From Lachnospiraceae bacterium (lineage in GTDB: Bacteria; Bacillota; Clostridia; Lachnospirales; Lachnospiraceae), in contig JAETRI010000022.1 of NCBI GenBank assembly GCA_021770245.1, positions 1-45,220 on the forward strand: a stretch of DNA of 45,220 bases, written 5' to 3'. Positions 1 through 45,220 of the stretch are shown in pieces. A program made the position numbers and the translations under genes. Position 1 is the stretch's first letter, and the number at the start of each line of letters is the position of its first letter. Under the pieces are notes generated by a model that worked only from the letters and a program-made list of their open reading frames with translations, was not told the origin of the DNA and did no database searches.

Positions 1-1230
1 AACGCATGAATGTGTTCCTCAACTAAATTCTTGTATCTGATTAAAAAATTACAACTCCATTATTAGTTTCAGATGCTTTTCCGGATTCGTACCGATTGCA
101 TAACGTTTCTTCTTCAAGCTTAATGCCTTGCTTCCTACTTCTATCAGTTTTAATATATTCAAGGACAGTTTCCTTACTATATTCAAATTATACGATGCCT
201 GTTTCTCTAATGTATGGTTCCCATCCTCTCGAAAGGTTACATCCAGGTGCCAATGGTAACTCTCTACCATCCAATGCCCTCTCACTGCTCTTGCTATCTC
301 TTCTATCCCTAATGGCAGGCTGCTTATAAAATATCTTTCTTCTATCTTCTTTTCTCCTTCCCTTCCGCTTATCGTGTTTCGCGTCAGGATAAGCGTCTTC
401 AGACCCTTCCACTCTTTTTTCTGGCTCAGCCATGTGATATCATCGGTCTGCCAGTACTCTCTTTTCTCTATTTTTCCTCTTGCCTTCTCTACCGTCTCTT
501 TATAGACGCTTTTCCCTAGAAATTCTTCGCTTGAAAAATATAATCTCACATCTTCCAGCAGACTCCCCTGGTTCCCTTTTAATGCTAATACATAATCTGC
601 CTGCTTCTGGCGGATCTTCTTTACGATTTCTGTCTGAGTCCCCATAGCATCTGTTGTTATTATCGTCCCTTTGATATTCAGCTCATCGAGCAGATCAGGG
701 ATTGCTTTTATTTCGTTCGTTTTTTCCTCCACACGTTTTTGACCCAGGCAGAATCCCTTGTCATCCACAGCGCTTACGATATGGTTAGCTTTCTGGTTCT
801 TGTTACCGTTTCCTCTTTGAGTCTTCCCATCAATCGCAAGCAGTTTTTTTATTTTTTCTCCTTCATTACTGCTTAGCATTTCATTCCACCGTTTCTGGAA
901 ATTCCCCAAAAATTCTGATGGCACCATTGCGAAAACTCTTTGTATGGTATCGTGGGAAGGTATCCCATTTGGAAGTTCCAGATAATTCCGCAAAAAACCT
1001 TCATGCTCCTTCCCAAATACCTCCATTTCCACCCAGTCGTCTGCATTGGCCAGCATTGCAAAAAAGACAAGGATGATAATGTCCATCATCTTATGCCGAA
1101 TCTTTTTTTCCTGCCGGATATCTGTCACGGTACTTACATAGTCTAAAAGTGTTTTCATAATCCATCCATCCTTTCAGATGGATTGTACCATAGATTTGAG
1201 TTTTGTTCATAAATTATTCATTCATGCGTT
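1..1230 (-). mobile_element. ISAs1-family insertion sequence (ends approximate)
   Basis: A single transposase gene (49-1158) is bracketed by the same 12-base motif in inverted orientation: AACGCATGAATG at 1-12 and its complement at 1219-1230. These could be terminal inverted repeats, but inward of the motif the two ends do not match, and the same motif occurs without an IS elsewhere (for example 40293-40308). The IS may therefore have landed inside a copy of that dispersed repeat. The window starts at the left motif, so the true left boundary and any target duplication cannot be read. A perfect 26-bp hairpin follows at 1259-1327. Confidence 0.7.
49..1158 (-). CDS. ISAs1-family (H-repeat type) DDE transposase
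   Basis: Complete 369-residue transposase of the ISAs1 family, the group that includes the H-repeat proteins of Rhs elements (YhhI). It would cut and rejoin DNA at the IS ends. Visible features are the N-terminal DDE_Tnp_1-associated region (about residues 5-90), then the RNase-H-like catalytic domain with D110 (LLAIDGKTQRG), D170 (IITTDAMGTQ) and E299 (GHWMVESYHWHLD). Length is normal for the family and there is no internal stop, so it may be active. A TACAAT -10-like hexamer (1184-1189, minus strand) and an AGGATGG ribosome site precede the ATG. The gene is more AT-rich than its neighbours, in keeping with acquisition. Confidence 0.93.
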   Translation of the reverse strand: MKTLLDYVSTVTDIRQEKKIRHKMMDIIILVFFAMLANADDWVEMEVFGKEHEGFLRNYLELPNGIPSHDTIQRVFAMVPSEFLGNFQKRWNEMLSSNEGEKIKKLLAIDGKTQRGNGNKNQKANHIVSAVDDKGFCLGQKRVEEKTNEIKAIPDLLDELNIKGTIITTDAMGTQTEIVKKIRQKQADYVLALKGNQGSLLEDVRLYFSSEEFLGKSVYKETVEKARGKIEKREYWQTDDITWLSQKKEWKGLKTLILTRNTISGREGEKKIEERYFISSLPLGIEEIARAVRGHWMVESYHWHLDVTFREDGNHTLEKQASYNLNIVRKLSLNILKLIEVGSKALSLKKKRYAIGTNPEKHLKLIMEL

Positions 1231-1258
1231 TGTCCTGGCATCCGGACGGCGAACAGTA

Positions 1259-1327
1259 ACAGTTCATCCACCCCGCAGGCTCCCGGACGCTGGGGCGCAC
1301 AGGGAGCCTGCGGGGTGGATGAACTGT
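1259..1327. repeat. 26-bp perfect inverted repeat (family 2 hairpin)
   Basis: Left arm 1259-1284 and right arm 1302-1327 are perfectly complementary over 26 bases around a 17-base loop. The left arm and loop start resemble 44958-44996 at the other end of the window (CCACCCCGCAGGCT shared). It directly follows the TGCGTTTGTCC motif at the IS edge, a motif found beside other hairpins here. No T-run follows on either strand, so it is not an ordinary terminator. The rest of 1328-1437 holds the upstream region of the next gene, with a TATAAA-like hexamer near 1410. Confidence 0.85.
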
Positions 1328-1437
1328 CACGGCGGCCGCAGGGATATCCATGCGCTTACCCTGGCAGCACATTTTCAGTAATAATTCCCCTTCCCCGGGC
1401 GTAAACTGTATAAACACTAGGAAACGGGGATATCGAA

Positions 1438-2169
1438 ATGAGTTCCAAGACCAAAATAGTCGTACTGCACTTAAAGGAATTGATATATACCTGCATCTTT
1501 GCGGTACTGGGAATCCTGTTCCTGATCCTTCTCCTCATCATGTTCCTGCCTGGAAAGAGCAACTCTCCGGAAAGCACGGACAACGATGACGGACTTTACA
1601 CCCCAGGCAAATATACCACCTCCCTGATTCTCGGGAATTCCGCTGTGGACGTGGAGGTTGTGGTAGATGCCAATAATATCAATTCCATACGGCTTGTGAA
1701 TCTGGACGAAGCGGTGACCACCATGTATCCCCTTATGGAACCTGCCCTGAATGACCTGGCTTCCCAGATCTGCGCCAAGCAGTCCATGGAGGACATTTCC
1801 TATTCCGACGACAATAAATACACTGCCCAGGTTCTGCTGGAGGCCATTTCCTCCGCCCTGGCCACGGCGGAAAAGCATCCGGGCAGCACGGGACGCAGCA
1901 AGCCGCGCACGGCCCAGGAACAGGAAACGCAGACGGAAGCCGAATCGGAATCGGGAACCGAAGAAGAAACCCGGTCGGAATCGGAAACCGAAACGAACCT
2001 GATTCCCCTGGAAAATTCACCCGCGCAGGACGAAGCACAGCCCGGGCAGGGCGACGGCACACAGAACGAAACCTCCGAACAGCTCTCTTCTCCGGACGGC
2101 GAAGCCCCTTCCGAGGGCGCCGCTTCTTCGGATAGTCCCGAGGCACCGGCGGCAGCGGAAAATTCCTGA
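1438..2169 (+). CDS. membrane-anchored protein, FMN-binding-like domain, acidic tail
   Basis: A 243-residue protein of unknown function. Residues about 14-38 form one hydrophobic segment (IYTCIFAVLGILFLILLLIM), most likely an uncleaved anchor with the rest outside the cell. Residues about 52-145 (GLYTPGKYTTSLILG, then VEVVVDANNINSIRLVNL) have the layout of FMN_bind domains, which open with G-x-Y and a 'V(D)-x-x-x-I-x-x-(I/V)' strand. The usual SGAT motif that takes the covalent flavin is absent, so flavin attachment is not expected. The C-terminal 95 residues are low-complexity E, S, T, P and Q, typical of a wall-spanning linker. The start follows a weak purine-rich site. It is convergent with nadE, with a strong hairpin between them. 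Confidence 0.75.
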   Translation: MSSKTKIVVLHLKELIYTCIFAVLGILFLILLLIMFLPGKSNSPESTDNDDGLYTPGKYTTSLILGNSAVDVEVVVDANNINSIRLVNLDEAVTTMYPLMEPALNDLASQICAKQSMEDISYSDDNKYTAQVLLEAISSALATAEKHPGSTGRSKPRTAQEQETQTEAESESGTEEETRSESETETNLIPLENSPAQDEAQPGQGDGTQNETSEQLSSPDGEAPSEGAASSDSPEAPAAAENS

Positions 2170-2264
2170 TTCCGCTGCCGCTCTTTCGTCCCGTATCAAT
2201 AACCGCATCCTCCCTTCCCGATACCGCAGGCCGGTCTAAAGGGTCTCCTTCCAAGGAACACGGC

Positions 2265-2333
2265 GGCCCTGCGGCCTCTGCGGCCCCCCTGCGCCACGGG
2301 TTGGGGCAGGGGGGCCGCAGAAGCCGCAGGGCC
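2265..2333. repeat. 28-bp near-perfect inverted repeat between convergent genes
   Basis: Arms 2265-2292 and 2306-2333 pair with one mismatch around a 13-base loop. They are GC-rich (GGCCCTGCGGCC and similar). CTTCATGCATCCGTCG just to the right resembles the CATTCATGCGTTTGTCG beside the hairpin at 40246-40280, so I place it in the same dispersed hairpin family. It sits between the convergent stops of the 1438-2169 gene and nadE and may block read-through, but it lacks a T-tract. Confidence 0.75.
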
Positions 2334-2358
2334 CTTCATGCATCCGTCGTGGGCTGCC

Positions 2359-4266
2359 CTATAAGCGTTCCACCTGAGTAAGCCACAGAGCGGCACAGGC
2401 ATCCGACGGCATCCGCAGGTCCCCTCTGGGCGATATGCCCACGCTTCCCACCTTCGGGCCGTCCGGCAGACAGGAGCGTTTGAACTGCTGCTGGAAAAAT
2501 CTGCGGTAGAAATTCTTCATCCACTTCTTAATCTCGTCCTGCTCATATTTCCCCCTAAAGGAGGTCAGGGCAATCCGATAAATCTTGGCCGGCTCGAATC
2601 CGCAGCGCAGCATATAATACAGGAAGAAATCATGCAGCTCGTAGGGCCCCACCAGTTCTTCCGTCCTCTGGCTGATCCTGCCGTCCACCGGAGGGAGCAG
2701 CTCCGGGCTCACCGGCGTGTCCAGCACGTCCAGGAGAACGGCACGCAGTTCCTCGTTCTCACAGGTATCCGCATAAAACGCCACCAGATGGCGTACCAGC
2801 GTTTTGGGAACGCCTGCGTTCACCCCGTACATGGACATGTGGTCCCCGTTATAGGTGGCCCATCCCAAGGCCAGCTCGGACATGTCTCCGGTTCCGACCA
2901 CCAGACCGTTTACCCGGTTGGCTATATCCATCAGGATCTGTGTCCTTTCCCTGGCCTGGCTGTTCTCATACGTCACGTCATGCCGTCCTTCCTCCTGGCC
3001 GATATCCCGGAAGTGAAGGCGCACCGCCTCCCGGATATTCACCTCCTGCAGCGCAGCGCCCAGCGTGTGCGTCAGTTGGCAGGCGTTATCGTAGGTGCGG
3101 TCCGTGGTTCCGAAACAGGGCATGGTTACGCAGCGGATCCGTTCCCTAGAAAGGCCCAGCATGTCGAATGCCCGCACCGTGACCAGCAGAGCCAGAGTGG
3201 AATCCAGTCCGCCGGAAATCCCCACCACCGCATCCCGGCAGCCGATATGCTCCAGCCTCTTCTTCAGGCCGCAGGCCTGAATGGAAAGGATCTCGTTACA
3301 GCGATGGTTACGAACCGCCTCGTCGGAGGGAACAAAGGGCAGATCGTCATACGTCCGGGTGAGAGGGGTTTCCTGCCGCTTCATGGAGACGGGAATTTCC
3401 AGATACCCTTCCGGATTCACGCAGAACGTATTATTCCTGCGTCTCTCGTGTCTCAGCCTATGAATATCGATCTCCCCGTAGACGGATTCGTTTCTAAACC
3501 TCCGGGCCTGCGCCAGCATCGTACCGTTCTCCGCGATCATATTATGGCCGGAAAACACCAGATCCTGCGTGGATTCCCCTTCGCCCGCACTGGCATAGAC
3601 GTATCCCGCCAGCAGCCTGGCACTGACGGATCGGATCAGCTCCGCCCGATAGGCGTCCTTTCCCACCGTCTCATTGGAAGCCGACAGGTTCACGATCAGA
3701 GTGGCGCCGGCCAGCGCATGGGACGTGGACGGCGTCTGTGCGGCCCACACGTCCTCACAGATCTCACAGGCCACCGTCAGGCCTTCCACTGCATCCACCC
3801 GGAAAAGGATCCGCGTGCCGAACGGGATCTCTTCCCCGTCGAACATCACGCTTCCCTCCTCCCCGTATCCCGATGCGAAATGCCTGGCTTCATAAAACTC
3901 CCCATAATTGGGAATCACCGTTTTAGGGATAAAGGCCAGGATTTTCCCCCTCTGAATCGCTGCCGCCACATTATAAAGCTTTCCGTCCTTTTCCAGGGGA
4001 AGTCCCACAAAGCTCAGGCAGTCCGTATCCCGGCTGTGATCCGCGATCTCCCGAAGCGCCCGCTTAGCCCCGTCCAGCAGGGTTTCCTGGAAAAACAGAT
4101 CTTCACAGGTATATCCCGTAACGGCAAGCTCCGGAAAAACCAGGATCCCTGCTTTCTGCCCAACCGCTTCGTCCATCTTCTCCCGGATCTTTTCCCCATT
4201 GTAAACCGGATCCGCAACCCTGATCTGCGGTGTCAGCGCCGCAACCTTGATATATCCATGCTCCAT
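2359..4266 (-). CDS. nadE: glutamine-dependent NAD+ synthetase
   Basis: Catalyses the last step of NAD biosynthesis in the cytosol: deamido-NAD + ATP + glutamine to NAD. The 635-residue protein has two domains. Residues 1-270 are the nitrilase-type glutaminase, with the E46 (FPELAVTGY), K115 (FIPKTVIPNYGE) and C170 (EICEDVW) catalytic set. Residues about 320-635 are the synthetase, with the PP-loop SGGLDS at 351-356. Length suits the two-domain glutamine-using form rather than the short ammonia-using form. An AAAGGAGG site lies seven bases before the ATG. It is the last gene of a leftward run behind hslO (61-nt gap). Confidence 0.96.
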   Translation of the reverse strand: MEHGYIKVAALTPQIRVADPVYNGEKIREKMDEAVGQKAGILVFPELAVTGYTCEDLFFQETLLDGAKRALREIADHSRDTDCLSFVGLPLEKDGKLYNVAAAIQRGKILAFIPKTVIPNYGEFYEARHFASGYGEEGSVMFDGEEIPFGTRILFRVDAVEGLTVACEICEDVWAAQTPSTSHALAGATLIVNLSASNETVGKDAYRAELIRSVSARLLAGYVYASAGEGESTQDLVFSGHNMIAENGTMLAQARRFRNESVYGEIDIHRLRHERRRNNTFCVNPEGYLEIPVSMKRQETPLTRTYDDLPFVPSDEAVRNHRCNEILSIQACGLKKRLEHIGCRDAVVGISGGLDSTLALLVTVRAFDMLGLSRERIRCVTMPCFGTTDRTYDNACQLTHTLGAALQEVNIREAVRLHFRDIGQEEGRHDVTYENSQARERTQILMDIANRVNGLVVGTGDMSELALGWATYNGDHMSMYGVNAGVPKTLVRHLVAFYADTCENEELRAVLLDVLDTPVSPELLPPVDGRISQRTEELVGPYELHDFFLYYMLRCGFEPAKIYRIALTSFRGKYEQDEIKKWMKNFYRRFFQQQFKRSCLPDGPKVGSVGISPRGDLRMPSDACAALWLTQVERL

Positions 4267-4327
4267 CCGGAAGCCTCCTTTCCGTACTCCTTCATCCTTC
4301 TCGTCTTCGATACGCCTCTGCGGCCCG

Positions 4328-5212
4328 TCACCTGCCGCATTTTAGCAAAATCGCTTCCAACTCCTCCACCGGGAAAGAATAGGCCCTGTTGCAGAAATGG
4401 CATTTTACCTCGATGGGTTCTCCCTCCGCGATCATTTCTTCGATCTCCTTCCTGCCAATGCTGATCAGCGCCTTTTCCACCCGCGCCTTCGTACAGCTGC
4501 AGGTAAAGGACACGGGCAGGCTATCCTGCTTATGCATTTCCAGCCCGTCCAGAAGAATCTCCAGGATTTCTTCCGGGTTTTTGCCCTCATCCAGCAGCGC
4601 CGTTACCGAACTGATTTTTCCCAAATTTTCCTCCAGCCTCTCGACCGTTTCTTCCTGTGCAAAGGGCATAAGCTGGATAAGGAAACCGCCCGCCTGCTTC
4701 ACCCGGTTATCCTTCTCCATCAACACCCCAAGTCCCACACAGGAGGGCGTCTGTTCGGAAACCGCGAAATAATAGGTCAGATCCTCCGCGATCTCACCCG
4801 TCTGTAATGCAGTCTGCCCCACATAGGGCTCTTTTAACCCCATATCCCGGATTACCCGCAGCGTACCCGCGCCCAGCGCGCCCCCCACGTCCAGCTTCCC
4901 CTTTTTGTTGGCCGGCAGGATCACTTGGGGATGGATGGCATACCCCTTTACCCTGCCCCGGCCGTCAGCCGTGACCGTAAGGCCCCCGGCAGGACCGTCC
5001 CCGGATATCTGGAGGGTCAGCAGATCCTCTTCCCCTTTCATCATGCTTCCCATCATGGCCCCGGCCGCCAACAGCCGTCCCAGGGCCGCAGTTATTACGG
5101 GGCTCGTATCATGGGCCCTTCGCGCACTTTCCACCGTCTCCCGGGCCGTAACGGCAAAGGCGCGGATCTGCGCGTCCGCCGCCGTGGCTCTCACCAGATA
5201 ATCATTCCTCAT
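4328..5212 (-). CDS. hslO: Hsp33 redox-regulated chaperone
   Basis: Cytosolic holdase chaperone that is switched on by oxidation. The 294-residue protein has the N-terminal Hsp33 substrate-binding domain (GDGPAGGLTVTADGRG, then the GALGAGTLRVIRDMGLKEPY segment). Its C-terminal zinc redox switch has the expected cysteines in C-x-C (238, 240) and C-x-x-C (271, 274), which release zinc and form disulfides under oxidative stress. The ATG follows the methyltransferase stop by six bases, with no strong ribosome site of its own, which suggests translational coupling. nadE lies downstream. Confidence 0.96.
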   Translation of the reverse strand: MRNDYLVRATAADAQIRAFAVTARETVESARRAHDTSPVITAALGRLLAAGAMMGSMMKGEEDLLTLQISGDGPAGGLTVTADGRGRVKGYAIHPQVILPANKKGKLDVGGALGAGTLRVIRDMGLKEPYVGQTALQTGEIAEDLTYYFAVSEQTPSCVGLGVLMEKDNRVKQAGGFLIQLMPFAQEETVERLEENLGKISSVTALLDEGKNPEEILEILLDGLEMHKQDSLPVSFTCSCTKARVEKALISIGRKEIEEMIAEGEPIEVKCHFCNRAYSFPVEELEAILLKCGR

Positions 5213-5218
5213 TCCGAT

Positions 5219-6025
5219 TTATACCAATCCTTTTTTCGTTTTTTCGTCCGGTTCTGTTTTATCCTTCTTACATTCCCTGGCGACGCAGACAATCCGCCCG
5301 CTCTGCTCCGTCACTTCCGTAAAGGTATCCCCGTCCAGGGCCGTGACGAACTCCAGGCCGCTTTGCTCCACCAGTCTGCGGATCACGGGCAGGGTATAAC
5401 CCCGCTGATAGTGATATTCCGTAAAACGGGAAAACAGGCCGCTTTCCCGCTCCCTGATAAAAACTGTCAGCTCGTATTCATTGATCTGCTGCTGTCCGTC
5501 ATAGTAATTTTCCCAGATAAAACTGCAGTCCTCCCGGTTTTCCGCAATCGTAGCCTCCCCGATGAGCGTCCCGTACTTGTAGGGCGTGTTGAAGTCGAAT
5601 AAAAACAGGCCGCCCGGGTCCAGATAGTTGTCCGCCAGCCGGAAGGTCTGAAGGATTTCCTTTTCCTCCAGCAGATAATTCAGGCTGTCGCACACGCAGA
5701 GGATCCCCCGGACGGTTCCGTATAGTTCAAACTCCCGCATATCCTGCTTAAGGTAGAGGATGTCCGGCGCCGGCCCGCTTCTTTGCTCCCGCTTCTCCGT
5801 CGCCACCCGGAGCATCTCCTCCGAGCTGTCCACACCGATCATATCGTATCCCCGATCCGCCAGCAGCTCCGTCATCGTGCCGGTGCCGCAGCCCAGATCC
5901 AGAAGAATGCCTTCCCCGATCCCGGCCCCTTTCAATATCTTTGTATAAAAGTCCGCCCATTCCCCATAGGGTACATTGTCCATAAAACTGTCGTAGACCT
6001 GCGCGAACTGCGTATATGCCTCCAT
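5219..6025 (-). CDS. class I SAM-dependent methyltransferase
   Basis: A 268-residue cytosolic methyltransferase. Motif I is LDLGCGTGTMTELL (about residues 42-55) and motif II is MIGVDSSEEML, the nucleotide-binding features of the Rossmann-like class I fold (Methyltransf_25 type). The N-terminus (YTQFAQVYDSFMDNVPYGEWADF) is typical of the small-molecule methyltransferases often found beside hslO in clostridia. The substrate cannot be told from sequence. It ends six bases before hslO and begins 39 bases after the export-protein gene, so it is probably co-transcribed with both. Confidence 0.85.
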   Translation of the reverse strand: MEAYTQFAQVYDSFMDNVPYGEWADFYTKILKGAGIGEGILLDLGCGTGTMTELLADRGYDMIGVDSSEEMLRVATEKREQRSGPAPDILYLKQDMREFELYGTVRGILCVCDSLNYLLEEKEILQTFRLADNYLDPGGLFLFDFNTPYKYGTLIGEATIAENREDCSFIWENYYDGQQQINEYELTVFIRERESGLFSRFTEYHYQRGYTLPVIRRLVEQSGLEFVTALDGDTFTEVTEQSGRIVCVARECKKDKTEPDEKTKKGLV

Positions 6026-6064
6026 TTTGGCCCCCTTTCCCCATCACCCGACAGGGTGGCCGCT

Positions 6065-6565
6065 TCAGCCCAACACGCTTCCCAGAAGCCCGTAGCTTAA
6101 GACCGACACGATAAACGTGGCGATTGCAATTCCCAAAAGCTCCGCCACAACCGCCTTCTTCAGATCCACATCCAGAAGCGCCGCGATCAGAGAACCCGTC
6201 CAGGCTCCCGTACCGGGCAGAGGGATCCCCACAAACAGCATCAATCCCCAAAATTCGTATTTTTTAATCGTATCGCTCCTCTTCATGGCGCGCTCTTCCA
6301 TCCTGCCCACCAGCCCCTGAAAGATGGGAAACCGCTTCATCCACTTAAAAATACTCTTGATAAACAGCAGAATAAAAGGAATGGGGATGATGTTTCCCAC
6401 AATGCAGATGGGGATCGCCTTCAGGATGGGAACCCCGATGGACCAGGCGACCAGCAGGCCGCCCCGCAGTTCCAAAATGGGAATCATGGAGATCAAAAAA
6501 ATCACCGCCTCCCCGGAAACATACTGCCCGAGAGTTTCTGCAAACCATAGTGCTAACGAGTCCAT
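6065..6565 (-). CDS. COG2426 small multidrug export-type membrane protein
   Basis: A 166-residue integral membrane protein of the Sm_multidrug_ex family (COG2426), named by early annotation rather than by proven transport. About four hydrophobic segments are visible, with the family signatures IPILELRGGL (residues about 29-38), NIIPIPFILLFI, and the loop FVGIPLPGTGAWTG. The charged stretch VGRMEERAMKRSDTIKKYEFWG lies on one face between them. It sits in a leftward run between hisC (78-nt gap) and the methyltransferase (39-nt gap). The transported substrate is unknown. Confidence 0.85.
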   Translation of the reverse strand: MDSLALWFAETLGQYVSGEAVIFLISMIPILELRGGLLVAWSIGVPILKAIPICIVGNIIPIPFILLFIKSIFKWMKRFPIFQGLVGRMEERAMKRSDTIKKYEFWGLMLFVGIPLPGTGAWTGSLIAALLDVDLKKAVVAELLGIAIATFIVSVLSYGLLGSVLG

Positions 6566-6643
6566 ATAAACAAACCTCCGATTCTTCGAATATTCTTACA
6601 CCGCCCTGCGGCACTTTGCCGGGCTCAAAAAGGCCTGCCGCGT

Positions 6644-7729
6644 TTACATGCCCCTCTTTTTAATATACCCGTCCAAAAACGAAATCACCCTGTCCATCTG
6701 TTCGTCCGTGCCGATGGTGATACGCAGATAATCGTCAATCCTGGGCCGGTCAAAATAGCGGACGTAGATCCCCTCCTCCTTCAGCGCGCAAAACAGCTCC
6801 CGGGCCGGGATCGTCTTGTGGGATGCAAAGATAAAATTGGTTCTGGGATCCGGGAAGGCGAAGCCCAGCCTGGCCAGTTCCCCTTTCGTCCGTTCCCTGG
6901 TGGCGACGATCCTTCCCACCGTTTCCCGAAAGTAGGCCTCATCCCGAAGGCTCGCCGCGCCCCAGGCGATGGAGGGCGCGTTCAGGGTATAGGAGTTGAA
7001 GGAAAATTTAACATCCTTCAGATAGCCGATCGCTTTCCGGCTGCCCACCGCAAAACCGACCCGCATGCCCGCCATGGCACGGGACTTGGAAAAGGTCTGC
7101 ACCACCAGCACATTTTCATACCGCTTTACAAGAGGAAGCGCGCTCCGGGCTCCGAAATCCACATAGGCTTCGTCAATGATCACCATGGAATCCTGGTTCC
7201 TGGCCACGATTTCCTCTATCAGCTCCGGCGCCTCCTCCGTTCCCGTGGGCGCATTCGGATTGGCGATCACGATTCCTCCGTTTTCCTTCAAGTAATCCTC
7301 TTTTACCAGCCGGAACGCCCCGTCCAGTTTCGGCCTGCGGTAAGGGATCCGGAACAGATCCGCCCATACGTCGTAAAAGGAATACGTAATATCCGGAAAC
7401 AGGATCGGTTTGGGTGAATTGAAAAAAGTAAGAAACGCCATGGCGAGCACATCATCCGACCCCACTCCCACAAAAACCTGCTCCTCGTCCACTCCCAGAT
7501 AACCTGCAATTCCCTGCACCAGTTCGGAAGCATCCGGGTCCGGATAGAGGCGCAGCGTTTCCGCCCTAAATTCGGCAGCCAGACGCTCTACCAGAGGCGA
7601 CGGCGGATAGGGGCATTCGTTGGTATTGAGTTTAATCACATCCTGACGCCTGGGCTGCTCTCCGGGCGTGTAGGGAACCACACGCCGCACCCGTTTCTCC
7701 CATTCCTTTATCTGTTTTTCTGTTTTCAT
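6644..7729 (-). CDS. hisC: histidinol-phosphate aminotransferase
   Basis: PLP-dependent fold-type I aminotransferase that converts imidazole-acetol phosphate and glutamate to histidinol phosphate in histidine synthesis. Visible family features are LNTNECPYPPSP near the N-terminus, the cofactor loop VGVGSDDVLAMAF, ANPNAPTG, IIDEAYVDF, and the Schiff-base lysine in QTFSKSRAMAGMRVGF (K215 from this start). I chose the second ATG at 7729 (361 residues). The first, at 7741, has only a hairpin upstream, whereas GGTGG precedes the second. No other his genes lie nearby, so a role as a broad aromatic aminotransferase is also possible. Confidence 0.9.
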   Translation of the reverse strand: MKTEKQIKEWEKRVRRVVPYTPGEQPRRQDVIKLNTNECPYPPSPLVERLAAEFRAETLRLYPDPDASELVQGIAGYLGVDEEQVFVGVGSDDVLAMAFLTFFNSPKPILFPDITYSFYDVWADLFRIPYRRPKLDGAFRLVKEDYLKENGGIVIANPNAPTGTEEAPELIEEIVARNQDSMVIIDEAYVDFGARSALPLVKRYENVLVVQTFSKSRAMAGMRVGFAVGSRKAIGYLKDVKFSFNSYTLNAPSIAWGAASLRDEAYFRETVGRIVATRERTKGELARLGFAFPDPRTNFIFASHKTIPARELFCALKEEGIYVRYFDRPRIDDYLRITIGTDEQMDRVISFLDGYIKKRGM

Positions 7730-7741
7730 TTTAACCACCAT

Positions 7742-7992
7742 TCTGCCGCCGCAAGGCGGCTCTCAATTCAAAGGGAACTTTCGTGCATAAGGTAACACTT
7801 CCGTGTTACCTGGCACAAATTCCCGATTGAAAAATGACCGCAGGTCACTTTTCAACCTAACCCCTTTCATACCGCGCCCTTTGCGGTACCGCGACATGAA
7901 ATCGCGTATGCGATTTCATGTCTGTAATTCCATTTGGGCCGCCTGCGACACAAATGCCGGTTGAAAAAAGGCCATCAGGCCTTTTTTCAACC
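7742..7992 (-). repeat. family 1 modular palindromic element, two tandem units, upstream of hisC
   Basis: Seven hairpins in a row, read on the minus strand towards hisC. First is an arm pair AAAAAAGGCC and GGCCTTTTTT with loop TGAT (7958-7992), which looks like an intrinsic terminator for the gene at 8094. Next come a GTCGC/GGCGGCC hairpin framed by CATTTG and CAAATG (7931-7956), a GACATGAAATCGC pair (7893-7922), an ATACCGC pair (7870-7888), a second terminator-like pair GTGACC/GGTCA (7825-7857), a nested GGTAACAC/GTGTTACC hairpin (7773-7824), and GCCGCC/GGCGGC (7745-7760). The last leads into AGAATGGTGGTTAAA before the hisC ATG. GGGGTTAG joins the two units. In 7993-8093 I see nothing further. 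Confidence 0.8.
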
Positions 7993-8093
7993 CAGCTCTC
8001 ATCCTGCGGCCCCGGCGGTCTTCCATGCAGGGGGCTCCTACGGACGCCCCGCCAAATCGGTTTTACTCCCTAGATGGTAACAGATTCTTCCTT

Positions 8094-9659
8094 TTATGTC
8101 CATGTTTTTCTCAGACTGCAGTCCATATGCCGGGAAATCCGCAGAGAGGCGCGGCGGCCGTCCGGCACAGTCTCTACCAAAAGATCCTGATCACGCCGTA
8201 ATACGACTACAAGCCGGGCGGGACACAGCCGGTATTCATCCGTCACTGCCTTTTCCCACAGGTTCTCCGGAATCCGCACGTACAGATGCTCCGGGGATTC
8301 ACATAACAGCACACTTCCCAGATAAATATATTTTCCCGTACCGTCGAATCCGTAAACCCTTACCCGCATATAAACAAGGTAAAGGATACCGCTTCCCAAC
8401 GACAGAAGCGATGCCAGGACCGTGACAGACAAAAGAATACTTCCCATCGTGGTATGGAAAAATTTCCCCAGAAGAAGCCTGCTCAATAGCTCAATTCCCG
8501 CAGTTGTCCGGCTTACTTCCCCGGAGCGAGACAGATTCCCTTCCAATTTATGGCGGTGCGTCCATCGATAGACCTCCTCTCCATCCTGCCCATATGGATC
8601 CATCCCGACCGTCTCTTCCGCCCCTTGCTCCGGTTCCTCCTCCGGAAGCCCGCCCTGCTTATTCTCCTCACCCGAGGCGGCGCTTCCCGTCTCTTCGTTC
8701 CCGTCACGTCCGGACGCGGTCCCTCTCTCCCGTTTCAAAGGAGGTTCTTCCAAAGGGGCAGCGACGCTTTCCGCCTCTTTTTTCTCCTCCTTCCTTTTTT
8801 CTTCTTCCGCTTTCGCTCCGTCCTCCTCATTTTCCTGCCCCCCTTCTCCTTCTTTCCGGCTTTTTTCCGCCAGGTAGGAGGCCTCTGTCCGGTTTCCCAC
8901 CGCGTCACGCACCATGACCCGGATTTCTCCCGGTTCCTTCAACGCAATCTGCCCATAGAACTGCCAGGTGTTTCCTCCGTCAAAGGAATAGGGCCGGTCT
9001 GCCAGTCCGGCGCCCGCATCCCTGGCCAGAACCTTCACCAACGCTTTTCCTCCATACCAGGGATCCGGTTCCATGGCAAAGTCCACCTCCGGCGCCTCGT
9101 TGTCGATCTTATCCACCACAATTCTGACTCTTGTTATATTCCCCAGCACGTCCCGGGCCCTGGCCTCGTATATGCCGTTTTCCCTTACCTCATATTCCGG
9201 GTCGGCCGTCCAGGTTTTTCCTCCGTCAAAGGAATAGGGCCTTTCCGGAAGGCCGGCCCCGCTGTCGGACGACTCCAGAATAAAAACCGCCTTTCCCCTC
9301 GTATATTCTTTCGTCTTCCATTCCCCGCTTTCTGCCATCCCGCGAAAAATCCGGCGCGGCATTTCTTTCTCCTGTCTCCCATCCAAAATCTGTGAAAACC
9401 TTTTCTCTCCGAGGTTTTCCTCCTCCGGCAGGACCGATTCCCAAGGCGGCTGCAGCAGGTTAAAATTTTCATTCCAATCCGTCCTTCCCTCCTTTGCCAG
9501 ACTTTTCATATCCGGGCCGCACAGTCCGGCCGCCATACATATCCAAATTCCTAAACGGGCGAAAAGGAGCCGCAGCTTTCCGGAATTCCGGCCGCACTTT
9601 TCTCCCTGAGCCGTCAATTTCCCCTTTCCTACCGGCCCTTTTTCTTTCGTTTTTTTCAT
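8094..9659 (-). CDS. surface protein with two tandem PYSFDGG repeats and a C-terminal membrane anchor
   Basis: A 521-residue exported protein, not assigned to a characterised family. A hydrophobic stretch at about residues 31-47 is a signal or anchor. Two Ig-like repeats follow, each with D-(S/A)-GAGL, then RPYSFDGG and TW (about 125-180 and 200-265), resembling adhesion or sialidase-type beta-sandwich repeats. A long E/K/G-rich linker (about 265-375) leads to a transmembrane helix near 405-430 and a 91-residue cytoplasmic tail. A cytoplasmic tail after a surface region hints at sensing or scaffolding rather than simple adhesion; this is inference. The start is the ATG with GGGAGGG just before it. 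A terminator-like hairpin (9699-9726) lies in its upstream region. Confidence 0.75.
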   Translation of the reverse strand: MKKTKEKGPVGKGKLTAQGEKCGRNSGKLRLLFARLGIWICMAAGLCGPDMKSLAKEGRTDWNENFNLLQPPWESVLPEEENLGEKRFSQILDGRQEKEMPRRIFRGMAESGEWKTKEYTRGKAVFILESSDSGAGLPERPYSFDGGKTWTADPEYEVRENGIYEARARDVLGNITRVRIVVDKIDNEAPEVDFAMEPDPWYGGKALVKVLARDAGAGLADRPYSFDGGNTWQFYGQIALKEPGEIRVMVRDAVGNRTEASYLAEKSRKEGEGGQENEEDGAKAEEEKRKEEKKEAESVAAPLEEPPLKRERGTASGRDGNEETGSAASGEENKQGGLPEEEPEQGAEETVGMDPYGQDGEEVYRWTHRHKLEGNLSRSGEVSRTTAGIELLSRLLLGKFFHTTMGSILLSVTVLASLLSLGSGILYLVYMRVRVYGFDGTGKYIYLGSVLLCESPEHLYVRIPENLWEKAVTDEYRLCPARLVVVLRRDQDLLVETVPDGRRASLRISRHMDCSLRKTWT

Positions 9660-9747
9660 TTTCCCTCCCAATCTGCCGTTGCCGGCTGTTTTTATAAAGT
9701 CGGCGGGATTTTTCCTTCCCGCCGGCAGGTCTTATCCGTTTCGTTTT

Positions 9748-9797
9748 TGAAAAATACAAAGGTGACCTCTCTGCCGGAAACTGGCAGAAGGGTCACC
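9748..9797 (-). terminator. intrinsic terminator of the epimerase gene
   Basis: On the minus strand, GGTGACCCTTCTGCC and GGCAGAGAGGTCACC pair (9761-9797) and are followed by TTTGTATTTTT. It lies just after the stop of the 9842-10891 gene and before the surface protein. Confidence 0.85.
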
Positions 9798-9841
9798 CGA
9801 TTTCGTTTTCCTATGGTTCAGTAATTGGTGCAGTCAGTGTA

Positions 9842-10891
9842 TCATGCCTGCCTCAGGCTGTCAAGGACGGCTTGCCTTCTTTCGATTACTTTATCACACC
9901 AAGCGTCAAATTCCGGATCCTCCCGGTGCAGAGACGGCGTATTTTTCACATGGCGCACCGTCTCACGAAGTCCCTCTGCCATGGTCTTACGAGGCATCCA
10001 GGAGGGCACCAGACGCCTCAGTTTCGATACATCGAATACTACGGAATTCGCCTTGTCTCCCAGCAGAGAACCGGTCAGATCATACACATGCCCGCCTGCT
10101 GCCGCCAAAAATTCCGAGGAAATATGGACCGCCTGCAGCTCCACGCCCAATTCGTCCGCGATCACCCCGTATATCTGGTTCCATGTCATACTTTCGGGAG
10201 ACATGATCTGCACGGCCTGGCCCAGCGCACGGGGATTACCGAGAAGTCCGATAAAACCCGACGCAAAGTCGCTGTTATGGGTCATCGTCCACAGGGAGGT
10301 CCCGTCCCCGTGAATGATGACGGGTTTTTCCTCCAGCATACGTTTTAAAACCTGCCAGCTGCCATATTTCCCATGCACCCCCACAGGAACGGAACGTTCG
10401 TCAAAGGTATGGCTGGGACGCACGATTGTCATCGGGAACCCCTCGTCTCGATACAGCCCATACAAATACTCTTCACAGGCAATCTTGTCTCTGGCATAGG
10501 CCCAATAGGGATTCACCTGCGGCGTGCTCTCCGTGATCCTATAATCCAGAACCGGTTTCTGGTAGGCCGCCGCAGAACTGATAAATACGAATTGCTTTAC
10601 TTTTCCCCGGAATAGGCGGTAATCCCGTTCAAGCTGCTCCTTTTTAAAGGCAATAAAATCCGCAGCGACGTCAAAGGTAAGCCCGTCCAGCCTTTCTGCC
10701 GCCTCCCTCTCATCCGCAATATCCACCCGGATTTCCTTCGGGCGGTTCCATACCCCGCCGGGAAGCAGCACTGCCAGGCCGTCATTCCGGTTTCCTCTGT
10801 TTACGAGATACAGCTCATGGCCCTCCTCCAGAATTTTCCGGGTGATAGCCATGCTGATTGTTCCTGTTCCTCCAATTAACAGTATTTTCAT
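9842..10891 (-). CDS. NAD-dependent epimerase/dehydratase family protein
   Basis: A 349-residue extended short-chain dehydrogenase of the nucleotide-sugar epimerase type. The Rossmann dinucleotide loop is GGTGTIS at residues 7-13. The catalytic tyrosine and lysine fit Y-x-x-x-K in YARDK, and VRPSHTFDERSVPVG matches the usual substrate loop. Substrate is unknown; these relatives act on UDP-sugars or on mRNA-binding paralogues. The start at 10891 is favoured by GGAGG five bases before it. An upstream ATG at 10966 in the same frame would run through a palindromic repeat. It is preceded by one of the longest family 1 elements and followed by a clear terminator, so it appears to be its own unit. 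Confidence 0.88.
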   Translation of the reverse strand: MKILLIGGTGTISMAITRKILEEGHELYLVNRGNRNDGLAVLLPGGVWNRPKEIRVDIADEREAAERLDGLTFDVAADFIAFKKEQLERDYRLFRGKVKQFVFISSAAAYQKPVLDYRITESTPQVNPYWAYARDKIACEEYLYGLYRDEGFPMTIVRPSHTFDERSVPVGVHGKYGSWQVLKRMLEEKPVIIHGDGTSLWTMTHNSDFASGFIGLLGNPRALGQAVQIMSPESMTWNQIYGVIADELGVELQAVHISSEFLAAAGGHVYDLTGSLLGDKANSVVFDVSKLRRLVPSWMPRKTMAEGLRETVRHVKNTPSLHREDPEFDAWCDKVIERRQAVLDSLRQA

Positions 10892-10903
10892 CTTAACCTC
10901 CAT

Positions 10904-11206
10904 TCCGAAGCGTTTACGCGACGGGGCGATGAGAATTCGCGTATGCGAATTCTCATCTGCCATCAAAGCTATTTGCGACGCTCCGGTGCAAATAGCCAGG
11001 CGAATCTGGTTCGCCTGTGAAACAATAAGCCATCAGGCTTATTTTTCACACTAACTGACATGCCGCGCCCTGCGCGGCAGCGCAACATGAATCTTCGATT
11101 CATGTCTGAGAAATCGCGAATGCGATTTCTCATCTGTGATTTAGTTTAGGCCGCCTGCGGCACAAATTGCGATTGGAAAATAAACCATAGAGATTATTTC
11201 CCAATC
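10904..11206 (-). repeat. family 1 modular palindromic element, long tandem copy upstream of the epimerase
   Basis: On the minus strand, in order: a terminator-like pair at 11171-11206 (degenerate, CTAT loop region), a GTGCCGC/GGCGGCC hairpin, GAGAAATCGC/GCGATTTCTC, ATGAATC/GATTCAT, TGCCGCGC/GCGCGGCA, then a fresh unit. That unit starts after AGTTAG with AAATAAGCC/GGCTTATT (11018-11050), AGGCGAA/TTCGCCT (10998-11016), TATTTGC/GCAAATA (10970-10994) and GATGAGAATTCGC/GCGAATTCTCATC (10928-10957). It ends in CGGAATGGAGGTTAAG directly before the epimerase ATG. In 11207-11279 I see nothing else. The whole 388-nt gap is therefore almost entirely repeat. Confidence 0.8.
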
Positions 11207-11279
11207 TACTTTCATCTACATGCCTTTACGGATAAACAAATCAGGTTAAATATCCTTAATTGACAGAATGTATCCCATT

Positions 11280-12221
11280 TTATCCAGAAAGAGGAAGCAA
11301 TACACCAAGACTTCCCTCCGCATGACCAAATCCAAAGCTTCCCTCTCTGAACCAGATATTGACCTGTCCTTCCCAGAAACACCAGTCGATGGCATTGTTA
11401 TCCAAATCCTCCGCGATCTCCCGGCGCAGCAAGGCGTCATCAAAATCCAGTTCCGGGTAGTCTGCGTACAGCTGTGCTCTGATGGTCTCCTGAAGTGCAT
11501 CATCCACGACTATCACATCAGACAGATACAGCATCTCACCCGTTTTCACATCCAAGTTATAAGCATAGGTATAATAATTGGGATGGGGGCCTCCTCTTTC
11601 TTCACACGTATTGACCACAATGCTCACAACGTCTGCATCACACCTGGTAATATCCACATCCGCCTCTTGGCAAAAGCACATGGAAGCGTCTATGGATTCC
11701 CTATATTCCGTTGCCCAGTCCAATTCTTCCTTCACAAAGGCTTCGCCGTCCTCCTGCCATTCCTGGCTGAGAGAAGAGAGGACGGCTGATAAAGCCACAT
11801 AATCGTCCCCTTCTACCCAAATTTGGGGATACTCCGCATAGATGACCTCATCTCCTGCCCCGTCCGTCTGCACACTGCGAAGGATCTCATAGGAGAGCCG
11901 GGGAGAGCCGCTCATTTCTTCCTCCTGCTCTCCAGTCGACATACTCTCTTCTATGGGGTTTGACGTTCCTTTAACGGCCGGAGGTTCCGTTTCTTCGGGA
12001 TGCGTTTCCGTCTTTGCTCCGGAATCGCCGGCGTCGGAAACCTGCTCCGGAATCAAAGATATTTCGGAGTTTTCAGACCTGTCCAGCGTTTCTGCCTGAA
12101 TATGTACGACGGCTGTATCTTCCGCCTGCTCCGCGCCGATATCACAAGCCGTAAGACAAAGAAATGGGAACAGTATAAAACCGGCCAGTCTTATCACATT
12201 TCTTTTTCGCATATCAATCAT
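11280..12221 (-). CDS. lipoprotein with DUF3298-like domain
   Basis: A 313-residue predicted lipoprotein. The signal peptide ends in the lipobox LTAC with the lipidated cysteine at C26. A low-complexity acidic and proline-rich linker (about 30-110) follows. The C-terminal half carries the DUF3298 signature GGPHPNYYTYAYNLDVKTG and then LSDVIVVDDALQETI, the fold seen in RsiV-type anti-sigma sensors and in DUF4163/DUF3298 exported proteins. No sigma factor gene is adjacent, so a role in lysozyme sensing is not supported here. It would sit on the outer face of the membrane. GGGAGAGA precedes the start. Confidence 0.8.
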   Translation of the reverse strand: MIDMRKRNVIRLAGFILFPFLCLTACDIGAEQAEDTAVVHIQAETLDRSENSEISLIPEQVSDAGDSGAKTETHPEETEPPAVKGTSNPIEESMSTGEQEEEMSGSPRLSYEILRSVQTDGAGDEVIYAEYPQIWVEGDDYVALSAVLSSLSQEWQEDGEAFVKEELDWATEYRESIDASMCFCQEADVDITRCDADVVSIVVNTCEERGGPHPNYYTYAYNLDVKTGEMLYLSDVIVVDDALQETIRAQLYADYPELDFDDALLRREIAEDLDNNAIDWCFWEGQVNIWFREGSFGFGHAEGSLGVLLPLSG

Positions 12222-12421
12222 TCTCTCCCAATTCGGTCACTCATACCGCATCCGCTGCTCAACTATTAATTTACCATACAAGAAAGGAAAAGGCCAGAAA
12301 AACTGACGGTATACCATGACAAACGCACGAAAGGCCCCGCTGACTGCTGCGTTAGACGATTCCTGCGTTGCTACTGACCGAAAAGGCTTTACATCTAAAA
12401 AACCACACCGGTAAGTGAATA
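12222..12421. other. gap between lipoprotein gene and CRISPR trailer
   Basis: No gene seen. It contains one degenerate copy of the dispersed motif (GACAAACGCACGAAAGGCC, 12318-12336), resembling the flanks of the family 2 hairpins but without a clear second arm. Short reading frames extending from the array into this stretch are spurious. Confidence 0.5.
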
Positions 12422-13125
12422 ATATCAATTCATTTTCTCCATATGGAGGAAGACACATTGAGCGGCAGCAGGGATCCCAGGATAAAGGCATTTCAATCCA
12501 CTTCCTCCACGCGGAGGAAAACTGGTGTAAGCAAGGCATTCCACCTTGTTCACATATTTCAATCCACTTCCTCCACGCGGAGGAAGACGTGGCCCGTGGA
12601 AATTCGATAAGAGGAGAAGAAAATTTCAATCCACTTCCTCCACGCGGAGGAAGACAACGCCTGCGGTATTCCATCGCAAAAATAATAAAATTTCAATCCA
12701 CTTCCTCCACGCGGAGGAAGACCATTTCTGGACAAGGGATTTGTGGATAGCCTTTGCATTTCAATCCACTTCCTCCACGCGGAGGAAGACAAAATGAAGA
12801 TACAAGCAATATTTCCACATGACATTTCAATCCACTTCCTCCACGCGGAGGAAGACGTTTTCCGGGATAGGGATCTCTTCTTCAATTACATATTTCAATC
12901 CACTTCCTCCACGCGGAGGAAGACCATTAATGGACTACACCCCCGTCGCCGCCATCGTCATTTCAATCCACTTCCTCCACGCGGAGGAAGACTCCATTAC
13001 CCTTGGTGGGCGTGGGGACAAAATCATTTCAATCCACTTCCTCCACGCGGAGGAAGACGATAGGTCGTGATCAGGGAGTTGGACATCCAAGTATTTCAAT
13101 CCACTTCCTCCACGCGGAGGAAGAC
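12422..13125 (-). CRISPR. type I-C CRISPR array: 11 repeats, 10 spacers
   Basis: The 33-bp repeat, read on the plus strand, starts ATTTCAATCC and ends GGAGGAAGAC, with a CTTCCTCC/GGAGGAAG stem. On the minus strand it reads GTCTTCC ... ATTGAAAT, the I-C pattern. Repeats start at 12422, 12490, 12556, 12623, 12690, 12758, 12824, 12892, 12960, 13026 and 13093. Spacers are 33-35 nt and all different. Nine repeats are identical; 12490 has one change and 12422 has seven. Decay at the left end, with the leader and cas2 on the right, fixes transcription leftward and newest spacers on the right. No spacer matched the rest of this window by eye. Confidence 0.98.
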
Positions 13126-13306
13126 GGCAAAAATAACCTATATTCCCCTATTTCCCACCCCACTTTATATCACATTTTACTAATTTCCCTTTCTATTCCC
13201 AGAGTGTTGTTCATAATATAGTTTATTTTTGCACAGCACAAAACGATTTCAAGGTGCGAACCCCCTTAGGCATTCCTGTCCGCTCCAGGTCCGCACCCTC
13301 GCATTT
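13126..13306 (-). promoter_or_regulatory. CRISPR leader
   Basis: AT-rich, gene-free stretch between cas2 and the newest repeat, as expected for the leader that drives pre-crRNA transcription and directs spacer integration. It contains a TATATTATG-like -10 region (about 13213-13222, minus strand). It also contains an imperfect inverted repeat GGTGCGAACC (13253-13262) and GGTCCGCACC (13288-13297), which I recall being common between cas2 and the array in clostridial I-C loci. Its role is not known to me. Confidence 0.7.
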
Positions 13307-13597
13307 TTAAAAAATTAAAGTTTCCGTCACGTCAAATCCCGGTTTGGCCCCGATATGTTCCACTTTATTCTTATAATTGTCACCAAGATAGTAAAAACGG
13401 AGGCTGTCAGATTCCTTATCAATCAAATCCTCCAAAATCGCTTTTACCTGACGGCATTTCGCCGCATCCATATTGCATTCAAATACGGAATTCTGTACCC
13501 TTTGTCCATAATTTACGCATTGCTTCGCCACCTTCCGCAGTCTGCTGCGTCCGGCAGCTGTCTGTGTATTTACATCATAGGTAATCAGGACCAGCAA
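13307..13597 (-). CDS. cas2: CRISPR-associated Cas2, type I-C
   Basis: A 96-residue Cas2, the bridging subunit of the Cas1-Cas2 spacer integration complex. The body matches I-C Cas2 closely (ITYDVNTQTAAGRSRLRKV, QCVNYGQRVQNSVFEC, SLRFYYLGDNYKNKVEHIGA). The conserved Asp of the first strand (YDVN) is present. I place the start at a TTG giving MLVLITYD, because AAAGGAGG lies eight bases upstream; the longer frame to 13684 has no family match. The 108-nt gap after cas1 is longer than usual. It appears intact. Confidence 0.95.
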   Translation of the reverse strand: MLVLITYDVNTQTAAGRSRLRKVAKQCVNYGQRVQNSVFECNMDAAKCRQVKAILEDLIDKESDSLRFYYLGDNYKNKVEHIGAKPGFDVTETLIF

Positions 13598-13705
13598 CAA
13601 TAACACCTCCTTTAGAAACGGCAGGCACAGGAACGGTCCCGGGCAGGGGCGACATTCGGACGCAGGGCCACTCCTGCAAAACATGTCCTTTGGGTCCTAT
13701 CCCTT

Positions 13706-14737
13706 TTACTTCCAGAAGAACGGAGGATATCCGTCCAGGTCCCCTCTTAAAAATCTTGCCAGAAGCATTGCCTGTACATAGGGAACCATACCCCATTCCA
13801 CCTTTTCCCCTAAAAAAGGATGCTTAATCATTTCCTGTTTTTTCCTCTGCCACGCGGATAGAAAGGCCTTTCTCGTCTCATCCTCCATGATCACCGCCCC
13901 GTTCTCCTTGCGCAGAAATCCTTTTGCGCTGACTTCTTTTCTGTTGATCAGGGTAAGAATGAACCGGTCCCCCATCACACCCCGCAGTTCCTCCATCATG
14001 TCCAAGGCCAGCGATTTTCTGCCGGGTCTGTCCGTATGGAAGAACCCCACGTAGGGATCCAGTCCCACGGTTTCCAACGCGCTGGCACACATAGAGGCCA
14101 GCAGGGTATAGGCAAAGGAAAGCAACGCATTTACTTCATCCGTGGGCGGCCGCCTGTTTCTTCCCCGAAATATAAATGTCTCCTTTTGCTGCAAAATCAT
14201 GTCGTCCAAGCAGGAAAAATAGACCGCTGCGGCTTCTCCCTCCAGTCCCCTCAGAGCCGCGGCATCTTCGCATTCTTTTATACTATGAAGCGTATTCGAA
14301 AGGAAATCGGATTTGCTTTTTAGTTTTTCCGCATCCAGACGCAGAGGGTAATCCCGTGCCATCCGCTCCAAAATCCATTTTGAGTTATATACCTTACCCG
14401 CGATGAAGTTTTTTGCAATGCGAAGGCTTTCTGAATTGTTTTCGCTCGTTCGGTACTGTTCTTTGCGTAGCGTAACATTTCCATAGACCTCCCCCGTCAC
14501 CCTGGCAATAAATCTTCCGTTCCCGCTTAAGAAAGTCAGACCGATACCGCGTTGGGCACAGGCGCCCATCAGGGCCGGGCTTGCCCCCGTATAACCGAAT
14601 GTCACAATTGCTTCCAAATTGTGCAGCGGTACCCGGCCCACCTCCTGTTCCTTTTCCAGAATTACCACGTTCTCTCCGTCCAGGGAGAGGTAACGGTTAT
14701 GGGATGTCACGTAAAGCGTATTTAAGAGTCTTTTCAT
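13706..14737 (-). CDS. cas1: CRISPR-associated Cas1, type I-C
   Basis: A 343-residue integrase for spacer acquisition. The N-terminal beta-sandwich starts MKRLLNTLYVTSHNRYLSLD. The C-terminal catalytic domain carries the metal ligands E166 (GLEGEAAAVYF), H234 (GFFHTDRPGR) and D247 (LALDMMEELR). Length and all key residues match I-C Cas1, and no lesion is seen. It lies 51 nt after cas4. In I-C systems Cas1-Cas2 normally work with Cas4, which is broken here, so acquisition might continue with altered PAM fidelity or orientation; that is inference from other I-C work. Confidence 0.97.
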   Translation of the reverse strand: MKRLLNTLYVTSHNRYLSLDGENVVILEKEQEVGRVPLHNLEAIVTFGYTGASPALMGACAQRGIGLTFLSGNGRFIARVTGEVYGNVTLRKEQYRTSENNSESLRIAKNFIAGKVYNSKWILERMARDYPLRLDAEKLKSKSDFLSNTLHSIKECEDAAALRGLEGEAAAVYFSCLDDMILQQKETFIFRGRNRRPPTDEVNALLSFAYTLLASMCASALETVGLDPYVGFFHTDRPGRKSLALDMMEELRGVMGDRFILTLINRKEVSAKGFLRKENGAVIMEDETRKAFLSAWQRKKQEMIKHPFLGEKVEWGMVPYVQAMLLARFLRGDLDGYPPFFWK

Positions 14738-14788
14738 ATACGTCTCCTGCCTTTCCTGCTCTCTTTGCGCCCTTCTTTTGAGGGTCGG

Positions 14789-15512
14789 TCAGTCTTCCCC
14801 GTCCATATGTTCCTCCACATACCGGCTGGCTGATTTTCCCTTCCCGAGAATGGGCAGGCAGATATCCCGCAGTGAACAGGCGTTACAGCTTTTGCTCCAT
14901 TTTACTTTTGGAGTATATTTTCTTGAAAAATAACCGTGCATTTCCGAAAACATGCTCCTGACCGTATCCCTCACCTCTTCCGTCAGCTCCACCTTTTCCC
15001 GACGGCGGGTCTCCCCATAGAAAAGATAGCCACAGGGAATCTCACAGCACAGCATCTCTTCCAGGCACATGGCCTGGGCGGCCAGCTGCAGTATGTCCGT
15101 CTGGTCCCTTTTAGGATGTCCCCTTTTATATTCCACAGGTACGACACAGTATTTTCCCGCATAACCCTGCAGGGGGATTCCTTCTTCGCAACGGTAAAAC
15201 TCCACCACATCGCATTCACCGCTAACTCCCGTCTGCCCGCTTTAGCGGGCATTCAAATCAGGATCGTGAAATCGAAGATTTCACGCTAATGCCCATCTGT
15301 CTGGAACGGACCGGCATGGCCCGCGAAATGATCCGTTCCCCTCTCTTTTCCCTGCTCGTCACGTCATGGGCCTTTTCATGCAGAAGCTTCCCCTCCACGG
15401 TCCTCACATTTTCCATCCACTGCAGTTCAATATACGCCAGGGCCCATTGTCTTTTGCAGAAGGCAAAATGCTGGATACCTGACAGCTGTAAATATTCCTC
15501 CTCTTCATACAA
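14789..15512 (-). pseudogene. cas4: cas4 split by a 64-nt palindromic insertion
   Basis: Cas4 is an Fe-S nuclease that trims prespacers and checks the PAM. The N-terminal part (15258-15512, probable TTG start giving MYEEEEYLQLSGIQHFAFC, overlapping the cas7 end by 8 nt) keeps the first Fe-S cysteine (HFAFCKRQW). It runs into an insertion at 15228-15291, which brings a TGA after about 84 residues. The rest (to 14789) keeps the nuclease residues (ECDVVEFY, VPVEYKRGHPK) and three Fe-S cysteines (KSCNACSLRDIC). Removing exactly 64 nt restores one frame of 660 nt, 219 residues, the normal Cas4 size, with QMGVSGECD at the join. This is strong evidence of a recent insertion. Confidence 0.92.
15228..15291 (-). 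repeat. family 1 (short form) palindromic element inserted in cas4
   Basis: Two hairpins: GTGAAATC/GATTTCAC (15266-15284) and TGCCCGC/GCGGGCA (15234-15251), joined by a CCTGATTTGA linker. On the minus strand it is preceded by CAGATGGGCATTAGCG and ends in CAGACGGGAGTTAGCG, an imperfect 16-base direct repeat (13 of 16). The copy at 41841-41911 is almost identical from GTGAAATC to GTTAG, so this is a repeat copy and not a coding feature. The end carries GGGAG, the same string that precedes start codons at 23365 and 25238. Confidence 0.9.
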
Positions 15513-16362
15513 AATCGAACACCTCCGGTTCCACACATCCCGGGTCCTCATACCTTACTTCATAATCCGCAAAAGAAGCCGGTCTGTCCGTTCTGGGCGT
15601 GATCTTGATACTTCGATGTACTTTTGCCGAGGAAACGGAGGGCGTCTTTTCTTCATGCTGCCACCAATATAACCGACATACTTCCATACTCCCCTCCGGC
15701 CTCGCGGAGGAGGCGTCATTTTCAAACAGAGTTTTCAACGCCTCTTTCAAAAGCCGGGCATCTTCCTGGGAAAATCCTGTTTTTTCCGCCAGCTGTACGT
15801 TTACGCTTCCTTTCAAAACATACAGCCCGAATCCGACCCGGTGTTTTGTCCCCATGGTATCCGACGCTTTTCCCTCTTTTCCGGACTCGCTGTTCACGCT
15901 TTTAGTGATCTGCATACTGATGATATCCACGGGCTGTACGCTCACCGCCTGATGGATGGATACGGGCCCTCTAATCCCAAGGGAAACCTCCACTCCCTTA
16001 AAGGCAAATACCTGTCCGAAGCTGCGCACATCCAACCATTCCCGGCAGGCCAGGCCGGCGCATTTGTCCCTGTCGGCATTCTTCCTTTTTTCAATTTCCT
16101 CTTTCAGCTCGGCGCACCCGTCTGCCCTGTCCTTCAGACTCCCGAATCCGTCATCCGCCCTGTCGTCGGATTGTACGAAAATCCGCTGTCCCATATCCTG
16201 CCAGCGGTTTCTGATCTTACGCTTGATGCATACGTCCGAAATTTCCCCATATCCTTCAAAATTTTCCCTCGGGCGGTTCCCGTTCAGGGGATCCCCGTTT
16301 GGATTGGCATTGGATACCGAGAGTAATGCCACAAAATCAATTTTTCCCTTTAAATCGCTCAT
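15505..16362 (-). CDS. cas7: Cas7 (Csd2), type I-C Cascade backbone
   Basis: A 285-residue subunit that polymerises along the crRNA in the I-C effector complex. The start region after the chosen ATG reads KIDFVALLSVSNANPNGDP, followed by NRPRENFEGYGEISDVCIKR, the family signature. The later segment NVQLAEKTGFSQEDA is also typical. I chose 16362 because GCGAGGAAAAA sits directly before it and homology begins there; the open frame to 16491 runs through a palindromic repeat. It follows frameshifted cas8c and overlaps the start of cas4. It looks intact. Confidence 0.95.
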   Translation of the reverse strand: MSDLKGKIDFVALLSVSNANPNGDPLNGNRPRENFEGYGEISDVCIKRKIRNRWQDMGQRIFVQSDDRADDGFGSLKDRADGCAELKEEIEKRKNADRDKCAGLACREWLDVRSFGQVFAFKGVEVSLGIRGPVSIHQAVSVQPVDIISMQITKSVNSESGKEGKASDTMGTKHRVGFGLYVLKGSVNVQLAEKTGFSQEDARLLKEALKTLFENDASSARPEGSMEVCRLYWWQHEEKTPSVSSAKVHRSIKITPRTDRPASFADYEVRYEDPGCVEPEVFDFV

Positions 16363-16371
16363 TTTTTCCTC

Positions 16372-16483
16372 GCATTCTGCCGCCGCCCGGCGGCTCTTTA
16401 TCCAAGAGGATTTTGTGCATAAGATAACATTTCCATAGTTACCTGGCACAAGTCCCGGGTTGAAAGCGTCCTTCCTGCAGCCT
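16372..16483 (-). repeat. family 1 element between cas8c and cas7
   Basis: Minus strand: a nested hairpin centred on GGTAACTATG and CATTGTTATC-like arms (16407-16455, closely matching 7773-7824 upstream of hisC), then GCCGCC/GGCGGC (16379-16394), then AGAATGCGAGG directly before the cas7 ATG. It supplies the cas7 ribosome site. Its presence separates two genes that are normally adjacent or overlapping in I-C operons, so it is likely an insertion too. Confidence 0.75.
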
Positions 16484-16487
16484 TTTC

Positions 16488-18514
16488 TCACTTTCTGTCG
16501 TCTACCGACGCCTTGCCGTTTTGCAGCGCAAAGGCCTGATTATGGAAACCCAGCAGGTACAGTCCGTTCAGAGGCGTATCGTCTTCATAGCCCTCCATGG
16601 TAAACCTCTCATATATTTCGTTCAGCAGGTTCTGGTAGGTGATCCGTTCTCCGGCATCCAGCCTGACAAGATAAGGTTCCAGCTTCTCTTCAATGATCTT
16701 CCAGGTACGAAAAGGGCGCTGGGAGAAGGCGCTCATGTATCTTTTGGCGTTTGTTTCCCGCCCTGTCTCCTTTTCCCTGTCCTTCCTCTCTTCCTCCGCC
16801 TTCTTTCCTTTGGCATATTCCCTGCCATAGGTCCGGTATTCGATCCGGTCTGCCACGGCCAGCAGGCGGCCGTACAGATAATCTCTCTTTGTACAGGTCT
16901 CATCCAGCGCCATCGTCCATACCTCCTTATATCTTTTCTCATACTGCTGCTTCACCAGGGAACAGGCCAGAGCCAAAATCCTCTCCCACAGGAAACGGCT
17001 GTCAAAGGATACCGGAGAGGATGCGCGCCGAACCGCCAAATTTACCATATCTTCCGGTACCTCCCTGCCCTCCAGAATACAGGGCATCCACCGCTGTGCC
17101 ACGTACTTATAGCGTTCTTCCTTTCCCTTCATGGAAAAATAACCCTTCCCCTTTTCCTCTGTTCCGTACAGAAGCTCCGCCGCATCCTTCACCCCCACCA
17201 TGCCGTAATAGGTATACCGCCCTTTTTCCTTACCGGCCTTTTGGTGTCTCCAGAAACAGCGCTCCTGCCATTTTTCCAGCGCATACAAATATCGGGAGGA
17301 GGCGTAATCCTTGTATTCCATCATGGAAAGCCGTCCGGTGGTTGCCGCATCAAAGGCTAAGATAACCGTCCTGGAAGAAGGAGGCAGGGTGGTTTTGTAC
17401 CCCCTGATTGCCCGGCGCAGCTGCGCGGCCTCCAGGGCCCCTGTCCGGGGAATCTCCTCCTCGTCCACATCCACCTCTTCGTCCCAATCCTCTTCCCTGT
17501 CTGTCCCTGTCTTTGCATCGGTTTGTCCGTCTATCCGGCCCCTTTTTGCGGCATTTTCATAAATTCTGTCGGAGCCGTCCTGCCAGGCCGGCACATCGTG
17601 CAAATCCGACTCCCAGGTGACAAAATACAGAGAATCATAATTACAGCCCTGTTTTCTGATGATCCATTTCAGTGCGTTATGTACCTTCTGGGAATCCTCA
17701 TATCCGATGGCAAAAGCTTCTTCCTTGGTGGCAAACCTTCCCTTATAAGTGAAATTTTCGCTGTCATTGGAGGAGATCAGCTTTGCCCCGTCGCCCTCGT
17801 TTCGGATCTTTTTCGGCTGCAGGTAGGAAACCGGCATCCGCTTTCCCGTCAGATAGGACAATTCCGTCGGACCCTGTCCGGCGGTGCAGTAATCGATATA
17901 GCTTTTCTGAAGGGTCCCGTCCTTCCAGCATTTGGCCGCATATGTCCCGGTGTCGTCCGACAGGTCCACTTCCCGGCCGTCCTCAATGCTGAACCGTACG
18001 AAAGCCTTGGTCTGCGGGACGATTTGCAGCTTCCTTTTATCCGTGACGCGTCCGTCCTCTTCCGCCTGAAGCACCCCGCATTTCAGCAGATCGCCCGTCA
18101 GCGTATTTTTCGAAAGATATCGATAAACCGCCTCCGCCTTGGGATGGCTGAACGGAGAATCGATCCACCGGCCCAGCTTCTCCATGTACAGCGCATGCTT
18201 TTCTCCGCATTTTTGCCTGCGGCGTAGCTTTCGTAATCCCCTGCCAGATATTCCAGGTTATCGCACAGGGGATGCGGCGTGGGGTTAGCCGTCCTGCTGG
18301 CCGATTCCTCCGTCACCGGAATCAGGGTCAGCTTGTCCTCTTCCGCCACGGGTTCCGCCCCAAGGAAATTCCCTTCTCCGTCAATTTCCACCGTGATCTG
18401 TGCGGCCACAGTGGTATGATAGAGGGGCAAAAGCAGCGTCCCGTCCCCTTTCTGCACTCCTGCCTGGCTTTTATTTTTTTCATAAAGCTCATATAATTTT
18501 GCTATCCAATTCAT
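16488..18514 (-). pseudogene. cas8c: cas8c (Csd1) with a single-base frameshift
   Basis: Large subunit of the I-C effector, which recognises the PAM and unwinds the target. The N-terminal part (start 18514, ATGA overlap with cas5c) reads [19 protein letters not shown] and onward in one frame to GKNAEK. The remainder (ALYMEKLGRWIDSPFSHPKA and on to 16488) is in another frame. The switch falls in a run of four A (minus strand) at 18199-18202. The span is 2027 nt; adding one base gives 2028 nt and 675 residues, the usual Csd1 size, with EKKHALYMEKLGRW at the join. It is either a true inactivating deletion or a homopolymer sequencing error. The N-terminal fragment alone could not work. Confidence 0.88.
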
Positions 18515-19260
18515 CCGGCATCCCCTTCTCCATCGAATTCCCCAAGCCCGCTGAATTTCTTATCCGGAAATTCCTTCACAGCCATTGCGTGAATGTGTCT
18601 TTTTTCCGTACATTCCTCCGGACGCGGGAAAACAACCAGGCCGTCCCTCATGACCGGACGCCAAAACCGCACCGTCATTTTCCCCTTGTCTTCCTTCAAA
18701 ACCGCCTCATCCGCATAGGTAATCCCGTGGTACATAAAGCCGAAAGCCAGTTCCATAGAGGCCTCCCCCGGCTTCGGGCTGTATGCCCCCGCTCCGGAGG
18801 CAAAGTCACAGGGTTCCACATACCCCTGGCACTCCCTCGTTCCCAGGAAAATATCCCTTCTTCCTCCGCGTGCGATCATGCGTTTCGCAATATTGTGGTG
18901 CTTATTCTCATTCCTGTCCCCGGCAAGCTCCGGCCTGTTTTCGTTCCATTCAAAATGAGCGCGCACCTGATAACTCACATCCTTCAAATAAGTATAGTAG
19001 GATAATTCATTCCCCCCGTTATACCCGACGGGACGTACGGCCTTTGTCTCCGTCTGGATCCGTTTCATCACCCTCATCTCGTCGATAATCCATACAAAAG
19101 TCGGCTTCCAGTACACGCTTTGGAGAATGCCTTTCATCGCCTCGTAGGTCGGGATCTGATAGGAAAATTTTTCTCCGCCCACCCTGGTGACCGGATCCGA
19201 AAACAGCGCATAATCACCGCTCACCTGGAACTCCACCGTATTTCTGTATTTCGCCTGCAC
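18511..19260 (-). CDS. cas5c: Cas5c (Cas5d), crRNA-processing endoribonuclease
   Basis: In type I-C systems, which lack Cas6, Cas5c cuts the repeat RNA and then stays on the 5' handle. The 249-residue protein begins [20 protein letters not shown], as expected. The residues matching the catalytic Tyr-Lys-His set of the Bacillus halodurans enzyme (46, 116, 117) are Y50, K120 and H121 ([12 protein letters not shown]), all present with a constant offset of four. Array processing should therefore still be possible even if interference is lost. Its stop overlaps the cas8c start by four bases. Confidence 0.95.
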
Positions 19261-19284
19261 CCTTTTCTCCTCCTTCCTGCGCGG

Positions 19285-21669
19285 TCAGCTGCATAAAAAC
19301 GGCATTTCCGCCGGATCTGTCCTGATTCCCGTATCGTCGTCATAATATCTTTCGTCCAGGAACAGAAGCTGCCCCTCACCCGCTCCGGATACGGCTGCAC
19401 TCCCTATTTTCCCCGCCAAAGACTCCGGCAGGATAACGATATAGCGCTGGAGCGCGCGCAGGAGCTTTCTTTTCTCTTTCCAATCCGTCTCTCTCCTCCA
19501 CCGTTCCACCAGCTGCCCCGCATCGCCATAGGGAACCACGACCTCCCTTCCTCCCTTTTCATCGATCACGGAAAACGCTTCTCCCGCGCTCCGAAACGCC
19601 TGCCGCATCTTCCGTTTCCCCTCCCGGTCCCGATATTCCGAATTGCGGGATAAGAGCTCCACCAGGTTTGTTTTGATCCCTTCTACGCAGGCCCCATAGA
19701 CCATCTCCTCCTGGCGGTCATAAAAATAATATTTGTAATAGGCTTTCATCGCCTCCTCCGAATCGAGCCGGGATGAAAATCTATCCGGATTTTGACGAAA
19801 AGCACGCAGCAGGCGGTTCATGGCGTCCTGTGCCTTTCCTATATCCGGCAGGGCGGATACTCTCTCCGCCTCCTGCGACATCCGGATCAGGAACACATGC
19901 CCCCGATCCTGTAATCCGTTCCGGTTGCACCTCCCTGCTGCCTGGATGAGGTTGTCCAGACCGGCCAGGGAACGGATCACGCACGGAAACGAAAAATCGA
20001 CTCCTGCTTCCACAAGCTGGCTGCTGATACAGATCACCTTTTCCCCGGCCGAAAGCGCTTTCCTGATTTTCTCCAGCCTGTCGCTTCGATGCGCCGCACA
20101 CATCCACGTGCTCAGATGATAAATCGGTCCCTTCACGCTTCCCTGCAGCCGGTCGTACACCGCCCTAACCGCCGCACGCGTATTCAGGATCACGAGGATT
20201 TGGTTAAACTCTTCTGCCGCATCCTCCACAAACGCCGCCGCATCCTCCGCCGAAAACCCCTGCGCCATATCCTCCGTACAATCATGGTATTCCACCCGCC
20301 GGAATGCTTCCTCGAAGGAAGCCAGGCCGTCGATCATTTCTTTGGACGGCAGCATCTTATTTTCCTTAATTTCGGAAAATAACGGCTGTGTCGCGGTACA
20401 CAGAACCACCGACGCATTTCCCTCCCGGGTGAGGAAATTCACGGCCAGATTGAACAAGCCGATCAATTTTACCGGCAGTGCCTGTACCTCGTCCAACAGG
20501 ATGACGCTGTCACACAGGCTATGGAAACGACGTATCTGGTTCCTCTTCTCTTTAAACAAGGTATTGAAAAACTGCACCGCGGTGGTCACGATCACAGGGG
20601 ACTCATCCCAGTTTTCGATCAGCCTTTCATAGCGCCAGAGCGCATCCTCTCCCTCCTGCACCACATCGCCGTGATGCTCCAGTACCGCGTCCGGCATGCC
20701 TATCGCATCCCTGATCTCCCCTGCGTTCTGTTCCAGGATGCTCTTGTACGGCGCAATATAGAAAATATGCCTTGCCTGCCGCTCCCGCGCCCGATACAGA
20801 GCGAAACGCAGGCCGCTCAGAGTCTTTCCCGCCCCCGTCGGCACCGCCAGACGATACAAATTTTCCTTCCCATAAGCCGCCTCGCGGCATTGCTCCGAGA
20901 TCCGTTTCCTGGAAACGGCCAGCCTGCCCGTCCCTTCCAGTCCGGCCAGTTTTCTTTCCAGGTTCCGGATTCCCGTATTCCATATTTCCTGTACCTTTTG
21001 ATCCGACGGCCCCGTATCCGTAAGACGGCCGGCCATGAAATCGGCCGTATCCCTCCGGTCCGCGTCTGTCAGGCAGGAAAGGAGCATCCTTTCGCACAGG
21101 CCCAGATAAAAGTCCGGATGACCATAGAGATATTCCCCCTCCCCATTTTTTTCCAACGCCTTCAGGCAGGAAGCCATTTTATTGATATCCCGTTTTGCCT
21201 CCGCGCAGCTCTCCGCCGTATCCGCGTCCGGGAACTGCTTTCCCACCGTCTCTGCCACCCGGTCAATCTCCTCTTGGGTGTACTTCTGCCTGCGCCTTTC
21301 ACACAGGCTGACGCGGTCTTTGGAGGAAACGCAGTCCGCCAGACCATGGTGCATATAGATCGCAATCTGTGCCATCTCCCCAAACCGGCTGTCCGGCGCA
21401 TACTTATCGATCACCAGGCCGCCCAACGTGGAATGATCCACCTTCTCCCCATAAAATACCTCATCCCGCACGCACGCATGGAAATATTCCTGCCATTCTT
21501 CCGTATATTTCCCATCATCATGATGCATTCCGATCAGCCGGGCCGTTTTCTTCAATAAAGGGATCCTGCAATACCCCTCTGCCAGCTTTGCCACACCTTC
21601 CTCATGCTCCCGGTTCGACTGCCAGGCCTCGTCTTCGGGGCGATAATGGGAATCATACTCCCGTCCCAT
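19285..21669 (-). CDS. cas3: Cas3 helicase-nuclease, type I-C
   Basis: The effector that degrades target DNA after recruitment by Cascade. The 794-residue protein has an N-terminal HD nuclease (H24-region REHEEG, then GMHHDDGKYTEEW near residue 50, and YMHHGLAD). A superfamily 2 helicase follows: Walker A PTGAGKT (277-283), motif II LLDEVQALP (about 391-399), motif III CTATQP and motif VI QAAGRCNRNG. All expected motifs are present. I start at the ATG at 21669 because GGGAGGA lies at the right distance; the one at 21675 is too close. It is the first gene of the cas operon. Confidence 0.96.
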   Translation of the reverse strand: MGREYDSHYRPEDEAWQSNREHEEGVAKLAEGYCRIPLLKKTARLIGMHHDDGKYTEEWQEYFHACVRDEVFYGEKVDHSTLGGLVIDKYAPDSRFGEMAQIAIYMHHGLADCVSSKDRVSLCERRRQKYTQEEIDRVAETVGKQFPDADTAESCAEAKRDINKMASCLKALEKNGEGEYLYGHPDFYLGLCERMLLSCLTDADRRDTADFMAGRLTDTGPSDQKVQEIWNTGIRNLERKLAGLEGTGRLAVSRKRISEQCREAAYGKENLYRLAVPTGAGKTLSGLRFALYRARERQARHIFYIAPYKSILEQNAGEIRDAIGMPDAVLEHHGDVVQEGEDALWRYERLIENWDESPVIVTTAVQFFNTLFKEKRNQIRRFHSLCDSVILLDEVQALPVKLIGLFNLAVNFLTREGNASVVLCTATQPLFSEIKENKMLPSKEMIDGLASFEEAFRRVEYHDCTEDMAQGFSAEDAAAFVEDAAEEFNQILVILNTRAAVRAVYDRLQGSVKGPIYHLSTWMCAAHRSDRLEKIRKALSAGEKVICISSQLVEAGVDFSFPCVIRSLAGLDNLIQAAGRCNRNGLQDRGHVFLIRMSQEAERVSALPDIGKAQDAMNRLLRAFRQNPDRFSSRLDSEEAMKAYYKYYFYDRQEEMVYGACVEGIKTNLVELLSRNSEYRDREGKRKMRQAFRSAGEAFSVIDEKGGREVVVPYGDAGQLVERWRRETDWKEKRKLLRALQRYIVILPESLAGKIGSAAVSGAGEGQLLFLDERYYDDDTGIRTDPAEMPFLCS

Positions 21670-21770
21670 AACCATTCCTCCCTTGCTTCCTCTCTCCTGC
21701 TCAACGCGTAATCGATCAGACAGGTCTAAGCGGATTTCTTAAGTTCTGTTCTTATATGGTTTTTCCTTTT

Positions 21771-21806
21771 TATGCCATTTTATCATATATGCCATTTTTA
21801 TCGCAA
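21771..21806 (-). promoter_or_regulatory. probable cas operon promoter with overlapping direct repeats
   Basis: On the minus strand, TTGCGA (21801-21806) and TAAAAT (21777-21782) are spaced by 18 bases, about 100 nt before cas3. Two direct repeats, GATAAAAATGGCATA (21788-21802) and GATAAAATGGCATA (21771-21784), lie about 17 bases apart over the promoter and could be a regulator site. The surrounding 21700-21860 is AT-rich and contains no gene. Confidence 0.5.
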
Positions 21807-21882
21807 TATTTTCGTCAAAAATGTCCAAGATATATTGACACAAATAGAAATACCGCTCCAAAATAATGGTAATATTGCCAAT

Positions 21883-21908
21883 AAAAAAGGATCCTACAAG
21901 CATCCTTT
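21883..21908 (-). terminator. possible leftward intrinsic terminator upstream of the cas promoter
   Basis: AAAGGAT (21886-21892) and ATCCTTT (21902-21908) pair around a nine-base loop and are followed on the minus strand by a T-run (CCTTTTTTATT). It would shield the cas promoter from leftward transcription entering from the right. The stem is short. Confidence 0.5.
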
Positions 21909-21987
21909 AGGAAGAGAAAAACAACCGGAGAGGCGGTGCAGGTTCCTTCTTTCCGCAATGCCTCTGAAATTTGGAGCCGCTCCTTAA

Positions 21988-22026
21988 GAGGCCGGCAGGA
22001 CAAACGCATAAACGGCCTGCGGCCTC
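21988..22026. repeat. family 2 hairpin with GGACAAACGCATAAACGG in the loop
   Basis: GAGGCCGGCAGG (21988-21999) pairs with CCTGCGGCCTC (22016-22026), with one bulge. The loop is the dispersed motif. In the remaining upstream region, a TATAAT hexamer at 22061-22066 is the likely -10 of the C26 gene. Confidence 0.6.
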
Positions 22027-22097
22027 TGCACCACCCCTTCCTATTTCCCCCCACTTATTGTATAATAAACCCATCCCAAACAGAAAAGAGGCCTCCC

Positions 22098-22799
22098 ATG
22101 TTACAACCCACAATCGGTATCCCCCTGATGGGGCAAAGCCTGTTCCATCGCTACATGCAGCAAAAATACATCCGATGCCTGGAGCACACCGGGGCAGAAG
22201 TCCTGCTGCTCCCCACGGACAACATTACGGAAGTCATCTCCCAATCCCTTCAGCGCTGCCACGGTTTCCTTTTCCCCGGCGGCCCTGATATTCAGCCCGG
22301 CATTTATGACCAAACCGCCCTTCCGGAATGCGGCGAGCCGGACCCCGCCAGGGATGCCTTAGAGCTCCCTCTCCTCCAGGCAGCTCTGGAGGCCGAAAAA
22401 CCGCTGTTTTGCATCTGCCGCGGTATGCAGCTTCTGAACGTGGTCCTTGGCGGGACTCTGATACAGGATATCAAGGCCGAACAGGAATATCCGCACTTCG
22501 ACTTCTGGCACCGCACCACCGCCACCCATCCTGTTTTGTTGGAACCAAACAGTCATCTCGGCCGCCTTTTTGGCTCCGATATCATCTCCGTCAACAGCCT
22601 GCACCACCAGGCCGTGGATCTCACCGGCAAGGGGCTTACCGTCACGGGCCAGAGCCCGGACGGATTCGTCGAGGCGCTGGAAGTCGATGGCTATCCCTTC
22701 TGCCTCGCCGTGCAATGGCATCCGGAGCATATGGCCGCGCGAAGCGCGGAACAACAAAAGCTGTTCCGCGCCTTTGTGGATGCCTGCAGGGCGGGCTGA
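22098..22799 (+). CDS. class I glutamine amidotransferase-like hydrolase (peptidase C26)
   Basis: A 233-residue protein of the gamma-glutamyl-gamma-aminobutyrate hydrolase (PuuD-like) family, which cleaves gamma-glutamyl amides in the cytosol. It shows the nucleophile elbow FCICRGMQLLNV with C107, the oxyanion loop LFPGGPDIQP (about 58-67), and the His-Glu pair in AVQWHPEHM near the end. The ATG at 22098 is chosen because homology starts at LQPTIGIPLMG; the frame upstream is repeat. A TATAAT lies about 32 nt before it. Its stop is five bases from the convergent lipoprotein stop. The exact gamma-glutamyl substrate is unknown. Confidence 0.9.
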   Translation: MLQPTIGIPLMGQSLFHRYMQQKYIRCLEHTGAEVLLLPTDNITEVISQSLQRCHGFLFPGGPDIQPGIYDQTALPECGEPDPARDALELPLLQAALEAEKPLFCICRGMQLLNVVLGGTLIQDIKAEQEYPHFDFWHRTTATHPVLLEPNSHLGRLFGSDIISVNSLHHQAVDLTGKGLTVTGQSPDGFVEALEVDGYPFCLAVQWHPEHMAARSAEQQKLFRAFVDACRAG

Positions 22800-22804
22800 A
22801 CCGT

Positions 22805-23365
22805 CTATTCATAAATTTCAATGAATACCGTTTCCGCCACAAATTCTTCCCCGTCAAAATAGCCTGACGCCTCCAGTCCTCCGTCTTCCCGTATATCGGA
22901 GAATGCGGCCGCTTCTTTCTCGATCCCCGCTCCGCCGCCTTGGATTGTCCAAAGTTCATATGTCGTAAAGTCCGTACACCGAATCGTCACCAATTCTTCC
23001 TCCGGACTGCCGGGCTCCGGAATAATCACATAAGAGTCATCCATCAGGACACGGCTGATTACAAAACTGTCCTCGGCAATGCTCCTCACCTTTCCCCCTA
23101 TGATTTCCGTATCCCGGTCGTCTGCGCCGATATCTTCCGATGGGGAAACCGAAGGACTTTCCTCCCCCTCGTCTGCCTCGCGAAGTCCTTCCATTCCGGT
23201 ATCTTCCTCATCGCTCCGGCTTTGCTGCGCACCGTCCCCGTTTTCTTCATCCTGCAAAGACAATACCGTATTTTCTCTCTCCGTCTTCTGTGCGCTTCCG
23301 CATCCCGACATCACCGCCATCACCAAAACCGTCATCCATACCGCCGCCTTACATTCTGTTTTCAT
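22805..23365 (-). CDS. small predicted lipoprotein
   Basis: A 186-residue protein with a signal peptide ending in the lipobox VMSGC (C22). An acidic, serine-rich linker (about 25-85) and a compact C-terminal domain of about 95 residues (GGKVRSIAEDSFVISRV, then YFDGEEFVAETVFIEIYE) follow. I do not recognise the domain; the pattern resembles small OB-like beta domains of exported clostridial proteins. The start at 23365 follows GGGAG, which is the end of a family 1 element (23371-23430). The longer frame to 23479 just reads through that repeat. Confidence 0.8.
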   Translation of the reverse strand: MKTECKAAVWMTVLVMAVMSGCGSAQKTERENTVLSLQDEENGDGAQQSRSDEEDTGMEGLREADEGEESPSVSPSEDIGADDRDTEIIGGKVRSIAEDSFVISRVLMDDSYVIIPEPGSPEEELVTIRCTDFTTYELWTIQGGGAGIEKEAAAFSDIREDGGLEASGYFDGEEFVAETVFIEIYE

Positions 23366-23370
23366 TTTGG

Positions 23371-23430
23371 CTCCCATCTGCGCGCTAAAGCGCTCACTCA
23401 AATCAGGAATGCCAAAAGCATTCCCGCTCC
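23371..23430 (-). repeat. family 1 (short form) element upstream of the lipoprotein
   Basis: Minus strand: GGAATGC/GCATTCC stem (23406-23424), a CCTGATTTGA linker, an imperfect GAGCGC/GCGCGC stem with TTTA loop (23380-23395), then CAGATGGGAG six bases before the ATG. It has the same layout as the cas4 insertion, but both stems have different bases that still pair. Confidence 0.8.
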
Positions 23431-23604
23431 ATTCTGCACAATTTAACAGAAACACGATGTATCCCTGCAGGAAAATCAAGCGTTGTTTCTATTATTATGA
23501 CATAAAAGCCTCTAAATTTTTTCTAAGCCTTCCCGCACATGCCTTGACGGGAATGGTTAAAACAGCCTCAGCCTGCGTTTGTCCTGCTTTCTAAAAGATA
23601 GGTG

Positions 23605-23633
23605 TTTCAATTTTTCCGTTTTGGATTTACAAT
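23605..23633 (+). promoter_or_regulatory. promoter of the first MATE gene
   Basis: TTTCAA (23605-23610) and TACAAT (23628-23633) with a 17-base spacer, about 39 nt before the start codon. Confidence 0.6.
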
Positions 23634-23671
23634 AGAAAGGAAGAGAAAAGAAGAAACGGAGAAAACGCAGG

Positions 23672-25057
23672 ATGAAAGCAATGAGTTACGAAGAAAAATA
23701 CCGGCTGATGACGGAAACGCCCATCAACCGGCTGATTCCCAGGCTGGCCGTGCCTACCATCATCAGCATGCTGATCACCTCCATTTATAACATGGCCGAT
23801 ACCTTCTTTGTCAGCCAGCTGAGTACCAGCGCCTCCGGAGCGGTTGGCGTGAATTTTTCCCTGATGGCCATGATCCAGGCGATCGGTTTCACGCTGGGCA
23901 TGGGCAGCGGCAATTATATGTCCCGCATGCTGGGAGCCAGGCAGCAGGACCGGGCACAGCGGGCCTGCTCCACCGCCGTATATACCGCCTTTGCCTGCGG
24001 GCTGCTGCTGGCGGTATTTGGAATTTCCAGTATCGATTCCCTGGTGGTGGTACTCGGCGCCACGGAAACCATCGCCCCTTTTGCGAAAGATTACGGGCGC
24101 TACATCCTGATCGCAGCTCCCTATATGACGGTTTCCTTTGTGTTCAATAATCATCTGCGCTCCCAGGGAAACGCCGCCCTCTCCATGATCGGGATCACCA
24201 CCGGCGGTCTTTTGAACGTCATTCTGGATCCCATTCTGATTTTCGGTTTCGATTTGGGAATTTCCGGTGCGGCGATCGCCACAATTTTCAGCCAGTTTGT
24301 GAGCTTTGTCATCCTGTTGGTGCTGGTGCTTCGTTCCGGAAACGTCTTAAAGCCCTCTCCCCGTTTTTTCACCTTCCGGGGCTGGGTCTATAAAGAAATT
24401 CTTTCCGCCGGTATGCCCACCCTGGGACGGCAGGGGCTGGCCAGCGCGGCTTCCGTCCTTCTCAATGTGGCCTCCTCCGGCTTTGGGGATGCGGCCGTGG
24501 CGGCCATGTCCATCGTAACGAGGATCATGATGTTCATTCAGTCGGCCCTGATCGGCTTTGGCCAGGGCTTCCAGCCCGTATGCGGTTTTAATTTCGGCGC
24601 GAAACGATATGACCGGGTATTGGAAGCATACTTTTTCTGCCGCAGGGTGGCCCTGGTATTCCTGCTCGTCATGGGCGTGGTGATGTTTGCCGTCGCAACC
24701 CCGATCATGACCATGTTCCGAAGGGAGGATGCGGAGGTAATCCGGATCGGCGCGCTGGCGTTGAAAATGCAGTGCTGCCTTCTTCCCTTTCAATCCTATA
24801 CCATCATCGGAAATATGCTGACCCAGTCCATCGGTTACAGCTTCCGCGCCACCCTCACCGCCATCGGCAAGCAGGGGCTCTTCTTCATTCCGGCAATCTT
24901 AATTCTTCCGAAGGTTTTCGGCATATTGGGACTTCAGCTTGCCCAGCCGGTCGCTGACGCCCTCACCTTTGTGTTAACACAGGTGATCGTCATTCTGGTG
25001 ATTAAGGAGCTGCGGGGAATGTCGGAGACAGCCACGCAGGATGCCGCCGCCCTTTGA
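23672..25057 (+). CDS. MATE family efflux transporter (MepA-like)
   Basis: A 461-residue inner-membrane exporter with about 12 hydrophobic segments in two six-helix halves, driven by cation gradients in this family. Typical sites are PTIISMLITSIYNMADTFF in helix 1, FTLGMGSGNYMSR, HLRSQGNAALSM, and FGQGFQPVCGFNFGAK at the start of the second half. It resembles the MepA/VmrA branch, which moves cationic drugs or unknown metabolites; substrate is not predictable. The first ATG (GGAG ten bases upstream) is used; MSYEEKY four residues in is an alternative. It is followed by a second MATE gene. Confidence 0.93.
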   Translation: MKAMSYEEKYRLMTETPINRLIPRLAVPTIISMLITSIYNMADTFFVSQLSTSASGAVGVNFSLMAMIQAIGFTLGMGSGNYMSRMLGARQQDRAQRACSTAVYTAFACGLLLAVFGISSIDSLVVVLGATETIAPFAKDYGRYILIAAPYMTVSFVFNNHLRSQGNAALSMIGITTGGLLNVILDPILIFGFDLGISGAAIATIFSQFVSFVILLVLVLRSGNVLKPSPRFFTFRGWVYKEILSAGMPTLGRQGLASAASVLLNVASSGFGDAAVAAMSIVTRIMMFIQSALIGFGQGFQPVCGFNFGAKRYDRVLEAYFFCRRVALVFLLVMGVVMFAVATPIMTMFRREDAEVIRIGALALKMQCCLLPFQSYTIIGNMLTQSIGYSFRATLTAIGKQGLFFIPAILILPKVFGILGLQLAQPVADALTFVLTQVIVILVIKELRGMSETATQDAAAL

Positions 25058-25158
25058 CGCCGGATACCGATTTCCGTATACCCTGCCATACCGTAGGAAA
25101 AGCCGCCTCGGGACGGCAGAAAAGAAAAAGGGTGAAAGGAAATCTCTTTCAGCTTCCC

Positions 25159-25232
25159 TGACTGAAGCGCGCTTTAGCGCGCAGACGGGATCACCCTGAT
25201 TGGTACGCACGCTTTAGCGTGCAGATGGGAGA
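25159..25232 (+). repeat. family 1 (short form) tandem pair upstream of the second MATE gene
   Basis: Two hairpins, GCGCGC-TTTA-GCGCGC (25167-25182) and GCACGC-TTTA-GCGTGC (25207-25222). Each is followed by CAGAYGGGA, with a CCCTGATTGG linker between. The second CAGATGGGAG is the ribosome site for the next gene. The two stems differ at paired positions. Confidence 0.8.
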
Positions 25233-25237
25233 CAAAA

Positions 25238-26596
25238 ATGGAACCTTTATTTTCAGGAAAGGATCTGCGAAAGCTGATCATTCCGCTGATCTTTGAACAG
25301 GCTCTGGCCATTACGGTGGGCATGGCCGATACCATGATGATCTCCTCCGTAGGGGAAGCTGCCGTATCCGGCGTCTCCCTGGTGGATATGATCAATATCC
25401 TGATGTTCAACATCATGGCGGCACTCGCTACGGGAGGCGCGGTGGTGACCTCCCAGTTCCTGGGGGCCAAGAGGAAAGAGGATGCCAGAAAATCGGCCAA
25501 GCAGCTCCTGTATACCGTAATCTTTTCCGGTGCGGTAATTGGCGCCGTCGTAATATTGGCCCGAAAGCCTCTGCTGCGTCTGTTTTTCGGAAAGATCGAA
25601 GCGGACGTGATGGAAAATGCGCTGATCTATCTGACCATCTCCGCCCTTTCCTTCCCTTTTCTGGCCGTATATAATGCCTGTGCCGCCCTGTTCCGGTCCA
25701 TGGGAAATTCCCGCATCACCCTTAAAGTTTCCATCCTCATCAATCTGATCAACGTGGCGGGCAATGCCGTCTGCATTTTCGGCCTTCATATGGGAGCGGC
25801 CGGAGTGGCGATCCCCTCCCTGATTTCCAGGGCCGCAGGCAGCATCATTCTTTACTTTCTCCTGCGCAATCCTTCGCTGGAGCTTTGTTTTCTCAAAGAG
25901 CCCTTCCGGCCTGACTTCGTGGTCATACGAAGAATCCTCTCCATCGGCGTTCCGAGCGGCGTGGAAAACGGTATTTTTCAGCTGGGCCGCGTCCTGGTGG
26001 TCAGCATCATTTCCGGCTTCGGGACCACGCAGATTGCAGCTAACGGCGTGGCCAATAACTTAGACAGCGTGGGTGTCCTCATCGGAGGGGCCGTCAACCT
26101 GGCCATGATCACCGTGATCGGGCAGTGTGTGGGCGCAAAGGATGAAAGGCAGATCCGTTTCTATACCAAAAAACTGCTGCTTGCCACATACATTTCCACC
26201 GTCCTTTTCAATGCGATACTCTTTTTCAATCTGGATCGGATCCTGGCCCTGTACGGCCTGAGCCGGGAAACGACGCAGCTGGCGCGGACGCTGATCTGTA
26301 TCCACAACGGATGCGCCTGCCTTCTGTGGCCCATGTCCTTTACCTTCCCCAACATGCTCAGGGCCTGCAACGACGTGCGTTACACCATGGTCGTGTCCAT
26401 CGCCTCCATGTTCCTCTTCCGGATCGGATTCAGTTATCTTATCGGTGTATCCCTGGGGTACGGCGCCGTCGGCGTGTGGATCGCCATGGTTCTCGACTGG
26501 ATCTGCCGGTCCGTCTGCTTCCTCGCAAGATATCTGGGCGGAAAATGGAGGGATCTCGCACAGCTGACCCCGAGCCCGGCTGATTCCCCCAATTAA
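25238..26596 (+). CDS. MATE family efflux transporter
   Basis: A 452-residue multidrug-type exporter from a different MATE branch than its neighbour (more NorM-like: IIPLIFEQALAITVGMADT, ATGGAVVTSQFLGAK, ACAALFRSMGNSR). About 12 membrane segments are visible, with the second half starting near GVPSGVENGIFQLGRV. Identity with the preceding MATE is low by eye, so the two are not a recent tandem duplication. The start codon is preceded by GGGAG from the family 1 element. Substrate is unknown. Confidence 0.93.
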   Translation: MEPLFSGKDLRKLIIPLIFEQALAITVGMADTMMISSVGEAAVSGVSLVDMINILMFNIMAALATGGAVVTSQFLGAKRKEDARKSAKQLLYTVIFSGAVIGAVVILARKPLLRLFFGKIEADVMENALIYLTISALSFPFLAVYNACAALFRSMGNSRITLKVSILINLINVAGNAVCIFGLHMGAAGVAIPSLISRAAGSIILYFLLRNPSLELCFLKEPFRPDFVVIRRILSIGVPSGVENGIFQLGRVLVVSIISGFGTTQIAANGVANNLDSVGVLIGGAVNLAMITVIGQCVGAKDERQIRFYTKKLLLATYISTVLFNAILFFNLDRILALYGLSRETTQLARTLICIHNGCACLLWPMSFTFPNMLRACNDVRYTMVVSIASMFLFRIGFSYLIGVSLGYGAVGVWIAMVLDWICRSVCFLARYLGGKWRDLAQLTPSPADSPN

Positions 26597-26672
26597 AAAC
26601 AGCCCGTCCTGCCGCATAACCCTCCCTTCCTGTGGCATACACTGTAAAAATAGATATTCCGGGTATATTTTT

Positions 26673-27509
26673 ATGTTAAAAGATTTCGCCTATCTCATAC
26701 AATGTCGGATAAAACGGTTCCGGGAATCGGAAAATTTTCAATCGGCTCTCCGCGTCCAAATCATTAAATCCGCCCTCTTTCTCCTCGGTGTAACCGCCTT
26801 TGTAAAATGCGTCACGACCTTCGTACCCGAGGCCATCTCCGTCTCCAGCACCATCAATGGACGGGAACTGCCCATCTATTGCGTGGAAACGGATGAAAAA
26901 AAGATAGCCCTCAGTTTTGATGCGGCCTGGGGGAACGAGGACACCCAGCGTATTTTGGATATCCTGGCTAAGCACAATGTCCATGTTACTTTTTTTATGA
27001 CGGGGGGATGGGTGGAAAGTTATCCGGAGGATGTGAAATCCATCCTGGCCGCAGGCCATGACCTGGGCAATCACAGTGAAAACCATAAAAACATGAGCCA
27101 GCTGTCCAACGAGGCCAAAGAGCAAGAGCTTATGAAGGTTCATGAGAAGGTGAAGCAGCTTACCGGATATGACATGTTCCTGTTCCGTCCGCCCTACGGA
27201 GACTATGACAATGACGTGATCCGCACGGCTACCCAGTGCGGATATTATTCTATTCAGTGGGATGTGGACTCCCTTGACTGGAAAGATTACGGCACGGATT
27301 CCATCATCAGTACGGTCTGCAGCCACAAGCATCTGGGCAACGGCTCCATCATCCTCTGCCACAACGGCGCCAAATATACGGCGGATGCTCTGGATGCCCT
27401 GATCACTAACCTGAAAAGCCAGGGATATGAGATCGTTCCCGTTTCCGAGCTCATCTACCGGGACGGATACCATATGAATGCGGAAGGGCGGCAGATCCGG
27501 GATAAATAG
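26673..27509 (+). CDS. polysaccharide deacetylase, PdaB-like
   Basis: A 278-residue NodB-homology protein with one membrane segment (about residues 31-50), so it is anchored with the enzyme domain outside. Motif 1 is SFDAAWG (81-87): the first Asp is kept, but the second Asp of the standard TFDDG is Ala, as in sporulation PdaB-type proteins. Motif 2 HSENHKN (134-140) gives the metal histidines, and motif 3 is RPPYGDYDN (172-180). Removal of acetyl groups from peptidoglycan or another glycan during sporulation is the family role; activity here is uncertain given motif 1. The ribosome site is weak. Confidence 0.9.
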   Translation: MLKDFAYLIQCRIKRFRESENFQSALRVQIIKSALFLLGVTAFVKCVTTFVPEAISVSSTINGRELPIYCVETDEKKIALSFDAAWGNEDTQRILDILAKHNVHVTFFMTGGWVESYPEDVKSILAAGHDLGNHSENHKNMSQLSNEAKEQELMKVHEKVKQLTGYDMFLFRPPYGDYDNDVIRTATQCGYYSIQWDVDSLDWKDYGTDSIISTVCSHKHLGNGSIILCHNGAKYTADALDALITNLKSQGYEIVPVSELIYRDGYHMNAEGRQIRDK

Positions 27510-27629
27510 AGACCGTCAATTTATGAAGAAAAGACGTTTGGTAAAAGGGAGCCGGGTGTTTGGGTATCAACCGGCTGCTTTTGGGATACCAATCTGTAGC
27601 TGCTATATAATATGCTTAGGCTCGGTACA

Positions 27630-27662
27630 AGGGCGAAAAGCTTATTTCAAGCCTTTCGCCCT
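27630..27662. terminator. hairpin between convergent deacetylase and GH35 genes
   Basis: AGGGCGAAAAGCTT (27630-27643) pairs with AAGCCTTTCGCCCT (27649-27662) with one mismatch and a five-base loop. It lacks a proper T-run on either side, so termination is inferred from its place between convergent genes. The rest of 27510-27776 contains no gene I can support. Confidence 0.5.
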
Positions 27663-27776
27663 ATTATCGCATTACAATATTTTTATAAACGGGAACTTAA
27701 TCTTCAATGGAAATCCCCTAGTTCAAAATGACATTTTTATTCTCCATTTCCGCGCGGCTTTTTGCGCATAACACCG

Positions 27777-30383
27777 CTACACCACCGGAGTATATTCCTC
27801 CACCCGGATTTCCTCCAAAACCGGATCTTTCCCCGTCGCCTGGCACCAGATTTTCACGGGCTCCTCTTTCAGCCATTCTCCGCACAGATAGACCACGTCC
27901 CGCCGTCCTCCGGCCACCACGGGCATATCCTCCTGGGGCAGCAGGATCCGTCCCGCCGCATGGCCTCCCGCGTACAGGGTCAGCTTCATATCCCTGCCCT
28001 TCAGGATCAGCTTGATATCTTTTGAAGCGTGGGGATCCACCGTCATCCAGAGGATTTTGTTTTCCCCCTGCTTCATGGTAAACGGCAGAAAAGCGTCCTC
28101 TTTTTCACCGGTTTGTTCACAGGCGGCTTCCTCGTACAGGCAGTCGTTGATCCGCTTCCCGCCGATCAGCGTTACCTTCCCGGCCGGATCCGTATGGTAT
28201 CTGCGCAGGATCCGTAACGTAAGCTCCATACGGCCGCTGCCCGCCCATTCGCTCAGGTCCAGATACGGGTTGTCCTTTTCGATCCTTCCCGCATACCGGT
28301 TGTTCACATAGACCCCGATGAGGCAGTCGGCCTTTTCAAAATGAAGATACAGCGCATCTTCCCCGCAGCCGGATTCCACATATCTTGTATAAATGGTCAT
28401 CAGGGGAGAAAGGGCCCGGTTATAGCCGTCGATCCCCGAAATGGTATTATAGGGGGAGCGTCGGAAAAAGCAGGTATCTTTCCAGGGCATTTCGTCCATG
28501 TCCATCAGCCAGCCAAGACTGATATCTTCCCTGCGTCCGATCTCAACGACCTTCTCGATCCCCTTCAGAGACCCCATACGCAGGCTTGCGCATCGGATAT
28601 CGTCAAAATTGCTGTGTCCCCAGATTTCGGCAAAAAGGTCCACCTCTCCTTCCCGGAGCTCACAGATCCTGCATCCCCCGTTGGAGTAGAAGCTTTCCGC
28701 CCCGTTCCCGTCGTCAACGGTAATCAGATCCGCCGCCTTTGCCAGCAGATATTGCCCGGAACGCGGGACCGTAATCCGATAATGGCCGATACCGCGGTAC
28801 TGCCCCATTTTCTCCATGGGGGCGACCGCCGTTCTTCTGCCTCCCTCTCCCGTAAGGATGCCGGGGGCGGCGGACAGCGCTTCTATTTTCCCCTCCTTTT
28901 TCTGGGAGGAGGGCGGATATTGCAGATCGGGCAGGCCCGGGATATGGCCGCATCCCATGCTTTCCGGGCTGCCGGCTATAAAAGAGGTCTTCCCGCAGGC
29001 GAAACGATACGGTTCCGTCATATCGCTTCGGGAGACGTGCGTCTCCCCGTTTTCTCCGAAAAGAGCGCATTCCAGAGGGCCGGAGCCATACAGGCACACC
29101 CCTGTTCCCTCCTGCCGCCTGTCTATCCATCCGATCTCGTAATTACAATATTGGATCTCACACGTTTGGGATACATGGAAATGCCATGGCAGAAGCCGTG
29201 TCTGCGTTTCCTCCATATGGATCGGCAGTTCTATGCGCTCCGTCCCGTCGTCCCCCAGCAGGGTCACGATTCCCGCCGGCCCCAGGTTGGAAACCGCCAG
29301 GAGCGTCCCTTCCGGCAGACAGAGCGCCGGAAGGAGCGTGTTCACCGGATGTTCGGAACAGAGACGTATGTTCTCAGCCTGCGTCGGTCGGGCCGCGGCA
29401 AGGCTCTCTCCCAGGCTATTGATCAACCCCGAAAGCAGCCTGGCTTCCGGGAACTGCTCATTCACCTCCCCCGCCGAACCGATCATGGAACAAAAATCGT
29501 AATCCGACGCCATGAGAGCCAGCGGATTTTCCGGGGAGCCCCAGTTCGTGATCCCATTATAGAAATCCATCGTACATCCCGCAGTCTGGTTATATGGGCT
29601 AAGCAGCCTGGCCCCGCAGGCCAGCAGCCGTTTCAGGAAGCCATGCTCCCGGTTGGTTTCCGTTATGAGGAAGGGCATCCCTCTCTCCTCTACGGAAGCA
29701 TAGAGGTGGAAACCTCGTTCCTCCAGGCCGGGATTGTCTCCGTCCGCGTACACATTGAAAGCCGTGTACAGCCCGGGCGTCAGGCCTCCCGCGCGCAGCA
29801 GGTCGTTCTGGCCGCAGCAGTAGAACAGCGGGACCTCCATGCCCAGCCCTTCCGCCATCCCCTTCAGCTTTTCCATATAGCTGACCGGGCTGATACAGTT
29901 ATAAAAATCCAGTTCGTTTTCGATCTGCATGCAGATCACCGTACCGCCCTGCCCGATCTGATGCCGGGCAAGAATGGGCAGGATGTGCGCATACCAGCCT
30001 CCGATTTCCCGGAGGAAGTCCGGATCGTCCTGCCGGACGGCAATCCCCCTTTCCCACAGCCAGGCGGGGATGGCGCCCCCGTCCCATTCCGAGCAGATAT
30101 AGGGGCCGGGACGGGCAATGACGAATAGCCCGTTATCCTCCGCCAGCCGGAGGAATGCCTCCACATCCCGGTTGTCCGTAAAATCCCAGACCCCGGGCGC
30201 CGTTTCATGATAGTTCCACGGGAAATAGACGTCGATGGCATGATAACCGGCCGCCTTTAAGAGCCGCATCCTGTCATTCCACCGCTCCTTAGGAATCCTG
30301 AAATAGAAAAGGGAAGACGCCAGCAGCGTCCGATATTCCCCGTCGATTAAAATCCCGTTTTCGTCCAATCTGATTTTTTCCAT
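27777..30383 (-). CDS. glycoside hydrolase family 35 protein (beta-galactosidase-like), divergent
   Basis: An 868-residue enzyme with no signal peptide, so probably cytosolic. The N-terminal TIM barrel shows GH35 marks: FYFRIPKERWNDRMRLLKAAG, YFPWNYHE, ARPGPYICSEWDGGAIPAWL, the acid/base glutamate in MQIENELD (E157) and a candidate nucleophile in FLITETNREHG (E242). The C-terminal 450 residues form beta-sandwich regions. Beyond the barrel motifs it differs from the second GH35 here (36521-38314). It likely removes terminal galactose or a related beta-sugar from an imported oligosaccharide. It is the last gene of the ABC transporter operon (30 nt after the permease). Confidence 0.85.
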   Translation of the reverse strand: MEKIRLDENGILIDGEYRTLLASSLFYFRIPKERWNDRMRLLKAAGYHAIDVYFPWNYHETAPGVWDFTDNRDVEAFLRLAEDNGLFVIARPGPYICSEWDGGAIPAWLWERGIAVRQDDPDFLREIGGWYAHILPILARHQIGQGGTVICMQIENELDFYNCISPVSYMEKLKGMAEGLGMEVPLFYCCGQNDLLRAGGLTPGLYTAFNVYADGDNPGLEERGFHLYASVEERGMPFLITETNREHGFLKRLLACGARLLSPYNQTAGCTMDFYNGITNWGSPENPLALMASDYDFCSMIGSAGEVNEQFPEARLLSGLINSLGESLAAARPTQAENIRLCSEHPVNTLLPALCLPEGTLLAVSNLGPAGIVTLLGDDGTERIELPIHMEETQTRLLPWHFHVSQTCEIQYCNYEIGWIDRRQEGTGVCLYGSGPLECALFGENGETHVSRSDMTEPYRFACGKTSFIAGSPESMGCGHIPGLPDLQYPPSSQKKEGKIEALSAAPGILTGEGGRRTAVAPMEKMGQYRGIGHYRITVPRSGQYLLAKAADLITVDDGNGAESFYSNGGCRICELREGEVDLFAEIWGHSNFDDIRCASLRMGSLKGIEKVVEIGRREDISLGWLMDMDEMPWKDTCFFRRSPYNTISGIDGYNRALSPLMTIYTRYVESGCGEDALYLHFEKADCLIGVYVNNRYAGRIEKDNPYLDLSEWAGSGRMELTLRILRRYHTDPAGKVTLIGGKRINDCLYEEAACEQTGEKEDAFLPFTMKQGENKILWMTVDPHASKDIKLILKGRDMKLTLYAGGHAAGRILLPQEDMPVVAGGRRDVVYLCGEWLKEEPVKIWCQATGKDPVLEEIRVEEYTPVV

Positions 30384-30385
30384 CG

Positions 30386-30413
30386 CTGCTCCCCTCTGCG
30401 CGCTTTGGCGCGT
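30386..30413 (-). repeat. family 1 end fragment before GH35
   Basis: CGCGCC-AAA-GCGCGC-like stem (about 30398-30412) followed on the minus strand by CAGAGGGGAG and the ATG, the same end layout as at 23371 and 25207. It lies directly after the permease stop. Confidence 0.65.
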
Positions 30414-31247
30414 TCATCCCTTCAGCCCGCTGTGCACCATCCCGTTGGTAATCTGTTTCTCAAAAATCAGAAAAACAATGAGAATGGGAATCAGAGAGCA
30501 AACCGTTCCGGCCATAATGATCGTATACTGCGCGGTATGCTCCGACTGGAAAAATTTCAGCCCGAGCTGTATGGTATATTTTTCCTTTGTATTCAGATAA
30601 ATCAACGGCGCCATGTAATCGTTCCATACCTGGATAAAGGTAAAAATGATCAAAGTAGCCAGCGCCGGTTTCGCCTGGGGCAGCATAATCCGCCCGAAGG
30701 TTAAGAGTTCTCCCGCCCCGTCGATGCGCGCCGCCTCGATCAGTTCATCCGGCACGGTTAAGAAGAACTGCCGGAGCAGAAAGATCCCGAAAGCGCTCGC
30801 CAGCTGTCCCATGATCAGGGCCAGATGGGTATCCGTCAGATGCAGGGCGCTGATGATCTGATATTGGGGAATCATGATCGTGTGCCACGGCACCATCATG
30901 GTGGCGATATACAGGCCGAAGATAAAGTTTTTCCCCGCGAATCGAAGCTTGGCAAAGGCATAGGCCGCCAGGGCGCTGATGAACACCTGTCCTGCCGTGG
31001 CGCAGACGGCCACAAATGCGGTGTTTTTATAAAAAGTGAAGAACGGTTCCTCCGTCCATACCTTACTATAGTTGCTCCAGTTCACGGGATTCGGAATCCA
31101 CTGGATGGGTACGGTAAATACCTGGCTGTCGAATTTCAGAGAGGTGGAGATCATCCACAGGAAGGGAAAAATCATGAACAGCGACAGGAGGAACATCAGG
31201 ACGTAATACAGGACGTTTCCGATCGGTTTTTTCTTCTTCATATCCAT
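30414..31247 (-). CDS. carbohydrate ABC transporter permease (MalG-type)
   Basis: A 277-residue membrane subunit of a CUT1 sugar importer with six predicted helices. The EAA loop that touches the ATPase is EAARIDGAGELLTFGRIMLP. The N-terminal NVLYYVLMFLLSLFMIFPFLWMI and the ending QITNGMVHSGLKG (the last residues, G-L-K-G) are typical of the MalG/LacG group. It is paired with the upstream permease (seven-base gap). The ATPase is not encoded nearby, and a shared MsmX-like ATPase is the usual solution. Confidence 0.95.
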   Translation of the reverse strand: MDMKKKKPIGNVLYYVLMFLLSLFMIFPFLWMISTSLKFDSQVFTVPIQWIPNPVNWSNYSKVWTEEPFFTFYKNTAFVAVCATAGQVFISALAAYAFAKLRFAGKNFIFGLYIATMMVPWHTIMIPQYQIISALHLTDTHLALIMGQLASAFGIFLLRQFFLTVPDELIEAARIDGAGELLTFGRIMLPQAKPALATLIIFTFIQVWNDYMAPLIYLNTKEKYTIQLGLKFFQSEHTAQYTIIMAGTVCSLIPILIVFLIFEKQITNGMVHSGLKG

Positions 31248-31254
31248 TCCTTCC

Positions 31255-32160
31255 TTAATCGTAATTCACCCAGTATTTCTGGACCGCAAACTGGACCAGC
31301 GTGATCAGCAGAATAATCGCAAACAGGAAATAGGCGATGGATGAAGCATAGCCCATGTGCATCTGTTTAAAGCCCTCATAATAAATACGATAGGCCAGCA
31401 CGTTGGTGCTCATCCCCGGTCCGCCGTCCGTCATGACGCTGACCAGATCGAAAACCTGGAAGGAACTGATGGTAATCAGGATCATGTTCAGAAACACGGT
31501 GGGGCTGATGAGCGGAAGCGTAATCTTAAAGTACTGCTGCCGCCTGTTGGCCCCATCCAGAGCCGCCGCCTCATAGAGGCTGTCGGGCACATTCTGGAGG
31601 CCTGCCAGAAAGATCATCATGTAGTAACCAGCATTTTTCCATACGGACACGATAATAATCGCGTACAGGGCCCATGTGGTGGAAGCCAGCCACTGGGGCG
31701 GATTGCTCACGCCCAGCTGGACAAGAAAGCTGTTCAGAGGCCCGCCCTGGGGGTTGAAAACCATCTTCCAGATCACGGCCACGGATACCATGGACGATAT
31801 ATAAGGCAGGAAAAATGCGATCCGGAAAAATTTCCGGAATCGCATCAGCCTGTTTAAGAGACTCGCCAAAGCCAGCGAGGTCAGCATGGTAAGCACGGAA
31901 TACCATATGGCATATATGCAGTTATTTTTAATCGACACCTTGAAATAACGGTCATGGAACATCTTAGCATAGTTCGCAAACCCGATAAACTGATAGTCCT
32001 TGGATAATCCGGTATAGTCCGTAAGACTATACCAGAATCCCAATAAGATCGGCAGGAACATGAACAGCAGGAACGCAAGCAGGCTGGGCAGGATAAAACA
32101 CCACCCGATCAGATTCGCCCTCAGCTGCCGGCTGCCCATCCCCGGTCTTCGTTTTGCCAT
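31255..32160 (-). CDS. carbohydrate ABC transporter permease (MalF/UgpA-type)
   Basis: A 301-residue CUT1 permease with six helices, partner of the MalG-type subunit. The EAA loop is EAAALDGANRRQQYFKITLP, followed by SPTVFLNMI. FQVFDLVSVMTDGGPG is the standard signature for this group. It has a short N-terminal extension with RRPGMGSRQLRANL before the first helix. It sits 36 nt after the binding-protein gene. With the binding protein it should import an oligosaccharide whose identity is best guessed from the flanking galactosidases. Confidence 0.95.
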   Translation of the reverse strand: MAKRRPGMGSRQLRANLIGWCFILPSLLAFLLFMFLPILLGFWYSLTDYTGLSKDYQFIGFANYAKMFHDRYFKVSIKNNCIYAIWYSVLTMLTSLALASLLNRLMRFRKFFRIAFFLPYISSMVSVAVIWKMVFNPQGGPLNSFLVQLGVSNPPQWLASTTWALYAIIIVSVWKNAGYYMMIFLAGLQNVPDSLYEAAALDGANRRQQYFKITLPLISPTVFLNMILITISSFQVFDLVSVMTDGGPGMSTNVLAYRIYYEGFKQMHMGYASSIAYFLFAIILLITLVQFAVQKYWVNYD

Positions 32161-32196
32161 AGGATATCTCTCCTTTCACCATCGGACCGGCCGGCA

Positions 32197-33564
32197 TCAG
32201 TCAGCCATAACCTCCGCACGACGGTCTTCAAAGTTCTTCAGCGCCTCTTCCAGCGTCTGTTCCCCGATCAGGTACAGTTCGCGTTCCTCCTTTTCCACGG
32301 TGGAAAGTTCCGTGTATTCCGGGATGAAGAGAGTCTCCGAGATCTTCGCAGGCCCCAGCAGGTTTTCCGCCCCGGATACGCCGAGAGCTTCCTCAAATAC
32401 GCCCGTAATCTCGTCGTCGATGTATGCGGGGATTGCGCCTGCGGCAGCGATATATTTAGCCGCATCCTTTCCTGCCATATAGGAAATGAATTCGAAAGCT
32501 GCTTCCTGCTTCTGCGAGGATGCGTTGATTCCGATGAAGGTGCTCACACCGCCGATGGTAACGGGATCCTTGCCGGCCTCCGGCTGCGGTACGGTGGCGA
32601 TCCCCAGTTCAAAGGTATCCGCGAGCGTGGGATCATTCTTCAACATGGTTAAAGCGTCGCTGATCGACCACTCGCCGCCCGGATACATATAGCATCTGCC
32701 GCTGCAGAAGAAGTTGACGCCGTCGGTACCGGAGCTCTTCATATCGGTAAAGCTCATATGGGAATTGTCCGTATTATAGAGCCTGTTTTCCATTTCCCAC
32801 CATTCCTGCAGGGCGCTTAAATCATCGTCCGCCAGGTTGGAATTTCTTTCGATCGTAATATAAGGGCAGTTGTTCCAGTCCGGGATATAACCGCCATAGA
32901 TCCTGTCATTCCCTTCGCCCTCCGTCAGCCGGGCCGCCAGATCGGCATACTCGTCCCAGGTTAAGTTGTCCGGATAGTCAATCCCCTTCGCATCGAACAT
33001 CTTCTTGTTGTAGAACAGCCCGTAAGCGGACGCACGGTAAGGCAGACCGTAGAATTTACCGTCCACGGCTGTTTCCGCATATCCGGTACCGTAAACGGAA
33101 ACATCCAGGCCGCTTTCGCTGATCATCTGTGAAATATCCGCCAGATTGCCGCTGGTGGCCAGGTTGCTCAGCAGGGATCCGGAACGCATATTGAACACAT
33201 CGATATCGTTGGATCCTGCCAGCATAGTCATCAGCTTATCGTCGTACTCCTCGCTGCTCACCTGGGTCATCTCCACCGTCACGTTTTCGCTGGATGCGTT
33301 GAAGGCGTCCACCATCTCCTTCAGGTAATCGCCCTCACTCCAGGAATAATACTGAATGGTCACCTTTTCGCCGCTGCCCGCGCCGTCCGCCGTGTCCGTA
33401 TCCGCCGCCGGAGCGCCGCTCTCCTCCGAACTCTCCGCAGCCGTGGAAGCCTCTGCGCTCTCCGTCTGCCCCTGGGACGAAGACTCCGGCTGTGAACCGC
33501 AGCCTGCAAGCAGGGTCATCCCCATCACTGCCGCCATTGACAGAGCGATCACTTTTCTTTTCAT
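32197..33564 (-). CDS. sugar ABC transporter substrate-binding lipoprotein
   Basis: A 455-residue family 1 solute-binding protein. The signal peptide ends in LLAGC (C22), followed by a Ser/Glu/Ala-rich linker to about residue 55. The mature domain begins EKVTIQYYSWSEGDYLKEMVD and has the hinge pattern of extracellular CUT1 receptors (FYNKKMFDAKG, YMYPGGEWSISDA, IAAAGAIPAY). The start is the ATG at 33564 after GGGAGG; the open frame continues upstream through a large palindrome, but without homology. It is transcribed from a strong-looking promoter at 33917-33945, which leaves a ~340-nt 5' leader. Confidence 0.95.
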   Translation of the reverse strand: MKRKVIALSMAAVMGMTLLAGCGSQPESSSQGQTESAEASTAAESSEESGAPAADTDTADGAGSGEKVTIQYYSWSEGDYLKEMVDAFNASSENVTVEMTQVSSEEYDDKLMTMLAGSNDIDVFNMRSGSLLSNLATSGNLADISQMISESGLDVSVYGTGYAETAVDGKFYGLPYRASAYGLFYNKKMFDAKGIDYPDNLTWDEYADLAARLTEGEGNDRIYGGYIPDWNNCPYITIERNSNLADDDLSALQEWWEMENRLYNTDNSHMSFTDMKSSGTDGVNFFCSGRCYMYPGGEWSISDALTMLKNDPTLADTFELGIATVPQPEAGKDPVTIGGVSTFIGINASSQKQEAAFEFISYMAGKDAAKYIAAAGAIPAYIDDEITGVFEEALGVSGAENLLGPAKISETLFIPEYTELSTVEKEERELYLIGEQTLEEALKNFEDRRAEVMAD

Positions 33565-33567
33565 ACA

Positions 33568-33596
33568 TACCTCCCATTCCGCCGCCTGCCGGCGGC
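33568..33596 (-). repeat. family 1 end fragment before the binding-protein gene
   Basis: GCCGCC-GGCA-GGCGGC stem (33581-33596) followed on the minus strand by GGAATGGGAGG and the start, matching the ends at 7745-7760, 16379-16394 and 44837-44852. Confidence 0.65.
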
Positions 33597-33618
33597 ACTT
33601 CATTTTGACCTGACAGGC

Positions 33619-33837
33619 GCAGGAACGCCCCCGTACCCTTGCTGCGGCCCTGTCCGGCTTCGGCGGCGCGTGGTAATCCATCGGGAACACGCTCTCGCTC
33701 AGCCAAAAACGCAGCGGTACTAAGCTCGCAAAGGACGCGCTCGCTAAGTGCCGGCGTTTTTGGATGGTCCCCTCTGCGATTACCACGCGCCGCCGAAGCC
33801 GGACAGGGCCGCAGCAAGGGTACGGGGGCGTTCCTGC
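33619..33837 (-). repeat. large palindromic element, copy A (59-bp perfect arms, 101-nt core)
   Basis: Left arm 33619-33677 and right arm 33779-33837 are perfectly complementary over 59 bases. The core (33678-33778), in reverse complement, matches the core of copy B at 39411-39509 with only a handful of differences. The outer 12-15 bases of the arms (GCAGGAACG) and the inner ones (GCGTGGT) are also shared, but the middle 30 or so bases of the arms differ completely between the copies while still pairing. TGCGTTTGTCCTG follows the right arm. It lies within the predicted 5' leader of the ABC transporter mRNA. Confidence 0.93.
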
Positions 33838-33916
33838 GTTTGTCCTGCATTTTGACTGCCGTATTACCATCCGCCAAACAGCCATCCCGGCCGTCCGCCT
33901 CATACGGCATAACCGT

Positions 33917-33945
33917 ATTATAGCCAAAATGATTCCCGCTCCCAA
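33917..33945 (-). promoter_or_regulatory. promoter of the sugar ABC transporter operon
   Basis: Minus strand TTGGGA (33940-33945) and TATAAT (33917-33922), 17-base spacer. It follows the terminator of the response regulator gene. Confidence 0.7.
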
Positions 33946-33978
33946 GTGTATGATCTCTCTGTCGTTGGTTTCCGTCCC

Positions 33979-34000
33979 AAAAAGATTAGAAAATCTAATC
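33979..34000 (-). terminator. intrinsic terminator of the two-component operon
   Basis: Minus strand GATTAGA and TCTAATC pair around TTT and are followed by TTTTT. The stem includes the stop codon of the response regulator. Confidence 0.8.
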
Positions 34001-34729
34001 TTCCTTTGTGAAATATTCCGTACTCTTTTCCCGAAGCTTATCCATATAGTAGAAAAAGCCGCTCTGCTCCACTTTCTCCACCACATCCTCAATGGATTTG
34101 CTCTTCATTTTCTTTACGATGTTTCGAATATGGGTTTTCAGCGTAGCCTGTTCGATGAAGCGCTCCCTGCAGATATCCTTCTGGCTCTTCCCTTCGTGAA
34201 GGGCCAAAAGGATGTCCCGCTCCGTATCGGTCAGCAGCTGGACCAGATAGATCGTATACAGCAGACTGTCTTCATTGTTCTTGATTCTCTTGAATTCCCG
34301 CCGCAGCTTCCGGGCCACCTGGGGACGGAGAATGGATTTCTCATAGTAGGCGTCCTTCACACACGCTACCATGGCCGCCGGCGAGGCCGTTTTCAGGATA
34401 TAATCGCAGGCTCCTGCCTGGAAGGCCGCATAAATCATCTCGTCCTCTTCGTATACGGTCAGAATGACGATCTTGATCGCAGGAAACTCTTCCAGGATCT
34501 GGCGGGTCGCCGTAATTCCGGCGTATTTACTCTCCATCTCAATGTCCATCAGGATCACGTCCGGGCGGGCCACCGCGCTCTTCATAATCGCCTGATAGCC
34601 GTCATGGGCCACCGCGACCACCTCCATCCCTTCCTCCTGCGAAAAGACGGACTCATATTTCCTGCACAGGGACACCATATCGTCAACGATCATGACCTTT
34701 ATTTTCTCTTTTTGTGTTCCGTTCTTCAT
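33995..34729 (-). CDS. response regulator with C-terminal LuxR-like HTH
   Basis: A 244-residue cytosolic transcription regulator. The receiver domain has the acidic pocket DD (16-17), phospho-acceptor D62 (VILMDIEME), switch Thr in VILTVYEED and Lys in YILKTAS. The C-terminal region (TDTERDILLALHEGKSQKDI, then QATLKTHIRNIVKKMKSKS) is a NarL/LuxR-type helix-turn-helix. It is paired with the histidine kinase just upstream and probably controls the sugar operon that follows; that is inference from position. The start at 34729 follows GGAAGGATT. Confidence 0.93.
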   Translation of the reverse strand: MKNGTQKEKIKVMIVDDMVSLCRKYESVFSQEEGMEVVAVAHDGYQAIMKSAVARPDVILMDIEMESKYAGITATRQILEEFPAIKIVILTVYEEDEMIYAAFQAGACDYILKTASPAAMVACVKDAYYEKSILRPQVARKLRREFKRIKNNEDSLLYTIYLVQLLTDTERDILLALHEGKSQKDICRERFIEQATLKTHIRNIVKKMKSKSIEDVVEKVEQSGFFYYMDKLREKSTEYFTKED

Positions 34730-34741
34730 GAATAATCCTTC

Positions 34742-34810
34742 CATGCCGCGTCCTGCGCGGCAGCGCAACATGAATCTTCGATTCATGTCTGAGAAATCGC
34801 GAATACGATT
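34742..34810 (-). repeat. family 1 element between kinase and response regulator
   Basis: Minus strand GAAATCG region, ATGAATC/GATTCAT stem, then TGCCGCGC/GCGCGGCA-type stem and GCGGCATGGAAGGATTA before the regulator ATG. The same order occurs at 10904-11206 and in part at 41841-42042. The leading terminator-like hairpin is missing here, in keeping with co-transcription of kinase and regulator. Confidence 0.75.
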
Positions 34811-36277
34811 TTACACTTCCTCAATCACCGGCAGCAGGATGCGGATCCGCGTCCCTTTCCCCTCCCCGCTGTCGGCCATGATCTTCCCACGGTGGCTGTT
34901 CACAATCCTTTTGCAAAAGGTAAGGCCGATGCCCCAGTTCTGTTTGGTGGATTTCGTCGATACGAAGGGGTCGAACAGCCGGGTCTGCATGGATGGGGAA
35001 AGCCCGGGGCCCGTATCCCGGACCGAGATCTCCACCTCACCGTCGTACAGACGGGTCTGCACATAGATCCTGCGCTCCCCATCCATGCCGGACATGGCCT
35101 CCATGGCGTTGCGAAAGAGATTACGGAATACCTCCCGCATATAATACGGATCCAGGAAAACGACGATTTCCTCCTTCTCGCCCTCCCATAGAATCTCACA
35201 GCCCTCCTTTTGCAGCAGGGTGCGGTTTTCCTCCACGGCCTTCGTAATCACTTCGGCCAGGTTCTGCCTGGACTGATTCAACACGATACGGTTCGTATGT
35301 TTCTGCAGCTCGTTGAGCCTCTCATAGATTTCTTCGCAGGCCGTCCGAATATTCTCCGGCTCCCTGTACTCTCCCGCCGTCTTCCGGGACAGGGCCTCCG
35401 CCTCTGCGATGATTCCCAAAAGCTCGTTTTTCACATAATGGCTGAAGGATCTGGTGGAGATTTCCGAAGAAGCGATAATGCTGGAGAAGACGACCTCCTC
35501 CTCCAGGACGCTTCTGCGCATTTTCTGATAACGGGCAAACGTATAAAAGAGAAGGAGCAGAAGCAGACCGATCAGATAGGTAATCAGGCGCATCCCGCGC
35601 ACATAGGGAGCCATATCCAGGGAATGCCAGGCGATATAGCCCGTGGAGCGTGAGATCCAGAGAAAGGCGTCCGGCAGGGAAAAATACATATAGAAATACA
35701 GACCGATCAGGCAGGCCTCCGTCATCAGGATAAAGCATTTAATGCGCCACAACTCGCGGATCGGTTCCCTGCGCAGGTCTACCAGAAACATCCATGCGCA
35801 GCCGCAGACCAGAAAAAGGAAATTTCCGCACATGGTGATATAGTGAAAAACCCGGTAAAAGCTGCGGAAACCTCTGGGCGAGGGCAGAAAGCCCAGCTTT
35901 CCGAAATAGATCGCCTTCTGAAGGCCGGTACTGTACACCACTGCCTGCAGAAGGAGGAACAGAGACAGCACGATCAGGATACCGGTCCGCTTCCTTCGGC
36001 CCTTTCTGGGGCTGCCGAACCAGAAAAGCAGGAAGTTGCCCATCAGGAATGCCAGCCCGCACAGGTTCATCCCTGCGGCCAGGGCGTCCTTGCTGATCTT
36101 CAGATAGATCAGCTTCCCGTACATTTCCTTGCTGACGTTAAAATACTGGAAAATCATATTATTGTAATTGTTGTCCTTTGCCATATAGATCATGGAAAAT
36201 GTCGTGATCCCGACAAAGGAAATCAATAAAACAGCCAGGGGTATGAAAATCCATCCGATGCTCGTCTTCTCTTTCAT
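34811..36277 (-). CDS. membrane sensor histidine kinase
   Basis: A 488-residue kinase. About six or seven hydrophobic segments fill residues 8-250, with an extracytoplasmic loop after the first (about 32-60). The phospho-accepting region is SFSHYVKNELLGI with H280. The ATPase domain has the N box REVFRNLFRNAMEAM (N390), G1 DTGPGL (421-426), F box RLFDPF and G2 GIGLTFCKRIV. The input domain is a multi-helix membrane sensor with no recognised family, so the stimulus is unknown. The ATG at 36277 follows GAAAGAGG; the longer frame to 36376 would cross a C-rich hairpin. Confidence 0.92.
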   Translation of the reverse strand: MKEKTSIGWIFIPLAVLLISFVGITTFSMIYMAKDNNYNNMIFQYFNVSKEMYGKLIYLKISKDALAAGMNLCGLAFLMGNFLLFWFGSPRKGRRKRTGILIVLSLFLLLQAVVYSTGLQKAIYFGKLGFLPSPRGFRSFYRVFHYITMCGNFLFLVCGCAWMFLVDLRREPIRELWRIKCFILMTEACLIGLYFYMYFSLPDAFLWISRSTGYIAWHSLDMAPYVRGMRLITYLIGLLLLLLFYTFARYQKMRRSVLEEEVVFSSIIASSEISTRSFSHYVKNELLGIIAEAEALSRKTAGEYREPENIRTACEEIYERLNELQKHTNRIVLNQSRQNLAEVITKAVEENRTLLQKEGCEILWEGEKEEIVVFLDPYYMREVFRNLFRNAMEAMSGMDGERRIYVQTRLYDGEVEISVRDTGPGLSPSMQTRLFDPFVSTKSTKQNWGIGLTFCKRIVNSHRGKIMADSGEGKGTRIRILLPVIEEV

Positions 36278-36321
36278 GCCTCTTTCACCCTTTCTGCCCG
36301 CCCGCGTTATGACAGCATAAT

Positions 36322-36356
36322 GCAGCCCCCCCCCCCGAAAAAGTGGGAGGGGCTGC
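36322..36356. repeat. hairpin with an 11-C homopolymer upstream of the kinase
   Basis: A run of 11 C (36326-36336) pairs with a GGGAGGGG segment, closed by GCAGCCCC/GGGGCTGC. It lies 45-80 nt before the kinase start. Homopolymer length is prone to real slippage or to sequencing error. Confidence 0.6.
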
Positions 36357-36374
36357 CGCAATGTGCACATCCTC

Positions 36375-36520
36375 ACATTTTCATATAGGCCGGCGAACCG
36401 CGTCCTCTGCGGCCTGGCGGTGCCAAATCCGCGGATGAGATTTTTCGTCTGCGATTCAAATTTGGACCGTCTGCGGCGATACTGCAGCCAAGAGCAGGTT
36501 GGGAAGCAGGCTTTTAAACC
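36375..36520 (-). repeat. degenerate family 1 element between GH35 and kinase
   Basis: Minus strand: a decayed GGTTGAGGTT/AACC region, CGCCGCAGACGGTCC, AAATTTGAATCGCAGA, then a weak CTCATCCGCGGAT stem and CGCAGAGGACGCGG. The order matches 41912-42042, but the stems have many mismatches, so this is an old copy. Confidence 0.55.
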
Positions 36521-38314
36521 TCAACCCTTCATAGGCCCCAAATCCGGCTCTGCTGCGAGTTCGATGCTGTCCGCCGCCTTTCCTTCCGTTTCAAACAGGA
36601 TAATCTCGTTCTCCCCCTTATGCAAAAGGGCGCCCGGCAGATACAGCCGCCTCTGCGGGCCGGCCTCCCAGAATCTTCCCAGATTAAAGCCGTTTACGAA
36701 GGCACAGCCCTTCCCCCAGCCCGAGAAATCCAGGAAGGTGTCCCCGATCTTTTCAACCTGCAGGAGGAAACGGTAAAAGGCCGGCATTCCCTCCTCATAT
36801 CCCTTCGTGAAATCCAGCCGGTCCAGATTGTCAAGCGGCAGGCAGTACTGCTGCCAGCCATGCTGGGAGAACCGGTCATTGATCAGCACGCAGCCGTCAA
36901 TCCCCTTTCTCTGCCAGTTCAGCATGGGGCCATAATTCACCCTGCCCAGGTTCTCCGTCAGGATATCCAGACGGATATTTTCTCCCGAAACCTCCTCGAT
37001 CTCATGTCTTTCCAACAGCTCCCGGTCCATGGCCGTAAGTACCCGTTTCCCGTCCGCAAAGACAATGGCCCTGTCATTGGCTTGATAGAAGCGGATGCTC
37101 TTCAGACTCTTTTCCGTATGCAGCCCGGTGGAGTAGAGCGTATAGCCGTAACTCTGCCCCAGCCGCTCCATGGATTTCGGACATACGCTCTCCACCGGTT
37201 CCGCCAGGTCGGAAAGGGCCTGGAACAGTCCCACTTTCTGCTTTGCCTCCAGCTTTCCGTAGGCAGTCCGTCCCCAGGGCGACGTATCCTTCGGCTCGCA
37301 AAGCTCTCTTCCCGTATGCCTGGCGATAATCTCCTGGAAACGCCGGTATTTCTCCGTAATCCGCCCGTCCTCCGTAAGAAGGGCGCCGTAATCGTAGGAG
37401 GTCACATCCGCCGTCACATGCTCCACATAGTTGGCCCCGTTCATAAAGCCGAAGTTGGTCCCGCCTTCGAACATATACAGGTTGAAATTTCCCAGGTCGA
37501 GCATATCCTCAAGCTCCCCGGCCGCCACTTCCAGATCCCCGGTATGATGCTCCTCATCTTTCCAGGCATCGAACCAGCCGATCCAGAATTCCGTACACAT
37601 GCAGGGGCCGCCGTCGTTATATTTTCTGAGGATCCGAAAGGCCTCCCTGGTACCGGAGCCGAAATTGGCCGTGGGGAATACCCCCTCTATCTTCGTATTG
37701 GACAGCATGTTGTCCTCCGGCCCGTCCGAAGCAAACAGCGGCACCGTGATCCCTCTCTCCCGCATCATATCCCGGAGCGCTTCCAGATATTTTTTGTCAT
37801 TACCGAAGGAACCGTATTCATTCTCGATCTGCATCATCAAAACCGGACCGCCCCTGTCGATCTGCAGCGGGGCCAGCAGGGGCAGCAGCCTGTCATAATA
37901 GGAGCGCACATACCCCAGATATTTTTCGTCCCTGGTGCGCAGACAAATCCCTTCCTCACAAAGCAGCCACGCCGGAAATCCGCCGAAATCCCACTCCGCA
38001 CAGATATAGGGCGACGGCCGCAAGATCACCCAAAGCCCCAGCTCCTGCGCCTTTTTCACAAAGGATACGATGTCCAGCATCCCGCACAGGCCCTCCCCAT
38101 AGAAGTCAAACTTCCCCTTTTGGGGCTCATGCAGATTCCAGGGGAGATAGGTTTCCACCGTATTGCAGCCCAGACTTTTCAGTTTTTGCAGCCTGTCTTC
38201 CCAATACGCGGGTAAGACCCGGAAATAATGGATCCCTCCCGAGAGAATCCGAAACGGCTCCCCGTCGAGATAGAACCTGTCTTTGATCTCAAACCTGCTT
38301 TTTGTGTTTTCCAT
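36521..38314 (-). CDS. beta-galactosidase, glycoside hydrolase family 35
   Basis: A 597-residue cytosolic GH35 enzyme, closer to the typical bacterial form than the one at 27777. The barrel shows LSGGIHYFRVLPAYWEDRL, ETYLPWNLHEP, LRPSPYICAEWDFGGFPAWL, the acid/base glutamate in QIENEYGSFG (E166) and the nucleophile in CTEFWIGWFD (E242). The C-terminal jelly-roll domain ends in WGKGCAFVNGFNLGRFWE. It hydrolyses terminal beta-galactosides. Start at 38314 with AAAGGAGG five bases upstream. It lies just before the two-component system and probably shares its regulation. Confidence 0.94.
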   Translation of the reverse strand: MENTKSRFEIKDRFYLDGEPFRILSGGIHYFRVLPAYWEDRLQKLKSLGCNTVETYLPWNLHEPQKGKFDFYGEGLCGMLDIVSFVKKAQELGLWVILRPSPYICAEWDFGGFPAWLLCEEGICLRTRDEKYLGYVRSYYDRLLPLLAPLQIDRGGPVLMMQIENEYGSFGNDKKYLEALRDMMRERGITVPLFASDGPEDNMLSNTKIEGVFPTANFGSGTREAFRILRKYNDGGPCMCTEFWIGWFDAWKDEEHHTGDLEVAAGELEDMLDLGNFNLYMFEGGTNFGFMNGANYVEHVTADVTSYDYGALLTEDGRITEKYRRFQEIIARHTGRELCEPKDTSPWGRTAYGKLEAKQKVGLFQALSDLAEPVESVCPKSMERLGQSYGYTLYSTGLHTEKSLKSIRFYQANDRAIVFADGKRVLTAMDRELLERHEIEEVSGENIRLDILTENLGRVNYGPMLNWQRKGIDGCVLINDRFSQHGWQQYCLPLDNLDRLDFTKGYEEGMPAFYRFLLQVEKIGDTFLDFSGWGKGCAFVNGFNLGRFWEAGPQRRLYLPGALLHKGENEIILFETEGKAADSIELAAEPDLGPMKG

Positions 38315-38450
38315 TGCAACCTCCTTTACTTTCCCTTTCCCCATATGGATGATCCGCACCGGCCACGTCATGTCTCCGTTGCCGGCCGGTTTTGCCCGAT
38401 ACCCTTCGGCCATGGATGCCCCTTCTTCCGAGAACACCAAAAAGCGGCTC

Positions 38451-39242
38451 TTACCTCCCTGCCGCCTTCTCATAATCTTTTTGCATCAACCCCAGCATAA
38501 ATCCCGCGAATGCCTTAAGCTCCGGCCCGCCCGCCTCCATAATCCCCTCTGAACCGTAGCTCTCCAGAGCGGAAGAAATCAGGGACCGGTACGCGGCGGG
38601 GAGCTTCTTTCGTCCCCATTCGCCTCCCTCTTTCTTGGAAAGGACCAGTCCTTCGCGCCGGAAAGCCTCCGCCCTGCACAGATTCAGAATCACATACACG
38701 GGATTCTGCCTGATCTCATCCTCCGCGCCCGACACGTCGAACCAGATGCTGTCCATATAAGCATCCTTTGGAACCTCGGCGAAAACCCGGTCTATCTCTT
38801 CTCCGTATAAAACGATCCCCCGCCTTTTTATGACCGTAAAATGCGCTGCCAGATCCCGGTCCGTCCCGTTCATCCGCTCCGCATATCCCCGGGGATCGTC
38901 CCGGAGCCATTGCAGGTGTGCGTTGGAAAAATGCAGCTCATAGGGCGTCGGATGAACGAAGTTCTGACAATATTCCTTCTTCACCACGCTCAGCTCGATC
39001 CCCTTCGCCGGAGCCTGCCCGTTCAGCCCGGCCACCTTCTCCAGGAATCCCATTTTCTGCTCCAAAGTGATTCCCCGCCTGACCACGACGATCAGATCCA
39101 GGTCGCTTTTCTCCGGGTTAAAGCATCCCATTGCCAGAGAGCCATGGAGATATACCCCCGTAAGATCCTCCCCGAAAATCTGCCTGCAGACAGCCGCCGT
39201 TTGATCGAGGCATTCGGCATATCGGTCCATTTTCTTTTGCAT
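38451..39242 (-). CDS. aminoglycoside adenylyltransferase-like nucleotidyltransferase
   Basis: A 263-residue protein of the AadA/DUF4111 layout. The N-terminal nucleotidyltransferase domain has YLHGSLAMGCFNPEKSDLDL (GS at 34-35, metal ligands D47 and D49). The C-terminal helical domain has the segment NPVYVILNLCRAEAF seen in ANT(3'')/ANT(9) enzymes. It transfers a nucleotide to an unknown acceptor. Chromosomal homologues are common in gut clostridia and most have untested activity, so antibiotic resistance cannot be claimed. The ATG at 39242 follows GGGAGGACGG. Its own promoter is likely at 39294-39322. Confidence 0.82.
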   Translation of the reverse strand: MQKKMDRYAECLDQTAAVCRQIFGEDLTGVYLHGSLAMGCFNPEKSDLDLIVVVRRGITLEQKMGFLEKVAGLNGQAPAKGIELSVVKKEYCQNFVHPTPYELHFSNAHLQWLRDDPRGYAERMNGTDRDLAAHFTVIKRRGIVLYGEEIDRVFAEVPKDAYMDSIWFDVSGAEDEIRQNPVYVILNLCRAEAFRREGLVLSKKEGGEWGRKKLPAAYRSLISSALESYGSEGIMEAGGPELKAFAGFMLGLMQKDYEKAAGR

Positions 39243-39293
39243 CCGTCCTCCCGTCCGCATTCTTACCGGACCCTTTGCATTCGTACTGATCCC

Positions 39294-39322
39294 ATTATAT
39301 AACATCCGCCTGTCAGATGGAA
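39294..39322 (-). promoter_or_regulatory. probable promoter of the nucleotidyltransferase gene
   Basis: Minus strand TATAAT (39294-39299) with TTCCAT (39317-39322) 17 bases upstream. The -10 is perfect and the -35 weak. Confidence 0.45.
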
Positions 39323-39346
39323 TAGGCTTTCTGAAAACCCGCAGAA

Positions 39347-39574
39347 GAAACGCAGGAACGGCCCGGCGCCCGGATGCGCCTCTGCCCCGGACCTGCGGAG
39401 CGTGGTGATCACAGAGGGGACCATCCAAAAACGCCGGCACTTAGCGAGCACGCCCTTTGCGAGCTTAGTACCGCTGCGTTTTTGGCTGAGCGAAAGCGTG
39501 TCCCTGATGGATCACCACGCTCCGCAGGTCCGGGGCAGAGGCGTCATCCGGGCGCCGGGCCGTTCCTGCGTTTC
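39347..39574 (+). repeat. large palindromic element, copy B (64/65-nt arms, 99-nt core)
   Basis: Left arm 39347-39410 and right arm 39510-39574 are complementary with a single one-base bulge. The core contains CCAAAAACGC and GCGTTTTTGG as an inner inverted repeat, and it matches copy A. The arms differ from copy A except at both ends. GAAACGCAGGAACGGCC at the outer end carries the AAACGCA motif of the family 2 hairpins. It fills most of the gap between the ECF gene stop and the nucleotidyltransferase start; I see no gene in it. Confidence 0.93.
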
Positions 39575-39627
39575 TCTTGTGAAAATCTTGGCAGTAAGAG
39601 CCGTTTTAAACCATAACTTCAGAAAAC

Positions 39628-40203
39628 TTATTGAAGTATTTTAGCAATAGCCGGACGTAAAACCAGGCCCAGGGGCACCGCCACGAGGCAGGCGACTACG
39701 GCATTTATGCCTGACACAAGGGCCTTTTGGGCAATCGTGAGCATCACGGCCTCCAAGGGAAGACCCAGTACGAAACGATGTTCCACAAAGCTTTTCGACA
39801 GATAGCAGACGACATAGGCAGCGGATCCCAGAATACCGCCTGCCGCATAGCGCTGTTTCAAATGCCGCGTGCTTTCGGAAACCGTTTTTCCGCAGATCCA
39901 TGCCATAGCGAATTTGAATGCAAAGGTAAACGGGGCCGATGCCAGATAAGCCGGATTGGTCAGGTCAAAGAACATGGAGCCTATCCCTGCGGCCAGGCCT
40001 CCTTCCAAGGGCCCCAGAAGCATACCCGCCAACAGGCACATGACGTTTCCCATGTGAAGCCTCGTGTTGTCGATCGCCGTGGGAATCGGGATCTGCAGGA
40101 GAGCGGATGCGGCGTACACCGCCGCTGCCATAACACCGATACGGGTGATTTCCCTGATCCCGGTTTTCCCGGCTTTCGTTTTTACGACTTTTGTTTCTTT
40201 CAT
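39628..40203 (-). CDS. ECF transporter S component, candidate vitamin B6 type
   Basis: A 191-residue membrane protein with about five or six helices that would bind a vitamin and work with the shared EcfA/EcfT module. The segment NTRLHMGNVMCLLAGMLLGP followed by GIGSMFFDLTNP and APFTFAFKF is typical of ECF_trnsprt S components. Substrate is not visible directly. The divergent MocR (PdxR-type) regulator shares its promoter region, and such regulators sense pyridoxal phosphate, so a PdxU-like role is a reasonable guess. The start at 40203 is set by AGGAGG eight bases before it. Confidence 0.85.
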   Translation of the reverse strand: MKETKVVKTKAGKTGIREITRIGVMAAAVYAASALLQIPIPTAIDNTRLHMGNVMCLLAGMLLGPLEGGLAAGIGSMFFDLTNPAYLASAPFTFAFKFAMAWICGKTVSESTRHLKQRYAAGGILGSAAYVVCYLSKSFVEHRFVLGLPLEAVMLTIAQKALVSGINAVVACLVAVPLGLVLRPAIAKILQ

Positions 40204-40245
40204 GCATTTTTCCTCCTTTTTTGTTTCCTTCATTCCCATTTCTCT

Positions 40246-40308
40246 CCCTGCCCTGCGGCAAAGGGAGCCGCAGGGCAGGGGTGCCGCAGGGTCATTCATG
40301 CGTTTGTC
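40246..40308. repeat. family 2 hairpin with adjacent CATTCATGCGTTTGTC motif
   Basis: CCCTGCCCTGCGGC (40246-40259) and GCCGCAGGGCAGGG (40267-40280) pair perfectly with a seven-base loop. The dispersed motif follows at 40293-40308, in the same orientation as at the right IS edge. The hairpin would be in the 5' leader of the ECF gene. Confidence 0.7.
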
Positions 40309-40320
40309 GTGCTATATCCC

Positions 40321-40373
40321 ATTATAGGGTTGAAATTGTATGCATACAATGTTAGAATTATGTTGCATACAAT
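40321..40373. promoter_or_regulatory. divergent promoters sharing a MocR-type operator
   Basis: Rightward: TTGAAA (40330-40335), 17-base spacer, TAGAAT (40353-40358). Leftward: TTGTAT (40344-40349), 17-base spacer, TATAAT (40321-40326). A perfect 16-bp palindrome ATTGTATGCATACAAT (40335-40350) overlaps both, and GCATACAAT is repeated directly at 40365-40373, 23 bp further on. Paired direct repeats near two helical turns apart are the usual MocR operator form. It predicts autoregulation and control of the ECF gene. Confidence 0.78.
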
Positions 40374-40393
40374 TTAGAAAGGACAGAACCACG

Positions 40394-41803
40394 ATGCCCG
40401 TGAATTCCTTCGAAAACTACCCCATGGCATGGAAGCCGCAGAAAGAGAAATTGGGAAAGCCCTACTATCTTTCCCTGGCCGCCGGCCTGGAAAACGACAT
40501 CCGAACCGGAAAGCTTCCGGAAAATACCAAGCTGCCGCCCCAGAGAGAACTGGCGGACTATCTCGACCTGAATTTAAGCACCGTCACGAGGGCATATAAA
40601 CTGTGCGAATTAAAGGGACTCCTGTATGCCGTTACGGGGCGCGGCACCTTTGTCTCGCCCGGCCTCTCCGTTCAGGATACTTTCCTCGAAAGGGACGGCG
40701 GGATGATTGAAATGGGGATGATCAAACCGTTCTATGATGTCAATCAAAGCATCCGAGCCGCCGCGCAGCACGTGCTTGACAGTCCGGAATCCATCCGGCT
40801 TTTTGAGTACGGCAGCCCCTTTGGCACAAACCGGCAGACCGCTGCCGCTCTGAAATGGCTTCAGCGTTTCGGAATAGATGCGTCTGAGGACAATATCCTG
40901 CTTTCCGCCGGGGCGCAGAATGCCCTGGCCGTCGTCCTGATCTCGCTCTTTAAGCCTGGGGATAAAATAGCCGTGGATCATTTTACCTATACGAATTTCA
41001 AAGGCCTGGCCAATTTTTTACATATCCAGCTGATTGCCGTTCCCATGGATGAGCAGGGCATGTCCCCGGACGCCTTGCTGCAGGTCTGCGCCAATGCGGA
41101 AATAAAGGGGATTTACCTCATGCCCACCTGCAGCAATCCCACGGGCATTTTCATGCCTCCCTCCCGGAGAACCGGTCTGGCAGAAATCATACGCCGATAT
41201 GATCTGCTTCTGATCGAGGATGATATTTACTCCTTCCTGGCCGCTTACGGGCATGTACCCGCCGATACCCGGCCTTTCTTCTCCCTGCTTCCCGAACGCA
41301 CCGTCCATATCTGCAGTCTTTCAAAATCCTTGTGTCCCGGGCTGCGGGTGGCATTTCTCGCGTTTCCGGCTTCGTACAGGGAACGTCTGATTGGCGGCAT
41401 GCAAAACATCAATCTGAAGACCGTTTCCATCAACGGCGAAATCTTCGCGCAGCTCGTTGAAAGCGGAGAAGCGGAACGGATTATCGTGGATAAAATAAGG
41501 CTGGCCCAAAGAAGGAACCGGATCTTTTATTCCGTTTTTCCCTCCGGCAGGCCGGATGAGATGGAACGTTTCTTCCATTGGCTGCCCATTCCGGGCCGTC
41601 TTACCAGTGAGGAATTGGAATATGAGGCGCTGCGAAAGGGAATCCACGTTTTGGGCTCCCATAGGTTCGCCATGCAGGGCGGGAATCAATCCTCCTATGT
41701 GAGAGTGGCAACTGCTTCCCCCGGTACGGAGGACGACCTGCAAAAAGGGCTTCTGATCTTAAAAGGTATTTTTGAAACAAAACAGGCGGATTTCTTTGTC
41801 TGA
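40394..41803 (+). CDS. MocR/PdxR-family transcriptional regulator (GntR HTH plus aminotransferase domain)
   Basis: A 469-residue regulator. Residues about 20-90 are a GntR winged helix (KLPPQRELADYLDLNLSTVTRAYK, split in the window by no gap; recognition helix LSTVTRAYK at 61-69). Residues about 115-469 are a fold-type I aminotransferase domain with the PLP lysine in SLSKSLCPG (K311) and the NPTG loop in CSNPTGIF. Such proteins bind DNA and sense PLP or an aminated ligand. The operator overlaps its own promoter. The start at 40394 follows AAAGGACAG; an upstream ATG at 40340 would lie inside the promoter. Confidence 0.93.
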   Translation: MPVNSFENYPMAWKPQKEKLGKPYYLSLAAGLENDIRTGKLPENTKLPPQRELADYLDLNLSTVTRAYKLCELKGLLYAVTGRGTFVSPGLSVQDTFLERDGGMIEMGMIKPFYDVNQSIRAAAQHVLDSPESIRLFEYGSPFGTNRQTAAALKWLQRFGIDASEDNILLSAGAQNALAVVLISLFKPGDKIAVDHFTYTNFKGLANFLHIQLIAVPMDEQGMSPDALLQVCANAEIKGIYLMPTCSNPTGIFMPPSRRTGLAEIIRRYDLLLIEDDIYSFLAAYGHVPADTRPFFSLLPERTVHICSLSKSLCPGLRVAFLAFPASYRERLIGGMQNINLKTVSINGEIFAQLVESGEAERIIVDKIRLAQRRNRIFYSVFPSGRPDEMERFFHWLPIPGRLTSEELEYEALRKGIHVLGSHRFAMQGGNQSSYVRVATASPGTEDDLQKGLLILKGIFETKQADFFV

Positions 41804-41840
41804 TCTAAAGCGTATCACCGACAGGGGAGTCCGGCGGAAG

Positions 41841-42042
41841 GGGTTAACGTGAAATCTTCGATTTCACGATCCTGATTTGAATGCCCGCCGAGGCGGGCAG
41901 ATGGGGGTTAGATTGAAAAATAAGCCCGATGGCTTATTTTTCAATCGCAATTTGTGCCGCAGGCGGCCCAAATTGAATCGCAGATGAGAAATCGCATCCG
42001 CGATTTCTCATCGCGTTGCCGCATAGGACGCGGCATGGAGGA
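41841..42042 (+). repeat. family 1 element, best full copy, upstream of the GNAT gene
   Basis: A short-form unit (41841-41911: GTGAAATC/GATTTCAC stem at 41850-41868, TGCCCGCC/GGCGGGCA stem at 41882-41899, ending GATGGGGGTTAG) is followed by a long-form unit. The latter has an AAATAAGCC/GGCTTATTT terminator-like hairpin with CGAT loop, the CAATTTGTGCCGC/GGCGGCCCAAATTG nested hairpin, GAGAAATCGC/GCGATTTCTC, and GCCGC/GCGGC. It then ends in ATGGAGGATTAAA at the GNAT ATG. The first unit is nearly identical to the cas4 insertion. Confidence 0.9.
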
Positions 42043-42047
42043 TTAAA

Positions 42048-42473
42048 ATGGAATATCGAGAAAAGATATGCTCCTATGAAGATTATTCCCGGCTGAGAGC
42101 GAGCGTCGGGTGGACAAATTTCTCAAAAGCGCAGGCAGAGGCCGCATTAAGCCGCAGTCTGTACGCAGTAGCTGCGGTCGAAGGGAATCAAACGGTGGCC
42201 ATTGGCAGACTGATTGGGGACGGTCTCTATTATATGATCGCAGACGTAATCGTCCGGCCCGATTTTCAGGGGAGGAAAATCGGCACCTCCATCCTCCGTA
42301 TGCTGTTAAAATATGCGGACGATCATACCCCTGACGGCGGAAGGTCCAGCATCCAGTTAATCGCGGAAAAGGGCAGGGAGCCCTTTTATGAAGCTTTGGG
42401 ATTTAAAAGAATACCGCACGAATTCTGCGGAAGCGGCATGAGAAAAATCATACGCAAGATAGACGGGGGATAG
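42048..42473 (+). CDS. GNAT family N-acetyltransferase
   Basis: A 141-residue cytosolic acetyl-CoA-dependent acyltransferase. Motif A is the strand YMIADVIVRPDFQGRKIGTS with the pyrophosphate loop Q-G-R-K-I-G (residues about 75-80), and motif B is EPFYEALGFKR. A single compact domain of normal length. The acceptor is unknown. Ribosome site GGAGGATTAAA comes from the end of the repeat upstream. It is convergent with the GH3 gene. Confidence 0.9.
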   Translation: MEYREKICSYEDYSRLRASVGWTNFSKAQAEAALSRSLYAVAAVEGNQTVAIGRLIGDGLYYMIADVIVRPDFQGRKIGTSILRMLLKYADDHTPDGGRSSIQLIAEKGREPFYEALGFKRIPHEFCGSGMRKIIRKIDGG

Positions 42474-42503
42474 AAGAAGGGCCGTTACAATTGATAGCAA
42501 AAC

Positions 42504-42595
42504 CGCAATTTGTGCCGCAGGCGGCCCGAATTGAATCGCAGATGAGAAATCGCATTCGCGATTTCTCATCATGCTGCCGCGTAAGACGCGGCATG
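42504..42595 (+). repeat. family 1 partial copy between convergent GNAT and GH3 genes
   Basis: GCAATTTGTGCCGC/GGCGGCCCGAATTG, GAGAAATCGC/GCGATTTCTC and GCCGCGT/ACGCGGC hairpins, almost identical to 41946-42036. It is the one copy with no start codon after it: GCATGTCGGTTACAG runs into the GH3 stop, and the leading terminator-like hairpin is absent. Confidence 0.8.
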
Positions 42596-42599
42596 TCGG

Positions 42600-44708
42600 T
42601 TACAGTTCCACGGCAATCTTCACACAGCCATGCCCCAGAAGCGTCCTGCTCCTTTCGTCGGGCTGTCCGGTTCCCACATACAGGGTGAAACGGCGGCCTT
42701 CCACAAAACGCCGGCCTTCCCCGTCCACCACCGTCAGCGCCTCTGCCGGGACGCGCAGTGCCACCTTCCTGCTCTCTCCTGCTTCCAGACGGACGCGCGC
42801 GAAAGCGCAGAGACTGTGGTTTCTCACTGCATGGGCGGATTCCTCCGGCTTCACGTAAACCTGGATCACCTCATCCGTACCGCAGGTTCCGCGGTTTACC
42901 GCCGTCGCTTCTACCACAAAAGCTTCTCCCTCCCGGACCGCAGCCGGCAGACAGGCCTCCTCCACGGATACGTCCCCATAGGTTAAGCCGTACCCGAAGG
43001 GATAGAGCGGTTCTTTTTCCAGGTAACGATACGTCCTCCCCTTCATGGAATAATCCTCGAACGCCGGGAAGCCCTCCAAATCTTTATAAAAAGTCACCGG
43101 CAGTTTCCCGGAGGGAGAACAGGCGCCGAACAGGATATCCGCAACCGCCTTTCCTCCCCTGGCTCCCGGATACCAGGTCTGCAGGATGGCGTTCACATGG
43201 GCATCCGCATAGCACAGATCCACGGCGCTTCCGGTCATCATGCATAAAATCACAGGTTTTTTACAGCCTGCCACTGCCTCCAGCAGCTCCCGCTGTACCT
43301 CCGGCAGATTCAGATCCTGCTTATCCCCGGATGCGTAGCTGTTTCCCGTGTCCCCTTCCTCGCCTTCCAGCGTCTCGTCCAGCCCCAGGCACAGCACCAC
43401 CACGTCGGAATGCTCCGCCACAGTCAAGGCTTCCGAGATCCGGTCCTGCCGCATTCCCAGTCCTTCCACCCGGTCCTTGAACAGATGACAGCCCTGGGAA
43501 TAGAGCACGCGCACGTCTTCCCCTGCCGCATCCTGGATCCCCTCCAGCACCGTGATATAGCGGGAAGAGGTTCCGTGATAATTACCGATCAGGGCGGTTC
43601 TGTTATCCGCATTGGGCCCGATCACGCCGATGGTCTTTACACCGTCCTTTTTCAGCGGGAGGATCCCGTCGTTTTTCAAAAGCACCATGCCCTCTCTGGC
43701 CATCTTCTGCGCCAGCTTAAGGTGCTCTGCGCATTCCACCGTCTCATAGGGAATCTCATCGTACGCCGTTTTTTCAAAACATCCCAGTAAAAACCGGGTG
43801 GTAAACAGCCTCTCCGCAGCCTGCGTGATTTCCTCCTCCGTTACCATCCCCTGCTCATAGGCTTTTAACAGGTGCAGGTAAGTGACGCCGCAGTTAACGT
43901 CACAGCCCGCCTTCAATGCCATGGCGGCGGACTCTTCCGGCGTCTTAGTGACGCAGTGGCGCTCATGGAAGTCACTGATCGCCCAGCAGTCGGACACAAA
44001 ATGTCCGGCAAAGTTCCAATCCTTCCGCAAAATGTCCCGGATCAGGGTATTGCTGCCGCAGCAGGGTTCCCCGTTGGTTCGGTTATAGGCCCCCATCACG
44101 GCTTCTACTTCCCCTTCCTTTACACAGGCCTCAAAGGCTGGCAGATAGGTCTCGTACAGATCCTTTTTTCCCACCCGGGCATCGAACTCGTGCCTCACGC
44201 CCTCCGGCCCGGAATGCACCGCAAAATGTTTGGCGCAGGCTGCGGCTTTCAGGTGCTCCCCGTCGCCCTGCAGCCCCTTCACATAGGCCACGCCCAGCCG
44301 GGATGTCAAATAAGGATCCTCTCCGTACGTCTCATGCCCCCTGCCCCATCTGGGGTCCCTGAAAATATTTACGTTGGGAGACCAGAAGGTTAAACCCTTA
44401 TAAATATCCCTGTCCCCGTGCGCAGCGAATGCGTTATACTTTGCGCGCCCCTCCGCAGCCACTGCGGCGCCCACCTCCTCCAGCAGCTCTTCGTCAAAGG
44501 CAGCCGCCATCCCGACAGCCTGGGGGAAGCTGGTCGCCACCCCGGCCCGGGCCACGCCGTGCAGCGCTTCGTTCCACCAGTTATAGGCCGGAATTCCAAG
44601 CCGTGGAATCCCCGGCGCGTCGAATCGCAGCTGAGATGCCCTTTCCTCCAAAGTCATCTGTGCCACCAGATTTTTCGCAGCCTCTGCAGCTTTCTTCCTG
44701 TCTCTCAT
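42600..44708 (-). CDS. glycoside hydrolase family 3 beta-xylosidase/beta-glucosidase
   Basis: A 702-residue enzyme with no signal peptide. The N-terminal GH3 barrel shows YNWWNEALHGVARAG, FWSPNVNIFRDPRWGRGHETYGEDP, KHFAVHSGPEG and the nucleophile Asp in FVSDCWAISDFH (D240 from this start). The alpha/beta sandwich (about 340-560) and a C-terminal fibronectin-III-like domain (about 600-700, ending RTLLGHGCVKIAVEL) follow. The motif set suits the beta-xylosidase/beta-glucosidase branch; the sugar cannot be settled from sequence. The start at 44708 is preceded by GCGAGGAG; an ATG four codons earlier is possible. Confidence 0.93.
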   Translation of the reverse strand: MRDRKKAAEAAKNLVAQMTLEERASQLRFDAPGIPRLGIPAYNWWNEALHGVARAGVATSFPQAVGMAAAFDEELLEEVGAAVAAEGRAKYNAFAAHGDRDIYKGLTFWSPNVNIFRDPRWGRGHETYGEDPYLTSRLGVAYVKGLQGDGEHLKAAACAKHFAVHSGPEGVRHEFDARVGKKDLYETYLPAFEACVKEGEVEAVMGAYNRTNGEPCCGSNTLIRDILRKDWNFAGHFVSDCWAISDFHERHCVTKTPEESAAMALKAGCDVNCGVTYLHLLKAYEQGMVTEEEITQAAERLFTTRFLLGCFEKTAYDEIPYETVECAEHLKLAQKMAREGMVLLKNDGILPLKKDGVKTIGVIGPNADNRTALIGNYHGTSSRYITVLEGIQDAAGEDVRVLYSQGCHLFKDRVEGLGMRQDRISEALTVAEHSDVVVLCLGLDETLEGEEGDTGNSYASGDKQDLNLPEVQRELLEAVAGCKKPVILCMMTGSAVDLCYADAHVNAILQTWYPGARGGKAVADILFGACSPSGKLPVTFYKDLEGFPAFEDYSMKGRTYRYLEKEPLYPFGYGLTYGDVSVEEACLPAAVREGEAFVVEATAVNRGTCGTDEVIQVYVKPEESAHAVRNHSLCAFARVRLEAGESRKVALRVPAEALTVVDGEGRRFVEGRRFTLYVGTGQPDERSRTLLGHGCVKIAVEL

Positions 44709-44836
44709 CTCTCCTCGCATTTCTGCCGCCCCGGTGTGCTGTCTGCATTGTTTGACGAAATATCATGCGGACGGCACGCCGGACGGCCTCTCCTTTTAGA
44801 AAATTTGTCTTTCGTTTTCCTGTTCCCTCTCATCCT

Positions 44837-44883
44837 GCCGCCGTCAGGCGGCCTTCCATTCATCTTCCCATGGCCCTATTATA
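44837..44883 (-). promoter_or_regulatory. promoter -10 and family 1 fragment upstream of GH3
   Basis: Minus strand TATAAT at 44878-44883 (no good -35), then a GCCGCC/GGCGGC stem (44837-44852). A further GGCGGCAGAAATGCGAGG string abuts the GH3 start, like that upstream of cas7. I see no gene in 44709-44930. Confidence 0.45.
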
Positions 44884-44929
44884 CATTCCGTACGCTTAAA
44901 AATCTATCCCCTTCTTCCATAGCGCAGGA

Positions 44930-45000
44930 GAAACGCATGAACGGCGTATCGGCGTATCCGTTCAGCCACCCCGCAGGCTACCGGATGCCGGGGCGGGCGG
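44930..45000. repeat. truncated family 2 repeat at the window end
   Basis: GAAACGCATGAACGGCG (44930-44946) and then a CCACCCCGCAGGCT arm resembling the left arm at 1259-1284. The matching right arm is absent because the sequence degenerates after about 45000. Confidence 0.6.
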
Positions 45001-45220
45001 GGGAAGGGCCGGCCGGTGGCCCGCTGCCGCATGGGGGGGGGGTGTTAAGCGGGGGACGGAGGGGGGGGAAGGATACCCAAAGGGGCGCGGGGTGCCGGCC
45101 GCGAAGTTGGCGGGGGGGCCCGGCCGCCGGGGGCCGGGGGGGGGGGGGGGAGGTTGCGGAGGGCCGCCCGTAAAGCGTGTGCGGTGGGCGGGGGGGGCGG
45201 GGGGGTGTGGTTTAGGCGTT
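45001..45220. other. G-rich low-complexity tail, probable assembly artefact
   Basis: Long runs of G on the plus strand, no coding signal, and composition unlike the rest of the window. It starts where a strong hairpin would be expected, so poor reads at a contig edge are the simplest explanation. No feature is called here. Confidence 0.7.

Follow-up and report, generated by a model that had tools for sequence, protein, structure and literature searches.

The stretch of DNA analyzed here in its full length, hereafter the window (45,220 nucleotides of contig JAETRI010000022.1 from a Lachnospiraceae bacterium), contains hairpin repeats that are real and more extensive than first noted. They comprise several related module families, for which we coined the labels M1-M4 and which mostly terminate in a G+C hairpin with a Shine-Dalgarno (SD) core after it. 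M1 (~135 nt) begins with (T)TAG[A/G]TTGAAAAATAAGCC and contains several hairpins and a terminal G+C hairpin, most often followed by CATGGAGGATTA. M2 and M4 are shorter (~65 nt each) and consist of a single A+T-rich hairpin joined by a linker like CCTGATTTGNAT to a G+C hairpin, after which comes the end CAGATGGGAG; M3 ends in GGCGGCAGAATGGTGGTTA. The modules chain, with the end of one serving as the left flank of the next, and tandem arrays are present at C71:104524-104787, C66:106373-106564 and C201:21823-22219. The ends fall into two classes, a majority that is SD-like (GGAGG, GGGAG, AAAGG, GTGG) and a minority with CATG[T/C]CGGTTA or similar that lacks an SD, represented in the window by the ends at 42501-42601 and, with TCAG, at 11054.

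An M2 module at 41845..41909 (+) is composed of the hairpin CGTGAAATC/GATTTCACG, a linker, the G+C hairpin GCCCGCC/GGCGGGC and the end CAGATGGGGGTTAG. Directly 3' of this end sits a full-length M1 element (41909..42045, +) that terminates in GCGGCATGGAGGATTA, and its SD (GGAGG, 42037-42041) is followed by the start codon ATG at 42048-42050 of a 141-aa ORF (together 42037..42050, +). The right part of another M1 (42501..42601, +) has the non-SD end CATGTCGGTTA and a convergent gene ahead of it. Elsewhere in the window, an M1 at 7864..7992 (-), ending in TATGAAAGGGGTTAG, is followed by an M3 unit (7739..7833, -; end GGCGGCAGAATGGTGGTTA) with the ATG 7729 next, and an M1 at 11054..11208 (-), whose end CATGTCAGTTA has no SD, is followed by a second M1 (10896..11053, -; end GGAATGGAGGTTA) with an ATG at 10891. 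In the orthologous place of the latter in the relative G011, the flank matches are 60 nt apart, as against 400 in the window genome. A copy of M2 lies within cas4 (15215..15288, -), where the empty allele in G011 is GGCAGATGGGGATAAGCG. Start codons also follow an M3 unit at 16373..16465 (-; end GGCAGAATGCGAGG, ATG 16362), an M4 tail at 23371..23422 (-; end GCAGATGGGAG, ATG 23365), two tandem M4-type units at 25128..25231 (+; end CAGATGGGAG, ATG 25238) and the right part of an M1 at 34737..34811 (-; end GCGGCATGGAAGGATTA, ATG 34729). A degenerate M1 at 36392..36512 (-) has an end without an SD. These assignments rest on sequence and profile matches. Two further copies were recognized by eye only: an M4 tail at 30384..30420 (-), with a GCGC hairpin and GGGGAG before the ATG 30383, and a GCCGCC/GGCGGC hairpin with GAATGGGAGG ahead of a start codon at 33562..33599 (-), which amounts to no more than a G+C hairpin plus SD. 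The curated covariance models of Rfam gave no match in the whole window at the gathering threshold or in 41800-42650 at E up to 1. Other hairpin-SD types, among them GCTTGCGATATGCAGGGGTATAA and GGCGGCAGAATGAGAGGAAA, were also seen ahead of start codons (G000:C118, C9 and others, G000 being the window genome).

A preliminary description, made from sequence alone, had placed copies of one hairpin family at twelve places in the window. The copies held at 12/12 places (at 30386 and 33568 on visual reading alone), as did the claim that most end in an SD and then a start codon, but a minority end class without an SD exists. The claim of a single family sharing the same ordered hairpins failed, since there are several module families instead.

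The interrupted cas4 gene

The M2 copy splits cas4 into halves that match PF01930 positions 3-45 and 66-159. The first in-frame start of the second half, GTG 15208, lies 17 nt past the GGGAG that the copy delivers, whereas a nearer GTG, 6 nt past it, is out of frame; the idea that this SD restarts cas4 is unsupported, with either the frame or the spacing being wrong. The insertion site GGCAGATGGGGATAAGCG resembles the M2 end, which is a hint that a sequence rather than the function of a site is recognized. A CRISPR array of 10 repeats (window 12485-13143) adjoins cas1, cas2 and the split cas4.

Copy number and phyletic distribution

A comparison of 216 bases of the window with the genome recovered at least 107 matches with E no higher than 0.01 (a lower bound, with 40 of 312 candidates scored), including 42 forward matches at E below 1e-38; many of the weaker matches are palindromes read on the opposite strand. 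Our genome sample of 27 stretches (1,104,516 bases, or 1.10 Mb; 939 genes called by a simple script) holds 130 element clusters, which extrapolates by proportion to ~500 clusters in the whole genome, and a further 74 clusters occur in the fetched stretches of relatives. Six of the 27 sampled contigs were chosen as long and already known to hold a copy. Most G011 stretches were likewise chosen for holding a copy, and hence the cluster density of the relatives is biased upward.

M1 is present in 13/61 genomes: the window genome, 9/12 other congeners (G003-G011) and, outside the genus, G018, G024 and G043. The R1 model, which represents M2/M4, matches 18/299 genomes of the family, the window genome and G011 included, in a scan that undercounts owing to strict filters and the scoring of at most 16 candidates per genome. 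Among the top R1 loci in eight further genera, 7/8 have an ATG 5-6 nt past the profile end, L172 being without one. Searched as an exact 32-mer in one genome per GTDB species, the first hairpin gave 78 matches in 76 stretches, 71 of which are titled Eisenbergiella and the others Lachnospiraceae, Eubacteriales, [Clostridium] symbiosum and Veillonellaceae (draft assemblies can be mistitled). Some M1-like sequences (L187, L199, L204, L245) have lost most of the interior and retained both ends, as if the ends alone were needed.

No element match was found in the plasmid sequences searched, and the viral contigs searched gave a single pattern match, which has only the first hairpin in common with M1. 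Three unverified phage scaffolds from human faeces each carry an M1 with an SD-like flank on its left and an SD plus ATG on its right. One ORF on such a scaffold begins with what we take to be an enolase-like start; hence, the scaffolds deposited as phage are probably bacterial.

Conservation of the hairpins

The G+C hairpin is kept through two-sided changes in 44 diverse M2/M4 units, in which two of its pairs show 16 and 9 sequences with such changes. Across the whole M2/M4 structure there are 45 double-change cells, as against 13.1 in shuffled alignments and no more than 19 when the structure was slid as a control, and the covariation score and the paired cells are also above all 500 shuffles. 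Two of the five covariation measures are not above the shuffles, namely pairs with a double change (6 versus 5.1) and further pair types (20 versus 18.7). The first helices of M2 and M4 are one base out of register, and the proposed pair 41-61 is no pair. The SD accessibility predicted by folding is no better than that of other genes (0.480 versus 0.458, p=0.23); the idea that the hairpins raise it was rejected, and we accordingly claim no improved translation.

The compensatory changes, the mosaic and nested modules and the frequent occurrence before sampled genes would suit a domesticated cis-regulatory leader, in which the hairpin and SD are kept for translation or mRNA stability and spread by gene conversion instead of transposition. 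We consider this unlikely. Copies up to 99% alike occur at many places with different downstream sequence, one copy breaks cas4, and the distribution in the family is patchy, as the R1 counts above show. Moreover, the GTDB congener G012 shows no match to M1-M4 across 400 kb, sampled as 20 spread stretches, and yet uses SDs to an equal extent (0.84, versus 0.81 in both the window genome and G011). Whether hairpins at this position are simply usual in these bacteria was controlled by counting any hairpin (perfect stem of at least 6, with at least 4 G-C pairs) with its 3' end at -18..-12, which gives 74/808 genes in the window genome, 53/467 in G011 (from biased stretches) and 1/283 in G012; this result also favors the main reading given below.

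Position relative to the SD and start codon

We set the end class of each cluster by the motif found from 8 nt before to 14 nt after its end, leaving three own clusters (those of the window genome) and three of relatives at stretch edges out of the position test. The 127 own clusters divide into 87 with SD-like ends, 8 with TCGG and 32 with neither, and the 71 clusters of relatives into 61, 0 and 10, respectively. An ATG that opens a frame of 60 codons or more (or one that continues past the stretch edge) is present 2-12 nt downstream of 52/87 own and 43/61 relatives' SD-ended clusters, against a background of 5.2% at random intergenic and 6.5% at random genome positions; none of the 8 TCGG-ended clusters has one. 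A looser test, which allows GTG/TTG and 22 nt, is met by 69/87 and 50/61, but is less informative because its background is 20-26% and the mirror test gives 13/87 and 9/61. Clusters with neither end have an ATG within 22 nt in 8/32 own and 2/10 relatives' cases. For three own clusters the position falls within a called gene, and the gene caller at times extends starts into elements.

For M1 alone, the analysis comprised 107 distinct full-length copies, 53 from the window genome and 54 from other genomes. All 54 of the latter are SD-ended, and an ATG lies 6-19 nt after the hairpin foot in 48/54. The 53 own copies include 38 that are SD-ended (22 with an ATG), 10 that are TCGG-ended and 5 that are neither; an ATG follows 3/10 of the TCGG-ended copies at 12-19 nt from the hairpin foot. 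Only 10/22 own solo SD-ended copies have an ATG 6-19 nt after the hairpin foot, and another module follows some of the rest. The mirrored question, asked at the left end of M1, is answered positively in 6/107.

Selection by the 32-mer was made without knowledge of the right end, and after leaving out 3 duplicates and 18 matches running off the record, it contains 31 full-length M1 matches, all SD-ended and 27 with an ATG, and 26 that are not full-length. We viewed 25 of these 26, and by eye 24 have the same end type with a different interior, L238 being the one that differs. Among the 54 distinct matches with 330 nt downstream, 48 are followed by an SD and start (the start being ATG in 46, and the spacer of the same length in 32), and the left flank is SD-like in 47. 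For this broad SD-plus-start test the background is 21%, and the mirrored test gave 7 positives (no denominator).

The preliminary description had held that a strong codirectional excess of copies ending at the SD would support its reading and that placement random with respect to gene starts and orientation would refute it. The excess was found on about a quarter of the genome (the 52/87 clusters above, versus 5-6% background) and again in the relatives. As separate observations, M1 precedes the same gene in two genomes (G000:C233:76698-76862 and L214), and in an allele without M1 (L228) the stop and start of adjacent genes overlap (GTGATGG); because of this overlap in the empty allele, an M1 insertion would uncouple the two genes.

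Source of the right-hand SD

In 72 solo M1 copies that are not TCGG-ended (68 of them SD-ended), the TGGAGG of the right end carries 1.0-1.8 bits per base, as against 0-0.7 in the left flank, with 1.1 at the A adjoining the element; the left scores are lowered by variable spacing. We read the right SD as element-borne because it is better conserved than the left one. Exact GGAGG occurs on the right in 29/46 and on the left in 17/46 solo copies of other genomes, and in 14/33 versus 6/33 own solo copies, GGAGG being found upstream of 31% of sampled genes. If any of GGAG, GAGG or AGGA is accepted, the contrast is weaker (44 versus 36 of 46 in other genomes; 19 versus 18 of 33 own).

The left flank is itself SD-like in 58/68 solo SD-ended M1 copies (17/22 own, 41/46 other), compared with 1/7 TCGG-ended copies, 0/4 that end in neither motif and 17% of random intergenic 14-mers; an earlier copy set gave 35/47 for copies not TCGG-ended and 1/7 for TCGG-ended ones. 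Non-SD ends with CATG[T/C]CGGTTA or close to it (own L013, L016, L022, L027, L028 and L030; window 42501-42601) are mostly without SD-like left flanks.

A rival explanation holds that the right SD does not belong to the element and arose as a target-site duplication of the native one. In its favor, among copies with an SD on both sides, the two flanks resemble each other more closely than permuted pairs do (0/2000 permutations for all 45; p=0.047 for the 14 own solo copies), and near-identical flanks occur in the single copies L017, L063, L054, G011 C23 and G011 C32:13502. Against it, the right TGGAGG is conserved and the left variable (part of the low left score coming from spacing), several clean filled/empty pairs have a new right SD unlike the native one, and each unit of the tandem arrays carries an SD. 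We therefore regard duplication as very unlikely. The likeness of the flanks could possibly reflect subfamilies differing in both end and target, duplication or recombination between element junction and target, any of which would explain it and which are not separable here.

Filled and empty sites

Flank matching against G011, G010 and G008 yielded 25 filled/empty pairs, about a third of them clean by eye, the remainder involving other modules, a different number of units or unalignable stretches. A second run with tighter limits and more loci gave 17 pairs that partly overlap the 25; one of these matches stays inside a single tandem array, and in #66 and #68 the two similar stretches compared come from one genome. 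Three clean cases concern SD sites. At C71:92032 the empty site is GCAGGAGTAACTTTATG and the filled one GGCAGGAGTA|...GCAGATGGGAGCCATTTATG; at G011 C2:84418 the empty site is AAAGGAGAACATATCATG and the right end of the filled one GCAGATGGGAGTCAATCATG; at L204 the corresponding sequences are AGGAGTGAAGCATATGG and CGGCATGGAGGTAAATATGG. In all three, the native SD is the left flank of the element and the right SD differs from it, and these pairs show that insertion occurs just 3' of the native SD. Two clean non-SD cases, GGGTATTA|AAGTAATAG (#68) and CAGGATA|CTATATGC (#101), have the element end TCGGTTA and only (T)TA at the junction. Both sides are flanked there by TA or TTA, though TTA is the element's own end, and there is no consistent longer duplication.

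The mobility of the repeats, which the preliminary description treated as a condition, is supported by these filled and empty alleles, from which it is inferred. Its suggestion that the element, if mobile, lands on and regenerates ribosome sites is supported by the SD-like left flanks found when solo M1 copies are SD-ended, and by the stronger conservation of the right SD.

The pattern could also arise by untargeted insertion plus selection, if A- or TA-ended sites are hit and, between SD and start, only SD-restoring copies survive. The TCGG-ended copies away from SDs, with their 1/7 SD-like left flanks, and the bare (T)TA junctions of #68 (within one genome) and #101 speak for it. However, non-SD sites are safer and far more numerous, yet 41/46 solo copies elsewhere have an SD-like left flank, as do 47/54 copies chosen by the first hairpin alone. 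Hence, we consider this account unlikely, though selection may contribute, and its share relative to site choice is not resolved.

The repeats, their insertion as seen from empty sites, their position and orientation, and the conserved right SD and hairpins are direct observations. The reading that likely accounts for them best is that these are non-autonomous, hairpin-rich mobile repeats of a group of gut bacteria, that their insertion takes place directly 3' of SD-like sequences, and that the 3' end of the repeat is itself a strong SD. Under this reading, insertion would strand the original SD on the left side, and the SD of the element, ~5-7 nt from the untouched start codon, would take over translation; use of the delivered SD is inferred, there being no expression data. 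An as yet unidentified recombinase most likely recognizes the SD-like target or the matching element end, with insertion after (T)TA or A beside the hairpin, perhaps via a single strand (held by the hairpins) or a circle, although this recognition and the chemistry are likewise inferred. Nested and tandem arrays would follow because the new element end is itself a landing site. The interpretation offered in the preliminary description is on the whole supported, with the qualifications that the enzyme is unidentified, that selection may contribute and that expression data are lacking.

Search for the mobilizing enzyme

The Y1 transposase model (PF01797) has no match in the window genome (G000) or in G003-G006, G008 and G011 (81-97% complete); drafts may miss genes. 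Matches were found in G001, G002, G007, G009, G010 and G012, of which G007, G009 and G010 are element-bearing congeners. The reverse transcriptase model RVT_1 has no match in G011, and TnpB-type proteins occur only in G000 and G012 and not in G011. As the element-bearing G011 is without a match to any of the three, a Y1, reverse transcriptase or TnpB-type mover is unsupported. Among the other candidates, five possible autonomous copies with an ORF between two M1 halves were weak or likely independent insertions and none was accepted, and, on visual inspection, integron attC-like ends matched neither M2 nor M4. At L026 (G000:C89:40162-40269 onward), the M1 hairpin is directly followed by a sequence resembling the 5' end of a group II intron (GTGTGCCC...GGGCACACGC), with an RVT_1 ORF at C89:41019-41642; this is likely an intron inserted in the M1 repeat.

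Relationship to known palindromic repeats

The present repeats meet the MITE description of short, non-autonomous, multi-copy and mobile elements, their mobility being inferred from the filled and empty alleles. One could regard them as ordinary REP/RAYT or IS200/IS605-derived repeats. REPs of the IS200/IS605 Y1 family are similarly short, high-copy palindromes with a short tag at one end, and those with GTAG are tied to Y1 transposases (PMC3733652). The subterminal hairpins, asymmetric ends, short boundary motif and nesting seen here agree with this, as do the Y1 matches in G007, G009 and G010. Against it, there is no Y1 match in the window genome or in 6/9 other element-bearing congeners (with the above caveat on drafts), and the REP tag is GTAG or CGTC, whereas the present repeats, read by eye, lack either at the hairpin and have TTAG or CAAG boundaries and an SD end. 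This origin is thus unlikely.

YPAL/RU-2 of Yersinia resembles the present repeats in having internal rather than terminal inverted repeats and in that its mobility was deduced from empty and filled sites (PMC2229807). Its targets span or adjoin dyad symmetry, and, unlike the present repeats, no SD delivery is described in the relevant sections of that paper. ERIC, Correia/NEMIS, RUP and BOX are also small non-autonomous repeats near genes with TA at many ends (PMC2229807, PMC10969869), but most of them have terminal inverted repeats. The present repeats by eye have none, the left end being GATTGAAA or GTGTGAAA and the complement of the right end TAATCCTCC. Some bacterial MITEs act on mRNA (PMC2229807, PMC10969869); the main text of a 2024 MITE review (PMC10969869) contains no words beginning with ribosom or Shine and no mention of start codon. 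Rickettsia palindromic elements likewise occupy potentially harmful sites, keeping the gene open and lying in frame in ORFs (PMC10969869), but they lie within coding sequence and the present repeats at the translation start. The TAACTGA repeats of Beggiatoaceae are concentrated just upstream of start codons (PMC4679880), but are heptamer direct repeats with little SD character, and no SD-ended hairpin element appears in the relevant sections of PMC4679880.

Small palindromic mobile repeats are already known, and the new aspect would be SD targeting combined with SD delivery. The preliminary description knew of no described repeat that consistently delivers the SD, and none was found in the open-licence literature searched or in the relevant sections of two reviews. 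A bolder reading, toward which we lean by a narrow margin, is that this is the first described mobile DNA that targets the SD for integration and rebuilds it by its own end.

Implications for translation starts

A gene is expected to suffer damage when DNA inserts between its ribosome-binding site and start codon. If the proposed reading is true, an element that targets and restores precisely that site would represent a new way of being harmless, and its self-renewing landing site would let it colonize translation starts, possibly of essential genes too. In some genomes, roughly one in ten sampled genes has a hairpin ahead of it that ends at -18..-12. The identity of an enzyme that recognizes the SD in DNA is a question that this raises, and the element would also be a possible natural portable ribosome site. 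For the genomes that carry it, the reading would imply a genome-wide remodelling of translation starts, in which translationally coupled gene pairs could be split.
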